Source of the DNA: Terriglobus tenax
GTDB taxonomy: Bacteria > Acidobacteriota > Terriglobia > Terriglobales > Acidobacteriaceae
Direction of reading: 5' to 3'
Assembly (NCBI RefSeq): GCF_025685395.1
Contig: NZ_JAGSYA010000004.1
Location: 1,984,001-2,048,000 of the forward strand
DNA: 64,000 nucleotides
Shown here: one piece after another, positions 1 to 64,000 of the stretch
Position numbering within the stretch: the stretch's first letter is position 1
How the letters are laid out: every line of letters starts with the position of its first letter
The notes under the pieces: generated by a model
What the model saw: only the letters and a program-made list of their open reading frames with translations
What the model was told of the DNA's origin: nothing
Database searches by the model: none
Translations under genes and position numbers: made by a program

Positions 1-15
1 CGTTCTGGTGTCAGA

Positions 16-1833
16 TTGCATCCAACGGGTTTGAGCACCGTGAACGAGGCACTTGCGAACGTGAAGAAAGCCGGCAGCGCGAACGACCCACTCTGGTACA
101 AAGACGCCATCATCTACGAGTTGCACGTGAAAGCCTTCTGCGACTCCAACAACGACGGCATTGGCGACTTCCCGGGCCTGGTCTCGAAGCTCGACTACCT
201 GCAGGACCTGGGCGTTACCTGCCTGTGGCTTCTGCCCTTTTTCCCTTCGCCTCTGCGGGACGACGGATACGACATCGCCGACTATGTCTCCGTCCACCCG
301 GCCTACGGCACGCTGGACGACTTCAAGCTCTTCCTCAATGAGGCTCACCGGCGCGGCATGCAGGTGGTCATCGAACTGGTGGTGAACCACACCAGTGACC
401 AGCATCCCTGGTTCCAGCGCGCACGCAAAGCTCCCGCTGGCTCCCCTGAGCGCGAGTTCTATGTCTGGTCCGACACCGACAAGAAGTATCCCGGCGTGCC
501 CATCATCTTCAAAGACACGGAGAAGTCCAACTGGACCTGGGATGAAGAGGTCGGCATGTACTACTGGCACCGCTTCTTCCATCACCAGCCGGATCTGAAC
601 TTCGACAATCCGCTGGTTTTTGAGGAAGTGGTCAAGGCGCTGCGCTTCTGGCTCGACCTCGGCGTGGACGGCTTCCGCCTGGACGCCATCCCCTACCTGG
701 TCGAACGCGACGGTACCCGCTGCGACGCCCTGCCCGAGACGCACGAGATCATCAAAAAGATCCGCGCCATTATCGACGACGAATACACCAGCCGTTTTCT
801 GCTGGCCGAGGCCAACCAGTGGCCCGAAGATGTGCGCCCCTTCTACGGCGATGGAGACGAGTGCAACATGTGCTTCCACTTTCCGCTGATGCCGCGCATT
901 TACATGGCTCTGCGGCAGGAAGACCGCCTGCCCATCACCGACATCATGACGCGCACGCCGCCCATCCCGGACAACTGCCAGTGGGCGCTCTTCCTGCGTA
1001 ACCACGATGAGCTGACGCTGGAGATGGTCACCGACGACGAACGCGACTACATGTACCTGGCCTACTCGGCCGACCCGCGCATGCGCATCAATGTGGGCAT
1101 CCGCCGCCGTCTGGCTCCGCTGGTGGACAACAACCGCCGCCGCATTGAGCTGCTCAACTCCATCCTGCTCAGCTTCCCAGGAACGCCCATCATCTACTAC
1201 GGCGACGAGATCGGCATGGGAGACAACATCTACCTGGGCGACCGCAACGGAGTCCGCACGCCCATGCAGTGGAACGGCGACCGCAACGCCGGCTTCTCCC
1301 GCGCTAACCCGGAGAAGCTCTACTCCCCCGTCATCATGGACCCCATCTGGGGCTACCAGACCATCAACGTGGAGGCACAGCAGGCCGACACCTCATCGCT
1401 GCTGCACTGGACGCGCAACATGGTGGCGCTACGCAAGCTCTTCCAGGTCTTCGGCCGCGGCTCGCTCGAATTCCTGACTCCCGACAACCGCAAGGTGCTG
1501 GCCTATATTCGCGAGTGGGATGGCGAAAAGGTGGTCTGCGTCGCCAACCTGTCGCGCTTCGCGCAGCCGGTCTCGCTCGATCTCTCCCGCTTCGCCGGCA
1601 TGATGCCGGTGGAGATGCTGGGCTACGTCCCCTTCCCCATCATCGGCGAAGAGCCCTACCCGCTGACGCTGGCCCCCTACAGCTTCTTCTGGCTGGAACT
1701 GCAAACCGCCCCCGCCCAACCCGACCTGCTCACCCAGCAGCAACAGCACGAACCGGCAAAAGACTTACTGTTGTTCACCGAACCAGTCGGCCATCCCGTA
1801 GAAGAGATTCCGGGCCCACCGGAACTTGGCTAA
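16..1833 (+). CDS. treS: Trehalose synthase / maltose alpha-D-glucosyltransferase (GH13)
   Basis: Interconverts maltose and trehalose in the cytoplasm. The protein opens with the TreS-type stretch [16 protein letters not shown] (about residues 26-41), followed by GH13 elements: the substrate loop ending [12 protein letters not shown], nucleophile Asp in [11 protein letters not shown], acid/base Glu in LLAEANQW, and the HD pair in [14 protein letters not shown]-terminal beta domain ends near residue 560, followed by a Gln/Pro-rich tail. About 600 residues means a stand-alone TreS, not fused to maltokinase. The start is uncertain: TTG16, TTG31 and GTG40 are in frame and no stop lies upstream inside the window, so the true start could lie outside. 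The next gene begins 42 bases downstream, suggesting an operon. Confidence 0.9.
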
Positions 1834-1875
1834 CGTATAGCACCTCCACTGCAACTAAACTGCTTTGAGAGCACG

Positions 1876-3069
1876 ATGTCGACCACTGCCGTTCCCCAAC
1901 CATCGACCAGCACGCCGCAGGCATCCACGCCCGCGCTGCTGCTCGCCCTGCCGCTGCTGGACCATGAGCAGTTACAGGCCGCTTTCAGCCACCTGGCCGC
2001 ATCGCTCGCGGGTCTGCCTGTCCTTGTGGCTTATCCTGGCGAGGCGGAAGAGCCGCTCCACTTCCCTTTGCCCACGGTTGCCGTTACACCCTCAGCGCCG
2101 GTCGCACGCATCCCCTGGGTCCACACCGCCGCCGAGTACCTGAACGTCCACAAGCTGCTGACCGAGTACCAGTTGCCCCGCTGCCTGCTGCTTGGCGCCG
2201 AGTTCTGGACCCTGGCGCCTGAGTGTCTTCGCACCCTGGTTACCATCGCCATCGACAGCAATGCCGACCTGGTGCTGCCTCGCTACACCACCTCACCCTA
2301 CGATGCGCTGGTCAACAACATCATCCTTGCGCCGGTGACGCGTGCTCTTTTTTCCGTCAAGGCGCATACCCCCCAGCCGCTCGATGTCGTCTTCTCCGCG
2401 CGCATGGCGGAGCGCCTGGCCACCGTTGCACAGCGCTACACCGCCGCCAACCAGAACGACGCCCTGCTCTGGCCCGTTGGGGAAGCCTGTTCCGCCGGCT
2501 TTACCGTGCAGGAGGTGCCCATGGGCACCCGGTCGTTCCCGGTACCGGAGGTCACCGACCTGACCCAGTTGCTGACGCTGGTCGCCGGCTCGCTCTTCAC
2601 CGAGGTTGAGGCCAAGGCCACCTACTGGCAGCGCGCACGCCCCCAGGCCGCCGTCGCCGGCACCGCCCCGCTCACCTTCAGCGAGGAGCCGCCCCGGCCC
2701 GACGTCTCCACCATGATCGAGACCTTCCGCATCGGCTACCAGAACCTCTCCGAGATCTGGTCTCTGGTGCTGCCGCCCAACTCTCTGCTCGGCCTCAAAA
2801 AGCTCTCTGTCCTGGAACAGGAGACCTTCTTCATGCCGGACGCCCTCTGGGTGCGCATCGTCTATGACTTTCTTCTGGCCTGGCGCCTGCGCACCATCAA
2901 CCGGGCACACCTGCTGGGCGCACTGACGCCGCTCTACCTGGCGTGGGTGGCGGGCTATATCCTCGGCGGCAAGCAGCAGGCGCATCTTGAAGCGCTGGCC
3001 GCCGCCTTTGACTCTGACAAGCCGTACCTGGTCTCGCGCTGGCGCTGGCCGGACCGCTTCAATCCATAA
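1876..3069 (+). CDS. Glycosyltransferase-like protein, apparently degenerate
   Basis: Protein of 397 residues. The segment around residues 130-175 (NADLVLPRY, SPYDALVNNIILAPVTRALF) resembles the region of GT2-type glucosyl/mannosylglycerate synthase relatives where bacterial members read like APYY-KYDGTITN-I-YPLTRALYG. The nucleotide-sugar DxD expected just upstream is not visible: that position reads LLGAEFW. The first 50 residues are Ser/Thr/Pro/Ala-rich. The C-terminal half (from about 270) is helical and resembles nothing I can name. It lies between treS and an MscS-like membrane protein on the same strand, which suggests a compatible-solute or osmotic role; that is inference. The ATG follows a weak purine-rich GAGAG. 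Confidence 0.5.
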   Translation: MSTTAVPQPSTSTPQASTPALLLALPLLDHEQLQAAFSHLAASLAGLPVLVAYPGEAEEPLHFPLPTVAVTPSAPVARIPWVHTAAEYLNVHKLLTEYQLPRCLLLGAEFWTLAPECLRTLVTIAIDSNADLVLPRYTTSPYDALVNNIILAPVTRALFSVKAHTPQPLDVVFSARMAERLATVAQRYTAANQNDALLWPVGEACSAGFTVQEVPMGTRSFPVPEVTDLTQLLTLVAGSLFTEVEAKATYWQRARPQAAVAGTAPLTFSEEPPRPDVSTMIETFRIGYQNLSEIWSLVLPPNSLLGLKKLSVLEQETFFMPDALWVRIVYDFLLAWRLRTINRAHLLGALTPLYLAWVAGYILGGKQQAHLEALAAAFDSDKPYLVSRWRWPDRFNP

Positions 3070-3115
3070 CCGCGATCCTGCGAACGAAATATGACCCCCG
3101 AAAGGAGACAACACG

Positions 3116-3838
3116 ATGTGGCAACAGGTTCATGAGGCCCTTTACGGCTCAGCCCACCGTGTCCTGTCACGGCTGGCCAGCCTTCTTCCCGGGCTGGTAG
3201 CGCTGCTGCTGGCCATACTCATCTGCACGCTGATCGGCGCCGCCCTGGCATGGGTGGTGCGCCGCATCCTTACCGCGTTCAAGTTCGACGACCGCATCAA
3301 CTCCGGCGCCCCCACCAGCGTCTCGGACTTTGCCCCGCGCCGCTCCGCCACGCTGCTCATCTCCCGCGTCGTGCTGTGGGGATTCGTCGTGCTCGGCTTC
3401 ATCATCGGTATCTCCACGCTCGATGTTTCGGCCGACTCCAAAGACCAGATGACGGTCTTCTTCCTGCCCTACGTTACGCACTCGGTCGGGGCCATCATCA
3501 TCTTCCTCATCGGCAACCTGGCGGCCCGGTTCCTGGCGCGGACCGTGCTGATCGGTGCCGTGAATATGCGCCTGCAATACGCGCGCATTCTGTCGCTCGG
3601 CATCAAGTGGCTGGTGCTGGTGCTCACCGCCGCCATGATCCTGGACCACCTGCAGATTGGCGGAGCCATCATCGAGCTGGCCTTCGGCATCCTCTTCGGC
3701 GGTATCGTGCTCACGCTGTCACTCGCCGTCGGCCTGGGCTCCCGCGACATGGTCTCCCGCTCGCTCGAAAAAAATACGCCGCAGGACCCGTTCCCCACGC
3801 CGCCACCCCAGGAGAAACCGCAGGTCCGGCATTTTTAG
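3116..3838 (+). CDS. MscS-like conserved TM-helix membrane protein
   Basis: Inner-membrane protein of 240 residues with about five hydrophobic helices (near residues 22-46, 80-102, 115-142, 158-176 and 184-208). The last ends in LAVGLGSRDMVSR, like the pore-helix end of MscS-type channels and the conserved TM-helix repeat family. No large cytoplasmic beta domain of full MscS follows; the tail is short and Pro-rich. The ATG has a good AGGAGA ribosome site nine bases upstream, 46 bases after the previous stop. It ends tail-to-tail with the TetR gene, the two stops overlapping by four bases. Clustering with treS makes a turgor-related role plausible but unproven. Confidence 0.7.
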   Translation: MWQQVHEALYGSAHRVLSRLASLLPGLVALLLAILICTLIGAALAWVVRRILTAFKFDDRINSGAPTSVSDFAPRRSATLLISRVVLWGFVVLGFIIGISTLDVSADSKDQMTVFFLPYVTHSVGAIIIFLIGNLAARFLARTVLIGAVNMRLQYARILSLGIKWLVLVLTAAMILDHLQIGGAIIELAFGILFGGIVLTLSLAVGLGSRDMVSRSLEKNTPQDPFPTPPPQEKPQVRHF

Positions 3839-4431
3839 CGGAGCAGCTCCTGGACCAGGTCGCGGTGATTCAATGCAGGAATCGCCTGTCCTGTCAGCGC
3901 ACTACTGAACGCACGGAAGAAGGACGCCGACATAAGCAAAGCAGCCACCGTCTCCACGTTGACATGTTCGGGGATCCTGCCCAGCTTCTGCTCTGCATCC
4001 AGATAGCGGGCGATGCGTGCAATGCCGCCACGTGGCCCCTTCGCGCGGCTGTCCAGGCTCTGCCGGAAGCTGGCAAGCAGCTCCGGCTCCGCAAACAAAG
4101 AGGACACCATAGGCGCCACGCGCTCATGGAAACGCTGTAACCCCAGCATGGCCGCCGCCAGGTTACGTTCCGGAGTCAGCATGCCTGCACTCTCCTCCAG
4201 CTTCCGCAACGGAATCAGCATCTCCGGCAGACTTTGCTCCAGCACTGCCAGCAGCAGTTGGGTACGGCCGGAGAAATGGACGTAGATCGCGCCTTCCGAG
4301 CAGGGCACAGCCTCCGCAATCGCTCGCGTGGTCACACCGCTCAGGCCTCGTTCCCGCAGCAGAGTTTCAGCGGCCAGCACAATCTCGGTCTTGCGGTTTC
4401 GTTTGGGGCTTTTCCCGGTCGGCTTCGGCAT
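3835..4431 (-). CDS. TetR/AcrR family transcriptional regulator
   Basis: Typical TetR length (198 residues) with the N-terminal helix-turn-helix at about residues 18-62: ETLLRERGLSGVTTRAIAEAV then CSEGAIYVHFSGRTQLL. The C-terminal ligand-binding half is variable and gives no clue to the inducer. The gene is divergent from a small membrane protein starting at 4520, and the 88-base gap contains a near-palindrome (4488-4501) suited to such a repressor. The likely role is repression of itself and of that membrane protein; the target is inferred from position only. Confidence 0.88.
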   Translation of the reverse strand: MPKPTGKSPKRNRKTEIVLAAETLLRERGLSGVTTRAIAEAVPCSEGAIYVHFSGRTQLLLAVLEQSLPEMLIPLRKLEESAGMLTPERNLAAAMLGLQRFHERVAPMVSSLFAEPELLASFRQSLDSRAKGPRGGIARIARYLDAEQKLGRIPEHVNVETVAALLMSASFFRAFSSALTGQAIPALNHRDLVQELLR

Positions 4432-4487
4432 CTGCCGCCATTGTAATTTTTTTGGAACTTCCAGATGGATTCAGGAGTATTAAACAT

Positions 4488-4501
4488 AGTGAGCACTCAC
4501 T
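4488..4501. promoter_or_regulatory. Candidate TetR operator
   Basis: Inverted repeat AGTGAG-CA-CTCACT with perfect six-base arms, in the gap between the divergent TetR and membrane-protein genes, 19 bases before the membrane-protein ATG. TGAGTGAGTGCTCACT-like palindromes are common operators of TetR-family repressors. Binding is inferred. Confidence 0.5.
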
Positions 4502-4519
4502 CATCATGGAGTCGATCCG

Positions 4520-4942
4520 ATGAACCGCCTTCTGCTTTCCAGAATCCTCCTCAGCTTTATCCTCGTCTTTGGCAGTGCCATGTCCTTTGTTCTGGACTGG
4601 AGCCGCAATCACCTGCTCAACCCGCTTTGGCACCCGCACGCCCGTTTCCACTCCGCCGTCCTGCTGTTCTTCTTCGCCGGCGTGGCGGCTACTGGATTGT
4701 GGCTTTTATGGCGTGAGAACGACCCCAGGGCGGGTGTTACCGCAGCGGCAGCGCTCTCCGCCTCCTACTGGATGCCTTTCTTCTTCGTTCCGCTGGTGTT
4801 ACCGCAGGCTTCGTACTGGGCGGGCACACCCGGGCATGAACCCCACTTTCATGGGATGATCTTCTACCCGAACCTGCTGGTGATCGGGCTGTTTCTTATG
4901 CTGACCCTGATTGCGTGGGGAATCGGAAGAAAAGCAGCCTAG
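4520..4942 (+). CDS. Small integral membrane protein of unknown function
   Basis: 140 residues with roughly four hydrophobic segments: about 6-24, 43-64, 73-97 and 114-135. The loop between the last two is rich in His and Pro (GTPGHEPHFHGM). I do not recognise a characterised family. The ATG follows GGAG at an eight-base spacing. Divergence from the TetR gene, with a palindrome in the shared promoter gap, suggests it is that regulator's target, perhaps a transporter-like or stress membrane protein. Its stop overlaps the stop of scpA on the other strand by four bases. Confidence 0.65.
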   Translation: MNRLLLSRILLSFILVFGSAMSFVLDWSRNHLLNPLWHPHARFHSAVLLFFFAGVAATGLWLLWRENDPRAGVTAAAALSASYWMPFFFVPLVLPQASYWAGTPGHEPHFHGMIFYPNLLVIGLFLMLTLIAWGIGRKAA

Positions 4943-5829
4943 CGCCAGTCGTCGCGCACGGCTTCCTGCTCTTCCATCACGCGGTCAAAGTCTTCCGACT
5001 TCTTGATCATGATGTCGCCGAAGGCTTCGCCCTGGCGCAGCAGAACCGCCTGCAGCCTTACCAGTTCCAGCATTGCCAGGAACATGCAGATCAGAGCGCG
5101 CTGCGAGTGCGTGTTGAGCAGCAGCTTCCGCAAAGAGACCGGACGGTCTTCCATCACCATGCGGCGTTTCACGTAGTCGATCATCTGCGCCACCGTGACC
5201 GATTCCTCGTCCACGTTCAGCACCGGTCGCGACTTTACGCGGTCCAGAATTTCCTGGAAGACACGCACCAGGTCGACCGTGTCGGCCGCAATCTCGCGGT
5301 CGCCTTCGGTAATCTGCTTGAAGTCGCGCAGGCCCGGATTGGTCCACACCGCTTCTTCAATCTGCTGCTTCTGCAGCAGCATCTGCGCGGCTGCCTTGAA
5401 CTTCTCGTGCTCCAGCAGCCGTTCCACCAGCTCGCGGCGAGGATCTTCCGCCTCTCCGGCGGCCACCTCGGCGGCCTCGCGCGGCAGCAGCATCTTGCTC
5501 TTGATGTGGATCAGCAGCGAGGCCATGTAGATGAACTCGCCCGCCGCGTCCACGTCCGTCTGCTTCAGGTGCTCGCAGTAGGCCAGGAACTGCTGGGTGA
5601 TCTTCGCGATCGGGATGTCGTAAATATCGATCGACTGCTTGCGGATCAGGTCCAGCAGCAGGTCCAGCGGGCCTTCATACACCTGACCCACCAGGATGGA
5701 GAACGGCGACTGCGACGCCTCTTCCTTGGCAGGATCGGGGCGCTTGGGGTCAACCCTGGCAGGCACGGACGCAGACGCAGCCTCGGGGGCTGCGGTCTGC
5801 GTCGGCTCGATGATGGTCTCTTCCGGCAT
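4939..5829 (-). CDS. scpA: Segregation and condensation protein A
   Basis: Kleisin subunit of the bacterial SMC condensin, bridging SMC heads and binding ScpB. The diagnostic N-terminal stretch FSILVGQVYEGPLDLLLDLI followed by IDIYDIPIAKITQQFLAY is intact, and the C-terminal winged-helix (VSLRKLLL...ALICMFLAMLELVRLQAV) is present. The start is set at the ATG at 5829, giving MPEETIIEP. A longer frame to a TTG at 5889 abuts the helicase stop and adds a non-conserved tail. The first 35 residues after the chosen start are Ala/Pro-rich. The partner scpB lies 8 kb away (13721-14770) rather than next door. Confidence 0.93.
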   Translation of the reverse strand: MPEETIIEPTQTAAPEAASASVPARVDPKRPDPAKEEASQSPFSILVGQVYEGPLDLLLDLIRKQSIDIYDIPIAKITQQFLAYCEHLKQTDVDAAGEFIYMASLLIHIKSKMLLPREAAEVAAGEAEDPRRELVERLLEHEKFKAAAQMLLQKQQIEEAVWTNPGLRDFKQITEGDREIAADTVDLVRVFQEILDRVKSRPVLNVDEESVTVAQMIDYVKRRMVMEDRPVSLRKLLLNTHSQRALICMFLAMLELVRLQAVLLRQGEAFGDIMIKKSEDFDRVMEEQEAVRDDWR

Positions 5830-5889
5830 CCGTACTATTTTAGGCTGTGGCTCGTCGCGGAAAAATAGGAGAAAACTCCCCTTCCGCAA

Positions 5890-7311
5890 TTACCGGCGGC
5901 GGCGTCCTGCAGAACGTCCACCCGACGACGGACGGCTCGAGGAGCTGCCCGAGGAGGAACGGCCACTGCTGCGGCGGCGTCCACCACCGCCACTGCCGCT
6001 TCCCTTGGAAGCCGGCGCAGGTGCCGCATTCGGATCGTTCTTCCACGAACGGGTCTCCAGCGCCAGCAGCGCGCCGATATCGTTCATGTCGATCTTGCCC
6101 AGGTCCACCGGAGAGTTCCGCTCTTCCTTCTCCAGCGTCTTGTGGTCAACCTCAATCCACTTGAAGCTGAAGGTCAGCTCGCGTTCCAGCTTCTTGGCTT
6201 CGCCGCGCTCCTGCGGCATCACGTAGGTGGTCGCTGTACCCGTCGCGCCCGCGCGTCCGGTGCGGCCAATGCGGTGGACAAAGTCGTCCGACGCATTGGG
6301 CAGGTCGTAGTTCACCACGTGCGCAATGTGCGAGATATCGATACCGCGCGCCGCGACGTCCGTGGCCACCAGGATGCGGTGGTTGCCATCGGCAAAGCTC
6401 TTCAGAGCAGCTGTACGCTGCGACTGCGAGCGGTCACCGTGGATAACCGTGGCATCGTGGCCCAGCTTCTGCAGCTTGCGGGCAATGCGGTCGGCGCCAT
6501 GCTTGGTGCGTGAAAACACCAGGAAGCTGCCCTCGTGCTCCTTCAGTTCCTTGTCCAGCAAGGCCAGCTTCTGGTCCTGCATCACGATGAACGCGCGCAG
6601 GTTCACGCGCTCGGTCGGCTTGCTGGTGGTGCCAATCTTGATGCGGACCGGCTGCTTCACGTAGTCCGACAGAACGTGCTCGATGTTGGCGTCCAGCGTG
6701 GCGGAGTAGCACATCGTCTGGCGCGTCTTCGGCAAAGCGCCCACAATGCGGCGGATCGAGGGCAGGAAGCCCATGTCCAGCATGCGGTCCACTTCGTCCA
6801 GCACCAGGATCTCAACGTGCTTCAGGTTCACCTCGCCGCGCTTCACAAAGTCTTCCAGGCGGCCCGGGGTGGCAACCACCAGGCGCGGTCCACGGCGAAG
6901 CTGGTCCAGCTGCTGACCTTCGCTCAGACCGCCCACCACCAGTACGGAATCCTTCTTGGCGTTCGGCTCAATCTTCGAATAGCCCTCAATCACCTGCATC
7001 GCCAGCTCGCGGGTCGGCAGCAGGATCAGCGCACGAATCGGCTTCTTCACCTCAGAGGTCGACGGGCGGCTCTCCAGGCGGTGGATCAGCGGAATCAGGA
7101 AGCTCAGCGTCTTGCCGGTGCCGGTCGCGGCCGTGGCTAGAACATCCTTACCCTCCAGCGCCGGGGGAACTGCACCCGCCTGCACCGGAGTGGGCGTAAT
7201 GAACTTGGCCTTGGTCAGTCGCTGCTTCAGCTCAGGGGAGACAGCAAAGTCGGAAAATTGAACGGTAGGGGTGGAAACAGGGGTAGGTTCTGCGGAAATC
7301 GTCTTGGTCAA
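5890..7311 (-). CDS. DEAD-box ATP-dependent RNA helicase (RhlE-like)
   Basis: Unwinds structured RNA, probably in ribosome assembly or cold adaptation. Motifs in order: Q motif (FITPTPVQ, 38-45), Walker A AATGTGKT (61-68), PTRELA (99-104), GG, TPGR (148-151), motif II as DEVD (172-175) instead of DEAD, SAT (203-205), and HRIGRTGRAG near 340. The tail from about 425 is a Gly/Ser/Arg-rich low-complexity RNA-binding extension, as in RhlE-type helicases. The start appears to be TTG at 7311, as no in-frame ATG lies before the conserved region. The change to Val in motif II keeps both acidic residues, so ATPase activity should be retained. Confidence 0.93.
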   Translation of the reverse strand: MTKTISAEPTPVSTPTVQFSDFAVSPELKQRLTKAKFITPTPVQAGAVPPALEGKDVLATAATGTGKTLSFLIPLIHRLESRPSTSEVKKPIRALILLPTRELAMQVIEGYSKIEPNAKKDSVLVVGGLSEGQQLDQLRRGPRLVVATPGRLEDFVKRGEVNLKHVEILVLDEVDRMLDMGFLPSIRRIVGALPKTRQTMCYSATLDANIEHVLSDYVKQPVRIKIGTTSKPTERVNLRAFIVMQDQKLALLDKELKEHEGSFLVFSRTKHGADRIARKLQKLGHDATVIHGDRSQSQRTAALKSFADGNHRILVATDVAARGIDISHIAHVVNYDLPNASDDFVHRIGRTGRAGATGTATTYVMPQERGEAKKLERELTFSFKWIEVDHKTLEKEERNSPVDLGKIDMNDIGALLALETRSWKNDPNAAPAPASKGSGSGGGGRRRSSGRSSSGSSSSRPSSGGRSAGRRRR

Positions 7312-7684
7312 AGCAATCCTTTGCGGGCACTCCTTCTAGGAGCGCGTGTGGTTTTCTACAACGCAGCGGCAATGAACAACCATCACCGGGTAAGAGCAGC
7401 ACTGCGTTTTTACGTAAGAAACCCAATCATCCGCGGGACGCGTGCTGTGCAACATGGCGAGGAAGACTTTTCATCTTCCATCCAAGCCAGAGTAAGATTC
7501 TGCGCTACAGCATCCATTGTGTTGGTCTCTGGCCACGCCGCAAGTGTTTTTTGCGACGCTCCCCATCCACAACTTGTATCTCCAGCGTACCATGCTTCCC
7601 CGTCTAAGGTTTTGTGGCCATTCCGCCTCGTCGAGCATCTGAGATAGGAAAAAGAAAAGAAGGGACATACGAAAAGAGGCCCGG
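7312..7684. other. Intergenic region between helicase and amidohydrolase
   Basis: A 373-base gap between divergent genes. I find no convincing reading frame, RNA hairpin or repeat. An AAGAGG ribosome site sits about five bases before the amidohydrolase ATG. The length would leave room for a long 5' leader on the helicase mRNA, which some cold-induced helicases have, but nothing specific supports this. Confidence 0.4.
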
Positions 7685-9067
7685 ATGAAGCAAGCCCTGC
7701 GGTATCTCACCATTGCTGTTCTCGGATGCGTTAGCTCTGCCGCCCTGGCAGGCCCGAAATATCACATCACCACCCATCCCCTGCCAGATACCACCGTGAT
7801 CCGCGGCGTTCGCGTGATTGACGGCACCGGCGCACCGCCCAAAGACGATATGGCCATCGTCATCCATAAGAAAAAGATTGTCGCCATTGGCCCGAACCTT
7901 GAAATTGCTACCCCAAAGCACTCCGAAGTGCTTAACTGGCAGGGCAAAACCGTCATTCCCGGCCTGATTGACGATCATGCACACCTTGGCCTTGTGCTGC
8001 ACGAAAAGGGCGAAAGCTCCGCCGATGCCTACACAGAGGCCAACGTTGTCGGCGAGCTCTACCGTTTCCAGCGCTATGGCGTCACCACCATCAACTCGCT
8101 GGGCATGAACCGCGACCTGGTCTATGACCTGCGTAAGCGGCAGAAGCAGGGCAATATCGGTGGCTCCACCCTGCTGACCGCCGGTCGCGGCATCGGTATT
8201 GAGGGCGGAGCGCCCCCGCTGGCCGCGCAGCCGGACGCCATCTATCGCGTCACCACGGCGCAGGAGGCCCGCGAAGACGTCCGCATCATGGCGAAGCAGA
8301 AGGTTGACTTCATCAAGGTCTGGGTCGATTCCCTGCGCGGCAGCAAGCCTTCCATGTCGCCGGAGATCTACCGCGCCGTCATCGACGAAGCCCACAAAAA
8401 CCACCTGCGCGTCGCCGCCCATGTTTACTACCTGGCCGACGCGAAGGACCTGGTCAACAGCGGTGTCGATATCCTTGCCCACTCCGTTCGCGATACTGCC
8501 GTCGACCAGCCCCTGATTGACGCCATGAAAGCCCACGGCACCTGGTACATCGCCACCCTGGCCGCCGATGAATCCAGCTTCACCTACCTGGACCATCCGG
8601 AACTGCTGGAAAGCAGCTTTGTCAGCCTGGCCGCCGGCCCGGTTCTGGTCAGCAAGCTGAAAGACCCCGCCTACAAAGCGAAGGTTCAGGCCGACCCCGC
8701 CACAGCCGTCAAACGGCAGGATCTGAAGATGGCCCAGGAAAACCTGCGCCGCATGGTCGAATCGGGAGTGAAAGTGGGCTTTGGGACCGACGCCGGGGCC
8801 TTCCCCGTCCGCATTCCTGGCGTGATGGAACACCGGGAGCTGCAACTGATGGTACAGGCAGGACTTACGCCCATGCAGGCGATCACACTGGCCACTTCGA
8901 AGGCGGCGGAACTGCTGCAACTACGAGACACCGGCACCATCGCCGCCGGCAAAAACGCCAACCTGATCGTGTTGGACGCCGACCCGCTGTCGCAGATCGA
9001 CAACACCGAAAAGATTACCGGTGTCTGGCATAACGGCCAGCTCGTGGGCGACCTGGCGACCGAGTAA
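7685..9067 (+). CDS. Exported amidohydrolase (imidazolonepropionase/prolidase-like)
   Basis: Metal-dependent hydrolase of the amidohydrolase superfamily, exported by a signal peptide (MKQALRYLTIAVLGC..., cleavage near AALAG at residue 23). Visible ligands: HAH at 98-100 (IDDHAHLG), His in RVAAHVYY, His in DILAHSV, and Asp in FGTDAGAF near residue 365, followed by the usual TSKAAELL and GKNANLIVLDADPL. The substrate cannot be told from sequence; such periplasmic paralogs act on peptides, lactones or amides. It faces msrA and shares a bidirectional terminator with it. Confidence 0.87.
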   Translation: MKQALRYLTIAVLGCVSSAALAGPKYHITTHPLPDTTVIRGVRVIDGTGAPPKDDMAIVIHKKKIVAIGPNLEIATPKHSEVLNWQGKTVIPGLIDDHAHLGLVLHEKGESSADAYTEANVVGELYRFQRYGVTTINSLGMNRDLVYDLRKRQKQGNIGGSTLLTAGRGIGIEGGAPPLAAQPDAIYRVTTAQEAREDVRIMAKQKVDFIKVWVDSLRGSKPSMSPEIYRAVIDEAHKNHLRVAAHVYYLADAKDLVNSGVDILAHSVRDTAVDQPLIDAMKAHGTWYIATLAADESSFTYLDHPELLESSFVSLAAGPVLVSKLKDPAYKAKVQADPATAVKRQDLKMAQENLRRMVESGVKVGFGTDAGAFPVRIPGVMEHRELQLMVQAGLTPMQAITLATSKAAELLQLRDTGTIAAGKNANLIVLDADPLSQIDNTEKITGVWHNGQLVGDLATE

Positions 9068-9085
9068 CGTGGTTCTATGCAAAGG

Positions 9086-9112
9086 AAAAGGCCGGCGTCT
9101 CGCCGGCCTTTT
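9086..9112. terminator. Bidirectional intrinsic terminator
   Basis: Perfect 12-base stem AAAAGGCCGGCG / CGCCGGCCTTTT with a three-base loop, between the convergent amidohydrolase and msrA stops. The A-run and T-run at its base serve both strands. Confidence 0.85.
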
Positions 9113-9144
9113 CTCATTCTGGTATTCCAGGACTGAGTCTTCGC

Positions 9145-9621
9145 TCAGATGTGACAGGCGACCATGCCCCGCTTTTCAAGATACTTCTGGTGGTATTCCT
9201 CGGCTTTCCAGAAGTTCTGCGCTGGTTCCACGGACGTCACGATGGGACGTGGGAAAACTCCGGAGGCAGAAAGCTCGGCGATCTTCGCCTGCGCTGCTTG
9301 GGCCTGCTGCTGGGAGTGGGTGAAAACAACGGAACGGTACTGGGTTCCCCAGTCCGGCCCCTGACGATTCAGCTGCGTTGGGTCATGCAACGAGAAAAAG
9401 GCATCGAGCAGGCGATCGTAGCTGATGCGGCTGGGGTCAAAAGTAACCTCTACCACTTCAGCATGGCCTGTCCGGTCCGTGCAGACCTCTTTATATGTGG
9501 GATGCTCGAGGGCACCACCCTCGTAGCCGACTGCGGTTTCTAACACACCGGATAGCTCATCGAAGCGCGTCTGCACGCCCCAAAAGCATCCGGCACCAAA
9601 CGTTGCTTTTTCAATTGGCAC
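9145..9621 (-). CDS. msrA: Peptide methionine sulfoxide reductase A
   Basis: Reduces methionine-S-sulfoxide in proteins. The catalytic motif GAGCFWG places the nucleophile at Cys12, followed by VGYEGG, THPTYKEVC-type sequence (EHPTYKEVC), GHAEVVEV and the YHQKYLEK end, all standard for MsrA. The start is set at GTG 9621 because AGGAAAGGAAG stands about eight bases upstream and this gives the usual length of 158 residues. The longer frame to 9750 adds a hydrophobic N-terminus that family members lack, although a membrane-anchored form cannot be wholly excluded. Confidence 0.92.
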   Translation of the reverse strand: MPIEKATFGAGCFWGVQTRFDELSGVLETAVGYEGGALEHPTYKEVCTDRTGHAEVVEVTFDPSRISYDRLLDAFFSLHDPTQLNRQGPDWGTQYRSVVFTHSQQQAQAAQAKIAELSASGVFPRPIVTSVEPAQNFWKAEEYHQKYLEKRGMVACHI

Positions 9622-9776
9622 TGCGTACTTCCTTTCCTGCTGGTACAGCAAACAACTCACAACTCCAGACAGGAATAAGATGCCAGCCGCATATGGTTTG
9701 TCATCAACAATCGTGTGAAATGTCTGAAAGATAGTCCCGTTTGTTAACAACAGGTTGCGAGTGGTAGCCAGGCGCC

Positions 9777-12524
9777 ATGGAATGGTTTTGCATCCTACCC
9801 GGTAGCATGGATCCGCTCACCCGCACCGCCGAAGATGACCGCCTGGACGAGAACAAAGCCCGCACCAGAAACTGGCAACGCTGGGGCACCTACCTGCCGG
9901 AACGACAGTGGGGCACCGTCCGCGAAGACTACTCCTACAACGGTGACGTGTGGAACTCTTTCCCCTACGAGATGGGCCAATACCGCGCCTACCGCTGGGG
10001 CGAAGATGGACTTCTGGGCTGGACCGACCGCCAGTGCCGCCTCTGCTTCAGCCCCGTGCTCTGGAACGGCCAGGACGCGACGCTGAAAGAGCGCCTCTTC
10101 GGCCTGGGAAACCCGGAGGGCAACCACGGCGAAGACGTCAAAGAGCAGTTCTACTACCTGGACGCCACCCCGACCCACAGCTACTGCAAAGGCCTCTACA
10201 AGTACCCCCAGAGCGCCTTCCCCTACCAGCAACTGCGCGAGGAAAACCGCAGGCGCGGCTACAACGACCCCGAATACGAACTGATCGACACCGGCATCTT
10301 CGATGAAAGCCGTTACTTTGACGTCTTCGTGGAATACGCCAAGGCCGGCGACGAGGACACCCTCATCCGCCTGACCGCCTGGAACCGCGGCCCGGACGCT
10401 GCGCCGCTGACCCTGCTTCCGCAACTCACGCTGCGCAACAACTGGTCCTGGAAGAACCTGGAAGAGACCGGCAACACACGGCCCTACCTGCGCCAGACCG
10501 CGGACTTCCGCGTTCACGCTCACCACAAGGTCCTGGGCAACTATGCGTTCTACCCGCTGGAAGACGATGCCTTGCAGCCGGAACGCCTTGTTTTCACAGA
10601 AAACGACTCCAACTTCCGCCGCCTGGACCCGAATTTCCAGGGAGACGATCACTTCAGCAAGGACGGCTTTGACCGTCTGATCGTCCACGGCGAAGAAAAT
10701 GCCGTGAAGGCTGGCGAAGGCACCCGCTGCGCACTGGTCTACCGCTGGCAGATTCCTCCCGGCGAAAGCTGCTCCGTCCTGCTCCGCCTGGTGCGTCTGG
10801 AGGACGAAAGCTCCACGGAGCCAGCCTCGTCTTACTCGTTACAGCAGGCGGAAGAGATCTTCGCCACCCGGCTGAAAGAGGCCGATGAGTTCTACGCACA
10901 GCGTATTCCCGCCGAGGCCACGCCGCAGGAGTGCCTGGTTGCGCGCCAGGCTTATGCCGGCCTGCTATGGTCCAAGCAGTTCTATTACTTCATCGCCGAG
11001 CAGTGGATGAGCGGCGACAAGACGCAGATTGCTCCGCCGCCGGAGCGAGCCAAAAAGAGCGAGCCCTGGAAACACCTCTTCTGCCGCGACGTGCTCTCCA
11101 TGCCCGACAAGTGGGAGTACCCATGGTTCGCCGCGTGGGACACGGCCTTCCACATGATCCCCATGGCGCGCATTGACGCCGAGTTCGCCAAGAACCAGCT
11201 CCTGCTGCTGCTACGCGAGTGGTACATGCACCCCAACGGGCAGATTCCTGCCTACGAGTTCTCCTTCAGCGATGTGAATCCGCCGGTGCACGGATGGGCG
11301 GTGTGGCATGTCTACCGCCTGGGTGTGGATGAAAACGGCGTGGGCGACCTGGATTTTCTGGAACGCGCCTTCCAAAAGCTGATGCTGAACTTTACCTGGT
11401 GGGTGAACCGCAACGACGAGAAAGGCCGCAACCTCTTTGGCGGAGGTTTTCTGGGACTGGACAACATCGGCGTCTTTGACCGCTCCGTCCCTTTACCGGA
11501 TGGAGTCAGCCTGCACCAGGCCGATGGCACGGCATGGATGGGCCTGTACTGCTCCGTGATGCTGCAGATCGCCATGGAGCTTGCTCATCACCGCTCCAAG
11601 GCCTACGAAGACATTGCCAGCAAATTCTTTGAGCACTACATCGCCGTTATCGACGCCATCAATACCGTGGGTGGCAGCGGCCTGTGGGATGAGGAAGACG
11701 GCTTCTACTTCGATCACCTGGAAGGCTTGAACGGTGAAAACCTGACGCTGAAGGTACGGTCGATGGTCGGTATCGCGCCCTTGTTTGCCGTCTGCATCCT
11801 GAAAAAAGACACCGTTGAAGACCTGCCGGACTTCTACAAGCGGACAGACTGGTTTCTGAACTACAACCGCAAGCTTTCCGCATATGTCAGCACGGCGACC
11901 ACGCATCACCCGGACCTGCATGGCTCCCGCTGGATTGCGATTGCACCGCAGGACCGCTTCCGCCGCATTCTGCAGCGCGTTCTGGACGAATCAGAGTTTC
12001 TCTCCGGCAACGGAGTCCGCGCGCTTTCACGCTACCATCACGACCATCCCTTTGAGACCGAACTCAACGGGCAGCGCTTCAGCGTCCGCTACACTCCGGC
12101 CGAGGGCGACAGCGGCATGTTTGGCGGCAACAGTAACTGGCGCGGACCGGTGTGGTTCCCCATGAACATGCTCTTCATCAACGCCCTGGAGCGCTACTCG
12201 CTCGTCTATGGCGATGACCTGAAGCTCGAGTACCCCACCGGCAGCGGAGAGCAGCACACGCTGGTGGAGATTGCCGAAGACATCGCCCGGCGGCTGGTGA
12301 ACCTGTTCCTTCCCGGCCCGGACGGTCGCCGTCCCTGCCAGGCAAGCGAGGCCCGCTTCGCCAACGATCCCTACTGGAAAGACTTGATGCTGTTCTACGA
12401 GTACTTTGATGGGGATACAGGCCGTGGCGTGGGCGCGTCGCACCAGACGGGATGGACCGCCCTGGCCGCCAGCCTGATTGAAGGGCTCTACACCCGCCGG
12501 GAGATCAGGAACCGCGCTCAGTAA
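9777..12524 (+). CDS. GH63-like glucosidase (MGH1-type glycoside hydrolase)
   Basis: Large cytoplasmic protein of up to 915 residues with the opening RWGTYLPERQWGTVREDYS found in bacterial proteins annotated as glucosidases of the GH63/MGH1-type (alpha/alpha)6 barrel family. Internal landmarks include PWFAAWDTAFHMIPMARID, GQIPAYEFSFSDVNPPVHGWAV and NSNWRGPVWFPMN, then HQTGWTALAASLIEG at the end, all barrel helices carrying acidic catalytic candidates. The substrate is probably an alpha-glucoside; with trehalose synthase 8 kb upstream it could belong to storage-sugar or compatible-solute metabolism, which is inference. An ATG at 9807 (MDPLTRTAED) is an equally good start. There is no signal peptide. 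Confidence 0.82.
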   Translation: MEWFCILPGSMDPLTRTAEDDRLDENKARTRNWQRWGTYLPERQWGTVREDYSYNGDVWNSFPYEMGQYRAYRWGEDGLLGWTDRQCRLCFSPVLWNGQDATLKERLFGLGNPEGNHGEDVKEQFYYLDATPTHSYCKGLYKYPQSAFPYQQLREENRRRGYNDPEYELIDTGIFDESRYFDVFVEYAKAGDEDTLIRLTAWNRGPDAAPLTLLPQLTLRNNWSWKNLEETGNTRPYLRQTADFRVHAHHKVLGNYAFYPLEDDALQPERLVFTENDSNFRRLDPNFQGDDHFSKDGFDRLIVHGEENAVKAGEGTRCALVYRWQIPPGESCSVLLRLVRLEDESSTEPASSYSLQQAEEIFATRLKEADEFYAQRIPAEATPQECLVARQAYAGLLWSKQFYYFIAEQWMSGDKTQIAPPPERAKKSEPWKHLFCRDVLSMPDKWEYPWFAAWDTAFHMIPMARIDAEFAKNQLLLLLREWYMHPNGQIPAYEFSFSDVNPPVHGWAVWHVYRLGVDENGVGDLDFLERAFQKLMLNFTWWVNRNDEKGRNLFGGGFLGLDNIGVFDRSVPLPDGVSLHQADGTAWMGLYCSVMLQIAMELAHHRSKAYEDIASKFFEHYIAVIDAINTVGGSGLWDEEDGFYFDHLEGLNGENLTLKVRSMVGIAPLFAVCILKKDTVEDLPDFYKRTDWFLNYNRKLSAYVSTATTHHPDLHGSRWIAIAPQDRFRRILQRVLDESEFLSGNGVRALSRYHHDHPFETELNGQRFSVRYTPAEGDSGMFGGNSNWRGPVWFPMNMLFINALERYSLVYGDDLKLEYPTGSGEQHTLVEIAEDIARRLVNLFLPGPDGRRPCQASEARFANDPYWKDLMLFYEYFDGDTGRGVGASHQTGWTALAASLIEGLYTRREIRNRAQ

Positions 12525-12537
12525 ACCTGAAACTCTG

Positions 12538-12662
12538 TCATTCCGACCAGAGCAGAGCGCCGTATGGCGTTCTGCGGAGTAGAGGAACCTGCATTGGATA
12601 TTGGTTTGAGTTCAAATGCAGATCTCTCCACTCGCGCGCGGCGCTCCGGTCGAGATGACACA
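12538..12662. repeat. Dispersed repeat, family B
   Basis: Non-coding stretch starting GTCATTCCGACC and ending CGGTCGAGATGACACAG, with ATGCAGATCTCTCC in between. Closely related text recurs at 41446-41512 and 58455-58560. The outer GTCAT.../...ATGAC ends are complementary. Confidence 0.6.
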
Positions 12663-12706
12663 GTTTTTGACTAGAAGGGTTTTGAAAAAGACCGTTTCGC
12701 CTGTAT

Positions 12707-13603
12707 CTAGCGCGAACGGCGCTTCGGTCCCGCAGGCTTGAAGCCGGATTTAAAGCCCGGCTTGCGCTTCGGCTTGCCCGGCTCCTTCAGCTTCGCGGCC
12801 TCCGGCAGAACCTTCTTGCGCTCCACCTTGCGGCCCTGGCTGGCGCGGCCAAGAGCCGTTACCTCGCCCGGCGTCAGTTCGCGGAACTCGCCCGGCTCCA
12901 CATCCAGCACCAGACCGCCATACGCAATGCGGCGGATCTTCTCGACGTGGTGGCCCACCTCTTCAAACATCTTGCGAAGCTGGCGGTTGCGGCCCTCGGT
13001 CAGCGTGACCGAGTACCACGGGTTCTCGCCGCCGCGGGTCAGTTCAATCTCGGCAGGCTGCGTCAGGACGCGGTTGCGGCGGGCGCTCTGGCCCTCCTGC
13101 AGGCGTCCACGCTCAATCATGATGCCGGTGCGAAGCTGCTGGATCGCCTCCGGGCTGGGCTGGCCTGAGACCTTCACCAGGTACGTCTTGGCGACGCCGC
13201 TGGCGGCCTTCGAGAGCGAGTTCGCCAGCTCTCCGTCATTGGTCAGGATGATCAGACCCTCGGAGAGGTAGTCCAGGCGGCCGACCGGGTAAAGACGCTC
13301 GCGCGGAGCCTTGGGCGACTGCGCCAGAAGCTCCAGGATGGTCGGGCGGCCTTCCGGGTCACGCAGCGTCGTCACATAACCGCGCGGCTTGTTCAGCACA
13401 AAATAGCGGTGGCGCTGCGGCCCCTGTAACAGCTTGCCGTCCACACGGATGTGATCTTTTTCGGGGTCGGCCTTGGTGCCGAGTTCGGTGACGATCTCGC
13501 CGTTCAACGTAACGCGGCCGGAGAGAATCAACTCCTCCGACGCACGGCGCGACGCGAGCCCAGCCTGGGCAATAATTTTCTGGAGACGTACGGGCTCGCT
13601 CAT
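12707..13603 (-). CDS. rluB: 23S rRNA pseudouridine synthase, RluB/RsuA family
   Basis: Modifies a uridine of rRNA. It has an N-terminal S4 RNA-binding domain (RLQKIIAQAGLASRRASEELI, residues 6-26) and the RsuA-family catalytic motif GRLDYLSEGL with the catalytic Asp at 111. The C-terminal 40 residues are Lys/Arg/Pro-rich (KPKRKPGFKSGFKP), a basic tail likely to aid rRNA binding. The scpB-rluB order on one strand is a conserved bacterial neighbourhood, which supports RluB over RsuA. The start ATG is well placed before the S4 domain. Confidence 0.9.
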   Translation of the reverse strand: MSEPVRLQKIIAQAGLASRRASEELILSGRVTLNGEIVTELGTKADPEKDHIRVDGKLLQGPQRHRYFVLNKPRGYVTTLRDPEGRPTILELLAQSPKAPRERLYPVGRLDYLSEGLIILTNDGELANSLSKAASGVAKTYLVKVSGQPSPEAIQQLRTGIMIERGRLQEGQSARRNRVLTQPAEIELTRGGENPWYSVTLTEGRNRQLRKMFEEVGHHVEKIRRIAYGGLVLDVEPGEFRELTPGEVTALGRASQGRKVERKKVLPEAAKLKEPGKPKRKPGFKSGFKPAGPKRRSR

Positions 13604-13720
13604 AACCTTCCTATTATCCCTGATTCCTCCCCAGGTTTCCCCACATCCCTGCGGAATGGGGCATAAAAGGAGAAGGCACGGCCTTCGCCGTGCCCGGATA
13701 GATCGTCTCCTGACAGCTTT

Positions 13721-14770
13721 TTACTCGTTTTCGATGCCTGCGGCTGCCTCGCGCTCTTCTGCGTCGGCGGGGCCGTTTTCCACGTCGGAAGCCGGGGTCT
13801 CCGGCACCTCGGGCGCGTCCACGGAGTCGCCCGAGCCATCGGCCTGCGGCTCCGGTTCAGGGGTGTGCGGCACCTCGCCGCCTTCACCCACGACCGGCTC
13901 TACCTCAGGATCCGGTTCCCTCTCCGGCTCGGCGGGGACTACGTCGGTATTGAAGTTCGGCTGCATCTCAAGGTCCTCCTGCTCGGCAAGTTCGCCGGCC
14001 ATCTTCTCGAACTCTTCGATGCTGGGAAGCTCGGCCACGTCTTTCAGGCCGAAGCGGAGAAGGAATTCCTTGGTGGTCTTGTACAGGATCGGACGGCCGA
14101 TCACCTGCTTGCGGCCAGCCGTTGTGATCAGCTTGCGGGTCATCAGGCCGCCGAGCACGCCGCCGGAGTCAACTCCTCTGATTTCACCCACTTCCGCCGC
14201 CGTTACGGGCTGTTTGTAGGCGATGACAGCCAGGGTCTCCAGCGCCGGAAGCGACAGCTTAAGCGCCGGTTTCAGGCTCTTGGCAAAGTCGCGGATCAGG
14301 TCGTGATACTCCGGCTTGGTGGACATGCGGTAGCCGGAGGCGACCTCGGAGATATATACGCCGCGGTCCTCGTAGCTCTCCATCAGGGCGGCGATTTCCG
14401 CCTTCAGAAGGTCGCGGAGACGGCGCTCGCGCTGCTGCGCCAGCTTTTTCTCGTCGGCCAGAAGCGGCTCGGTTTCGACCTCCGCCGGGGTGGTCTCAGG
14501 GGCTGTTTCCGGCGCACTTTCGGTGCTTAAAGAGGCGTTTTCGGCGTCATTTGGCACCGTTTCCGCACTCTCCGGAGCGGCTTCCACGGCATTTTCCGCA
14601 GCCTCAGAGACGGTTTCCGGAGTCTCTTCCATCGGCAGCTCGGGCTGGACGGCATCCTGCTCGGCCAGCACCTGCTCCAGGTCTGGCCCAAGGAGGGTGA
14701 GCAGCTGTGCCAGCGTTACCGGCTCTTCCGCTGCATAGATGATGGCTTCGATCTTAGGTTTAAGGCTCAT
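13721..14770 (-). CDS. scpB: Segregation and condensation protein B, with acidic insertion
   Basis: ScpB partners ScpA in the SMC complex. The N-terminal MSLKPKIEAIIYAAEEPVTL and the winged-helix region GYRMSTKPEYHDLIRDF, LSLPALETLAVIAYKQPVTAAEV, VDSGGVLGGLMTRKLI are diagnostic. The protein has 349 residues against about 180-220 usually. The extra length is an Ala/Glu/Thr/Pro-rich insertion (about residues 40-110, between the first helix pair and the QRERRLRDLL helix) and an acidic Glu/Pro tail (about 265-349). Both are low complexity and probably disordered. The gene lies upstream of rluB on the same strand. Confidence 0.93.
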   Translation of the reverse strand: MSLKPKIEAIIYAAEEPVTLAQLLTLLGPDLEQVLAEQDAVQPELPMEETPETVSEAAENAVEAAPESAETVPNDAENASLSTESAPETAPETTPAEVETEPLLADEKKLAQQRERRLRDLLKAEIAALMESYEDRGVYISEVASGYRMSTKPEYHDLIRDFAKSLKPALKLSLPALETLAVIAYKQPVTAAEVGEIRGVDSGGVLGGLMTRKLITTAGRKQVIGRPILYKTTKEFLLRFGLKDVAELPSIEEFEKMAGELAEQEDLEMQPNFNTDVVPAEPEREPDPEVEPVVGEGGEVPHTPEPEPQADGSGDSVDAPEVPETPASDVENGPADAEEREAAAGIENE

Positions 14771-14833
14771 TTTTCTATCCGTGACAGTTTATATGGCCGG
14801 GAGTGGTGGATTACCTGGAACAAATTTCCTGTT

Positions 14834-15709
14834 TCAGGCATTTTGCACGGCCTGCAGAAGGGCGGCGGCCATTGCGTTCAACGGTGTGGGCACTCCCAGG
14901 CGCTGTCCGAAGCGGACAATGGCGCCGTTGCGGGCGTCAATCTCCATCTGTCTGCCGGCCAGGCGGTCCGCCAGCATGGAGTTCACACCCTCCGGCGCGG
15001 CGGCTTTGGCGCCTGCGATCACCTGGGCCGGAAATTCTTCTTCGATTGCGGCCCCGGCGGCACGGCCAACGGCGGCACACTCCTGCACCATGTCCAGAGC
15101 GATGGCCTCCATGCCAGGAACCGCGATCACGCGGTTGGGCAGCTTTGTGATGGCGGAGAGCGCGCCCTGCGCGTTGAGGCAGAGCTTCTTCCAGGCCGCC
15201 GTCGTAAAGTCCGAGGTCAGCTCCGTGATTGCGCCGCTGCCGTGGAACAGGCTGGCGAACTGCTGCCCGAGCGGAGTCTGTTCGACCGCCATGCGGGCCC
15301 ATGCCCGCTGCAGCACGGAACCATCCGAGCGCTTCTCTGCCGGGCAGTCGATGATGACCGGCAGAAGCCGTTCGGCAGCAAGCCATGGAGAAAAGCGTTC
15401 CCGATGTTCCACGCCGTTCTGCAGAACCGCACCCCTGGTCTGCGCGCCGCACAGACCGGCGAACCACGTGGCGGTCGATTCGGCGTCATACGCCTTGGTG
15501 GCGATGACGACCCAGTCCACTGGCGCAGCCTGCGAGGGCTCCGTCAGGTTGCTGCCCTGCACCGTGATGACTCCTGCCGGGGTTTCCACCTGCAGGCCTG
15601 CAAGCGGCCTGCGCGTGCACAGGAAGAGCTGGTGTTGCCCGGTCTGCTCCAGGGCCGCCGCGGTTACGGAGCCGATGGCTCCCAGGCCGATGACTGCGAT
15701 CTTCGCCAT
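14834..15709 (-). CDS. panE: 2-dehydropantoate 2-reductase (PanE/ApbA family)
   Basis: NADPH-dependent reduction of ketopantoate in pantothenate and CoA synthesis. The N-terminal MAKIAVIGLGAIGSV carries the GxGxxG Rossmann motif. The C-terminal domain has the AWKKLCLNAQGALSAITK segment, with the family's catalytic Lys near residue 175, and the typical closing EIDARNGAIVRFGQRLGVPTP. The start is set at 15709 because the longer frame to 15784 adds a non-family leader before the nucleotide-binding strand. It follows rluB-scpB on the same strand. Paralogs of this family can act on other keto acids, so the substrate is only probable. Confidence 0.85.
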   Translation of the reverse strand: MAKIAVIGLGAIGSVTAAALEQTGQHQLFLCTRRPLAGLQVETPAGVITVQGSNLTEPSQAAPVDWVVIATKAYDAESTATWFAGLCGAQTRGAVLQNGVEHRERFSPWLAAERLLPVIIDCPAEKRSDGSVLQRAWARMAVEQTPLGQQFASLFHGSGAITELTSDFTTAAWKKLCLNAQGALSAITKLPNRVIAVPGMEAIALDMVQECAAVGRAAGAAIEEEFPAQVIAGAKAAAPEGVNSMLADRLAGRQMEIDARNGAIVRFGQRLGVPTPLNAMAAALLQAVQNA

Positions 15710-15754
15710 ATCCGCACCATACACTGAGCGACTGAGTGTTCTCATGAGCAGCGC

Positions 15755-15800
15755 TTTGCGCGATGTCCCACTCATGCTTCGCATGAATGGGGCACCCGGT
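15755..15800. repeat. Dispersed inverted repeat, family A
   Basis: GATGTCCCACTCATGC-TTC-GCATGAATGGGGCACCCGG: imperfect inverted repeat ending in the GGGGCACCCGG signature of family A, in the gap between panE and the trans-sulfuration gene. Confidence 0.5.
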
Positions 15801-15811
15801 GTAGTGGCTGA

Positions 15812-16936
15812 TTAGAGCGAAGCGTTGAGGGCGGCGAGCAGGTCGTCCACGTCTTCAATGCCGAGCGAGAGGCGGAGCAGGTCGTCCGGAATCTGGCGGG
15901 CGTGTTCGGCGGGGACGCTGGCGTGGGACATCGCCGCCGGAATGCTGATGGTGGAGTTCACGCTGCCGAAGCTGACGGCGATCTTCAGATACTCGGTCTG
16001 TTCGGCGATACGCTTGGCGGCTTCGCGGGAGCCGGCGCGGAAGGTGAGTAGCGTGCCGGGACCGGTGGCCTGCTTCTTCTGGAGTTCGTAGCCGGGGTGC
16101 GTGGGCAGGCCTGGGTAGTTCACTTCGCTGACTCTGGGATGTGCTGCCAGGAACTGGGCGACCTTCAGGGCGCTGGCCTGCTGGGCATCCATACGGAGCT
16201 TGAGTGTCTTAAGGCCGCGCAGCAGGAGGTAGCTGTCGAACGGGGCGAGTGCGGTGCCTTCGGCGTTCTGCAGGAAGTAGATATCCTGCGCCAGCTTCTC
16301 GTCCTGGACCGCGATGACGCCGGCCGTCACATCCGAGTGGCCGCAGAGGAACTTGGTGCCGGAGTGCAGGGCGATGTCCGCGCCGAGGACGAGCGGGTTC
16401 TGCAGGTAGGGCGACATGACGGAGCTGTCGACGCAGACCAGGGCGTTGTGGCGGTGCGCGATCTGAGAGATGGCCGCGATGTCGAGGATGCGCAGCAGAG
16501 GGTTGGTGGGTGACTCGATGTAGACGAGTTTTATCTTCGGCGTGATGGCGGCTTCGAGGGCGGCGAGGTCCTGCGCGTCGACGAAGCTGACCGTAAGCCC
16601 GGCACGGCCGATGACCTTGCCGAAGAGGCGCGAGGCTCCGCCGTAGAGGTCGTAGTCGGCGACGATCTCGTCGCCTGCGGAGAGCAGGTGCGTGACGGTG
16701 GCGATGGCGGCCATGCCGCTGGAGAAGGCAAAGCCACGCGTGCCCTGTTCGAGAGCTGCTACCTGGTCTTCCAGCACCTTGCGGGTGGGATTGCCGGAGC
16801 GCGAGTAATCGAACTTACCGAAGGCGTCGGCTTCCTCCTGCGCGAAGGTCGCGGTCTGGTAGATAGGGGTGTTGGAGGGGTGCAGCGGGTCGCCGGGAGC
16901 GGCGTTGAAGTGGACGAGCCTGGTGGCGAATTTCAT
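15812..16936 (-). CDS. PLP-dependent trans-sulfuration enzyme, plant-type cystathionine beta-lyase-like
   Basis: Fold-type I PLP enzyme of the Cys/Met metabolism family, 374 residues. The PLP lysine is Lys195 in HSGTKFLCGHSD. The stretch VDSSVMSPYLQNPLVLGADIALHS and the later YFLQNAEGTALAPFDSYLLLRGLKTL match plant cystathionine beta-lyases (DNSIMSP, FLQNSEGSGLAPFD) better than the usual bacterial DNTFASP form. The likely reaction is cystathionine to homocysteine; gamma-lyase or sulfhydrylase activity is possible. The start ATG at 16936 gives the conserved MKFATRLVHF. A second family member follows upstream on the same strand. Confidence 0.85.
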   Translation of the reverse strand: MKFATRLVHFNAAPGDPLHPSNTPIYQTATFAQEEADAFGKFDYSRSGNPTRKVLEDQVAALEQGTRGFAFSSGMAAIATVTHLLSAGDEIVADYDLYGGASRLFGKVIGRAGLTVSFVDAQDLAALEAAITPKIKLVYIESPTNPLLRILDIAAISQIAHRHNALVCVDSSVMSPYLQNPLVLGADIALHSGTKFLCGHSDVTAGVIAVQDEKLAQDIYFLQNAEGTALAPFDSYLLLRGLKTLKLRMDAQQASALKVAQFLAAHPRVSEVNYPGLPTHPGYELQKKQATGPGTLLTFRAGSREAAKRIAEQTEYLKIAVSFGSVNSTISIPAAMSHASVPAEHARQIPDDLLRLSLGIEDVDDLLAALNASL

Positions 16937-16958
16937 GGCTATTGTTAGGCTACATGGC

Positions 16959-17024
16959 GGCCGGCTATCGAGGCCGGCCATGGTTTGTTTTATCGAGCTG
17001 TTTCGGCACGGCTGAAGCCGTGCC
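16959..17024. repeat. Two inverted repeats upstream of the trans-sulfuration gene
   Basis: GGCCGGC-TATCGAG-GCCGGCC (16959-16979) is followed by a T-rich run on the plus strand. GGCACGGCT-GA-AGCCGTGCC (17005-17024) is a family C repeat followed by CTGACG, the same pattern as at 43838-43857. From 17045 to about 17142 lies family B-like text (GCAGATCC...GGATGACAAA). Confidence 0.55.
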
Positions 17025-17207
17025 CTGACGGTACTCCCCATACCGTGAGGGAAGAAGCAGATCCTTTCAGGATGACAAAAGGCAAGAAAGGCAAATGCCG
17101 GTCCCTCACTTCGCTTCACTGCGGTCGGGATGACAAACAGGAGTAAGCGGCTGCGCAAAGCGGGAGGCCCACATCTGCTGTGCAGATATGGGCACCCGGC
17201 TTGTTTC

Positions 17208-18383
17208 TTACTTACCGAAGACGGCTTCGAAGGCCTGCTCGAAATCGCGGATCAGGTCCTTGGGGGCTTCGAGGCCGACGGAGAGGCGGATGAGGCGGTC
17301 ATTGATGCCGAGGGCTTCGCGGGCCTCCTTCGTCAGGTCGCAGTGCGAGGCCGTGGCCGGGTTGGTGGCCAGCGTTTCGACCGATCCAAGCGATTCGGCG
17401 CAGGTGCAGAGCTTCAGAGCGTTCATGAACTTGAGCGAGTCCTCAGTGGAAGCATCGAGTTCAAAGCTCAACATGCCGCCGAAGTCGCTTTGCTGGCTGG
17501 CGGCGAGAGCCTTCTGCGGGAAGGAGTCGAGGCCGGGGTAGTTCACCCTGGCAACGCGGGGATTGGCTTCCAGCCATGCGGCGACGATCTTGGCGTTGGC
17601 GCAGTGGAAGTGAAGGCGGGCGGGAAGCGTCTTGATGCCCTGCAGGGCGAGCCAGCTATCGAACGGAGTCTGGATGCTGCCGATGGTCTTGCGGACCAGG
17701 CGCAGCCGCTCGATCAGCTTCTCGTCATGCGTGGCCAGCGAGCCGCCGATGGTGGCGTTGTGGCCGTCAATGTACTTCGTCGTCGAAAGCATGGACACAT
17801 CCGCGCCGAGGTTGAGGCAGTCCTGCAGCAACGGCGTGAGGAAGGTGTTGTCGACGGCGACGAGGATGTTCTCGTGCCTGTGCGCCACTGCGGAGACACC
17901 GCGGATATCGCTGATCTTCAGCGTGGGGTTCGCGGGCGTTTCCATGAAGACGAGGCGGGTATTGGGCTTGATGGCAGCCTCAACCGCTTCGGGACTGGAG
18001 GTGTCGACGTAGCTGTACTGAATGCCGAAGTTGCCGAGCACCTGGTGGAACAGGCGCATGGTGCCGCCGTAGATAACGTCGGACAGGATGACGTGGTCGC
18101 CTGCCTTGAGGATGGCCATACACAGCGTATGGATGGCGGACATGCCGGAGCGGAAACAGAGCGCGGTGGCCGTGTTCTCAATGGCGGCGATGGCCTGTTC
18201 CAGGGCGTTGACGGTGGGGTTGGCTCCACGCGAATAACCGTAGCCCTTGGTGACGCCGACCGACTCATGGATGTAGGTGGCAGTCTGATGGATGGGAAAG
18301 AGGATCGAGTTCGACTGCATCTCGTACGAGCGATTGGAGTGGATGACGAGAGTCGATGGATCGAAATCTGGACGTTCTGACAT
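17208..18383 (-). CDS. Trans-sulfuration enzyme, cystathionine gamma-synthase-like
   Basis: PLP enzyme of 391 residues in the same superfamily as its downstream neighbour. PLP Lys203 lies in LSTTKYIDGHNATIGG and the Asp of AVDNTFLTP (about 178) would contact the cofactor pyridine. FPIHQTATYIHESVGVTKGYGYSRGANPT is the typical N-terminal substrate loop. It probably makes cystathionine or homocysteine from activated homoserine; cystathionine gamma-lyase cannot be excluded. The start ATG at 18383 has AGAGGA five to six bases upstream; the frame beyond (to 18680) is a shadow. It is separated from the beta-lyase-like gene by about 270 bases of repeats, so co-transcription is uncertain. Confidence 0.87.
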   Translation of the reverse strand: MSERPDFDPSTLVIHSNRSYEMQSNSILFPIHQTATYIHESVGVTKGYGYSRGANPTVNALEQAIAAIENTATALCFRSGMSAIHTLCMAILKAGDHVILSDVIYGGTMRLFHQVLGNFGIQYSYVDTSSPEAVEAAIKPNTRLVFMETPANPTLKISDIRGVSAVAHRHENILVAVDNTFLTPLLQDCLNLGADVSMLSTTKYIDGHNATIGGSLATHDEKLIERLRLVRKTIGSIQTPFDSWLALQGIKTLPARLHFHCANAKIVAAWLEANPRVARVNYPGLDSFPQKALAASQQSDFGGMLSFELDASTEDSLKFMNALKLCTCAESLGSVETLATNPATASHCDLTKEAREALGINDRLIRLSVGLEAPKDLIRDFEQAFEAVFGK

Positions 18384-18597
18384 GCTGTTCCTCTTGTGTT
18401 GATTGGAACACAGGAGGGCCGGATGGTGGGATAGGGGGATGGCCGGATGGGGACAGTAGCAGGCTGAAGGGCAGGTTGCAGGGGTTGGATGGCAACTGCA
18501 CATTGCCGAAAGGTTGCCTTCATGGCATGAAAACAAGCGGGGCAACGCGGCTTTGCGATGGGGACATCCATAGACGCTGTCGTACCGGAGTGCCCTT
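18384..18597. promoter_or_regulatory. Divergent promoter gap with direct repeat
   Basis: GGCCGGATGG occurs twice (18417-18426 and 18441-18450) and a GGCAAC...GTTGCC inverted repeat lies at about 18491-18518. On the minus strand these lie in the 5' leader of the gamma-synthase-like gene, where a methionine or SAM control element would be expected, but I do not recognise a known SAM riboswitch core. Confidence 0.3.
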
Positions 18598-18600
18598 GTG

Positions 18601-20610
18601 ATGAAATACCTCAGTACCCTGCTGCTGGCCGTTGCAGCCTCTTCCCTTACAGCCCAGACCTTATCCCAGACCTCAGCCAAGCTTCCCTGGATACCCTATG
18701 GCCCTGGCGGCGGTGATGCGCGCGCGCTGGTGACGGATCCTTCCGACCACAACCATCTTTACCTGGGCACGGCTTTTGGAGCTTTGTATGAGTCCCATGA
18801 TGGCGGGCGGAAGTGGGAGCGACTGGGACAGATCGACAAGCGGGACGACCTGGCCCTGGATAACATTCTGGTGGACCCGGCCGAGCCGAAGCACATGGTG
18901 CTGGGGGCATGGGTGCTGGGCAAGACCGATGGCGGCATCTACGTTTCGCACGATGCCGGGAAGACATGGGCAGCAAACCCGCAGATGGCGGGGCACTCGA
19001 TCCGCGCCTTGAGCATGGCTTCTTCTGAACCGAAGACCATGATTGCGGGCGCGCTGGATGGCGTGTACCGCTCCACGGATAACGGGGAGAGCTGGAACCG
19101 CATTTCTCCGATGGAGAACCAGGAAATTCACGAGGTGGAGTCGGTTGCCATCGATCCCAAGGACCCGAAAACCATCTACGCCGGGACATGGCACCTGCCG
19201 TGGAAGACCACCGATGGCGGAGCCAACTGGACGAAGATGACGCAGGGCATCATCGATGACTCGGATGTGTTCTCCATCATCGTGGACCCGGTGAACGAGT
19301 CGAACGTGTATCTATCGGCGTGTTCGGGGATTTATCGCAGCACGAACAAAGGCGCTAGCTTTACCAAGGTGCAGGGCATTCCCGCATCCGCGCGTCGCAC
19401 GCGTGTGCTGATGGAAGATGCAAAGCAGCCGAACGTGGTGTTTGCGGGAACGACAGAAGGCATCTGGCGCACGGAGAACGCAGGGCAGGCCTTTCAGCGC
19501 AACGGCGATGCAGCGTGGATTGTGAACGACGTGAACATTGACCCGACCGATAGCAACCGTGTCCTGTTGGCGACGGACCGGCATGGCGTACTGCTCTCTA
19601 CCGATGGCGGACGCAGCTTTGCACAGTCCAATGACGGCTTTTCGACGCGGCAGATCACGGCCATGATGCAGGACGCGAAGAATCCGCAGCAATTGTATGT
19701 GGGCGTGCTGAATGACAAGACCGCGGGCGGCGTCTTTATGAGCAGCGATGGCGGCCAGCACTGGCAGCAGAGGAGTGCGGGTCTGAATGGAGCCGACGTT
19801 CTGGCGCTGGCTCAGACTCCACAGGGAACCCTGCTGGCAGGCACGGCGCATGGCATCTTCCGGATGGAGGGCGATACGTGGAAGCCCTCCGGCATGACGC
19901 TGCCGCTGCAGCCGGAACCGATTCCACCGAAGACCATCAAGCGCGGACGCAAGGTAATCACCGTGCAGGTGAAGCAGCCGAAGCCAAAGCCCGCGATCGA
20001 AACAGCCTCGCGCGTGGACGCCTTCACGGCGACGGACAAGACCATGATTGCGACCAGCGAGGACGGCGTGGTTGAGTCCATCGATGATGGCCACAACTGG
20101 AAGCATGTGAGGACGGCGGCAGGTATGCCGTTCCGCAGCGTGGCCGCGCAGGGAGAGCGCGTGCTGGCCGCGGCGACCAACCAGGTGCTGCTCTCAACCG
20201 ACGGCGGCGAGAACTTCCGTACGGTGAGCCTGCCGAACGGGCTGACGGCGATCTCCGCAACGGCGGTGGATAACACGGGCCGCATGTGGGTTGGCGGACG
20301 CGAAGGCGTGTACTACTCGCAGGATGACGGCGCTAGTTGGCAGGTGCACAAGGACATGTTTGTGCCGAACGTGAACGCGCTGTACTTCGACGGCGCTCGG
20401 AGCCGCCTGCTGGTGACCTCCAACGGCCCGGACACGCTGGTGTTTGCGCTGAATACGCAGGACATGAAGGTGACCCATTGGGACGCCGGATGGATTCTTC
20501 GCCAGGTAAGGCCGGTGGGGGATCGACTTGCAGGGGCTACAAGCTATGAAGGTGTTGTGCTGCAGCCGCGCGTGGATGGTGAGGATGTGGCGATGACAGA
20601 GAAGAAGTAG
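18601..20610 (+). CDS. Secreted beta-propeller protein with BNR/YCF48-like repeats
   Basis: Exported protein of about 670 residues with a signal peptide (MKYLSTLLLAVAASSLTAQT). The body is built from repeated Asp-box units such as SHDGGRKWERLG, SHDAGKTW, STDNGESWNRI, TTDGGANWTKM, SSDGGQHWQQR, SIDDGHNWKHV and SQDDGASWQVH, as in BNR/sialidase-like, VPS10 and YCF48 propellers. Around residues 440-470 a Lys/Pro-rich linker (KRGRKVITVQVKQPKPKP) separates two propeller halves. No sialidase Arg triad or catalytic residues are recognisable, so it is probably a binding or scaffold protein. A GTG three bases upstream is an alternative start with a better GGAG spacing. Confidence 0.75.
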   Translation: MKYLSTLLLAVAASSLTAQTLSQTSAKLPWIPYGPGGGDARALVTDPSDHNHLYLGTAFGALYESHDGGRKWERLGQIDKRDDLALDNILVDPAEPKHMVLGAWVLGKTDGGIYVSHDAGKTWAANPQMAGHSIRALSMASSEPKTMIAGALDGVYRSTDNGESWNRISPMENQEIHEVESVAIDPKDPKTIYAGTWHLPWKTTDGGANWTKMTQGIIDDSDVFSIIVDPVNESNVYLSACSGIYRSTNKGASFTKVQGIPASARRTRVLMEDAKQPNVVFAGTTEGIWRTENAGQAFQRNGDAAWIVNDVNIDPTDSNRVLLATDRHGVLLSTDGGRSFAQSNDGFSTRQITAMMQDAKNPQQLYVGVLNDKTAGGVFMSSDGGQHWQQRSAGLNGADVLALAQTPQGTLLAGTAHGIFRMEGDTWKPSGMTLPLQPEPIPPKTIKRGRKVITVQVKQPKPKPAIETASRVDAFTATDKTMIATSEDGVVESIDDGHNWKHVRTAAGMPFRSVAAQGERVLAAATNQVLLSTDGGENFRTVSLPNGLTAISATAVDNTGRMWVGGREGVYYSQDDGASWQVHKDMFVPNVNALYFDGARSRLLVTSNGPDTLVFALNTQDMKVTHWDAGWILRQVRPVGDRLAGATSYEGVVLQPRVDGEDVAMTEKK

Positions 20611-20655
20611 CTGCCGCAACGACAGATCCTTACTGGATGACAAAGACAAGAAAAG

Positions 20656-20684
20656 CAGAAGGCCGGCATTGAGCCGGCCTTCTG
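20656..20684. terminator. Bidirectional intrinsic terminator
   Basis: Perfect 12-base stem CAGAAGGCCGGC / GCCGGCCTTCTG, five-base loop, followed by TTGTTG, between the convergent propeller and TolB-amidohydrolase genes. Confidence 0.75.
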
Positions 20685-20708
20685 TTGTTGAACCATCACA
20701 CCGTCCCA

Positions 20709-23700
20709 CTACTTGCACATATTGGCGCCGGCGGTCAGCTTTTCAAAGGGCGCTGCGATCTCTGCCACGGAACGCAGGTGGCCGTTGGTCATCACGCACT
20801 GCACGTTGATGACGTCGTTGATGTTGGTGAGCGGGTCGCCGTCGACCAGGATGAGGTCGGCGAGTTTGCCCTTTTCCAGAGTGCCCAGGTCCTTGTCCAG
20901 CAGGGCTGCCTTCGCGGCGATGCTTGTGACGGTCTCAAGCGCCTGCCACGGGGCCAGGCCGTACTTCACCTGGCTGCGCAGGTTCAGGTGCAGCGAGGTG
21001 GAGGGTAGGTCGAGCGGTGAGTCGGTTCCGCCGATGTAGAGGCCCTTGCGATCGAGCACTCCCTTCACTGTGGACTCCTCGCGCATGACGCGGTCTTCGC
21101 TGGCGGTGGAGGGTGTCTTCACCGCTGCATTGCGGGCGTTGAGGAGGCGGGTCTTCTCCCATGGCGGAGCGATGTTGTAACGGGTATCGTCTGCCATGTT
21201 GGGCCAGTTGCCGATGATGCTCTGGTTCAGCAGCGTGGAGATGGTCCACATGCCGGACTCGGCCTCAAGCTGCTGCACGTCCGAGTAGCTGAAGCCGGTG
21301 AGCGAGCGGGAATACGCCCAGCCGGTACGGGCCGTGGCGGAGACGTGGCTCATGCCGTCGTTGCCGACAGCCACGGCCGGGATGAGGTAATGCGATGCGG
21401 TCTGCACGCCCATCACGTTATGCGCGAAGTCGTCCCCCTTCTTCATCCATGTGAACGGCAGGCGCACGTAGAGCTTGAGGAAGTCGAAGTCGAGGGCATG
21501 CAGGCGCTGGAACTCGCGCTGCAGCTGCGCTTCGCTGGTGGTGGCGATCATCATGGGGTAGTAGACGCGCTCGCCGTCCACGGCCTCGCCGGTGGCGAAG
21601 AGGCGCGGGCCGACGGCAGCGCCGGAGATGAAGGCTTCCTTCTCCTCCACCGCGCGGTAGGCATTGTCGGCCATGTCGCGCAGCGTGGTGATGCCGTAGG
21701 CCATCCACAGGCGGCCCATGCGGTCGCCGTAGTAGATGGAGTTGTCGGAGTTGGGGTGGGAGTGGTTCTCCCACAGACCGGGCATCACGGTAGAGTTGGG
21801 AGCCTCAATCACTTTGGCTTCCATGGGCAGCTTGGCTGTGCCATGCGGCGTAACCGAGACGATGCGATTCCCCGTGACCAGCACATCGACATCCTTCAGC
21901 GAGTCCGGACCGCTGCCCTTCCAGAATTTTCCGGCGTGGATAACGGTAGAGCCGGTGGGCTGTTCCTGCGTGTACTTCAGGTTCACAGCGACAGGCGTGA
22001 TGGCCTTGGTCTTGCGATCGAGAAGCTTCAGCTTGCCATTGTTCAGGTAGAGGATCTTCGATCCATCGCCGGAGTACGTTGGCGCGTCGGTGACCTCGTT
22101 GTTCAGGTACTCGGCTTTGCCGGAGGGCGTGCCGTCTGCGTCGACGGGCATGACGGCCAGCAGGTCCGAGAGAACGAAGGCCATCTCCTTCCCTGTCGGC
22201 GAGTAGATGGGGCCGTCTTCCGTACGAGTGGTGACCGACTCAAACGGAGCGGGCTTGTGCCAGCTTGTTTTTTTGGTGGCGATATCGACGAGGAGGATGT
22301 CGCTGGTGCCCTCGCGGAAGCGCTTGGTGTAGGGATGAATGGTGGCGATAGCCAACGTTTTGCCGTTGGTGGAGAAGCTGGCGCGGCCCGGGAAGAAAGT
22401 GGCCGGCGCAACGATAGAGTCCTTGCCGGTGGCGATCTCGGTGAGGTGCGTGGCTCCGGCCTGGTCCTGCGAGGTGAACCACTTGCCATCGGGAGAGAGT
22501 GCGGGGAAGATCTGCGCGGTGGTCTTTGAGGGCGAGGGGTGCAGCTCCGCGCCGGTCTTCGGGTCGAGCAGGTAGACGTTCTCGACGCCGTCCTTGTCCG
22601 ACACGTAGGCGATCCATTTGCCATCGGCCGACCACATGGGTCCCTGCTTGTAGAAGCTGTCGCTGGTCAGCGCCTTAGGCGTTGGGTTGCCGATGGTGAG
22701 CAGATAGAGCTGGTTGAGCGCAACGAATGCCACCTGCTTGCCGTCCGGTGAGAGCGCCGGGCCGTAAAGACCGAGCGCCTGCCGCGGCAGCTTCGAGTCG
22801 AAGTGATAGTCCTTCGACTTGAAGATGGGGCGGATGGACTTCACGTCGGCGGTGAAGGGAATCTCCGTCTCAGACTTCGCGGCGAGGTCGGCCTTCACCA
22901 GCTTGCCGTTGGCGGTGTAAAGCAGCGTGGTGGGCGAGAGCCATGCAGCCTGGAAAGGGAAAGCGTCGTCGTACTTGTCGCTGATGGGCTTGCCGTCGAC
23001 AATCAGCTTCGAGGGATAGAGCGTCTGTCCGCCGCCTGAGAAGTAGACGTAGGAGAGCTTGCCGTCGGGAGAGACCGAGGGCGAGTCAATGCGGCCGGTT
23101 TTCACTTCGGCGACTACTTTCTTGTCCAGTGTCTTCGGATCGATCTGGATGACCTGGCGGCCGGTCGCGACGCGCATGCCGGGGATGATCTCTTCCTCGA
23201 CGGCTGCGACGTAGACGATCTTTCCGTCGGGGGTCCAGCCGGGTTCGAACTCATCGTTCGCGCCGGTAGTGATCTGCTTCGGCTCGCCGCCTTCGACGGG
23301 AACGGTCCAGATGTCGTAAGAGCCCTTGAAGTCGCGGTCAGAGGCAAAGGCGATGGTCTTGCCGTCGGGCGAGATGCGCGGCTCGCGATCGTCACCGTGG
23401 CCGGTGGTGACCTGCTTCAGTGCCGTTCCATCGGCGTTCATCTTCCATACGTGGAAGGTGCCGCCGGCGTAGGACTGGAAGATGACGGTCTTGCCGTCGG
23501 GCGCATAGTTCGGATACGCCGCTTCATCGAAAGGCGTGGTGAGCTGCCTGGCCTTACCGCCCGCAATGGGCAGCGAGTAGAGAATGCCCTGCAGATCGAG
23601 GATGACCGTCTTGCCATCCGGCGAGACGGTGGAGGCCATGTTGGTGCCTTCGTGGATGGTGATGATCTTTGTCTTCGATGCGGCGGCGGTTGCCGGTTTG

Positions 23701-23780
23701 GCTGCGGCAGGTTTGGCAGCCTGAGAGAAGGCGGAGACAGAGAGGAACAGAGCAGCGGATGCGAGGACGGAGAGACGCAT
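20709..23780 (-). CDS. Exported TolB-like propeller / amidohydrolase fusion
   Basis: 1023 residues. A signal peptide (MRLSVLASAALFLSVSAFSQA) is followed by a WD40-like TolB/DPP propeller (about 35-600) with repeats of the type SPDGKTVIF, SPDGKTIAFASDRD, TPDGKIVYVA and SADGKWIAYVSDKDG. From about 640 an amidohydrolase domain follows: VMPGLWENHSHPN gives the HxH metal pair, IGGTDSPLD the later Asp, and GKLADLILVDGDPL the closing strand. This architecture is common in soil bacteria, and the propeller may gate peptide-like substrates. The substrate is unknown. Confidence 0.88.
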   Translation of the reverse strand: MRLSVLASAALFLSVSAFSQAAKPAAAKPATAAASKTKIITIHEGTNMASTVSPDGKTVILDLQGILYSLPIAGGKARQLTTPFDEAAYPNYAPDGKTVIFQSYAGGTFHVWKMNADGTALKQVTTGHGDDREPRISPDGKTIAFASDRDFKGSYDIWTVPVEGGEPKQITTGANDEFEPGWTPDGKIVYVAAVEEEIIPGMRVATGRQVIQIDPKTLDKKVVAEVKTGRIDSPSVSPDGKLSYVYFSGGGQTLYPSKLIVDGKPISDKYDDAFPFQAAWLSPTTLLYTANGKLVKADLAAKSETEIPFTADVKSIRPIFKSKDYHFDSKLPRQALGLYGPALSPDGKQVAFVALNQLYLLTIGNPTPKALTSDSFYKQGPMWSADGKWIAYVSDKDGVENVYLLDPKTGAELHPSPSKTTAQIFPALSPDGKWFTSQDQAGATHLTEIATGKDSIVAPATFFPGRASFSTNGKTLAIATIHPYTKRFREGTSDILLVDIATKKTSWHKPAPFESVTTRTEDGPIYSPTGKEMAFVLSDLLAVMPVDADGTPSGKAEYLNNEVTDAPTYSGDGSKILYLNNGKLKLLDRKTKAITPVAVNLKYTQEQPTGSTVIHAGKFWKGSGPDSLKDVDVLVTGNRIVSVTPHGTAKLPMEAKVIEAPNSTVMPGLWENHSHPNSDNSIYYGDRMGRLWMAYGITTLRDMADNAYRAVEEKEAFISGAAVGPRLFATGEAVDGERVYYPMMIATTSEAQLQREFQRLHALDFDFLKLYVRLPFTWMKKGDDFAHNVMGVQTASHYLIPAVAVGNDGMSHVSATARTGWAYSRSLTGFSYSDVQQLEAESGMWTISTLLNQSIIGNWPNMADDTRYNIAPPWEKTRLLNARNAAVKTPSTASEDRVMREESTVKGVLDRKGLYIGGTDSPLDLPSTSLHLNLRSQVKYGLAPWQALETVTSIAAKAALLDKDLGTLEKGKLADLILVDGDPLTNINDVINVQCVMTNGHLRSVAEIAAPFEKLTAGANMCK

Positions 23781-23919
23781 GAACCTTGAAAGCTCCTTGA
23801 ACGGGAGAACGCAGTGCGTCTTTTGAGAGACGCACTGCGTGGATAGATGAAACTTTACATCCTGTAAAGAGAAGCAAGTCTTTCCCTTCGTTCAGGATGA
23901 CAACGGGTCTCGCTTTGCT

Positions 23920-23960
23920 CGTTGCCCCACCCATCGCAGAAGCGCGATGGATGGGCAACG
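23920..23960. repeat. Inverted repeat, family A-like
   Basis: CGTTGCCCCACCCATCGC / GCGATGGATGGGCAACG imperfect arms around AGAA, just after the TonB-receptor stop (minus strand). It may also serve as a 3' end structure. Confidence 0.5.
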
Positions 23961-23970
23961 AGGGTGATTG

Positions 23971-26961
23971 TTAGAAGCTGATGCGGCCAATGAACTGGAG
24001 CTGACGGGGAGCAAACTCCAGGAAGCCGCTGCCACCGGCTGCCGTGGGCGCACCGTAGGCGGAGGAGTTGGCGTTGGTGTTGTAGCTGTAGGGATTGAAG
24101 TGGTTGAAGAGGTTGAAGACCTCAACAGCGACAATGGCCTTGACCTTTTCCCCGATGGGGAAGGCTTCCTGCAGGCGGCTGTCGATGCGCTCATAGGCAC
24201 GTCCGCGGAAGGCGTTGCGCGCCATGACGTAGTAGCCGTAGCTGGCGTCGTAGTAGAACTTCGAAACCGGCGCATAGACCGAGAGGCACGGCGAAGTGGT
24301 GCAGGTAGTACCAGCCTGGATAGGCGTGGTGCCCGCGGCCACGGTGCGGTTGAAGGAGGGTGTTCCGCCGTTGGGGGAAGCGGTTCCGGTGGCTGTGCCA
24401 TACGCGAGACCCGAGCCGAAGCGGAAGAGCGAGCTGAGGGAGAGACCGTACTTCCACTTGTACTCGCCATTCAGGGTGAGGGAGTGGCGCTGATCGTCGG
24501 TGCCGTTGGCCCACTCATCCTTGATGCCGGAGGCGAAGGGCTTGTTGGGGTAGTAGAACGGGCCCTCGGTGGAGTTCTTGGTCCGTGCCCAGGTGTAGGC
24601 CAGAGCGCCGGTAAAACCAGCTGTAGTGGAGTGCTTGATGCCAAGCTGCAGGGCGTCATAGATACTGCCCGCGCCGCCCGGCGTGAAGAACTGCGAGACC
24701 GAAGTGAAGCTCTGGTTGCAGACCTGGCGCGTTGTGCTGCCGTAGGTGCCGATGGTATCCAGAGCGACCGAACCGTTGCCGCAGACGCGGGTCACGCTGG
24801 AGGACAGGGTCGAGTTGGGGTTCAGGTTGCGCTGCGCGTTGGCGGGGTCAACCAGGAAGTTGCCGTTCAGGCGGATCCAGTCGTCATAGGCGCGGGTATG
24901 AACGAAGTCCATGTTCATGACCGTCTTCCATGGCAGCTCACGCTGTACACCGAAGGAGAGCTGCAGGGCGTAGGGCACCTTGGCGTCCTTGGCCAGCGGC
25001 TGTACCGCCTGGGCGTATGCCGAGGGGTTGGTGGCCGGGTTGCCGCCGTTGAAGGGGTTGGAGAAGTTGATGGGACTGGCAGGCGTACCCGTCACCGAAG
25101 CCTGAATGGTGGACTGGCCGTTGAAGATCTGCTGGTCAATGATCTGGTTGGCGGAGATGTCGGCAAAGTACAGGCCGGCGCCGCCGCGGATGCTGGTCTT
25201 GCCGTTGCCCATCGGGTCCCACGCAAAACCGACGCGCGGAGCAAAGTTGTTATTGTCATTGCCCTGCGGAGCCAGCAGGCCGTTGGTCAGCTTGGGTCCG
25301 CCGGTGAAGGCGCCGAAGTCGTTGTCGTAGCGCACGCCCAGGTTGACCGTAAGGCGGGGCAGGATCTTCCAGTCATCCTGGAACCAGAAGCCGAAGATGG
25401 AGCGCGGCACGTCCACGGTGAAGTTACCGAAGCCCTGGATGTAGGTCGCGTTGGATCCGCAGATGGAGTTGATCGCCGTGAAATTCCAGGTCGTGGAGTC
25501 CGAGGTTCCGTTAGGGAACATGCTGTTGTACTGCGCAGCGCTGATGGAAGCGGAGCAGGGATTGATGCGGCCGCGCACGTTCTGCTGGAAGAAGCCGCCG
25601 TGGCCGGTGTAGATGTACTCCCCGCCGAACTTGACCGAGTGCTTGCCCTTCAGCCAGAAGACGTCATCGCGGTAGTCCTGGCTGTTCTGGGCAAAGATCT
25701 GCGGGTAGTTGTAGGGGCCGCCGACGGTGATGTTGGAGAAGATGATCTCCATCGACTGCGTGTAGGGCAGGTTCTGCCAGCCGAAATGGTGGAAGCCGGC
25801 GCGGAGATCGTTGACGATGTTGGGCGTCAGGTTCGAGTTCCAGTCGGCCACATAGCCATAGCTGGTGCGGGTTCCCTGGTAGGCGCGCGAGGGATCGGCG
25901 TTGCCGCTTACGCCCAGGTAATCGCTCTTGTAGGTGAAGCCGTCGCCGCGCAGGAAGAGGCGGTTCTTGTCGTTGATCTGGTAGTCGCCGCGTCCCAGGT
26001 ACTCGTTGACGCGCAGCGTGTTGGGATGGGAGAAGGCGGCGTTTGTGACCAGGTTGACCGTGGTGGCGGTGTCCGGCTTGCGCTCACCTTCATACGATCC
26101 GAAGAACCAGAGCTTGTCTTTCTTGATGGGGCCGCCCATGGTGCCGCCGAACTGCTGATCGCTGAAGGGCAAAACGCGCTTGGCGACCGGATCGGGAGCA
26201 TTGAGCGAGTCGTTGCGGAAGTAGCCGAAGGCTCCACCGTGGTAGCTGTTGGAGCCGGACTTGGACTGCGAGTTGACATACACACCGGCGGAACGGCCGA
26301 GTGTGGCGTCAAAGCGGTTGGTAATGATCTGGAACTGCGAGATGGCGTCCTGCGAGAAGCGCGGCTGGCCGAAGCTGGCGCCGGCGGTGTCCTGCGAGAC
26401 CTGCAGGCCGTCCATGGTGATGAGGAACTTGCCCGACTCCGATGCCGAGCCGACCGGCACGTCCGAGGTGACGGCGTTGATTTTGATGCCCGGAACCAGC
26501 GTGGCCAGCGACATGTAATTGCGGCCGTTGATGGGTACTCCCTGCACTTCCTGCGGCGTTACATTGCCAGCCACAACCGACGAGGTGGTATCGATGGCGA
26601 CCGACTCGCCTTCCACCACGACCGAGGTGGTGGTGGACGCAACGGGCAGCGACAGGTCAAGGGTGACCAACTGGCCCACCAGCAGGGTGACGGGCTTTTT
26701 GACCGGCGTGAATCCAGAAGCCGAGGCCATCACCTCGTAATCCGCGGCTACCAGCGACGGCACCAGGTAGATGCCTTCAGAGTTCGTAATGGCGTGGAAG
26801 GTAGCGCCGCCGACACGCGTGACATCCACCGTGGCGCCCGCAATGGACGCTCCCTGAGCGTCCGTGATTTTTCCGGTAAAGCCGGTCTGTTGAGCGCGGG
26901 CCGCGGTTGCCACCACAGCCAATGCAACGAGGAGAAACAGGGAGCGAAGGAATGTCTTCAT
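23971..26961 (-). CDS. TonB-dependent receptor, Oar-like with carboxypeptidase-regulatory domain
   Basis: Outer-membrane receptor of 996 residues. A signal peptide (MKTFLRSLFLLVALAVVATAARA) is followed by an Ig-like carboxypeptidase-regulatory domain (GFTGKITDAQGASIAGATVDVTR..., about 28-110), a plug (INGRNYMSLATLVPGIK, ISQFQIITNRFDATLGRSAG), then a long beta barrel ending FIGRISF, with the C-terminal Phe typical of outer-membrane barrels. This Oar-type receptor is expanded in Acidobacteriota and is usually linked to oligosaccharide or peptide uptake. No SusD partner is adjacent. The start ATG at 26961 fits the signal peptide; the longer frame to 27039 does not. The LysR gene upstream is divergent and may regulate it. 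Confidence 0.9.
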   Translation of the reverse strand: MKTFLRSLFLLVALAVVATAARAQQTGFTGKITDAQGASIAGATVDVTRVGGATFHAITNSEGIYLVPSLVAADYEVMASASGFTPVKKPVTLLVGQLVTLDLSLPVASTTTSVVVEGESVAIDTTSSVVAGNVTPQEVQGVPINGRNYMSLATLVPGIKINAVTSDVPVGSASESGKFLITMDGLQVSQDTAGASFGQPRFSQDAISQFQIITNRFDATLGRSAGVYVNSQSKSGSNSYHGGAFGYFRNDSLNAPDPVAKRVLPFSDQQFGGTMGGPIKKDKLWFFGSYEGERKPDTATTVNLVTNAAFSHPNTLRVNEYLGRGDYQINDKNRLFLRGDGFTYKSDYLGVSGNADPSRAYQGTRTSYGYVADWNSNLTPNIVNDLRAGFHHFGWQNLPYTQSMEIIFSNITVGGPYNYPQIFAQNSQDYRDDVFWLKGKHSVKFGGEYIYTGHGGFFQQNVRGRINPCSASISAAQYNSMFPNGTSDSTTWNFTAINSICGSNATYIQGFGNFTVDVPRSIFGFWFQDDWKILPRLTVNLGVRYDNDFGAFTGGPKLTNGLLAPQGNDNNNFAPRVGFAWDPMGNGKTSIRGGAGLYFADISANQIIDQQIFNGQSTIQASVTGTPASPINFSNPFNGGNPATNPSAYAQAVQPLAKDAKVPYALQLSFGVQRELPWKTVMNMDFVHTRAYDDWIRLNGNFLVDPANAQRNLNPNSTLSSSVTRVCGNGSVALDTIGTYGSTTRQVCNQSFTSVSQFFTPGGAGSIYDALQLGIKHSTTAGFTGALAYTWARTKNSTEGPFYYPNKPFASGIKDEWANGTDDQRHSLTLNGEYKWKYGLSLSSLFRFGSGLAYGTATGTASPNGGTPSFNRTVAAGTTPIQAGTTCTTSPCLSVYAPVSKFYYDASYGYYVMARNAFRGRAYERIDSRLQEAFPIGEKVKAIVAVEVFNLFNHFNPYSYNTNANSSAYGAPTAAGGSGFLEFAPRQLQFIGRISF

Positions 26962-27359
26962 GCCAGGAAATACCTCACAGAAACAGGTCAGATAGAGAGC
27001 TGCCTCGCGCACGATATCGATAACGATGATTCGTGACACTGGGGCCCGTGGTTCTTTTTTTGATCCGGTGCTGCTGGGGTGACGGAGACTGAGCGCTACA
27101 GAAAGCTGGTCCGCCTGGAAGAAAGAGGGAAGATGGCCATGTGGCTCTCCTCCGCAGGAACAACGAATTTTTTAATCGTGTGTGAGAGCAGCGTAAAAGC
27201 GGGCGGGCGGGATGTCTAATCGAAAAATTTTCAGGTGTGATTCATAAATGAAGAATTCATCGTGTATTGACAAGGAACCAAACCGGGGCAAAACTAGAAG
27301 CTCATCGCGACCAACAAGCACGACAACCTGAGCAGGATCTGGACTGGGAGAAGAGGGTT
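26962..27359. promoter_or_regulatory. Divergent regulatory gap between TonB receptor and LysR gene
   Basis: About 400 bases without a supported gene, more A/T-rich than its surroundings. ATCG-ATAA-CGAT (27016-27027) lies 55 bases before the receptor ATG. Alternating ATTCAT / ATGAA / TTCAT elements at 27240-27260 form two overlapping inverted repeats, TTCAT-AA-ATGAA and ATGAA-GAA-TTCAT. The latter are a plausible LysR autoregulatory site; no experimental match is implied. Confidence 0.4.
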
Positions 27360-28328
27360 TTGGACTTTCGTATCCGGCAGTTGCAGTGTTTTCTTACCCT
27401 TGCCGAGGTGTTGAACTACGGCAAGACCGCTCGCTCGCTGTATATCAGTCAGCCCACGCTGACCTTTCAAATCAAGGGCCTGGAACATGCGCTGGGCGTC
27501 CGCCTGTTTGAGCGCACACGCCAGCATGTGCGCCTGACGGAGGCCGGAGCGGCCTTCCGCGAGTATGCCAAGTCCATCCTGGACACGGTGGATTCGGCGC
27601 GCGACTGCCTGCAATCGCTTGACTCCCGCCTGCGGCTAACCATTGCCTGCGGCCCGGTGGGTCAGTTCGTTCTGCTGCCGAATGTGATTCGGCTGCTGGC
27701 CAGCGAGTACCCGAACTTTGAGCTCGAGGTCTGCGAGATGACCACCGAGCAGCAGATGGCTGCCCTGCCCGAGGGCAAGGTCGACGCCCTGCTGATGATG
27801 CCCGCTCTTCCGATTGAGGGCATCCATTTCGATCCACTGCGACAGGAAAAGATGATGGCCGCGGTCAGTTCCGAAAGCCAGCTGGCGCGGCAAAGCTCGG
27901 TCAGTGTCCAGGTCTTCCGCTCGACGCCGATCATTGCATCCCGCCTGAAGGACTGCCGGTTCCACCAGCCTTCGCTGCACAGTATGCTGGCTCCGTTCGG
28001 CATTACGCCGAAGATTACGGAGAGCCCACAGTCGTGCTCGGTGCAGTTTGCCTATGCAGCCGCTGGAGAAGGCATCGCCATGACGACCGATGGCATGCGA
28101 TCCTGCGTGGTTCCGGGAGTGACCGTGCTTCCGTTTGAGGAAGAGTTGTCAGCCGTGACGCTTGGCCTGGCTTTCCTTGAAAACAATCACTCGCCTGCCC
28201 TGAAGATCTTCCGCAAGGTGGTGCTGGTGGCCAGCCGAAGGCTTGCGGCTGCAAATGGAGCGCCGCGGCTGGCGCCGTCTCCGGTGATGGTGAAGGAATT
28301 TCCTTCCCGCCGCGAGCTGGCGGTCTAG
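27360..28328 (+). CDS. LysR family transcriptional regulator
   Basis: 322 residues. The winged helix-turn-helix is FRIRQLQCFLTLAEVLNYGKTARSLYISQPTLTFQIKGLE in several parts (about residues 3-42), followed by the RLFERTRQHVRLTEAG wing. The effector domain has the two-lobed LTIACGPVGQFVLLPNVI and GEGIAMTTDGMRSCVVPGV elements. The likely start is TTG at 27360, giving MDFRIRQLQ, preceded by GGGAGAAGAGGG; an upstream TTG at 27267 would add 31 unconserved residues. It stands divergent from the TonB receptor and upstream of the structured RNA at 28345. The effector is unknown. Confidence 0.9.
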   Translation: MDFRIRQLQCFLTLAEVLNYGKTARSLYISQPTLTFQIKGLEHALGVRLFERTRQHVRLTEAGAAFREYAKSILDTVDSARDCLQSLDSRLRLTIACGPVGQFVLLPNVIRLLASEYPNFELEVCEMTTEQQMAALPEGKVDALLMMPALPIEGIHFDPLRQEKMMAAVSSESQLARQSSVSVQVFRSTPIIASRLKDCRFHQPSLHSMLAPFGITPKITESPQSCSVQFAYAAAGEGIAMTTDGMRSCVVPGVTVLPFEEELSAVTLGLAFLENNHSPALKIFRKVVLVASRRLAAANGAPRLAPSPVMVKEFPSRRELAV

Positions 28329-28344
28329 TTATCAACAGAATTTG

Positions 28345-28516
28345 CCGCCTGGGCTGTAACCCACGCCCTCTATGGCCCGTCTTCGTCCATAGGGGGATTT
28401 TTCGGGGACCTCTGAAAACCTCCTGAGTGGGTGGCAGCGGCTGTTCGTGGGGGACGAGCAGCCCGCCTCCATACAAGCGATAGGTGCCACGACTCTGTTC
28501 GTGGCACCTTTCTTTT
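28345..28516 (+). ncRNA. Candidate structured non-coding RNA or leader ending in a terminator
   Basis: Immediately after the LysR stop the plus strand can fold into several helices. CCCTCTATGG (28366-28375) pairs with CCATAGGGGG (28387-28396), ten pairs with one G-U, 11-base loop. GGCTGTTCGT (28439-28448) pairs with ACGAGCAGCC (28454-28463), ten pairs with one G-U, five-G loop. CCCAC (28360-28364) with GTGGG (28427-28431), and GCTG (28353-28356) with CAGC (28435-28438), enclose the first hairpin. The unit ends in a strong terminator (28482-28516). No reading frame explains it. It resembles either a free small RNA or an aptamer-plus-terminator leader for the gene at 28643. I do not recognise it as 6S, SRP, tmRNA or a known riboswitch. 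Confidence 0.5.
28482..28516 (+). terminator. Intrinsic terminator at end of structured RNA
   Basis: Perfect 11-base stem AGGTGCCACGA / TCGTGGCACCT with a six-base loop, then TTCTTTT on the plus strand. No T-run follows on the minus strand, so it works in the plus direction, for the LysR transcript or for the RNA at 28345. Confidence 0.85.
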
Positions 28517-28642
28517 GCTTCCAAATGACGCCTGGCAATCTGACGGCCATGTAACCATGGCTCACAAAGCCTGCGTCTGTATTGGCGAATCGATATTCAC
28601 TCCCTGCCCTGAAGATCTGCACACGCAGGCGGTAAAGCCGCC

Positions 28643-31600
28643 ATGGCGGAGCTATGGGCGGAATCGAGCCGCGTCTTGCAACAGTTCACTCGCACTGCCT
28701 CTGGTTTGCTGTCCCTGCTTCTTTTTTCATGCGCCGGCCTTGCGCAAACCTCCGTCTCCATTCACGACATCATGACAAACATGCCGAACTCACCTTACCT
28801 GGGCAAGAGCGTCTCGACCTCCGGCATCGTTGTCGGCGTGATGACTACCGGCGGCTTCTACATCTCAGAACCCAGCGGCAACTGGGACAACAGCGTGGCC
28901 ACCGCCGAGGGCATCCCCGTCTTCTATGCGGCCGGAGCCAACCCCGCCTGCGCCGTGGTGGGAAACACCGTGACCGTGGTGGGCATGGTGACCAATACCA
29001 CCGCTCTGACCGCCGCGAATACCCCAGGCACGGGCATTACGCCGACCTCCTGCACGACGACCGCCACCGGCGGAACCATGACGCAGTCCATCTCGGTGAG
29101 CGGCGTGCTGACCAGCTTTGGCGACGCGCTGAAGTACACCGGTATGACGACCTCCGCCACGTTTTACGCCGTTTCGCCCACCGGCGGAACGCTGGATGAG
29201 GCGACCGAAACGGTGACCTCGAACGGCCAGTTCTGGGCGACGCTGAACTCGAACAGTGCTACCAACAACCACCTGTTCCGCGCAACGGGCATCGCGGGCG
29301 ATGAGTATGTACCCACGGGCGCTCCCGGCACGGTGGCGACCTGGGGCGGCAATCCGCAGCGCATTCTGATTGATACGACCACCTTTGGCGGCACGGCAGT
29401 GGATATCACCGTGGGACAGACGATCAGCTGCACTACGGGGGCAAACATTAAGGTGGGTGCGACGGCGGGTATCGGCCTGATTGACTACACGCTGGGCTAT
29501 GCGCGGCTACTCGTCTTCCCCACCAGTGTCTGCACTGTGGGCGGCAGTGTCGCCACCACCACCTCGGCTACGGCGGACTCCACGCACTTCCAGGTGGGCA
29601 CGCTGGATCTGAACCGCTTCTACTCGACCACGGGAGCGACGACCGGGTCCGTAGCTATCAGCGCGGCTGCCTATACGCGCCGCCTGACCAAGGCAGCACT
29701 GGCCATTGTGAACTCACTGGGCACGCCGGACATTCTGAGCGTGCAGGAGGTGCAGGACCAGGCCACGCTGAACGATCTTGCCAACGCGGTGAACACACTG
29801 GCGGGCACCAGCTACCAGGGCTACCTGGGGTTGACTAACGATACGAACAGCCTGAACCCTGGCTTCCTGGTGAATACCTCGCGTATCGATGTGGAGTCTG
29901 TAGCGCAGGTAGGCGCCAGCACCACGTACAGCGGAGGGACGCTGTTTGAGCGGCCTCCACTGATGCTGAAGGCGGGTGTACACCGGGTGGGGAAGAACTA
30001 CCCGGTGACGGTGATCAACGTGCACCTGGCCAGCCGCGACAACATTGGCGACACCACGCTGGGTGCCGATGTTCGCGCTCGCCGCGCAGCGCAGGCCTAT
30101 TTCGTAAGCCAGCTAGTGCAGACCGAGCAGGATGCCGGAGAGAACGTTCTGGTAAACGGCAACTTCAACGCCACGGAGTTCAGCGACGGCTATGTGGATG
30201 TGCTGGGCGTCATCCGAGGATCGCCGGCGGCGGCAACCGCCGTGACGCTGTATCAAGCGACGGCCACGACCGGAGCTTTGCAGAACTTCACCAGGAGCGT
30301 GACCACCCTGCAGCGCTATAACGCGATTACGCGGGGCAACTCGGAGGCGGTGGAGCATATTCTTGCGTCTTCTACCGTGACCGCATCGACCACGGCGCAG
30401 AACTCGCTGGCCAGCTATGAGACCAGCGTGGTGCAGCCGCACTTCTCCGCGGACTTCGCGGCGGCGAACGCCAACAGCTCCTCCACCGCCGCCGGATTGA
30501 CGGCCAACGATGGCCAGGTGGTCAGCTTCCTGATTCCCGCCGTGCCGACCTCGGCTACGGTCTCTGCCAGCTCACTGAGCTTTGGCGATGTGTATGTTGG
30601 CGGCTCGAAGTCGCTCTCGGTGACGGTACAGAACACCTCGGGCTTTACCTCGACGGTGAACGTAAGCAACATCGCCATCAGCGGCACCAATGCGGGCGAT
30701 TACACGCAGACTTCTGACTGCCTGTCGCTGGCGGACCAGGCGACCTGCACCGTGACCGTCACCTTTGCACCGACGGCGATCGGCACGCGCGCGGCCACCC
30801 TGACCATCACGACCGATGCAACCACGGGATCGGCGATGACAGTATCGCTGACCGGCAATGGACTGCCCACCACGGCAACGCTGTCACCCACCAGCGCCAG
30901 CTATGGCAACGTGGTGCTGAACTCGACCAGCACGGCGCAGACCTTTACCTGGACCAACACCAGCACGATTGCGCTGAAGGTAAGCTCCGCAACGGTGAGC
31001 AGCGGCTGGACCATTGCCGCGAACAATTGCGGCACGGTGGCCGCCTCATCAAGCTGCACGGTGCTGGTGGCTTTTGCACCGGCGGCGCTGGGAACACAGA
31101 CCGGGACGCTGACCCTTACCTCCACCAGCAGCGTGAATGGCACGTTGACCGCATCCCTGACCGGTCGCGGCGTGGCAGACGTGGAAGCTTCCCCGACCTC
31201 ACTCAGCTTTGGCAACGTGGATCTTGGTCTTCGCTCCGCGGCGCAGGCAGTGACCATCACCAACTACACCAACGCGGCCATCGCGCTAACTTCCCTCTCG
31301 ATTACAGGCGACTACGCCTACACCACCACCTGCGGCGGCACGCTGGCGGGGCTTGCCAGCTGCACGGCGACCATCACATTTACGCCGACCACCACCGGTA
31401 CACGCACCGGCACGTTGACCATCAATACCAACGACACCAAGGTGCCGGTGGTAACGGTTGCGCTGACCGGCAACGGCGTGGACTTCTCCATCGCCTTGAA
31501 CCCCGCATCGGGCAACACGATTGCGGGCTACTCGCTGGCTTCCACGGTGACGTTGACGCCGATCGGCGGATTCAACGGGACGGTGAACCTGAGCTGCTCC

Positions 31601-31987
31601 ACCACGGCAGGCGGCACGAAGTGCGGCTTCGCCAGCAGCTCACCCACCTTCTCGGCGGTAACGACGGATGCGTTGACCATCACCACAACCTCGCAGTACC
31701 AGGTCATTGGTTATACCGGCGGCTTTGGTGGGTGGATGGCTGTCTTCGCAGCAGCAGGAGGAGCACTGCTGTGGTTTGCCCGCAGGCGTGTGCAGGGCAT
31801 GATGCGGCTGGCCGCTCTCTGTGCATTGGCACTGGCCGTCCTGCTGCCGCTGGGCGGTTGCAGCGGTAAGCTGCCGGGCAGGAACACCGACCCCACCTAT
31901 CCCGGCACGTACACCATCACCGTGTCCGCCACGGACGGGACCCTGACGCGGTCTGCCACGTACACCATGACCGTTACCGCCAAGTAG
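28643..31987 (+). CDS. Secreted protein with degenerate endonuclease/phosphatase domain and Ig-like repeats
   Basis: 1114 residues. A signal peptide lies near residues 18-35 (GLLSLLLFSCAGLAQ). About 35-320 is OB/beta-rich. About 345-630 resembles the endonuclease/exonuclease/phosphatase fold: DILSVQEVQ (Glu369) and VINVHLAS (His461) are kept, but the GDFN motif reads GNFN (506-509) and the final SDH reads AND-G near 620, so catalysis is doubtful. Three choice-of-anchor-D/ASPM-like Ig domains follow (about 635-960, e.g. SFGDVYVGGSKSLSVTVQNTS). Near the C-terminus a hydrophobic helix, an Arg stretch (FARRRVQGMM), another helix and LLPLGGCSG are followed by a short beta module. An extracellular or surface role is likely. 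The start is weakly supported; TTG at 28676 is an alternative. Confidence 0.72.
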   Translation: MAELWAESSRVLQQFTRTASGLLSLLLFSCAGLAQTSVSIHDIMTNMPNSPYLGKSVSTSGIVVGVMTTGGFYISEPSGNWDNSVATAEGIPVFYAAGANPACAVVGNTVTVVGMVTNTTALTAANTPGTGITPTSCTTTATGGTMTQSISVSGVLTSFGDALKYTGMTTSATFYAVSPTGGTLDEATETVTSNGQFWATLNSNSATNNHLFRATGIAGDEYVPTGAPGTVATWGGNPQRILIDTTTFGGTAVDITVGQTISCTTGANIKVGATAGIGLIDYTLGYARLLVFPTSVCTVGGSVATTTSATADSTHFQVGTLDLNRFYSTTGATTGSVAISAAAYTRRLTKAALAIVNSLGTPDILSVQEVQDQATLNDLANAVNTLAGTSYQGYLGLTNDTNSLNPGFLVNTSRIDVESVAQVGASTTYSGGTLFERPPLMLKAGVHRVGKNYPVTVINVHLASRDNIGDTTLGADVRARRAAQAYFVSQLVQTEQDAGENVLVNGNFNATEFSDGYVDVLGVIRGSPAAATAVTLYQATATTGALQNFTRSVTTLQRYNAITRGNSEAVEHILASSTVTASTTAQNSLASYETSVVQPHFSADFAAANANSSSTAAGLTANDGQVVSFLIPAVPTSATVSASSLSFGDVYVGGSKSLSVTVQNTSGFTSTVNVSNIAISGTNAGDYTQTSDCLSLADQATCTVTVTFAPTAIGTRAATLTITTDATTGSAMTVSLTGNGLPTTATLSPTSASYGNVVLNSTSTAQTFTWTNTSTIALKVSSATVSSGWTIAANNCGTVAASSSCTVLVAFAPAALGTQTGTLTLTSTSSVNGTLTASLTGRGVADVEASPTSLSFGNVDLGLRSAAQAVTITNYTNAAIALTSLSITGDYAYTTTCGGTLAGLASCTATITFTPTTTGTRTGTLTINTNDTKVPVVTVALTGNGVDFSIALNPASGNTIAGYSLASTVTLTPIGGFNGTVNLSCSTTAGGTKCGFASSSPTFSAVTTDALTITTTSQYQVIGYTGGFGGWMAVFAAAGGALLWFARRRVQGMMRLAALCALALAVLLPLGGCSGKLPGRNTDPTYPGTYTITVSATDGTLTRSATYTMTVTAK

Positions 31988-32010
31988 CTGCAATACAAGG
32001 TTTTGCGCTC

Positions 32011-32050
32011 GCGGGGCAGCCCGACACTCCAGGCTGCTCCGCATTTTTTT
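32011..32050 (+). terminator. Strong intrinsic terminator
   Basis: GCGGGGCAGCC (32011-32021) pairs with GGCTGCTCCGC (32032-32042), 11 pairs with one G-U, followed by ATTTTTTTG. It ends transcription of the preceding gene and directly abuts the promoter of the cys operon. Confidence 0.88.
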
Positions 32051-32052
32051 GC

Positions 32053-32058
32053 TAGAAT
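32053..32058 (+). promoter_or_regulatory. Candidate -10 element of the cys operon
   Basis: TAGAAT, one mismatch from TATAAT, preceded by GC (GCTAGAAT). It ends seven bases before the ATG of the Cys-rich leader, where transcription would start. No convincing -35 box: that region overlaps the terminator stem. Confidence 0.5.
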
Positions 32059-32065
32059 CAAGAGA

Positions 32066-32107
32066 ATGCGCCGCGTCTTTACAGACCGCTGTTGTTGTCT
32101 TCTCTAA
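32066..32107 (+). CDS. Leader peptide with three consecutive cysteine codons
   Basis: A 13-codon frame, MRRVFTDRCCCLL, then TAA, 63 bases before cysD. Codons 9-11 are TGT-TGT-TGT. Given the -10 box at 32053-32058, the ATG would lie at or next to the transcription start, so the mRNA would be leaderless for this peptide. In mycobacteria, leaderless short frames with runs of Cys codons are known to act as cysteine-responsive attenuators in front of sulfur genes. Here the downstream operon is cysD-cysN-cysH, so the same logic is plausible: slow decoding of the Cys codons under cysteine shortage would favour expression. The 63-base spacer (32108-32170) shows no clear terminator or anti-Shine-Dalgarno helix, so the mechanism is open. 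Confidence 0.65.
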   Translation: MRRVFTDRCCCLL

Positions 32108-32170
32108 GCGCCCTTCCCGCGCCCGCGCATTGTTCTTCCCTATTTACATATCTGGATTCACCCGGAGCCT

Positions 32171-33124
32171 ATGAGTACCCTTCTTCCCACTGACGCCGCA
32201 TCGTCCGTTGCCGAGCTGCTGACGCCGCGCAAGATGGACCACCTTCGCGCGCTGGAGGCTGAGAGCATCTTCATTCTGCGCGAGGCGGTGGCCGAGTTTG
32301 CCCGCCCCGTCATGCTCTACTCCATCGGCAAGGATTCGAGCGTCATGCTGCGCCTGGCGCAGAAAGCCTTCTACCCCGGCAAGTTCCCTTTCCCGCTGCT
32401 GCACATTGACACCAGCTACAAGTTTCCGGAGATGATCAGCTTTCGCGATAACTACGCCAAGGAGATTGGCGCGGACCTGATTGTGCACCGCAACGAGAAG
32501 GCCATTGCCGACGGCGCGAACCCGCTCGACCTGGGAACGCAGAACTGCTGCGGCCTGCTGAAGACACGCTCTCTGCTGGATGCCCTGGAAGAGGGCGGCT
32601 ACGACGCTGCCTTTGGCGGCGCTCGCCGTGATGAAGAGAAGAGCCGGGCGAAGGAACGCGTGTACAGCTTCCGCGACGGCAACGGACAGTGGGACCCCAA
32701 GAACCAGCGGCCGGAGCTGTGGCAGACCTATAATTCCCGCCTGAAGAAGGGTGAGAGCATCCGCGTGTTTCCGTTGTCGAACTGGACGGAACTCGATATC
32801 TGGCTCTACCTGTACGCCGAGCAGATTCCTATTGTGCCGCTGTACTTTGCACGCGAGCGCGAAGCGGTGATCCGCAGCGGGCAGATCACGCTGACCTATC
32901 CGAACACGCGTCTGCTGCCGGGCGAAAAGATTGAGCCGGTGATGTGCCGGATGCGCAGCCTGGGCTGCATGCCCTGCACGGGCGCGATCCGCAGCGAGGC
33001 AGACACGATTGAAAAGATCATAGCGGAACTGATCAGCTTCCGCAGGTCAGAGCGTGAGAACCGCGCGATTGACCACGACGAAGAGGGATCGATGGAAACC
33101 AAGAAGCGGGAGGGCTACTTCTAA
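32171..33124 (+). CDS. cysD: Sulfate adenylyltransferase subunit 2
   Basis: Catalytic subunit making adenosine 5'-phosphosulfate (APS) from sulfate and ATP with CysN. The PP-loop is [13 protein letters not shown] (about residues 57-69). [43 protein letters not shown] and [14 protein letters not shown] are all standard for CysD. Length 317, as usual. GGAG lies five bases before the ATG. It is the first gene of a tight operon: its TAA is followed at once by the ATG of cysN. Expression is probably under control of the Cys-rich leader at 32066. Confidence 0.96.
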
Positions 33125-34708
33125 ATGGCAACGACCGCCGTAAATACCCCCAACGACTTCCGCGAGTTTCTGGACGCGCACCTGGATCGCGACCTGCTGC
33201 GCTTTACCACCGCCGGATCCGTGGACGATGGCAAGAGCACACTGATTGGCCGCCTGCTGCATGACACAAAGAGCGTGTACGAGGACCAGCTCGCATCCGT
33301 TGCGAAGAGCCGTGTGAACCGCGCCGGCAATGGCCGCGTGGACTTGTCCCTGCTGACCGACGGCCTGCGTGCCGAGCGCGAGCAGGGCATCACGATTGAT
33401 GTGGCGTATCGTTACTTCGCGACCTCGAAGCGCAAGTTCATCATTGCCGACACGCCGGGCCACGAGCAGTACACGCGCAACATGGCTACCGGAGCCTCGA
33501 CCGCCGATGTCGCGATTGTGCTGGTCGACGGATCGAAGGGCATTCTGCCGCAGTCGCGCCGCCATTCGTTCATCGCATCGCTGCTGGGCATTCCGCATGT
33601 GGTCGCCGCCGTGAACAAGATGGACCTTGTTGGCTACGACGAGGCGAAGTTCCGCACCATTGAGACCGACTTCCGCGCCCTGGCCAGGCGCCTTGGCCTG
33701 CGCAATGTGGAGATCATCCCGGTCTCCGCGCTGGAAGGCGATAACGTCGTTAGCCCCTCTACCAACATGGCCTGGTACGGCGGCCCCACGCTGCTGGATT
33801 ACCTGGAGACGGTGCCGTTGCGCGAGCATGTGGCCAACCAGCCGTTGCGCTTCCCGGTACAGCTTGTCGTGCGCCCCGACCGTACCTTCCGTGGCTTTGC
33901 CGGACAGGTGGCCAGCGGCGTGGTGCGCGAAGGTCAGCATGTTGTGGCGCTGCCCAGCGGACGCCGCACGCAGGTGAAACGCATTGTGACCTGGGACGGC
34001 GACCTGAAGGCCGCGGGTCCGGGCGAAAGCATCACGCTGGAGCTGGCCGACGAGATTGACCTGAGCCGCGGCGAGATGCTGATCTCGCCCGATGCGCAGG
34101 CCAACTCCGTGCCCACCGTCAGCAATGCCTTTGGAGCGAAGGTGGTGTGGATGCACGAGGAGCCGCTGGAGGTGGGTAAGACCTACCTGCTGAAGCAGAC
34201 CTCGCGCGTGGTGCGCGCCGAAGTAAAGCGCATTCCCTACCGCGTCGACGTGAACACCTTTGAGCATCTGGATGCGGCTGAACTGAAGATGAACGACATT
34301 GCGGAGGTTGAGTTTGAGACCAACCTGCCGCTGTTCTTCGATACCTATCGCGACAACCGCGTAACGGGCGCAGCGATCCTGATCGATCCGCTGAGCAACG
34401 CGACGGTGGGCGCGCTGATGATCGACCGTGCTGTTGAAGCCGCGAAGAAGGCCGAGCTTCCGAAGCTGATCGCCGTAAAGGACACCACCGTTGCCACGCG
34501 CCTGCGCGAACTGCTGGCCGCTGCCGGACATCGCGCCGTCGTGCTGCAGGGCTTTACCGCTGCCGAGGTTCCCGTGGCGGTCCGCGCCCTGCAGCTTGCC
34601 GGAGTCATTGCGATTGTTGCCGGAGACGCGGAGGGCGCAGTCTCCATCACCGCTACCGACGATGCCGCGCTGACCGCGGCCCTGGTGGAGATGGGAGTGA
34701 CCGTATGA
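33125..34708 (+). CDS. cysN: Sulfate adenylyltransferase subunit 1 (GTPase), with C-terminal extension
   Basis: EF-Tu-like GTPase that drives APS synthesis by CysD. G1 is GSVDDGKST (residues 31-39), G3 DTPGHEQY, G4 NKMD, then two beta-barrel domains. Members without a fused kinase have about 430-475 residues; this one has 527. The extra 95 residues (from about 433) read like a shrunken APS-kinase domain: VATRLRELLAAAGHRAVVLQG and RALQLAGVIAIVAG mimic the helix-strand rhythm of CysC, but the P-loop GxxxxGKS/T is missing. A dead CysC remnant is my inference. It starts directly after the cysD stop and overlaps cysH by four bases (ATGA). Confidence 0.94.
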   Translation: MATTAVNTPNDFREFLDAHLDRDLLRFTTAGSVDDGKSTLIGRLLHDTKSVYEDQLASVAKSRVNRAGNGRVDLSLLTDGLRAEREQGITIDVAYRYFATSKRKFIIADTPGHEQYTRNMATGASTADVAIVLVDGSKGILPQSRRHSFIASLLGIPHVVAAVNKMDLVGYDEAKFRTIETDFRALARRLGLRNVEIIPVSALEGDNVVSPSTNMAWYGGPTLLDYLETVPLREHVANQPLRFPVQLVVRPDRTFRGFAGQVASGVVREGQHVVALPSGRRTQVKRIVTWDGDLKAAGPGESITLELADEIDLSRGEMLISPDAQANSVPTVSNAFGAKVVWMHEEPLEVGKTYLLKQTSRVVRAEVKRIPYRVDVNTFEHLDAAELKMNDIAEVEFETNLPLFFDTYRDNRVTGAAILIDPLSNATVGALMIDRAVEAAKKAELPKLIAVKDTTVATRLRELLAAAGHRAVVLQGFTAAEVPVAVRALQLAGVIAIVAGDAEGAVSITATDDAALTAALVEMGVTV

Positions 34709-35400
34709 GCGTTGCTACGCCTGTCGAGTACGAATCGCTGAACGCCGAGCAACTGGCCGCGCAGATCTTTGCCGAGTTCACCGGCGTGCCCGCGTGCTTT
34801 ACCTGCAGCTTCCAGACGGAAGACATGGTGGTTCTCGACATCCTGCGCAAACAGCAGCCGGAGATCCCCGTCATCTTTCTGGAGACCGGCTACCACTTTG
34901 CCGAGACGTATGAGTACCGCGACCGCATGGTGCGCGAGTGGAAGCTGAACCTGATCAATGCCCTGCCCGAGGACACGAAGGCCGAGCATGAATCGAAGCG
35001 CGGCCTGCTCTACATCGTGAACCCGACCGAGTGCTGCAACCTGCGCAAGGTGGGTCCGCTGATGAAGTCGCTGGAGCCATACGGCGTGTGGTTCACCGGC
35101 CTGCGCCGTGAGCAGTCGCCCACGCGCGCCAACCTGAAGAAGGTGGAAGACCACCGCACACCCAACGGCCACGAGCTGAAGAAGATCTCGCTGCTGGCCG
35201 ACTGGACCTGGGACCAGGTGACCGCGTACGCGAAGCAGCACGCCATTCCCGAGCTGCCGCTGTATGCGAAGGGATATACGTCGATTGGCTGCGAGCCGTG
35301 CACGGCTATCTCCACCGACCCGAACAACGCCCGCGCCGGACGCTGGGGCGGCAAGAAGCTGGAGTGCGGCATTCACACGTTCAGTGAGAAGACAGAGTAG
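34705..35400 (+). CDS. cysH: Adenylyl-sulfate reductase (assimilatory, iron-sulfur type)
   Basis: Reduces APS to sulfite with thioredoxin. Beyond the catalytic ECGIH (Cys221), it has the Cys-Cys pair at 110-111 (NPTECCNL) and CxxC at 196-199 (IGCEPC), together binding a [4Fe-4S] cluster, which marks APS rather than PAPS reductases. Other motifs: SFQTEDMVVLDI, ETGYHFAETYEYRD, GLRREQSPTR. Length 231 is normal. Its ATG overlaps the cysN stop by four bases, so translation is coupled. Direct use of APS explains why no separate cysC is present. A strong terminator follows at 35418. Sulfite reductase genes are not in the window. Confidence 0.95.
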   Translation: MSVATPVEYESLNAEQLAAQIFAEFTGVPACFTCSFQTEDMVVLDILRKQQPEIPVIFLETGYHFAETYEYRDRMVREWKLNLINALPEDTKAEHESKRGLLYIVNPTECCNLRKVGPLMKSLEPYGVWFTGLRREQSPTRANLKKVEDHRTPNGHELKKISLLADWTWDQVTAYAKQHAIPELPLYAKGYTSIGCEPCTAISTDPNNARAGRWGGKKLECGIHTFSEKTE

Positions 35401-35417
35401 CCGCGGTTGATTGCATG

Positions 35418-35447
35418 AAATGAGGGAGCCTTTCGGCTCCCTCATTT
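35418..35447. terminator. Bidirectional intrinsic terminator
   Basis: Perfect 13-base stem AAATGAGGGAGCC / GGCTCCCTCATTT with a TTTC loop, then GTTTGTT. It lies between the convergent cysH and tldD genes. Confidence 0.88.
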
Positions 35448-35463
35448 GTTTGTTCTGGAAAGC

Positions 35464-36897
35464 TTAGTTCGTTCCGCCGACGGTCATCTTGTCCAGCTTG
35501 ACGGTTGGCATGCCGACGCCCACCGGGACGCTCTGCCCGCTCTTACCGCAGGTGCCGATGCCCTCATCCAGAGCCAGATCGTTGCCCACCATCGACACAT
35601 ACTTCAGCGCCTCCGGTCCGTTGCCGATCAGGGTTGCGCCCTTCACCGGGGCCGTCACCTTACCGTCTTCAATCAGGTAAGCCTCGCTGGCACTGAAGAC
35701 GAACTTGCCGTTCGTGATGTCCACCTGGCCGCCGCCGAAGTTCACCGCGTACAGCCCGCGCTTCACGCTCTTGATGATGTCCTCGGGCTGGTCCTCGCCC
35801 GCGAGCATATAGGTGTTGGTCATGCGCGGCATGGTGATGTGCTGGTAGCTCTCGCGCCGCCCGCTGCCGGTCGACGGTATGCCCATCAGCCGCGCGGACA
35901 GCTTGTCCGACAGATACCCGCGCAGGATGCCGTTTTCAATCAGCACATTCTCGCGCGTCGGGGTGCCTTCGTCGTCCACGTTCAGGCTGCCGCGGCGGTT
36001 GGGCATGATGCCGTTGTCCACCACCGTCACCTTGCTGCTGGCCACCTGCTGGCCAATCAACCCGGCAAAGGCCGAGGTCTTCTTGCGGTTGAAGTCCGCC
36101 TCCAGGCCGTGGCCTACCGCCTCGTGAAGCAGAACGCCGGGCCAGCCGGGGCCCAGCACCACGGGCATCTCGCCTGCCGGGGCGGCAATGGCGCCAAGCT
36201 GCAGAATGGCGGTACGCGCCGCCTCGCGGGCAAAGTGCTCGGGGCTCTTCGCGCCTTCAAAGAAGTCCAGCGTCACGCGGCCGCCGCCACCGCTGGTGCC
36301 GCGCGCGGTATTGGTCGCGTCCTTGGCGATGACGAAGACGTTGAAGCGGGCCAGCGGCTGGGTATCACTGGCAAAGGTGCCGTCGCTGGCGGCTACAAGG
36401 ATGCGGCGCAGCTCGTCGTTGTACCCGGCGCGCACCTGCGTAATGCGGTTGTCGAAGGCACGCGCGGCACGGTCAGCACGCAGAATCAGTTCGAGCTTCT
36501 GCGCAATCTCCGCATCGGTGCTGGCGCCGGCCACGGGATACAGCTCTGGCGTATGAGGCGAGGTAAAGCCCTGCACCTGCTGCTTCGCCGGACCGGAGGC
36601 GATCAGCGCGGCGGTACGGGCCGCGCGCAGAAGCTTCTCCGGGGAAAGATCGTCGGTGTACGCAAAGCCGGTGCGCTCGCCCGAGAGGACGCGGATGCCG
36701 CAGCCCACGCTGATGCCCTGGCTGGCGGACTTCACCAGCGACTCATCCACACCGATGGAGGTAGTCGTCACCGACTCAAAGTAGAGATCGGCATAGTCGC
36801 CGCCGGCAGAAAGCGCCTCCCCCAGACAGCGCTCCATGGTGCGCTCGGAGACGCCGAGGACGTCAATGAAATACCGCTTGTGGTCGGTGTGGGTCAT
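35464..36897 (-). CDS. tldD: TldD metalloprotease
   Basis: Zinc protease subunit that with TldE/PmbA trims peptides such as microcin precursors and degrades unfolded peptides. The active-site HEAVGHGLEADF (His258, Glu259, His263) is intact, as are the flanking PGWPGVLLHEA and the GxG-rich barrel sequences (TSTGSGRRESYQ). Length 477 is typical. The partner TldE is encoded 24 kb away at 59529-60923 rather than adjacent. The ATG at 36897 gives MTHTDHKRYF. Confidence 0.94.
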   Translation of the reverse strand: MTHTDHKRYFIDVLGVSERTMERCLGEALSAGGDYADLYFESVTTTSIGVDESLVKSASQGISVGCGIRVLSGERTGFAYTDDLSPEKLLRAARTAALIASGPAKQQVQGFTSPHTPELYPVAGASTDAEIAQKLELILRADRAARAFDNRITQVRAGYNDELRRILVAASDGTFASDTQPLARFNVFVIAKDATNTARGTSGGGGRVTLDFFEGAKSPEHFAREAARTAILQLGAIAAPAGEMPVVLGPGWPGVLLHEAVGHGLEADFNRKKTSAFAGLIGQQVASSKVTVVDNGIMPNRRGSLNVDDEGTPTRENVLIENGILRGYLSDKLSARLMGIPSTGSGRRESYQHITMPRMTNTYMLAGEDQPEDIIKSVKRGLYAVNFGGGQVDITNGKFVFSASEAYLIEDGKVTAPVKGATLIGNGPEALKYVSMVGNDLALDEGIGTCGKSGQSVPVGVGMPTVKLDKMTVGGTN

Positions 36898-36933
36898 GTG
36901 GTGATTCTAGTCGTTTCGCCTGCCCTCAGCCTG

Positions 36934-37152
36934 TCACTCCTTCAGCTTAGAGAGCGAATCTGCCAAGCCACCAACACTTTTTAGAATCTTGTCCACGACT
37001 TCTGAATTGGCTTCGGTCTTTCCGCGCTCTTCTCCGAAGACCTCAGCTGTGGGTGAAGTGAAGACCTTTTCAACCGACGCGATAACAAATTCAGAATATT
37101 TCGCAGCTTGCCTTTCAATTTTGAAAGCGTGGAGTGAGGGAATAACTAAAGG
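36934..37152 (-). pseudogene. Stop-free segment without a start, possible gene remnant
   Basis: Between tldD and the TIGR03435 gene the minus strand holds 72 open codons ending in a TGA. The translation looks protein-like: FKIERQAAKYSEFVIASVEK and SVGGLADSLSKLKE, rich in Lys/Glu/Ala and likely helical. No ATG, GTG or TTG stands near its 5' end, where an in-frame TGA (37153-37155) blocks extension. The DNA here is more A/T-rich than the neighbours. It may be the tail of a decayed or transferred gene, or chance. No family recognised. Confidence 0.3.
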
Positions 37153-37185
37153 TCAATCGGCCTGTTGATTTCTACTGGCCACTAG

Positions 37186-37968
37186 CTAATTCTCCACCGG
37201 CACCCGATCGACCGAATCGATCACCACTGTCTGCACGGGCACTGTCTTTACCCGTAGTTCCAGGCCGGTTGCGCGGCGGAGGGCGGTTTCGAGGCGGGGC
37301 TGGTTGCTGCCGGTGTCCGGGGTGTCGTCCGGGGTGGGGTCGAAGGTGAAGGCGATGTCATAGCTGCCCTTGATGCCGGTCTCGTCGGTTACGGGGAAGC
37401 CGGTGACGGGGGTGAGGTACTGGGCGAGGGTGGCCATCGTCCAGTTGCAGCCTTCCATGTGGCCGTTCTCAGTGTCGATGCGGTAGCCGGGGAAGTGGTC
37501 GCCCTTGGTGGGGACGATGCCGGGGCCGGGGCGCCAGGTTCCTGTCTCGCTGGAGACGAGGGCGTAGCCGCGGCGCTGGCGCAGTTCGGTGTGGCAGACG
37601 AGGTGGAGTCTTTCGCGCAGCAGCGCCTGCAGGCCGGGGCGGAGCTCTTCGCGGCTGAGGGCGACACCCTCCTCCGGCCGCGCCAGCACTGAGTAGAGTT
37701 CGGTGTCCATCCACGAGGGGCGGTTGGCGATCTGGCTGGCGTCGATGTTGTAGGCGAGTTGGAACAGGCGGGTGAGGGTGACATGCTCGGCGCGGAACTC
37801 GCCCTTATTGGGGATGCTCCAGAAGCCGAGGCGGGGGTCTCCGCCGGGGTCGAGCTTGACGGTGGCAACTTCAAACTGCGGCTGCGTGGGCTGGGCGGCG
37901 CGGAGGGTGGACGGGAGGGCGAGTCCGAAGCCCAGCGCGAGGGCGAGCAGGCGGGCGAGTCGTTGCAT
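37186..37968 (-). CDS. TIGR03435-family secreted protein
   Basis: 260 residues with a signal peptide (MQRLARLLALALGFGLALPSTLRAA). The conserved family opening FEVATVKLDP is followed by the typical TLTRLFQLAYNIDASQIANRPSWMDTELYSV, LREELRPGLQALLRERLHLVCHTELRQRRGYALV-type segment and closing TDETGIKGSYDIAFTF...VPVQTVVIDSVDRVP. This family is greatly expanded in soil Acidobacteriota and has no established function. The start ATG at 37968 fits the signal peptide; GGAG lies just upstream. The longer frame to 38088 runs into repeat DNA. Confidence 0.85.
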   Translation of the reverse strand: MQRLARLLALALGFGLALPSTLRAAQPTQPQFEVATVKLDPGGDPRLGFWSIPNKGEFRAEHVTLTRLFQLAYNIDASQIANRPSWMDTELYSVLARPEEGVALSREELRPGLQALLRERLHLVCHTELRQRRGYALVSSETGTWRPGPGIVPTKGDHFPGYRIDTENGHMEGCNWTMATLAQYLTPVTGFPVTDETGIKGSYDIAFTFDPTPDDTPDTGSNQPRLETALRRATGLELRVKTVPVQTVVIDSVDRVPVEN

Positions 37969-38015
37969 GCTCCAGAGCATAGCGAAAAACGGCGCCCGGG
38001 ATAAGGGAGAAAAAC

Positions 38016-38069
38016 CGGGTGCCCCATCCATCCCACCCATCGCGATGAGCGCGATGGATGGGGCACCCG
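38016..38069. repeat. Long perfect inverted repeat, family A
   Basis: Arms CGGGTGCCCCATCCAT (38016-38031) and ATGGATGGGGCACCCG (38054-38069) are perfect complements, around a core CCCACCCATCGCGATGAGCGCG that also pairs partly. The best copy of family A in the window. Confidence 0.75.
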
Positions 38070-38092
38070 AAATGGTGGCTCTACACAAAGCG

Positions 38093-38118
38093 AAAAGCCC
38101 CGCATGCGCGGGGCTTTT
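38093..38118. terminator. Bidirectional intrinsic terminator
   Basis: Perfect stem AAAAGCCCCGC / GCGGGGCTTTT with loop ATGC, just downstream of the hypothetical gene at 38139 (minus strand). Confidence 0.85.
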
Positions 38119-38138
38119 GTCATTCCTAAAACTACCGG

Positions 38139-39065
38139 TTACATATTCGCCTTGCCGGCGCGCATGTCTTCGTTGAACTGGGGCTTGGCGAAGTTCAGGG
38201 AGTCCTGCAGTTCTTTTTCGAACTCGGCGCGGTGCTGCATCAGGCCTTCGGTGGGGGTGGCGTATTCCATGCCCTCGGTCAGCTGGATGACGCCGTCGGA
38301 GGCCAGGTCGTTGGCGATCTTCTTCAGGTCTTCGACCGTGGTGTTCAGGTACTGCGCGTCGCGGGGGTCGACGACCCAGACGGGCTGGCCTGCGCCCAGA
38401 ACGCCGGAGAGCCAGTAGACCTTCTTGGCGATGAAGTCCAGGCGGAGCTGCTCCGTGGTGTCGTTGAAGACGAAGCTCTTGCGCCAGCGCGAGTAGTAGC
38501 GCGTGGTGACGGGCACCGGCTGGCGGTTGCCGGACTTCACCAGCTCCAGCTGGCCCTGGTCCATGGTCTTGCGGACGGCGTTGTAGATGAAGTTCTCGGC
38601 GAAGGGCTGTTCCATGGCCGGAACGATCTCGGCGAAGGTCAGCGTCATGGAGGCGGAGATCTTGGCGTGCAGAACGGCCTCGGCGCCGTCTTCCAGCCAG
38701 GCCTCGCCGTGGACGATGTAGGTGTCCGCGCCGGAGGTGGAGGTGTGGAAGGGCCAGGCAAAGTTACGGAAGCTGAGGGGCAGGCCGTGGATGGTCACGT
38801 AGCAGTCCGGCCGCGGATTGCGGAGGCGCTTGGCGGCGTGGGCAAAGTAGGTCTTCAGCTCTTCCTGGATCTCGGCGCGGCCGAAGTCGAAGTTGGCGCT
38901 GAACTCCAGCGTCTCGGTCTTGCCCTCAGCGTTGGCGAGGGTGAACTTCGTGGTGGGCTTGCCGGTGAAATCGGTGCCGGAGGTGGTTTCGGTGACCTTC
39001 AGACCCGCGATCTTCGCGGCGTCTTCGACCTGCTGCTGCAGGCTGAGCTGCGTTGCTGCTGCCAT
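38139..39065 (-). CDS. Conserved-looking cytoplasmic protein of unknown function
   Basis: 308 residues, no signal peptide or membrane segment. Regions that look structured: a helix then strands at 1-60 (LQQQVEDAAKIAGLKVTETT), a HAAKRLRNPRPDCYVTIHGLPLSFRNFAWPF-type segment near 90-125, and a C-terminal helical region (TVEDLKKIANDLASDGVIQL, LMQHRAEFEKELQDSL). Codon use matches the neighbours and the frame is framed by a good terminator, so it is a real gene. I recognise no family and propose no function. Confidence 0.75.
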   Translation of the reverse strand: MAAATQLSLQQQVEDAAKIAGLKVTETTSGTDFTGKPTTKFTLANAEGKTETLEFSANFDFGRAEIQEELKTYFAHAAKRLRNPRPDCYVTIHGLPLSFRNFAWPFHTSTSGADTYIVHGEAWLEDGAEAVLHAKISASMTLTFAEIVPAMEQPFAENFIYNAVRKTMDQGQLELVKSGNRQPVPVTTRYYSRWRKSFVFNDTTEQLRLDFIAKKVYWLSGVLGAGQPVWVVDPRDAQYLNTTVEDLKKIANDLASDGVIQLTEGMEYATPTEGLMQHRAEFEKELQDSLNFAKPQFNEDMRAGKANM

Positions 39066-39134
39066 GGTTCGTGTTTTCTCCCAGAAACTACTATTTTAGG
39101 GCATTTTGAGGGCGATTTTGCGCCCCGGAAGGGC

Positions 39135-40469
39135 CTATTTCAGGTCGATTGGCTTACCGTCGGCGGTGGGCAGGCTGGCTCCCAGCTCCCCTGCAAGGGT
39201 GGGGGCGATCTGCCGCATGTCGATGATGCCAAGGTCTTTACCGGCCTTGATCCCCGGCCCCATGATGAAAAACGCCGAGCGCAGGGCGGGGTCGCTGGCC
39301 AGGTAGCCGTGGGACCCCAGGCCGCTGACCCCGGTGACAACATCAGGCTTCAGCTCGGCAATGGCCTGCCAGCCGGGACGCAGGGCGACGAGGAAGGCAG
39401 CGTCCGGATAGCCGCCCATGGCCACGATTTCATTGTGGGTGTAAACGTGACCGATGCCGTTGGCCGGGTCCGTTGCCAGGGTACGCAGCAGGGTGAACAC
39501 CTTCTGCTTGGTGGCGTCGTCTGCGGGGTCGTTCAACTGGATGGCTGCTGTTCCGCCGCTGACCCAGGGCATGGCCTTCCAACTGGTGACGTTGCCCTTG
39601 GCGTCTGCGGTGATGAGGCCGGCGTCGATGAAGGCGCGTTTGAGCGAGAGGTAGTAGCTGACCGGCTCAAAGCCGTGGTCGCTGAGCACGCAGAAGATGA
39701 CGTCCTTGTCCTGGGCGAGGGCAGCGTCGTAGATCTGCTTGACCAGCTTGTCCTCTTCCTGCACGGCGGCGTTGGCAGCGTCCGAGAAGGGGCCGTGTTC
39801 GTGCTGGGCGGTGTCCAGCCCTGCCAGGTGCACGGCCAGAAGGCCGGGGTGGTACTGCTTCAGGATGGCGATGGCGAAGTCGACGCGCTTGTGGTCGTTG
39901 GCGACGTCCACGACCTTGCTGGGGTAGCGGCCCAGGGTCTTTTCGAGGTCCTTCAGCATGCCCGCCGGAGTACTGGCGTTTTCAAGCGTGGAACCGTCGT
40001 CATCGCGCGCGGGGTTCCAGAACTCGGGGATGTTGACGTCAATAGGCGCGCCCTTGGTGACGGGCCAGTTGACGGCAGCGGTCTTCACGCCGGCCTGGTG
40101 CGCGGCCTGCCACAGCGTGGGCGACTTGATGGTGTCGTAGTTCCACCACCAGGCGGAGGGGTCTTTGCCCAGCGGATCGAAGGGCCGGTTATTCAGCACG
40201 CCGTGTTTGATGGGCCAAACACCGGTGACCAGCGTGGTGTGCGAAGGATAGGTATAGGTAGGCAGAACACCGGTGACGCCGTGGGCGTAGACGCCGTTGT
40301 GCATCATGCCCAGAAGGAAGGGCACCTCCAGTTTGTGCTCCTCGGCGTAGGTGATGTAGTCGGGCCGCATGCCATCGACCGAGACGACGACCACCAGCGG
40401 CTTCTTTGCCTGCGCCATGCAGGCGAGTGCCGTTGCCAAAAAAATTCCGAGAACTCCAAACTTCCGCAT
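39135..40469 (-). CDS. Exported nucleotide pyrophosphatase/phosphodiesterase-like protein
   Basis: Alkaline-phosphatase superfamily, type I phosphodiesterase (NPP-like), 444 residues with a signal peptide (MRKFGVLGIFLATALACMAQA). Two-metal site residues: Asp in VVSVDGMRPDY; nucleophile Thr in LPTYTYPSHTTLVTG; Asp and His in HLAGLDTAQHEHGP; Asp-His in VLSDHGFEP; His in GLGSHGYLA. It probably hydrolyses phosphodiester or pyrophosphate bonds of nucleotides or other small molecules in the periplasm. The Cys before MAQA might be read as a lipobox (TALAC), so a lipoprotein is possible. Confidence 0.88.
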   Translation of the reverse strand: MRKFGVLGIFLATALACMAQAKKPLVVVVSVDGMRPDYITYAEEHKLEVPFLLGMMHNGVYAHGVTGVLPTYTYPSHTTLVTGVWPIKHGVLNNRPFDPLGKDPSAWWWNYDTIKSPTLWQAAHQAGVKTAAVNWPVTKGAPIDVNIPEFWNPARDDDGSTLENASTPAGMLKDLEKTLGRYPSKVVDVANDHKRVDFAIAILKQYHPGLLAVHLAGLDTAQHEHGPFSDAANAAVQEEDKLVKQIYDAALAQDKDVIFCVLSDHGFEPVSYYLSLKRAFIDAGLITADAKGNVTSWKAMPWVSGGTAAIQLNDPADDATKQKVFTLLRTLATDPANGIGHVYTHNEIVAMGGYPDAAFLVALRPGWQAIAELKPDVVTGVSGLGSHGYLASDPALRSAFFIMGPGIKAGKDLGIIDMRQIAPTLAGELGASLPTADGKPIDLK

Positions 40470-40530
40470 GCGCCTGCCGCCTTCGCTCTAAAAACTGACA
40501 ACCGTGAACCAACAACTAGATAATTGTCTC

Positions 40531-41439
40531 GTGCCGATTGATTCTGTCCAACTCGCAAGCATTCCTACTGAGAGCCGTAACCCCCGCACCACGAATATCG
40601 ATTCCCTGCCAACGGAAGAGATGCTGGCGCTGATGAACCGTGAAGACGCAGCCGTGATCACCGCCGTTGAGGCCGAAGTGCCGCGCATTGCTGCTGTGTT
40701 GGACGCGCTTGTTCCGCGAATTGTCGGTGGCGGACGGCTGTTTTATATCGGGGCCGGAACCTCGGGCCGCCTGGGCGTTCTGGATGCCTCGGAGTGCCCG
40801 CCGACCTTCAGCGTGTCTCCCACGCTGGTGCAGGGGCTGATCGCCGGTGGTGATTCCGCGCTGAGGAAGGCCGCCGAGAAGATTGAGGACTCGCCCGAGC
40901 TGGGCGCGAAAGACCTGGAAGCCGCCGGCTTTGCCGAAGGCGATACGCTGGTGGGCATTGCCGCCAGCGGACGCACGCCCTACGTGCTGGGCGCCATTGC
41001 CTGGGCCCGGTCGATTGGAGCGCTGACAGTGGGGTTCTCCTGCGTGCCGGACTCGCCTGTCTCCAAGGCCGCCGAACTGCAGATCACACCTGTTCCCGGC
41101 CCCGAAGTGCTGACCGGAAGCACGCGCATGAAGGCGGGTACTGCCACCAAGCTGGTGCTGAACATGATCACCACCGGGCTGATGATCAAGACCGGGCTGA
41201 CGTACAGCAACCTGATGGTGAATGTGCAGCCCACGAATGAGAAGCTGGTGGACCGCGCCGAGCGCATCATCATGGAGATTGCAGAGGTGAACCATGACAC
41301 CGCCACCGGCCTGCTGGCAGAGGCCGGCAACGTGAAGGTGGCCGTGGTGATGCAGAAGCTTGGGTTGTCCGTGGATGGAGCGGTGGCCAAGCTGCAGCAT
41401 GCGGGCGGACGCCTGCGCGAGGCTCTGGAAACGGAGTGA
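40531..41439 (+). CDS. murQ: N-acetylmuramic acid 6-phosphate etherase
   Basis: Splits the lactyl ether of MurNAc-6-phosphate in peptidoglycan recycling. The SIS fold has GAGTSGRLGVLDASECPPTF (with the catalytic Glu), GIAASGRTPYVLGAI, EVLTGSTRMKAGTATKLVLNMI and NLMVNVQPTNEKLVDRA, all diagnostic in shorter stretches. GTG at 40531 gives the natural length of 302 residues and begins just before TESRNPRTTNIDSLPTEEM. A GTG at 40504 is an alternative; neither has a clear ribosome site. AnmK or MurNAc kinases are not nearby. Confidence 0.92.
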   Translation: MPIDSVQLASIPTESRNPRTTNIDSLPTEEMLALMNREDAAVITAVEAEVPRIAAVLDALVPRIVGGGRLFYIGAGTSGRLGVLDASECPPTFSVSPTLVQGLIAGGDSALRKAAEKIEDSPELGAKDLEAAGFAEGDTLVGIAASGRTPYVLGAIAWARSIGALTVGFSCVPDSPVSKAAELQITPVPGPEVLTGSTRMKAGTATKLVLNMITTGLMIKTGLTYSNLMVNVQPTNEKLVDRAERIIMEIAEVNHDTATGLLAEAGNVKVAVVMQKLGLSVDGAVAKLQHAGGRLREALETE

Positions 41440-41445
41440 AGTGGC

Positions 41446-41512
41446 AGTCGCTGACGCGACTGCTCTCTGAAAATGCAGGTCTCTTCGCTCCGGTCGAGAT
41501 GACACAGAAAGA
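41446..41512. repeat. Dispersed repeat, family B
   Basis: CAGTCGCTGACGCGACTG hairpin followed by ATGCAGGTCTCTTCGCTCCGGTCGAGATGACACAG in two parts; the second part matches 12640-12662 and 58500-58545. Confidence 0.55.
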
Positions 41513-41523
41513 CGGGAGACGAA

Positions 41524-42027
41524 CTATAAGCCGAGCAGAGCGGAGTATGCCTGCTCGGCTTCGTCGTTGAAGACCACGAACAGAACGCGTTCAAGCTGTG
41601 CGGTGTATTCGTGCGCGCACACGGTGCGGACGGCAATCTCTGTCGCGAGCTTGACCGGGAAGCGGTAGATGCCGGTGGAGATGGCCGGGAAGGCGAGGGT
41701 CTGCACGCCATGGTCGCGTGCGAGATCGAGGCAGCGGCTGTAGCAGCTTGCCAGCAGAGCTTCTTCGTTCAGGCTGCCGCCGTTCCACACCGGACCCACC
41801 GTGTGGAAGACGAACTTTGCGGGCAGGCGGAAGCCGGGAGTGGCCTTGGCCTCTCCGGTCCTGCAGCCGTGGAGCTTGCGGCAGGCCTCCACCAGCTGCA
41901 TGCCGGCGGCGCGATGGATGGCTCCGTCCACGCCTCCGCCACCGAGGAGCGACGAGTTGGCGGCGTTGACGATAGCGTCGACCGCCAGCCGGGTAATGTC
42001 TCCGCGATGGACTTCGAGCACTGCCAT
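41524..42027 (-). CDS. Macro-domain O-acetyl-ADP-ribose deacetylase
   Basis: 167-residue single macro domain of the MacroD/YmdB type. [39 protein letters not shown] contains the Asn pair and the [10 protein letters not shown] loop that bind ADP-ribose; [12 protein letters not shown] is the distal phosphate loop. It removes ADP-ribose from proteins or deacetylates O-acetyl-ADP-ribose. Its ATG faces the purine nucleoside permease gene with about 45 bases between, so the two may share a promoter region. Confidence 0.92.
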
Positions 42028-42071
42028 AGCTCTCTCAGATGCTATTCTCGCCCCATACAGGAGAAATTTTC

Positions 42072-43127
42072 ATGCTGTCTCTTCGCCGCGCCGCCATTGG
42101 CCTGCTCTCGATCCTTGCCCCCCTTGCCTGCGCGCAGCAGGCGCAGAAGCCGTGGCCGGTGAAGGCCGTTATTGTCACGACCTTTGAGATCGGCAAGGAT
42201 GAAGGCGACATTCCGGGGGAGTTCCAGCTGTGGGTGGAACGCGAGCACCTGACGGAGACCCTCGAGTTCCCCGGCGGCATCCATCCCATCCGCTCGAACA
42301 AGGACCACACGGTGCTGGGCATCGTCAGCGGGACGACGCTGGTGAATGCCAGCACCTCGCTGATGGCGCTGGGGCTTGATCCGCGCTTTGACCTGACGCA
42401 GGCGTATTGGCTGGTGAACGGCATTGCGGGCGTGGACCCCAGCGATGCGGGCATCGGATCGGCGGCGTGGGCCAACTACGTGATCAACGATATCTCCCGC
42501 TACATTGACCCGCGCGAGATGCCGAAAGACTGGTCGACGGGTTATTTCGCGATTGGCGCGCATGAGCCCAACAAACTGCCGCCGGCCGGTGGCGTGATCA
42601 ACGACCGCGTGAACGCCTATGCGCTGAACCCAGGTCTGACCGCCTGGGCATACAAGCTGACCAAGGATACCGAGCTGCTGGATGACCCCAAGGTCGCCGA
42701 GTTCCGCAAGAGCTTCACCGGTTATCCCAATGCGCAGAAGCCGCCGTTTGTGCTGATCGGAGACAGTTTCGCGTCAGACAGCTACTGGCACGGCAAGCTG
42801 ATGACTGACTTCGCCAATGACTGGGTGAAGCTGTTCACCGACGGGCAGGGCAACTTCGTGATGACGGAGATGGAAGACTCCGCCTTTGCCGAGGCCCTGA
42901 AGCGGCTGGAGCATATGAAGAAGGCCAACTTCAACCGGCTAATGGTGCTGCGCACGGGGTCAAACTTCTCCATGCCGCGGCCCGGGTATACGGCTATCCA
43001 GAGCGTGAACTCGCCGTACATTGGCACGCGGCCCGCCGTGGAGAACGCATGGCGTGTGGGCAGCAAGGCGCTGCATGAGATCACCAACAACTGGGACAAG
43101 TATGGCCCGCACGTTCCCGGCGAATAA
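42072..43127 (+). CDS. Purine nucleoside permease (NUP family), exported
   Basis: 351 residues with a signal peptide (MLSLRRAAIGLLSILAPLACAQQ). VKAVIVTTFEIGKDEGDIPGEFQLW, VLGIVSGTTLVNASTSLMALGLDPRFDL, YWLVNGIAGVDPSDAGIGSAAWANYV and MVLRTGSNFSMP match, piece by piece, the NUP family first described as a fungal purine nucleoside permease and structurally like a nucleoside phosphorylase. There are no membrane helices after the signal, so a periplasmic enzyme or binding protein is more likely than a true permease. AGGAGA nine bases before ATG 42072 sets the start. Confidence 0.88.
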   Translation: MLSLRRAAIGLLSILAPLACAQQAQKPWPVKAVIVTTFEIGKDEGDIPGEFQLWVEREHLTETLEFPGGIHPIRSNKDHTVLGIVSGTTLVNASTSLMALGLDPRFDLTQAYWLVNGIAGVDPSDAGIGSAAWANYVINDISRYIDPREMPKDWSTGYFAIGAHEPNKLPPAGGVINDRVNAYALNPGLTAWAYKLTKDTELLDDPKVAEFRKSFTGYPNAQKPPFVLIGDSFASDSYWHGKLMTDFANDWVKLFTDGQGNFVMTEMEDSAFAEALKRLEHMKKANFNRLMVLRTGSNFSMPRPGYTAIQSVNSPYIGTRPAVENAWRVGSKALHEITNNWDKYGPHVPGE

Positions 43128-43136
43128 GCTAGAAGT

Positions 43137-43715
43137 GTGAGTCTTACGCTTTCGTTTCCTGCTGATTGGAAGGCCCAGGTGTTGACCGGGCCTCCGCTGA
43201 TAGCTCCTGCACGGCAGTTCACCTATCCTCGCGCGGTTGCGGGCGAAGAAGAGGCGCTGGCGCGTGGTGCGATGTATGCCACGGTAAAGCCCGCCACGGG
43301 GGGCGAGTTTCTGGCCACCTGCGCGCGGGGCTTTGCTGATGCTTCCCTGCCGAACGGTATCTGGAGCTGCCCCCGCCCGCAGGAGATCTGCCTGGTCTCC
43401 GGCGGTTATGCGTGCGTGGTGGATACGGCTGCCCCGGAGCAGGCGCTGCTGGTTCCGCAGCGCCCGGTCACAGAAGTACTGGTGTCGGTCGAGGCCGGGC
43501 TGCTGCTGTTCGCGGGCTTCCACACGGTGGTGGCTTACGGAGCCGGCGGCGTGGCATGGCAGACGAAGAAGCTGACATGGGAAGGCATGACCGGCCTGCG
43601 TGTGGAAGGCGCCACGCTGCACGGCGTGGGATGGGACATGATGGCCGACAAGGAGGTCCCCTTCGTGGTGGACCTGAAGACGGGAGAACACATCGGGGGC
43701 GGGTTTAAGGGCTAG
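43137..43715 (+). CDS. Small conserved-looking protein of unknown function
   Basis: 192 residues starting at GTG, nine bases after the permease stop, so likely in the same operon. The sequence is strand-rich (ALLVPQRPVTEVLVSVEAGLLLFAGFHTVVAYGAGG, in parts) with Trp-rich ends (WQTKKLTWEGMTGL) and no signal or membrane segment. It looks like a compact all-beta protein. I do not recognise a family. Confidence 0.65.
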   Translation: MSLTLSFPADWKAQVLTGPPLIAPARQFTYPRAVAGEEEALARGAMYATVKPATGGEFLATCARGFADASLPNGIWSCPRPQEICLVSGGYACVVDTAAPEQALLVPQRPVTEVLVSVEAGLLLFAGFHTVVAYGAGGVAWQTKKLTWEGMTGLRVEGATLHGVGWDMMADKEVPFVVDLKTGEHIGGGFKG

Positions 43716-43728
43716 GGCGGCTCCCGTC

Positions 43729-43864
43729 ACGGCATGGCTTTATGCCGTGCCAATGGCGTGCAGAAAGACAAAGGGCTTTAGCCCCTGAGAGTGATCTACC
43801 TCAGCGGCTAAAGCCGGTTCTTTTTGTGGGTCTGTGCGGCATGGCTAAAGCCATGCCCTGACGA
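43729..43864. repeat. Cluster of family C inverted repeats
   Basis: CACGGCATGGC-TTTAT-GCCGTG near 43733, GGGCTTTAGCCCC near 43774, GGCTAAAGCC near 43806, and GGCATGGCT-AA-AGCCATGCC (43838-43857) followed by CTGACG. The last matches 17005-17024 in layout. Confidence 0.6.
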
Positions 43865-43870
43865 TGGGCT

Positions 43871-44503
43871 TTACCTGGCCGGTTGAAGCTTGCGCCGTTC
43901 GGTTTCCAGATACGTGTAGCGGATGCGGTGGATCACCGTGATGGTGGACAGCACGGCCAGCACCCACAGAGCAGGAGCCATGGTTCCCCAGTGGTTGAAC
44001 AGCGCGCCCAGGATGATGAGCACGATGCGCTCCGGGCGCTCCATGAAGCCGACCTTGCAGCTGCCGATCAGCGCCTCGGCGCGTGCGCGGGTGTAGCTGA
44101 CCATGAGGCTGGTGGTCATGACGAACGCCGCCAGGAAGACGTAGAAGAACCGGTTGCCGCGCGCGTAGAAGACCAGAAGGCCGAAGAACAGAGCGACATC
44201 AGAGTAGCGGTCGATGACGGAATCGAAGAAGGCTCCGAAGACCGAGACCTGGTTGGTCTGGCGCGCGACGCGGCCATCCACCATGTCAAACAATCCGGCG
44301 CCAATGATGACCAGCCCGGCGTAGAGGAACATACGGTCAGCATTCGCGGCCCGTGCGTAGCCAAAGAAGAAGGCTGCCACGATGTTGATGATCAGGCCGA
44401 TGAAGGTGAGCGTGTTCGGGGAGATGCGGGAGAGCGCCAGACCGTTGACGATCTTCTGCAGCAACCAGCCGCAGGCGCTTCCAAATGCACTTGTCCAGGT
44501 CAT
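43871..44503 (-). CDS. CDP-alcohol phosphatidyltransferase
   Basis: Membrane enzyme of phospholipid synthesis, 210 residues. The signature DxxDGxxARxxxxxxxxGxxxDxxxD is complete: DMVDGRVARQ, then GAFFDSVID (about residues 75-100), binding the divalent metal and CDP. It has about five to six hydrophobic helices (e.g. TLTFIGLIINIVAAFFFGYA, VFLAAFVMTTSLMVSYT). The acceptor alcohol (inositol phosphate, glycerol phosphate or other) cannot be determined from this motif. Confidence 0.92.
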   Translation of the reverse strand: MTWTSAFGSACGWLLQKIVNGLALSRISPNTLTFIGLIINIVAAFFFGYARAANADRMFLYAGLVIIGAGLFDMVDGRVARQTNQVSVFGAFFDSVIDRYSDVALFFGLLVFYARGNRFFYVFLAAFVMTTSLMVSYTRARAEALIGSCKVGFMERPERIVLIILGALFNHWGTMAPALWVLAVLSTITVIHRIRYTYLETERRKLQPAR

Positions 44504-44548
44504 TATGTACCGTTTACTAGTCTAAATGCCCGGAGCGGAGAGGCCAAA

Positions 44549-45112
44549 TCAATGCTGGATGGCATTCATGGTGGAAGGAGCTGCGGACCGGGTGAAGGTG
44601 TAGGCGTGACGGAACTTGTAGTCTTCTCCGGCCAGCTTCACTTCGCGCGTCATCTCCAGCAGATTGCGGGTGATCCGCAGGGTGGTGCGAACCTCGGCGG
44701 GCTTGTTGTTGTCGGTTCCCGTACCGCTGAGCACCAGCGTGCCGCGTCCGTTTTTCAGCTTCTCCAGGCCGGTGATGGCGGAAGGGTCGGGCTTCCCGGT
44801 CTCGCTCTGCGAGATGTAGAGCGCTTTCGCGGGGTCGATGGTGACCAACGAGGACTCAACGACCGTCTTGGTTGGGCCGTCATCGTAGATGTAGGAGAAG
44901 CGCAGACCGTTCCCCTCGGGATGGATGCGCAGCCAGGTGGGCAGCTTCACGCGGCCATCCGACTGGTAGTCACGGTATTCCAGAACGCCTGTCCACTCGC
45001 CGGTGAGAGCGGTGTAGATCTCCTGCTGCTGGCTGGCGGTGGTGGGGGGTTGGGCGGTTGCCAGGTACACGTTGCCAGTTGCTAGAACGAGGGCGAGGAG
45101 GAGCGTCTTCAT
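44549..45112 (-). CDS. Secreted protein of unknown function, likely beta-barrel
   Basis: 187 residues with a signal peptide (MKTLLLALVLATGNVYLATAQ). The mature part starts with LTGEWTGVLEYRDYQSDGR, then alternating strands (WLRIHPEGNGLRFSYIYDDG, GTLVLSGTGTDNN, TTLRITRNLLEMTREV), recalling small lipocalin-like barrels. I do not recognise the family. The start ATG at 45112 fits the signal peptide; the frame continues to 45184 without support. Confidence 0.68.
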   Translation of the reverse strand: MKTLLLALVLATGNVYLATAQPPTTASQQQEIYTALTGEWTGVLEYRDYQSDGRVKLPTWLRIHPEGNGLRFSYIYDDGPTKTVVESSLVTIDPAKALYISQSETGKPDPSAITGLEKLKNGRGTLVLSGTGTDNNKPAEVRTTLRITRNLLEMTREVKLAGEDYKFRHAYTFTRSAAPSTMNAIQH

Positions 45113-45618
45113 GATGGAAGGGAGTACGCCGGGGACGGATGTTCGGTTCCGTTGGAGATGGGTAACGTTTCTTATAGGGCGCACTTTCAGTGCTTTTTCT
45201 CTGTCTTTGGCTTGTGACCTGGGGCGTTGCCCCAGGCTGGTATGGATGGGGCCTTTGGCCCGCCGGTTTTCCCGGGCATCCGCATCCCACCCATCCGCTG
45301 CGCGTATGGAGGGGGCACCCAGAGTGGTGGCTCACCGCCCACCCTAGCGTTGCGAGGGTGGGGCACCCGGGTTAGGGGAAAGGGGGGCAGGATGCAAGGG
45401 GTTAGGGATTAGGGGCAAGAGAAAAGCAGATCCCTTCGCTGCGCTGCGGGATGACAAACAAGAAAGGCAGTGGCTGTCGAACCCACCCTAGCGTTGCGAG
45501 GGTGGGGCACCCGGCAGATGCGGGGTTCCCACCCATCCGCTGCGCGTATGGATGGGGCACCCGGAGTCTTCATGATGAAAGGAAGTGCGCGATGCCCAGA
45601 ACGTAGGTTCCCCGTTAA
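45113..45618. repeat. Repeat-filled intergenic region, family A units
   Basis: About 500 bases without a gene. Two kinds of unit ending in GGGGCACCCGG occur twice in opposite order. Unit 2 (CCCACCCATCCGCTGCGCGTATGG...) then unit 1 (CACCCTAGCGTTGCGAGGGTG) fill about 45286-45372; unit 1 then unit 2 fill about 45480-45565. Each unit is itself an imperfect palindrome. Between them lies family B-like text (GCAGATCCCTTCGCTGCG...GGGATGACAAAC). Confidence 0.7.
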
Positions 45619-45957
45619 TCAGGAAGATTTGATCTGTAATTTTGCGTGTTCTGCCATCCAGTAGGCCTTGCGCACTTCACTCTCCGGAGCCGCGTTCAAA
45701 ACGGCTTCGCAGTCGCAAAACCCACCCTTTGAACGAAGGACAGACAGCACATCCTCTTGCGCATCTTTATCGTGCCCTAAATTGGTAAGCAGACGCAGCG
45801 ATACGGAGAAATCGTGGATACAACGCGATTCCTCCATCTTTCCGGTCGGATAAATCTCTGTCTCCAACTGCGAGAAGAAATTCTGGCGTTCCAATACGGC
45901 CATGACATCAGGAGCAATGTCTTCGACAAATTGATCGAAGTCAAAGTCCTTTGCCAT
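45619..45957 (-). CDS. Small DUF2695-like protein
   Basis: 112 residues; the C-terminal GGFCDCEAVLNAAPE (about 78-92) resembles the G-CDCEVL-N motif of DUF2695 proteins, with two Cys that may bind metal. The N-terminal half is acidic and helical (FDFDQFVEDIAPDVMAVLE). It begins five bases after the greA stop on the same strand, so the two are probably co-transcribed. Function unknown. Confidence 0.6.
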   Translation of the reverse strand: MAKDFDFDQFVEDIAPDVMAVLERQNFFSQLETEIYPTGKMEESRCIHDFSVSLRLLTNLGHDKDAQEDVLSVLRSKGGFCDCEAVLNAAPESEVRKAYWMAEHAKLQIKSS

Positions 45958-45962
45958 CTCAG

Positions 45963-46436
45963 TTACTCCGCCGAATCGTGAATGGTGGTGAGCTTCAGCA
46001 CTTCCAGCTCGCGCTTGCCGCCGGGGGTTACCACGGTGGCGATGTCGCCGACTTCCTTGCCGACCAGCGAACGACCGATGGGCGAGGTGGTGGAGATCAG
46101 TCCCAGGGTCACGTCGGACTCTTCGCTGGTGACCAGCTTGTAGGTAATCTCTTCATCCTTGCTGGAATCAAACACCACAACGGTAGAACCGAAGCCGACC
46201 TTGTTGTGCGGAATGTTGGCCAGGTTGACCATCGACAGCTCGGCCATGCGCTTCTTCAGCTGGCCCAGGTGGGCGTTGACGAATTCCTGGCGCTGCTTGG
46301 CGGAATGGTACTCCGCGTTTTCACTCAGATCGCCCAGGGCGACGGCACGCTTGATCTCTGCCGGCAGCTCGGTGGTCAGCTCATACTCCAGCGCCTTGAT
46401 CTGTTCTTCGAGTCTCTTTTTGATGTGCTCAGGCAT
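45963..46436 (-). CDS. greA: Transcription elongation factor GreA
   Basis: Rescues backtracked RNA polymerase by stimulating transcript cleavage. 157 residues: the N-terminal coiled coil (IKKRLEEQIKALEYELTTELPAEIKRAVALGDLSENAEYHSAKQRQEFV, in parts), with the tip acidic pair in GDLSENAEY, and a C-terminal FKBP-like domain (GSTVVVFDSS, SPIGRSLVGKEVGD). The start ATG at 46436 gives MPEHIKKRLEE; the longer frame is unsupported. It is followed closely by the DUF2695-like gene. Confidence 0.95.
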   Translation of the reverse strand: MPEHIKKRLEEQIKALEYELTTELPAEIKRAVALGDLSENAEYHSAKQRQEFVNAHLGQLKKRMAELSMVNLANIPHNKVGFGSTVVVFDSSKDEEITYKLVTSEESDVTLGLISTTSPIGRSLVGKEVGDIATVVTPGGKRELEVLKLTTIHDSAE

Positions 46437-46536
46437 CTTCGCTTCAGGCCTTTGAAATGAAATACAGCGCATCCACTCGCGCTGTTGGAACCACGCGAGG
46501 GCAGCGCCCACATGCGGCATTCGTTCGGAACACTGA

Positions 46537-46995
46537 TTATACGACGGGTGGGCGAAGCCGGGCCTCGAGGTACGACCTCTCAGCCAGGTAGCTCTCCAGC
46601 AGAACGATGGCCGCCACCTGGTCCAGCACCAGCTTGCGATTGCCGGTTCCGTAGCCGGACTGGTTCAGCCGCTGGTGAGCCTCCTGCGTGGTCAGGCGTT
46701 CGTCAAAATAAACCACCTGCATGCCACTGGCAGCCGCTACGGCGTCACCGAACGCGCGCGCGGCCAGCGCCTGTTTGCCTTCCGTGCCATCCATATTGCG
46801 GGGCAGGCCGGCCACCAGTTCCGCCACCTGGTGCTTACGCAGCAGGCGGGCGATGTTCTTCGCGTCCTCTTTCAGCTTGGTGCGGCGCAGGGTGAACAGG
46901 GGTTCGACGGCGTCACCCACGCCGGTGGTCATCGCCAAGCCGACGAAGGTATCCCCGATGTCCATGGCCAGAATGCGGTGGGTGGGTACGTCCAT
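46537..46995 (-). CDS. ruvX: Holliday-junction resolvase-like protein RuvX/YqgF
   Basis: RNase H-fold protein involved in pre-16S rRNA 5'-end maturation and annotated as a resolvase. ILAMDIGDTFVGLAMT carries the first catalytic Asp, VAGLPRNMDGTEG the middle motif, and YFDERLTTQEAH the Glu; Asp in LVLDQVAAIVLLESYL completes the site. Length about 152 is typical. ATG 46995 or GTG 47004 both work as starts. The GreA gene lies downstream on the same strand. Confidence 0.92.
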   Translation of the reverse strand: MDVPTHRILAMDIGDTFVGLAMTTGVGDAVEPLFTLRRTKLKEDAKNIARLLRKHQVAELVAGLPRNMDGTEGKQALAARAFGDAVAAASGMQVVYFDERLTTQEAHQRLNQSGYGTGNRKLVLDQVAAIVLLESYLAERSYLEARLRPPVV

Positions 46996-47163
46996 TCCGT
47001 CCACTGTAGCCCTTCCGGCAAGGAAAAATCTGCCGCGGGTTGCATCCTTTTTTCTTCGCTGCGGCTGGAACGACGCGAAAAACCTATTGAATTCAATGAG
47101 TTATATTTGGCCCGCGAGATGCAGCAGATATTAAAAACCAGGCGAAGGAGATTCCCGCGCAAC

Positions 47164-47424
47164 ATGATCCTCCATCCTGCGACGGCTACCTGTCCAAACT
47201 GCGGCCAAGGCCGCTTCCACCGCCGCGCCAGCGCGAATGCGTGGCAACGTTATATGTGTCAGATCTTCCGGCTCTTTCCGTGGGAGTGCGACAAGTGTGC
47301 CCGTTCGGTCTACAGTCGTGACCGCGGCGATGTCCGCTACAACCCCAAGGTGGATGGCCTGAGCCGCGCCGCTGTGCATGACCGCGTGATCCGCAGCGAA
47401 CGCTCCGACTCCTGGGCCGCCTGA
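47164..47424 (+). CDS. Small zinc-ribbon protein A
   Basis: 86 residues. Two CxxC knuckles, Cys10/13 and Cys42/45, are separated by exactly 28 residues, with Trp-Glu just before the second knuckle (FPWECDKC). Basic residues fill the loop. AAGGAG stands about 13 bases before the ATG, a long spacing. The gene at 49538 has Cys at the same four positions and the same WEC. Function unknown; such ribbons often bind DNA, RNA or protein partners. Confidence 0.62.
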   Translation: MILHPATATCPNCGQGRFHRRASANAWQRYMCQIFRLFPWECDKCARSVYSRDRGDVRYNPKVDGLSRAAVHDRVIRSERSDSWAA

Positions 47425-47496
47425 CCCAACACCTGCTCTGGCACGATGCCCGGATGCCGCTTTGACGGCATGCCGGGCATTTGCCATTTCAGACCC

Positions 47497-49242
47497 CTAC
47501 TTTGACTTCGGCTTGATCGGCGTGGTCGTGGTGTGGGCGTAGTTCAGCACGGTGGCAACGACATACTTCTCCGCCGTGGCCATACCGGGCATCTTGCCCT
47601 TGCCCTCAATCACAAAGTATTCGTTCGCCGCATGAGCGCGCCCGCCGGCGGAGAAGCTGCCGAAGGTCATTCCCATGGGGATGGAAACACTGCCCACCTT
47701 CTCGCCTACCTCGCCATCCGTAAACAGGTACGAGGGCCAGTACCCTCCAGCGACGGGGCGGTCCGTGATCATGGGAGCATCCGGTGAGACAAAGCCGATC
47801 TTGTCTCCGGCAGGCTTTTTCTCTTCCTTGTTGGGATCGGTGCCCATGAACATGCTCATGGTGTCCATGGCATTCATGCCCAGCATCGCCATGGTCTGGT
47901 TATGAGCAGAGCTGATGTCGTTCTTCGGGTCAGAGCCGCGCGACCATGGCACGTCGCCAATGAGTTTCACTTCGACGTCCTTATAGCCGTTGGCATCCAG
48001 TTGCGAGCGCAGTTTCTTCACCAGGTCCAGGCCGTTCATCTTCGGGACGTAACGAATATTGTGCTTGGAGGTGATCTTGTTAGGCAGGATGGCTCCGGCG
48101 CCGCCGGCGTACATGTTACCGCCCCAGATGCCATCCAGGTTGAAGCTGGTGCCGTATTGCAGGTCCTGGAGCATCTTTGCGGGATCGTCCGCCATAAAGC
48201 GGGCCAGGCCGATGGCCTTCGCCGCGTCCGCAAGATTCATCTTTGCGCCGGCCATCTTCAGACGCGCCAGCTGCTCCGGCGTAGGCTTTTCCATGTTGTC
48301 GAAGAAGCCCTTGATCTTCGGCGTGTTGCCATCCTCCGAGATGAGTTTGGAGAGCATGGTGATATGCCGCCACGCGGGCGAGTCGGCCGCGCGCTTCCAG
48401 ATGCCATGAACATCCGAGACGGTGGGGCCACGGCCCCACTTCGTGCCGCTGGTCGTGAGCTCCACATAGACGCAGCCTTCCGACGGTCCACCGGCGTAAA
48501 GAGCGTCGGCTTCCTTGAAGAGGTCGGAGTGCTGCTTCATGAACTGGCGAAGGCCAATGGACATGCGCTCTTCATCGCCCTCGGCAACGAAGATGATGTT
48601 GACCGGGAGCTTTCCTCCCATTGTCTCCTTGAGCGACATGAGCGCATTGAGAGTAACCATCTGGCTGCCCTTGGTGTTGACTGCGCCGCGGGCCACCATT
48701 ACCTTGGCGGCCGCTGGTACTCCGGCCACCTCACCGGGCACGATACGTCCTTCAAACGGCGGAGCCACCCAGAGGTCAGGCTGTGTGACCGGCATGGTGT
48801 CGTACATCCAGTAGAAGACCAGTGTCTTGGGTGCGTTGAAGTTGCAGTTGGCGTAGACCACGGGATTGCCCGGCGTGCCGTACTCCGTAATGCCCACGTC
48901 GTAGACGCGGGTCTGCTGGCAGCCGAACTTGTCAAAGAAGCCCTTCACCATCTCGGCAGACTCGGGAATGCCTTCACCGGAGTTGGAGATGGAGGGCTGC
49001 TTGATCCAGTTCTGCAGGTTCACCACATGCTCGTCGATGTGGGCATCAATGTAGTCGAAAGCCTTCTTCGCTTCTGGAGCGAGCTTCGATTCATCCCACT
49101 TGATGGTCTCGTCGCCGTGGGGACGGATGCCGAGCTTTGGCGCGGAACTGCTTGCGATGGGCACCCCGGAAGGCTTGCTGTTACAGCCCGCAGCAAGGAC
49201 GAGAAGACAGACGGAGACAGCGGCAAAAGCGGACCTGCGCAT
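47497..49242 (-). CDS. M20-family peptidase-like lipoprotein with altered metal site
   Basis: 581 residues; the lipoprotein signal LLVLAAGC puts the lipid on Cys20. The fold is M20 (carboxypeptidase G2-like) with the dimerisation insertion. But the usual H-x-D metal motif reads M146-Y-D148 (FYWMYDTMPV) and the bridging Asp of GRGxxDxKG reads Asn189 (ARGAVNTKG); the catalytic Glu region is EGDEER (221-226). Two ligand changes make normal di-zinc catalysis doubtful; mono-metal or binding function is possible. ATG 49242 has AGAGGTG six bases upstream. It lies between the two small zinc-ribbon genes. Confidence 0.85.
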   Translation of the reverse strand: MRRSAFAAVSVCLLVLAAGCNSKPSGVPIASSSAPKLGIRPHGDETIKWDESKLAPEAKKAFDYIDAHIDEHVVNLQNWIKQPSISNSGEGIPESAEMVKGFFDKFGCQQTRVYDVGITEYGTPGNPVVYANCNFNAPKTLVFYWMYDTMPVTQPDLWVAPPFEGRIVPGEVAGVPAAAKVMVARGAVNTKGSQMVTLNALMSLKETMGGKLPVNIIFVAEGDEERMSIGLRQFMKQHSDLFKEADALYAGGPSEGCVYVELTTSGTKWGRGPTVSDVHGIWKRAADSPAWRHITMLSKLISEDGNTPKIKGFFDNMEKPTPEQLARLKMAGAKMNLADAAKAIGLARFMADDPAKMLQDLQYGTSFNLDGIWGGNMYAGGAGAILPNKITSKHNIRYVPKMNGLDLVKKLRSQLDANGYKDVEVKLIGDVPWSRGSDPKNDISSAHNQTMAMLGMNAMDTMSMFMGTDPNKEEKKPAGDKIGFVSPDAPMITDRPVAGGYWPSYLFTDGEVGEKVGSVSIPMGMTFGSFSAGGRAHAANEYFVIEGKGKMPGMATAEKYVVATVLNYAHTTTTPIKPKSK

Positions 49243-49537
49243 GAACAACACCTCTGGGTAAGGAAGTGGACTGCGGGACTGCGTACGGCTGGGTTGTCAG
49301 TTGGCGTTCTTTCAGAAGATGAAAGGAACTTCAACGTAGCGTGATTCGCGGCGGAAAGTCAATGCTGCGGGGCGGGGAAGAAATTCCCCGCCGGGAATGA
49401 TTTTCCCGACGCCGGATACGTTGGGGAGTCGCTCAGAATCGCGGAACTCCTTGTATTGATTCGATTTGCCGCGGCGTCACTTTGGCATGGCAGTTGCTTT
49501 TGCCAAGACAACACGATTGCAGGAGTGGAAGAGCTAC

Positions 49538-49750
49538 ATGCATCAACAACCCCAGGAAATAACCTGCTCCCGGTGTGCCGGCCCATGTGTTCGCATGACG
49601 GCTTCAGATTCCCGGTTGCTCATGAAAGCCATGGCCCGGATGCGGCTGAGCCGTTGGGAATGCGTCGATTGTCATCTGCAGTCCTATCACTATGAGTCCG
49701 GCTATTGCGACCAGGCTGCCGAAAGCCCCAACGGCTCCCAGGCAGCGTAA
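49538..49750 (+). CDS. Small zinc-ribbon protein B
   Basis: 70 residues, CxxC at 10-13 and 42-45, spaced by 28 residues, with RWECVDC at the second knuckle, the same numbering as protein A at 47164. An additional Cys17 and a Cys/His-poor helix (SRLLMKAMARMRLSRWEC region) lie between. The start is set at the ATG giving MHQQPQEITC; a purine-rich GGAGTGGAAGAG precedes it. An intrinsic terminator follows at 49769. Confidence 0.6.
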   Translation: MHQQPQEITCSRCAGPCVRMTASDSRLLMKAMARMRLSRWECVDCHLQSYHYESGYCDQAAESPNGSQAA

Positions 49751-49768
49751 AAAAGAGTTTGAACGTAG

Positions 49769-49798
49769 AAAGGCCCGGAGTATTCGCTCCGGGCCTTT
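49769..49798. terminator. Bidirectional intrinsic terminator
   Basis: Perfect 12-base stem AAAGGCCCGGAG / CTCCGGGCCTTT with a six-base loop, then TGTATTTG. It separates zinc-ribbon gene B from the convergent aconitase gene. Confidence 0.88.
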
Positions 49799-49816
49799 TG
49801 TATTTGTGCGTGATGG

Positions 49817-52603
<2,787 letters not shown>

Positions 52604-53098
52604 AATCTTAGGATCCTCAAGGTGCGCCGCGAACGGGCGCGGTTTTCCGCAGAACGCGCGATGGAAGGGGCGTCCTGCAGGCGGTATGAAGCTTAGCAGA
52701 GGTTGGCAGAGAAAGGATTACAGGAGGTTGCGGCCGCGATCATGCTTGCCGCGGCGAAAGCGCTTCAAGATGGAAGGCCTGCGCATGGCTGCTATTGTAG
52801 CCAGCCGGAATGACGATGCGCCAGATGGTTGTTGTTCCAGCCCATGCCGGGGCGTTACGACCAGAGGTTTACCAATATGTATGTCCGGAAAACGATTCGT
52901 GGCAGCCTCTGCGCCATCAGGCGACCCAGATTTCCAAACGGAGGACCGGATAAAACCCGAAAACCGCAATTTCACCCGGAATGGTGCAAACGGTGTTTTT
53001 AACATTGCTGTAACACTCCCGTCGCCTTCGGGGAGCATCCGATTGGTACTATCCATTGGGGTGCCTTGCCCATAGGCGAGCGCACCGGAGCGTGTTGT
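52604..53098. promoter_or_regulatory. Divergent gap between aconitase and phosphate transporter, with Pho-box-like site
   Basis: About 500 bases with no supported gene. At 52998-53015, TTTAACA and TGTAACA form a direct repeat with an 11-base start-to-start distance, the spacing of Pho boxes bound by PhoB-type regulators. It lies about 85 bases upstream of the PiT start. The rest shows no clear structure. Confidence 0.35.
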
Positions 53099-54721
53099 GT
53101 GACGGTAGCCGTCAAAGAAAGCGTTGGTCAGTCAGCCGCATTACAGGCAAAGCTGAAACGCAGTCCAGGCAAACGTAGTTTTGGCGTCTTTGGCGCCGTG
53201 ATTCTGGCGGGTATCGTATACGCCGGAGTGCATATCAGCCGCGACCTGAGCCGGGTTCCGAATCTCACAGGCTGGCCTTATATCCTTCTTGGACTCGCCC
53301 TTCTGATTGCCCTGGGCTTTGAGTTCGTGAATGGATTCCATGACACGGCCAACGCTGTCGCCACGGTTATCTATACCCACTCGCTTGATCCGCATACCGC
53401 CGTCATCTGGTCCGGTATCTGGAACCTGATTGGTGTTCTGGCCTCTTCGGGAGGCGTCGCCTTCGCGGTTCTCTCGTTGCTTCCCATTGAAATTGTGCTG
53501 AAAGCCGGTTCCGGCGCCGGATTTGCCGCCGTCTTTGCCCTGCTGTTGGCTGCCATTGCCTGGAACCTGGGCACCTGGGCGCTTGGCCTGCCCGCCTCCA
53601 GTTCGCACACCCTGATCGGATCGATGCTTGGCGTGGGCATCGCCCACCAGCTGATGAATGGCGCCAACGGCGCCAGCGGCGTGGACTGGGGCCAGGTAGG
53701 CAACGTCTTCCGTGCCCTGTTTATCTCGCCGGTGGTCGGCTTCTCCTTTGCCGCGCTGATGCTGATCATCCTGAAGCAGGTGGTGAAGGACCAGGAGCTG
53801 TATCGCGCTCCGGAGGGCAATGAGCCTCCTCCGTTCTGGATCCGCGTGCTGCTGATTCTGACCTGCACCGGCGTCAGCTTCGGCCACGGATCGAACGACG
53901 GCCAGAAGGGCATGGGCCTGATCATGCTGATCCTGATCGGCACCGTGCCGACGGCGTATGCCCTGAACCACGCCCTGGGCTTCTCGCAGACGCAGGATTT
54001 TGTGGCGGTCAGCGAGTCGGCCTCGCGTGTGTTTGAGAGCTATGCGCCGGGCGGTATTGAGGTGAACGACGCCCGTACCGTGCTGGCCAGCTATATCCGC
54101 ACCAAGGAACTGGCGCCGAATGTGATTCCCGCCGCCCGCCGCCTGTCGGAAGAGATTACGCACGAGGTTGCTCCGCTGCACCAGTTGTCGGATGTTCCCG
54201 ATGACCAGCAGCGCAATGTACGCAATGACATGTACATCGAGAGCGAAACTCTGCGCCTGCTGGCCAAGTCGAACGAAGAAAAGGGAGTTCCGCCCTTTTC
54301 CCCGGTTGATAAAGAGACCCTGAAAAACTACGAGAACCACCTTGACCACGCCACCAAGTTCATTCCCACCTGGGTGAAGGTGGCCGTGGCCCTGGCGCTC
54401 GGCATGGGAACCATGGTGGGCTGGAAGCGCATCGTCATCACCGTGGGCGAACGCATCGGCAAGGAGCACCTGACGTATGCGCAGGGTGCCTCGGCGGAGA
54501 TTGTTGCGGCCTGCACCATCATTGCGGCCGACCAGTTCCACCTGCCGGTGAGTACGACGCACGTGCTGAGTTCCGGCGTGGCCGGAACCATGCTGGCCAA
54601 TGGCAGCGGCCTGCGGATGCAGACGATCCGTAACATCCTGCTGGCGTGGGTCTTTACGCTGCCGGCGGCAGCGTTTATCGCGGGCGGCATCTACTATGCC
54701 CTGCGCCTTGTTGTGAAATAA
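53099..54721 (+). CDS. pit: Inorganic phosphate transporter, PiT family
   Basis: Low-affinity phosphate symporter of the inner membrane, about 540 residues and about ten to twelve helices. Signature segments are present in both halves: FVNGFHDTANAVATVIYT near residue 80, GLPASSSHTLIGSMLGVGIAH, SFGHGSNDGQKGMGLI, and FHLPVSTTHVLSSGVAGTM near 490. A cytoplasmic loop of about 120 residues (about 310-430) is hydrophilic and helical. GTG 53099 is chosen because GGAG lies eight bases upstream; TTG 53066 would add 11 residues. Confidence 0.93.
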   Translation: MTVAVKESVGQSAALQAKLKRSPGKRSFGVFGAVILAGIVYAGVHISRDLSRVPNLTGWPYILLGLALLIALGFEFVNGFHDTANAVATVIYTHSLDPHTAVIWSGIWNLIGVLASSGGVAFAVLSLLPIEIVLKAGSGAGFAAVFALLLAAIAWNLGTWALGLPASSSHTLIGSMLGVGIAHQLMNGANGASGVDWGQVGNVFRALFISPVVGFSFAALMLIILKQVVKDQELYRAPEGNEPPPFWIRVLLILTCTGVSFGHGSNDGQKGMGLIMLILIGTVPTAYALNHALGFSQTQDFVAVSESASRVFESYAPGGIEVNDARTVLASYIRTKELAPNVIPAARRLSEEITHEVAPLHQLSDVPDDQQRNVRNDMYIESETLRLLAKSNEEKGVPPFSPVDKETLKNYENHLDHATKFIPTWVKVAVALALGMGTMVGWKRIVITVGERIGKEHLTYAQGASAEIVAACTIIAADQFHLPVSTTHVLSSGVAGTMLANGSGLRMQTIRNILLAWVFTLPAAAFIAGGIYYALRLVVK

Positions 54722-54753
54722 CTTTCGTACAACCCCAATCCCAACAAAAAGAT

Positions 54754-54777
54754 GCGGCAACGCTTCGGCGTTGCCGC
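54754..54777. repeat. UUCG hairpin between pit and lipoprotein gene
   Basis: Perfect ten-base stem GCGGCAACGC / GCGTTGCCGC with the stable TTCG loop. No T-run follows on the plus strand; on the minus strand ATCTTTTTG follows. It may stabilise the pit mRNA end or act as a weak terminator. Confidence 0.55.
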
Positions 54778-54847
54778 GTGTCTATTGGTAGGTAGGTTGA
54801 AAGCCGGGCGACGGAAAGACCCGGCGTGGACGAACGAGGTGAACGCG

Positions 54848-56575
54848 ATGGGCCGGAACGGAATCTCTCTCAGAATCAGCATATTAGCGGTAACTCTGGC
54901 ATTTCCGCTGGTTGGCTGCCACAGCAGTGCGCAGGCGGCGCTGCAGGAACCGGGCTCGGCAAATCCTGCCGACGCCAACCTGGCGCAGGTACCGCTGCAG
55001 GGCAACAGCCAACAGAATGAGGCCTACACCCAGGCCCAGAGCTACCAGAACGGCCAACCCACAGCGCAGACCAACCAGCCGGTCCGGGCACAGAGTGTCC
55101 AGACGGCGCAGAACTATCCTGCGCAGCAGCCGGCGTATCAGGACCCGAACGCGCAGTACCAGGACCAGAACACACAGGGCGATCCTAACGGCCAGTACGC
55201 GGACGACGACACTTATTACAACCAGGGAGCAGATGCGCTGGACGAGACGGTGGCCGACGCTCCTCCGCCGGAACTGCCTACGTATGATCAACCCGTCGCT
55301 CCCGGGCCGGATTACATCTGGACCCCCGGCTACTGGTACTACGCTCCGACGGGCTATTACTGGGTTCCCGGTGCATGGGTCTATCCGCCCTATATGGGTG
55401 CGCTTTGGACGCCTGGCTACTGGGGCTGGTATGGCAACCGGTATCGCTTCCATCGCGGCTACTGGGGACCGCATGTCGGCTTCTATGGCGGCATTAACTA
55501 TGGCTTTGGCTACATTGGCTTTGGCTATCAGGGCGGCTACTGGAACAACAACCACTTCTACTACAACCGCATGGTGAACCGTGTTCCTCCGCATGTGACG
55601 TACGTCTACCAGCGCAACATCACCGTGGTGAACAACACGTATATCAACAACACGCGGGTGGCTTATTACGGCGGCCGCGGAGGCATCAACCGCGCCCCGG
55701 CTCCGCAGGAACGCTATGCCTACCGCGAGCAGCATGTGCGTCCGATGACGCAGCAGCTGAACCTGCGGCAGGAAGCGCAGCAGAACCGCAATAATTTCTT
55801 TGCGGCTAACCGGGGACGTCCGCAGGAGGCAGCGGTAAGCCGTCCTCTGCAGGCCGACCACGGCTTCCAGCGCCCGGCCCAGAATGCCGTGAACCCGCAG
55901 TGGCAGCAGCGACAGCAGCAGATGCAGCAGCAGCGTTCGCAGCAACCGCAGAACCAGCAGCGTGTGACGCCGGTGCCTTTGAATACCAACCCGCAGATAA
56001 ACCGTGGCGGATTCAACAACGGCTTCAACCAGAACGGGCGCATCGTGCCCCCAGGACAGCAGCAGCAACCGCAGAACATGAATCGCGGCGGGTTTGATCA
56101 GCAACGCCAGCAACAGGAGCAGCAGCGCAACCAGCAGATGCAGCAGCAGAACCAGCAACGCATGCAGGACCAGCAGCATGCGCAACAGCAGCGCCAGCAG
56201 GAACAGCAGCAGCAGTTGCAGCAACGGCAGCAGCAGGCCCAACAGGCGCAGCAACAGCGTCAACAGGCCGAGCAGCAACACCAGCAGCAGATGCAACAGC
56301 AACGGCAGGCGGATGCGCAGAACCAGCAGCGCGTTCAGCAGGAACAGCAGCGCCAACAGCAGATGATGCAGCAACGGCAGCAGGCGCAGCAGCAACAAAC
56401 GCAACAGCGCCAGGCGGAACAACAGCAGCGGATGCAGCAACAACAGCAGCAACGTCAACAGCAGATGCAGCAGCGCCAGCAGCAGCAACAACAGCGTCAG
56501 CAGGCTCCGCGACCTCAGGGTGGTGAACGTCCTGAGGCTCCGCACGGTGGCGGCGAGCATGGCCACGGACGGTAA
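54848..56575 (+). CDS. YXWGXW-repeat lipoprotein with long Gln-rich tail
   Basis: 575 residues. The lipobox LAFPLVGC makes Cys23 the lipidated residue. About residues 40-140 are Gln/Asn/Ala-rich. About 145-240 carry Tyr/Trp repeats (YIWTPGYWYY, YYWVPGAWVY, ALWTPGYWGWY, FHRGYWGPH) of the YXWGXW type, forming a likely beta structure at the cell surface. From about 340 to 560 the chain is almost pure Gln/Arg/Met (QQRQQQMQQ) and ends in a Gly/His cap. GAGGTGA five to six bases before ATG 54848 fixes the start. A role in envelope or extracellular matrix is a guess. Confidence 0.78.
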   Translation: MGRNGISLRISILAVTLAFPLVGCHSSAQAALQEPGSANPADANLAQVPLQGNSQQNEAYTQAQSYQNGQPTAQTNQPVRAQSVQTAQNYPAQQPAYQDPNAQYQDQNTQGDPNGQYADDDTYYNQGADALDETVADAPPPELPTYDQPVAPGPDYIWTPGYWYYAPTGYYWVPGAWVYPPYMGALWTPGYWGWYGNRYRFHRGYWGPHVGFYGGINYGFGYIGFGYQGGYWNNNHFYYNRMVNRVPPHVTYVYQRNITVVNNTYINNTRVAYYGGRGGINRAPAPQERYAYREQHVRPMTQQLNLRQEAQQNRNNFFAANRGRPQEAAVSRPLQADHGFQRPAQNAVNPQWQQRQQQMQQQRSQQPQNQQRVTPVPLNTNPQINRGGFNNGFNQNGRIVPPGQQQQPQNMNRGGFDQQRQQQEQQRNQQMQQQNQQRMQDQQHAQQQRQQEQQQQLQQRQQQAQQAQQQRQQAEQQHQQQMQQQRQADAQNQQRVQQEQQRQQQMMQQRQQAQQQQTQQRQAEQQQRMQQQQQQRQQQMQQRQQQQQQRQQAPRPQGGERPEAPHGGGEHGHGR

Positions 56576-56596
56576 CAGTCACAATCGCAGCACACA

Positions 56597-56620
56597 GGGA
56601 GGAGGCTTCGGCCTCCTCCT
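56597..56620 (+). terminator. Intrinsic terminator
   Basis: GGAGGAGGC-TTCG-GCCTCCTCC followed by TTAGCTTTTGCTTT, directly after the Gln-rich lipoprotein gene. Confidence 0.8.
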
Positions 56621-56718
56621 TAGCTTTTGCTTTGGGGCCATCGGCTGGACACGGTCGCGCACAAGCGCGATACCCACCCTTCGCAAAGAACGCGAGAAAT
56701 GGGGGGAAGCTTTGCCGG

Positions 56719-57282
56719 TCAGGTTTGCGAGAGGCGAGCCAGGTCTGCAGGTGTGTCGATGTCGAGCTCCCCTTCAGGAAGGTCGATGACGGTAACAGAC
56801 TCACCGCGCAGAAGATCGCGCGCGCCGGCATCGCCGCGCAGGTGCATCAGATCTCCAAACATGGAACGTGGAAAGACAGCAGGAATACCGCGGCGGCCGG
56901 CGTATCCGCTGGCGACGATTCCTTCTTCCTGCTGCAGGAGCGCCTGCAGGTGCCCAGCGGTGACCGAAGGCTGGTCACAGGCCATGACCAGAAGCCGCTC
57001 TGCCCTGCCCATCACCAGGTCATGCAGCCCGGCTCGAATGGAGGAGGCCATGCCTTCCTGCCAGGCAGGGTTGTGAACCACATGGATACCGTCAAAGCTG
57101 ACGACGGCTTCGATTTTGCCCGCATGCGCGCCCAGCACGGCGATCACCGGTTCGCAGCCTGCCTTGCAGGCCAGGCGAAGCGCCCGTTCCAGGAGAGTTT
57201 CCCCCTGAAGAGGCACCAGCTGCTTGGGCTGGCCCAGCCGCGTGGAGGCTCCCGCCGCAAGCACCAGCGCCGCGGTCTTCAT
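56719..57282 (-). CDS. mocA: MobA/MocA-like nucleotidyltransferase
   Basis: 187 residues. The start LVLAAGASTRLGQPKQLVPLQGE is the NTP-binding signature of molybdopterin cytidylyl/guanylyltransferases; LLVMACDQPSVTAGHLQALL gives the metal-binding Asp region. It would attach CMP (MocA) or GMP to molybdenum cofactor. Its ATG overlaps the xdhC stop by four bases (ATGA), so the two are translationally coupled; XdhC inserts matured cofactor into molybdenum hydroxylases, which favours MocA. Confidence 0.85.
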   Translation of the reverse strand: MKTAALVLAAGASTRLGQPKQLVPLQGETLLERALRLACKAGCEPVIAVLGAHAGKIEAVVSFDGIHVVHNPAWQEGMASSIRAGLHDLVMGRAERLLVMACDQPSVTAGHLQALLQQEEGIVASGYAGRRGIPAVFPRSMFGDLMHLRGDAGARDLLRGESVTVIDLPEGELDIDTPADLARLSQT

Positions 57283-58355
57283 GACAGCGCATCCAGGGCA
57301 CATACGACGCCTTCGTAGCGAATCTCCGGCCCCTCGGCGAGGATGGTTTGCACACTGTCCGCAGTCAGCTGGCGTGACCCCGCGGGCCGCCCGTTCACCA
57401 CGGCCTGCGCCTCCGACAGAATGGCAAGAGCGACCGCCTCCGGGCCATCGCCGCCCAGGTCCAGACCGACCGGCGCGTGAACCCGCTCACAGGCGGTTTC
57501 CAAGGGCAGACCGGCCATGGCAGCGCTCTGCTGGATCAGCAGGCTGGAGCGATGCCGTGCGCCCAGCAGTCCCAGGTAGCGGGGAGCGACGGGCAGCAGC
57601 TCGGCCATCCAGCTGCGGTCCTGTTCATAGCTGTGGGTCATCAGGACGACAGCATCGTCCGGCCTGATCTTCAGGCTCTCGAGTGAGTCGGCAACGCCCA
57701 CGGCCTCTGCCCCGGGAAAGCGGTCATACTTCGCAAGCTGCGGGCGGCCGTCGGCAACGATGATGCTCCAGCCAAGTTCGCCCGCCATGCGGACCAGCGG
57801 CTTGGCGTCGTCGCCCGCGCCAAGAACAATGAGCCGCTGCGGGGTAACAAGTGTCTCTTCAAAACAGCGCTCGGGGTCGTCGCAATCCTGAAAGCCTTCG
57901 TCAGCGAATAGCTCTTCGCCATCTGCCGTGCGGACCAGCCGCTTCAGACCCTTTTCGCCGGGTCGTGGAAGCCACGTGGTGACCTGGCACGGGTAGCCGT
58001 GCAGGGATGCCGCCATGGCGCCCAGCAGAGCGCGGCACGCCTGCGAGTCAGCGGGTTCCAGCAGCAGGTCCACCACACCGCCACAACCAAGGCCGTAGGG
58101 AATCTCTTCGGTGTCGTCAAAGGCGGTGGAGAAACGCTCCATCACAGCGCCGTCGCGCACCTTCCACAAGGCTTTGCGCAGCACCTCCGCCTCCAGGCAA
58201 CCACCACTGATGGTCCCGGCGGTGCGGCCATCGGGCAGCAGCAGCAGACGTGCTCCGGGCCTGCGGTAGCTGGAGCCTTCCACGCGCACCAGCGTGACCA
58301 GAACGCCACCGGTGGCGTGTCCTGCCAGCGCGACAATGTCTCTGCGCTCTTTCAT
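57279..58355 (-). CDS. xdhC: XdhC/CoxI family molybdenum-enzyme maturation protein
   Basis: Roughly 358 residues in two domains: an N-terminal XdhC domain with GSSYRRPGARLLLLPDGRTAGTISGGCLEAEV (in parts) and GLGCGGVVDLLLEP, and a Rossmann domain with LIVLGAGDDAKPLVRMA and VLMTHSYEQDRSWM, then YLGLLGARHR. XdhC sulfurates and inserts Moco into xanthine-dehydrogenase-like enzymes. The start MKERRDIVALAG avoids an extra non-family N-terminus. The target hydroxylase subunits are not in this window. Confidence 0.9.
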   Translation of the reverse strand: MKERRDIVALAGHATGGVLVTLVRVEGSSYRRPGARLLLLPDGRTAGTISGGCLEAEVLRKALWKVRDGAVMERFSTAFDDTEEIPYGLGCGGVVDLLLEPADSQACRALLGAMAASLHGYPCQVTTWLPRPGEKGLKRLVRTADGEELFADEGFQDCDDPERCFEETLVTPQRLIVLGAGDDAKPLVRMAGELGWSIIVADGRPQLAKYDRFPGAEAVGVADSLESLKIRPDDAVVLMTHSYEQDRSWMAELLPVAPRYLGLLGARHRSSLLIQQSAAMAGLPLETACERVHAPVGLDLGGDGPEAVALAILSEAQAVVNGRPAGSRQLTADSVQTILAEGPEIRYEGVVCALDALS

Positions 58356-58454
58356 ACGTAGTGAGATGCTACTCCGCAACAGGCGTTAGCGAAATGTGGG
58401 TGCGGGTAAAGAAAGTTGGCGGATTTGGCTAGAGATATCGACAAATTGAGAAGG

Positions 58455-58560
58455 TATGAAAGGCTGTCCTTCCGACTGGAGCAGGAGGCCTGATGGCGTC
58501 CAGATGCAGGTCTCTCCGCTCCGCGCGTTGTGCTCCGGTCGAGACGACAAAGCTTCTTTG
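58455..58560. repeat. Dispersed repeat, family B
   Basis: Contains GCTGTCCTTCCGACTGGAGC, GATGCAGGTCTCTCCGCTCC and GTGCTCCGGTCGAGACGAC, matching the copies at 12538-12662 and 41446-41512. The rest of the 58356-58612 gap holds nothing I can name. Confidence 0.55.
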
Positions 58561-58612
58561 ACAAAAGGTAGAAAGACTCGCTCAATCGAATATGCGACAC
58601 CCCGGCCTTGTT

Positions 58613-59383
58613 CTAGATCCACCCGCCGTCGATGACGTGGCATTGGCTGGTGATCGCGGTGCTGTCGTCCGCGGCAAGAAACAATACCAGCCGGGCCACC
58701 TCTTCGGGCTGGATCATGCGCTGGATGGCCTGCGCGGCCAGGACGTGCTGCTTGTACTCCGGCGTAAGCCACAGCCGCTGCTGCTTCTCGGTAAGAATGG
58801 CTCCGGGCATGACACAGTTCACACGGATGTTGTACTGACCCGCGAGATGCGCCAGCGTCTTGGTAAGCCCGACGATGGCCGCCTTGGCCGTGGTGTAGAC
58901 CGGCAGATCCGTCGACGGAATGGCCCACGAGATGGAGCCCATGTTGATGATGGAGCCGTGCTGCTGCCGCTGCATCCCCGGCAGAACCGCCTGCGCCAGG
59001 AAGAACTGGTGCTTCAGGTTGACCGCCATCAACTGGTCCCAGCGCTCAGGCGTGATCTCCTCCACCGTGTGGCGCACGTCATTGGCGGCGTTGTTCACCA
59101 GCACGTCCAGAGGGCCCCATTGCTCTTCGACAGCGCGGACGGCCTGTTGCGCTGCTGCGGTATCGGTCAGGTCGCAGGGCAGGAAGAGCGCGGTGTGTCC
59201 TGCTGCCGTGAGCCGGGCCGCGAGGGATTCGCCCTGCTGCCGTGCCAGATCAAGGAAAGCGATGCGCGCCCCCTGCTGTGCGAAGGCTTCCACGATGGCC
59301 GCGCCAATGCCGCTGGCTCCGCCGGTGACCAGCACAACGCGGCTGCGCAGGCTTGGGTAGGTTGCAAACTGGGTCATCTCCAT
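58613..59383 (-). CDS. Short-chain dehydrogenase/reductase
   Basis: NAD(P)-dependent oxidoreductase of about 256 residues. Cofactor motif VTGGASGIGAAI (about 17-28), NNAAND, catalytic Ser in INMGSISW, and YTTAKAAIVGL supplying Tyr and Lys of the YxxxK pair. The rest (TLAHLAGQYNIRVNCVMPGAILTEKQ, VLFLAADDSTAITSQCHVIDGGW) fits classical SDRs acting on sugars or sugar acids. The substrate cannot be assigned. ATG 59383 is chosen; ATG 59377 is close behind. Confidence 0.88.
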   Translation of the reverse strand: MEMTQFATYPSLRSRVVLVTGGASGIGAAIVEAFAQQGARIAFLDLARQQGESLAARLTAAGHTALFLPCDLTDTAAAQQAVRAVEEQWGPLDVLVNNAANDVRHTVEEITPERWDQLMAVNLKHQFFLAQAVLPGMQRQQHGSIINMGSISWAIPSTDLPVYTTAKAAIVGLTKTLAHLAGQYNIRVNCVMPGAILTEKQQRLWLTPEYKQHVLAAQAIQRMIQPEEVARLVLFLAADDSTAITSQCHVIDGGWI

Positions 59384-59459
59384 CGTGAAGAAGTCTCGCA
59401 TATGCAGAACGTTCTTTGCCCATTCGAGCGTTGCAAGACGGTGGCGCTGCCGCGCCCTA

Positions 59460-59488
59460 CCCATTCTTCGCCCATGGCGAAGAATGGG
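59460..59488. repeat. Perfect inverted repeat, family A-like
   Basis: CCCATTCTTCGCC-CAT-GGCGAAGAATGGG in the gap between the divergent SDR and tldE genes, 40 bases before the tldE ATG. The arms are 13 bases. Confidence 0.65.
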
Positions 59489-59528
59489 GCAACAGACACG
59501 TCCCAGCCGAACAGATATCCTCAAAGCA

Positions 59529-60923
59529 ATGAGTATCCCGACCGCAGATGCAATCTTGCCGCAGACCGACCTGAACCTTCTTGCCCAGCAGGTGGTGGAG
59601 CGCGCCCTGAAGGCGGGCGCCACGGACGCCGAGGCCGTCGTTTACGAGGGCGATGAGTTCTCCACGCGCGTTCGCCTGGGACAGGTGGAGACGCTGCAGG
59701 AGTCAGGCTCGCGCGCCATTGGATTGCGTGTCTTTATCGGCCAGCGCACGGCCAATACTTCGTCTTCGGACCTCTCAGAAGCATCGATTGAGCGGCTGGT
59801 GAGCGGAGCCGTCTCGCTGGCGAAGATTACCAGCGAAGACCCCTTTGCCGGTCTGCCGGAGAAGGACGAGTTTGGGCAGTTGCAGGGCGACCTGGGGCTG
59901 TACTTTGACGATGTCTACTCCCTGCCGGTGGAGGAGCGGATTGAGATTGCCCGCCGCTGCGAAGCCGCCGCGATGGCCTTCGATACGCGTATCCAGAACT
60001 CGTCGGGAGCGGACTTTGATGCGGCAACCTCGCGCAAGATGATGGTGAACTCACGCGGCTTCCGCGGCGAATATCGCCGCAGCTACTGCGGCTTCTCGGT
60101 CTCCCCCATTGCACAGGAAGCGACCGGGGGCATGCAGCGGGACTCGTGGTACTCGTCGGCGCGGCGGATTGGCGACCTGGAATCGCCGGAAGAGATTGGC
60201 CAGCAGGCCGCACGGCGCGCCCTGCGCCGGCTGGGAGCGCGCCGCGTACCGACGCAGAAGGCCCAGGTGGTCTTCTCGCCGGAGATTGCGCGCAGCCTGA
60301 TGGGCAACATCTTTGACGCCGCGAACGGCGACGCGATCTATCGCCATGCCACTTTCTTCGCCGGCCAGTTGGGCGAGCAGGTGGCAGGTGAGAACGTCAC
60401 GATTGTGGACGATGGCACGCTCGTGTTTGATGGCGTGGGCGGCTTTGGCACATCGCCGTTTGATGGCGAAGGGTTGCCGACGCGGCGCACGGTGATCGTC
60501 GAAAACGGCATCTTCAGGAACTACCCCCTGAACAGCTATACCGGGCGCAAACTGGGCATGAAGTCCACCGGCAACGCCTCACGCGGTCTGGCGGGAACGC
60601 CGGGCATCGGCGCGGGCAACTTCTTCCTGCAGCCGGGCAGCATGACGCCGGAAGAACTGATTGGCGAGGTGAAGAGCGGCCTGTACGTGACCGAGACGAT
60701 GGGCTTCGGCGTGAACCTGGTGACGGGCGACTACTCCCAGGGCGCAAGCGGCCTGTGGATTGAGAACGGCGAGCTGGCATATCCGGTGGAAGAGATTACC
60801 ATCGCCGGCAATTTGAAGGAGATGTACAGGAACATCTCCGCGATTGGGAATGACCTGCGCTTCCGCAGCGCCAGCGCCAGCCCGACGATCCGCATTGAGG
60901 GGATGACGATTGCTGGAGCGTAG
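59529..60923 (+). CDS. pmbA: TldE/PmbA, partner of TldD
   Basis: 464 residues. NLLAQQVVERALKAGATDAEAVVYEGDEFSTRVRLGQVE is the usual PmbA opening; the central GFRGEYRRSYCGFS and C-terminal GTPGIGAGNFFLQPG, LYVTETMGFGVNLVTGDYSQGASGLWIENGE match in pieces. As expected for TldE it lacks the HExxxH of TldD and contributes structure to the heterodimer. ATG 59529 gives MSIPTADAILP. tldD is at 35464-36897. Confidence 0.93.
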   Translation: MSIPTADAILPQTDLNLLAQQVVERALKAGATDAEAVVYEGDEFSTRVRLGQVETLQESGSRAIGLRVFIGQRTANTSSSDLSEASIERLVSGAVSLAKITSEDPFAGLPEKDEFGQLQGDLGLYFDDVYSLPVEERIEIARRCEAAAMAFDTRIQNSSGADFDAATSRKMMVNSRGFRGEYRRSYCGFSVSPIAQEATGGMQRDSWYSSARRIGDLESPEEIGQQAARRALRRLGARRVPTQKAQVVFSPEIARSLMGNIFDAANGDAIYRHATFFAGQLGEQVAGENVTIVDDGTLVFDGVGGFGTSPFDGEGLPTRRTVIVENGIFRNYPLNSYTGRKLGMKSTGNASRGLAGTPGIGAGNFFLQPGSMTPEELIGEVKSGLYVTETMGFGVNLVTGDYSQGASGLWIENGELAYPVEEITIAGNLKEMYRNISAIGNDLRFRSASASPTIRIEGMTIAGA

Positions 60924-61085
60924 AAGGAAACTCCTTCGCTTTCACCCCAGTCAGCGAGCTGGCCGGGGATCCCGATGCGCTCCGGAATGACAAAGCACGA
61001 AAAGCAATCCTCTGCGGTGGTTAAATCTCGCAGAGGATTTATGTTTTCAACGGCAGGAACCATGTCATCATCACGCATATCTTTT

Positions 61086-61292
61086 ATGCGTAACCGAATC
61101 CTTCTGTTCCTTCTGCTGGCGTTTTTGTCCATTGGTTCCATCGCTCATGCGGGCATGACCCGTCATCGTCATCGTTCCAACACGCGGGCGCATCGGAGTG
61201 CTCGCGTGAAGACGCGGAAGCACCGCAGGGTAGCTGCGCGGCACCGGGTACGGCGTTCGCGGAGAACGTATCCGCGCTATGGACAGTACTAG
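61086..61292 (+). CDS. Small secreted Arg/His-rich basic protein
   Basis: 68 residues. MRNRILLFLLLAFLSIGSIAHAG is a clear signal peptide with an AHA cleavage site. The mature part of about 45 residues has about 20 Arg/Lys and several His (TRHRHRSNTRAHRSARV, RKHRRVAARHRVRRSRR) and no acidic residue. No Cys. It may bind polyanions such as LPS, DNA or metal-phosphate, but no function is known. The frame extends upstream to 60975 through repeat-like DNA; ATG 61086 fits the signal peptide. Confidence 0.6.
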   Translation: MRNRILLFLLLAFLSIGSIAHAGMTRHRHRSNTRAHRSARVKTRKHRRVAARHRVRRSRRTYPRYGQY

Positions 61293-61347
61293 GGACTAAG
61301 CGTGCAACGAAGAAGGGCTTTCGGCCCTGAGCCTGTTGCAGGGACCC

Positions 61348-61368
61348 AGGGCTAAAGCCCTTTTGTTT
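61348..61368 (+). terminator. Intrinsic terminator within a family C repeat
   Basis: AGGGCT-AA-AGCCCT followed by TTTGTTT. Adjacent palindromes GGCCTGAAGGCC and GAGAGCTGAAGCTCTC lie between 61388 and 61430, so the whole 61293-61441 gap is repeat-like. Confidence 0.65.
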
Positions 61369-61441
61369 CGGCTTCAGATTCAGTGGCCTGAAGGCCACTG
61401 CTTAATCCGTTTGAGAGCTGAAGCTCTCAAACCAACGCCTG

Positions 61442-63316
61442 CTACTTCACCTTGCTTCCAAGCCAGGCTTCGCGGAAGGCTTTCTGTTCCTCTGTTGGGG
61501 TGGGGACGGAAACGATCTCCAGCCGCTGGTCGGGCGCGAGGGTTGCGGTGGCGTGGATCTCCTCACCGCGGCGCTTGAAGACCAGCTCGACCTGGTCGCC
61601 TGCCTTCTTGCCGGCAACCACTTTCACGACGTCTTCTTGTGCAGTGATGGGTGTTCCCGCAATGGAGATCAGCTCATCGTCCAGGTCCAGGCCCGCGTTG
61701 TAGGCGGGCGAACCGACGATGGTGGGAGTATCGACGACCGCGGCGTTCCCTTTCTTATCGACGCGGACACCAAGCACAGCCTGCCCCTGAACCGGCCGTA
61801 GAACGTACCCGGCGCGCAACAGTAGAGGAGCGTAGTCGATGCGGTCGGTACCATCCATGTAGCGTGTGACGAAGTCATCGGCCCATGCCTTGTCGCCGCT
61901 TACCAGTGCGAGCTGCGTCTTCACATCGGCAAGAGTGTAGGGGTGGCCAACGAGTCCCGGAGCCGAGCCGCCGGGCTTGCCGTAGGCCTTCCACATGGCG
62001 CGCATAAAGTCATCGAGTGAGACCTTGCCGTTGGTCTTTGAGCGCAGCGAGAGGTCGAGGCCGGTGGCAATGGCCGCTCCGAAGGTGTAGTAGGAGACGA
62101 AAGTGTTGGCGTTGTAGACGGGCTGTGCGCGGCTGGCTCCGTCGGCGAAGGGCGCGAAGCGGCTCATGTCCGTGGCGGAGCGGTACTTCGTTCCGGGCGA
62201 ATTCTGCACGGCACTGATCGCACCGGCCATCTGGGCAAGCGCCTGTTCGCGTTCGATGATGCCGCCGCGTGCCTGCGCCAGCGGGCCGTAGTACTGGGTG
62301 AAGCCCTCGGCCAGGAACATGCCGAAGCTCATATTGACGTCGGCGAAGTTGAAGGGCTCAAGGCCCTGCGGGCGGATGCGCTCGACGTTCCAGTTGTGGA
62401 AGTACTCATGCGCCACGGTGCCGGTGAGGCGGCGGTTGCCGAAGGCCGAGGCCTGCGTGATGACGGTGGAGTTTCGATGCTCCATGCCGTCGCCGTTGTC
62501 CCAGGGCAGGTAGTCGCAGAGGAAGGTGTAGTAGCCGGGCTCGTAGTCGGGCAGTTCGCCGTAGATGGCCTGCTGCTCGCGCACGATGGTCTCGACGTCC
62601 CTGGTGAAGGCGTCCATCTGTGCGTCGGTGCCGTGCGTGTGCACGACGACGCGGATGGTCTGTGTCTTGCCACCAGGAGTGAGCGGAGCGACGGTGAAGG
62701 TGCGCAGCATGTAATCGCTGAGTTCAGCCGGGCTGTCCATCAGGTACTGCAGGTTGGGCGCGGTGAAGGTGGTGGGATCGCTGGTGGGGTAGAGCTGAGT
62801 GGCTATCTTCCACTTTGAGTCCGTTGGAAGAACGAAGGTGATCTTTGTGGGCTTCTCTTCGAGGCCATGCGCCCACAGGACGGTGGCCGGCCAGTTCAGG
62901 TGCGCGTGCGTGGTATCGACGGCCATAAAGGTGCCGTCCACTCGGTCTCCGAAGAGGTGGTAGGTGATGTGCACGGTGCCCTTGTGGCCGGTGATCTGCC
63001 ACGTACGCGGGTCGGGACGTGTGGCTTTCAGCGGCTGGTTGTCGGCGCCGGTGATCTGTTCGTCGAAGAGATTTTCGGCGTACTCAAAGGCAGCGTAGCG
63101 GCCGGGCGAGGAGCGGCTCATCTGCACACGCAGCGGCTGGCTGGCCGGGATACCGCGGAAGGTGGCCTCCACCTGGAGGACGTGGTGAACGCGGTCCTGG
63201 AAGGAAATGCGGTACTCCGTGGACTGCGCCTGTGCCGCAGCAGCGAGCAGGGCGAACGAGGTGAATGTGAGCGCGGACTTGAGTGGATTCACAGCTACGA
63301 AGATACCCGCCGGCAT
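61442..63316 (-). CDS. M61 family metallopeptidase with PDZ domain
   Basis: 624 residues, exported (NPLKSALTFTSFALLAAAAQAQ signal). The zinc site is VAHEYFHNWNVERIRP (HExxH with the downstream Glu supplied by the M61 helix SFGMFLAEGFTQYYG). An N-terminal beta domain (35-220) precedes the catalytic part, and a C-terminal PDZ domain (about 515-610: GVRVDKKGNAAVVDTPTIVGSPAYNAGLDLDDELISIAG, in parts) follows, the glycyl-aminopeptidase architecture. It probably trims small N-terminal residues of periplasmic peptides. ATG 63316 or GTG 63292 may be the start; the GTG gives a neater signal peptide. Confidence 0.9.
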   Translation of the reverse strand: MPAGIFVAVNPLKSALTFTSFALLAAAAQAQSTEYRISFQDRVHHVLQVEATFRGIPASQPLRVQMSRSSPGRYAAFEYAENLFDEQITGADNQPLKATRPDPRTWQITGHKGTVHITYHLFGDRVDGTFMAVDTTHAHLNWPATVLWAHGLEEKPTKITFVLPTDSKWKIATQLYPTSDPTTFTAPNLQYLMDSPAELSDYMLRTFTVAPLTPGGKTQTIRVVVHTHGTDAQMDAFTRDVETIVREQQAIYGELPDYEPGYYTFLCDYLPWDNGDGMEHRNSTVITQASAFGNRRLTGTVAHEYFHNWNVERIRPQGLEPFNFADVNMSFGMFLAEGFTQYYGPLAQARGGIIEREQALAQMAGAISAVQNSPGTKYRSATDMSRFAPFADGASRAQPVYNANTFVSYYTFGAAIATGLDLSLRSKTNGKVSLDDFMRAMWKAYGKPGGSAPGLVGHPYTLADVKTQLALVSGDKAWADDFVTRYMDGTDRIDYAPLLLRAGYVLRPVQGQAVLGVRVDKKGNAAVVDTPTIVGSPAYNAGLDLDDELISIAGTPITAQEDVVKVVAGKKAGDQVELVFKRRGEEIHATATLAPDQRLEIVSVPTPTEEQKAFREAWLGSKVK

Positions 63317-63376
63317 TTGAGTTTTCCACTGAAGAAGTTGGTTGACGGGGAAAGAAAACGGGCCTAATCTCACTTC

Positions 63377-64000
63377 ATGGATGGAGAAGAAAAAGCGAAT
63401 ATCGAGACTCTCTTTCCCATCCTCCGGCAAAGCTCTGGAATGGTCCGGATGGCTGCTGAAGCTGGTCCTCTGGATGACGGCCATCTGGTGGAGTTTGCCG
63501 GGATGAAGGTCGGCAGTGTGCTGAACAAATCCGTCTCCAAGCGGATGCGCTGGATGGCCTGGAGCATCAATCCATACCGCGGTTGCGAGTTCGGCTGCAG
63601 GTACTGTTACGCGCGATATACGCATACGTTCCTGGCGCCCAAGGACGGACCGGGGGAGGGTCAGCCGGACTTCCATGATCCGGAGGTCTTCGAACGGAAG
63701 ATCTTCGTGAAGGAGAATGCCGCGTGGCTGCTGGAGCAGGAGCTTCGGCAACTGGAGCGGCAGGGCCGCATCGCGGAGGAGATCGCGCTTGGGACGGCGA
63801 CCGATCCGTGGCAGCCCATTGAACGGAAGCTGCGTGTGACGCGGAGCCTGCTGGAGGTTCTGGCGCGCCGCAGCGGCCTTCGCGTGGGCATGGTGACCAA
63901 GTCGGCGCTGATTGCGCGGGATATCGACCTGCTGGAGCAGATTGCCCGCAAAAGCACGCTGGTGGTGCACATCACCATCACCACGCCGGACGTGGAGCTG
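63377..64000 (+). CDS. Radical SAM protein, Rv2578c/PA0069-like (partial)
   Basis: Starts at ATG 63377, 60 bases from the divergent M61 gene, and runs off the window after 208 codons with no stop. NPYRGCEFGCRYCYAR holds the CxxxCxxC cluster motif (Cys70, 74, 77), followed by GTATDPWQPIERKLRVTRSLLEVL and VTKSALIARDIDLLEQI, as in the Rv2578c-type radical SAM family related to spore photoproduct lyase. The substrate is unknown. No ribosome site is evident. Confidence 0.88.
   Translation, partial: MDGEEKANIETLFPILRQSSGMVRMAAEAGPLDDGHLVEFAGMKVGSVLNKSVSKRMRWMAWSINPYRGCEFGCRYCYARYTHTFLAPKDGPGEGQPDFHDPEVFERKIFVKENAAWLLEQELRQLERQGRIAEEIALGTATDPWQPIERKLRVTRSLLEVLARRSGLRVGMVTKSALIARDIDLLEQIARKSTLVVHITITTPDVEL

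Follow-up and report, generated by a model that had tools for sequence, protein, structure and literature searches.

A Cys-rich short frame upstream of cysDNH in Terriglobus tenax as a probable leaderless, cysteine-sensing leader peptide

Analysis of a 64,000-nucleotide stretch of Terriglobus tenax DNA (hereafter, the window) revealed a 13-codon open reading frame just upstream of the sulfate-assimilation genes cysDNH that very likely acts as a leaderless, cysteine-sensing leader peptide with a readout based on ribosome stalling. The frame itself, its conservation, its codon choice, the spacing of its promoter, and the terminators of its relatives were established by sequence comparison. In the model that we infer for where transcription starts, for translation and stalling, for the sense of the control, and for the Rho/Shine-Dalgarno (SD) readout in the window, a ribosome would start at the ATG without an SD site and read three TGT codons near the end of the frame. 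With Cys-tRNA in ample supply, the ribosome would run to the stop codon and leave, and the downstream leader would enter its off state; with Cys-tRNA scarce, it would stall on the TGT run and cysDNH would be on. An intrinsic terminator would form the off state in approximately half of the relatives, as well as before a reductase gene elsewhere in the genome, as in classical transcription attenuation. In the cysDNH leader of the window, most likely, a hairpin at the SD sequence and start codon would keep cysD poorly translated, and Rho would load on the C-rich untranslated leader and end transcription.

Organization of the cysDNH leader

All the features described here lie on the + strand. The small and large subunits of sulfate adenylyltransferase are encoded by cysD (32171–33124) and cysN (33125–34708), and a (phospho)adenylyl-sulfate reductase by cysH (34705–35400); the three products pass the curated NCBIfam cut-offs (NF009214 and TIGR02039 for CysD, NF003478 and TIGR02034 for CysN, and NF002537 and TIGR00434 for CysH). 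Directly 5' of the leader lies a gene (28643–31987) for a large protein in which choice-of-anchor D domains are accompanied by a lipo-invert C-terminal anchoring domain (NF058595). The end of this gene is followed by a terminator-like hairpin read from the sequence, GGGGCAGCC-N10-GGCTGCTCC plus 7 T (32013–32050; 9-bp stem, 10-nt loop), which abuts the promoter; this intrinsic terminator of the upstream gene is absent from one hairpin list, which was restricted to loops of at most 8 nt. The promoter contains an extended -10 element, TGCTAGAAT (32050–32058), in which TAGAAT (32053–32058), present in all five sequences of the clade, is preceded by TG. Seven nucleotides separate it from the ATG at 32066, which opens the predicted leaderless frame (32066–32107; ATG CGC CGC GTC TTT ACA GAC CGC TGT TGT TGT CTT CTC TAA), encoding MRRVFTDRCCCLL. 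The three TGT codons, the candidate sensor, occupy 32090–32098, the stop codon 32105–32107, and a gap of 63 nt leads to the ATG of cysD at 32171. Direct reading thus bore out what an earlier sequence-only reading had described, namely a 13-codon frame with three adjacent TGT codons between a strong terminator and cysD, with its ATG seven bases 3' of a TAGAAT -10 box. An Rfam scan of 19 loci at the gathering score matched no leader family, its sole match being a tRNA in one locus (L007).

Conservation of the Cys-rich frame upstream of cysD

CysD matches, some of them weak, were obtained in 91 of 200 genomes of the family, 18 of 19 of the genus, and 181 of 299 of the class; in the named-genome scan the best 80 of 150 loci were kept, and part of the matching genomes was fetched. 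Of 250 loci, 240 contained cysD; these came down to 201 distinct loci, 199 of them with 300 or more bases of upstream sequence. The loci come from related genomes and are non-independent data, which makes the p-values given below optimistic. A frame was scored when it began with ATG or GTG, spanned 6–45 codons, and contained three or more Cys with CC or CxCxC among them, and frames with a -10 box were ranked first in real and control sequences alike. Ranking by Cys count alone picked a GTG frame at the window locus that proved to be unrelated and was dropped.

In a first set of 159 distinct loci, a frame with at least 3 Cys was detected in 130; the reverse strand gave 11, and 20 dinucleotide shuffles averaged 13.1 (maximum 19). 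When a -10-like hexamer 4–12 bases 5' of the start was also demanded, 83 of the 159 loci remained, as opposed to 3 on the reverse strand and a shuffle mean of 1.35. The final set comprised 176 loci outside one negative clade, of which 147 matched; after the removal of four long GTG frames, 143 were retained, leaving 29 loci without a frame. The sequence-only reading had proposed to check whether frames 5' of cysD in further Acidobacteriota genomes keep the Cys run and let the remaining codons drift, and these 143 loci agree with it: the Cys codons stay, and length and other residues change. In the negative clade (L211–L233), only 1 of 23 loci showed a Cys frame despite a related cysD (60–77% identity), which argues against a scan artefact; its loci were hand-picked from f6 and f4, two further families in a class listing that also contains f5, f8, and f9.

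The clade of the window consists of five distinct sequences (L001, L003, L004, L092, and L104), in which the three TGT codons are invariant and the other changes are synonymous (codons 6 and 12, and the stop), except for Phe/Leu at codon 5. One genome of the 19-genome genus set matches Terriglobus albidus DSM 26559 exactly in a 320-base comparison spanning the start of cysD (L004 and L115). Another locus (L188), from a record titled Betaproteobacteria bacterium, carries an acidobacterial-type cysD at 77% identity and probably belongs to a mislabelled bin.

Promoter spacing and leaderless start

The earlier suggestion that the mRNA may begin at the start codon is supported, although not proven, by the -10 spacing and the lack of SD motifs. 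Across the 143 loci, TANNNT-like boxes upstream of the longest ATG frame peak 6–12 bases 5' of the start (12, 16, 4, 12, 12, 7, and 8 counts, 71 in total), against a background of 0.23 per position further upstream, and an SD-like motif precedes the frame in only 5. Transcription starts approximately 7 bases after a -10 box, which would place +1 at the ATG of the window, whereas with boxes 9–12 bases away the leader would be a few bases long. The window transcript probably begins at the ATG at 32066 or within a few bases of it. The four other clade members have the ATG 9 nt and an in-frame GTG 6 nt from TAGAAT, so the exact start may differ. In three Acidobacteria genomes, the predicted share of leaderless genes averages 13.3% (PMC3160421).

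Codon choice in the leader frames

Cys codons are TGT in 611 of 796 cases (77%) in the leader frames, compared with 44 of 656 (7%) in cysD of the same loci, a reversal that was not observed for the Phe, Tyr, His, Asn, Asp, or Ile codons in the same comparison. The leaders of the reductase gene described below are likewise TGT-rich (88 of 134 vs. 6 of 199). Usage depends on position: TGT accounts for 67% of isolated Cys codons and, within runs, for 93% of the first, 90% of the middle, and 66% of the last codons. The preference is lost before G (38 TGT, 56 TGC). Both Cys codons are read by a single tRNA with anticodon GCA, which would make TGT the wobble codon and, plausibly, the one decoded more slowly.

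Terminators and antiterminators in relatives

The absence of a terminator from the spacer, pointed out in the sequence-only reading, holds for the cysDNH locus of the window but neither for the family nor for the reductase leader of the same genome. A terminator between frame and cysD was detected in 69 of 130 loci of the first set, when 12.6 were expected from shuffles, and, with a stricter score, in 69 of the 143 loci of the final set. It begins at a median of 30 nt after the stop codon of the frame (interquartile range 28–34), beyond the stretch that a terminating ribosome covers in the model. No terminator was found by the scan in the 63-nt spacer of the window or in the other four members of its clade. 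In an unpicked split, a terminator is present in 14 of the 54 loci with at least 78% CysD identity; the figure of 1 of 42 loci for Acidobacteriaceae derives from a list made by hand with the result in view and is no independent test.

Folding models suggest that, in terminator-bearing relatives, a ribosome on the Cys codons favors an antiterminator. When the RNA was cut inside the terminator, the 5' arm paired upstream with a mean probability of 0.62 with the ribosome at the first Cys pair, compared with 0.40 with the ribosome at the stop codon (69 loci). The former value was higher by 0.1 in 48 loci and lower in 3 (Wilcoxon p ~2e-8), and the difference in shuffled sequences was 0.02. With the whole terminator present, equilibrium folding favored the terminator at every ribosome position (means 0.74–0.83); the value at the stop codon was above that at the first Cys pair in 15 and below it in 4 of the 69 loci, and the masked ribosome barely separated the two states. 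That the difference mostly disappears with complete terminators (0.74 vs. 0.83) would fit a kinetic decision, although this is a choice of the model. When antiterminators were sought by duplex energy instead, the signal exceeded that of shuffles only weakly (mean z -0.86, with 31% of values below -1.5, n = 67). In addition, the cysD start region of terminator-bearing loci was harder to open with the ribosome at the stop codon (p 0.00016; 32 up and 8 down of 69), an effect that, in this model, may reflect refolding alone.

A second leader upstream of a sulfite/nitrite reductase gene

The motif TGTTGTTGT occurs at 56 sites in the genome of the window, and the 55 located away from cysD were all read. 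One of them (L279; contig C4 near 659780, - strand) lies in a poly-Cys frame, MQTVQNACCCTAVGRCA, before a gene whose product contains the Pfam domains NIR_SIR and NIR_SIR_ferr. The nearest NCBIfam model is ferredoxin-nitrite reductase, with a score below all the cut-offs shown, so the enzyme is a putative sulfite reductase. The frame is preceded by a promoter-like arrangement (TTGACT, TAGCCT, and then seven bases to the ATG) and is leaderless-like, and a hairpin, GCCCGCG-7-CGCGGGC-TTTG, lies between the frame and the reductase gene. Thus, a Cys leader is found at more than one locus of the genome, before cysDNH and before a NIR_SIR reductase gene.

The reductase was matched in 113 of 150 genomes of the family, and 26 of the 30 best-scoring loci contained a leader frame (shuffle mean 1.8, maximum 3), all 26 with a terminator. 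A -10 box matching at least 4 of 6 positions was present in only 10 of these 26 leaders, and TTGAC at -35 distance in 20. The ribosome/antiterminator test gave a weaker result than for cysD (13 up and 4 down of 26, p 0.016; p 0.036 against shuffles), and no effect was detected in the reductase leader of the window's own genome (0.52 vs. 0.56).

Other short frames were observed. Before a sulfatase gene (L269; contig C3, 1144358) lies a GTG frame, VRNVFQHCSCCCTPSLA, with TACACT 7 nt upstream. It is not clearly conserved: one ortholog (L369) lacks the frame and another (L370) has a different one. Among 17 other sulfatase loci (L371–L387), a fixed-position scan, in which some matches begin inside the protein, found two further frames (L374 and L375). 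Sulfatases as a further target are, at this level of comparison, a lead only. One genus relative with a 3.5-Mb genome (G166) has 68 matches to the sulfatase query, vs. 0–29 in its congeners. Unproven leads in the genome of the window are also four CCC-containing short frames before genes for secreted or outer-membrane-like proteins (L356, L364, L304, and L261), all with hexamers matching 3–4 of the 6 positions of the -10 box near a start. The L356 frame is followed by a terminator-like hairpin, and the first 200 residues of the product encoded downstream gave no Pfam match.

Alternative explanations and readout of the cysDNH leader

That the frame arose by chance in an untranslated leader might be suggested by the window copy taken alone, with just 3 Cys in 13 codons, and is made extremely improbable by the conservation measured against shuffles, the reverse strand, and the negative clade. 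The Cys-rich frames could also encode a small functional protein, binding for instance metals or involved in redox reactions, rather than a sensor; translation is likely, and one peptide has up to 12 Cys. Nevertheless, frame length and the spacing and order of Cys differ between clades, it is the TGT codon and not the amino acid alone that is favored, and the frames sit 5' of sulfur genes and in many cases have a terminator at a constant distance, all of which renders this explanation very unlikely. Equally little probability is assigned to TGTTGTTGT being a DNA or RNA motif bound by a protein and not read as codons. The TGT preference, strongest within runs and before T, would fit such a motif, whereas the 67% TGT among isolated Cys codons and the existence of TGC variants and scattered Cys would not, nor would the location of 55 of the 56 genomic sites away from cysD. 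Moreover, 796 TGY triplets are in register with the start codon, compared with 176 and 97 in the two remaining frames, a comparison in which the scan itself selects for in-frame triplets.

With a cysteine-sensing leader peptide as the preferred reading, the question of how the window copy is read out concerns mainly two mechanisms. Hairpin-limited translation combined with Rho is favored from the sequence, in a nearly even balance with a purely translational readout. A C-rich, G-poor untranslated stretch follows the leader frame at 32111–32188 (31 C, 12 G, C/G 2.58) and is a candidate Rho-loading region. It is the best 78-mer tried at 32061–32250 (about 110 overlapping positions), only 0.05% of the + strand 78-mers of the window reach its C/G ratio, and it is suggestive only for Rho. 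Ranked by C over G among the + strand 63-mers, the 63-nt spacer reaches the 98.9th percentile, or the 95.6th when skews in both directions are considered. In 52 of 74 terminator-less loci, vs. 22 of 69 with a terminator, the C skew is no lower than the 95th percentile of the locus's own flanks, and a rho gene is present in the genome. On the other hand, a ribosome stalled on the Cys codons of the window would overlap the C-rich stretch by only a few bases, so stalling would not obviously block Rho.

In a purely translational readout, of the kind described in mycobacteria, the stalled ribosome would keep RNA structure off the cysD ribosome-binding site and no termination would be involved. This is a quite possible alternative, held with less than even confidence. 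It agrees with the failure of the scan to find a terminator in the window leader and with a predicted hairpin around the cysD SD sequence (GGAG, 32164–32167) and start codon (32147–32173; -5.6 to -6.1 kcal/mol), which is retained in all five clade members despite changes in its loop and flanks; besides, the cysteine case of M. smegmatis has been termed translation attenuation in one report (PMC13236596). Against it, the energy needed to open the cysD start region of the window is indifferent to ribosome position (8.6 kcal/mol free, 9.5 and 8.6 on the Cys codons, and 8.6 at the stop), opening was no easier with a stalled ribosome in terminator-less loci (n = 74, p 0.74), and the strong bias of C over G would be left unexplained.

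A putative ribosome-read cysteine regulon

Taken together, the data allow the tentative proposal, judged somewhat less likely than not, that this branch of the Acidobacteriota has a cysteine regulon read by the ribosome without a regulator protein. Leaderless leaders rich in UGU, a rare codon, would precede cysDNH, the sulfite/nitrite reductase gene, and possibly sulfatase genes, and one sensor would be coupled to two off-switches in the same cell, an intrinsic terminator for the reductase and, for cysDNH, Rho together with a hairpin at the start site, in a system evolved independently of mycobacteria. With such a regulon, cysteine sensing by the ribosome would no longer be confined to mycobacteria but would reach a second phylum, one abundant in soil. 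It would also suggest that leaderless initiation is able to drive classical transcription attenuators, offer a natural setting in which to ask why sensors use one of the two Cys codons, and hint at how sulfur assimilation is controlled in little-studied bacteria. Among the best matches listed from the open-licence literature, mostly 12–15 of 23 to 6,182 papers, there was no cysteine attenuator in Acidobacteriota.

Comparison with known systems

In the attenuators of the trp, his, and leu operons, a leader peptide with control codons governs the choice between alternative antiterminator and terminator structures, and leuL makes use of a rare codon. The acidobacterial leaders resemble them in the control-codon leader peptide and in the opposition of antiterminator and terminator, whereas in the classical systems the leader gene has an SD site and is part of a longer 5' leader, and the response is to other amino acids.

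A cysteine terminator-attenuator, the uORFC-8-2 motif, has been predicted before cysS in Rhodobacterales (PMC8632094). Like the acidobacterial leaders, it combines tandem Cys codons with an intrinsic terminator, and ribosome-mediated attenuation has been proposed. It differs in its position before cysS, in the dominance of UGC, and in a two-stem motif found in one order, whereas the frames of the Acidobacteriota are rich in UGU and have no SD motifs.

Leaderless polycysteine short ORFs of mycobacteria were reportedly tested by Canestrari in 2020, in work cited in PMC13236596. Cys-rich leaderless frames have been described before mycobacterial cysA2 and nirA (Shell 2015, PMC4633059), and Cys leader peptides without a conserved terminator hairpin had been predicted in mycobacteria, with Rho suggested (Seliverstov 2005, PMC1262725). 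The mycobacterial ORFs and the acidobacterial frames, whose leaderless nature is predicted here, share a short frame with a Cys run 5' of cys genes and of a nirA-type reductase gene, and both occur at more than one gene per genome. The acidobacterial frames are strongly biased to TGT. They differ from the mycobacterial type in the phylum and in the intrinsic terminator carried by about half of the cysD copies and by all 26 reductase copies. Convergence with mycobacteria rather than shared ancestry may account for the resemblance, and the terminator-less copy of the window is the closest match to the mycobacterial type.
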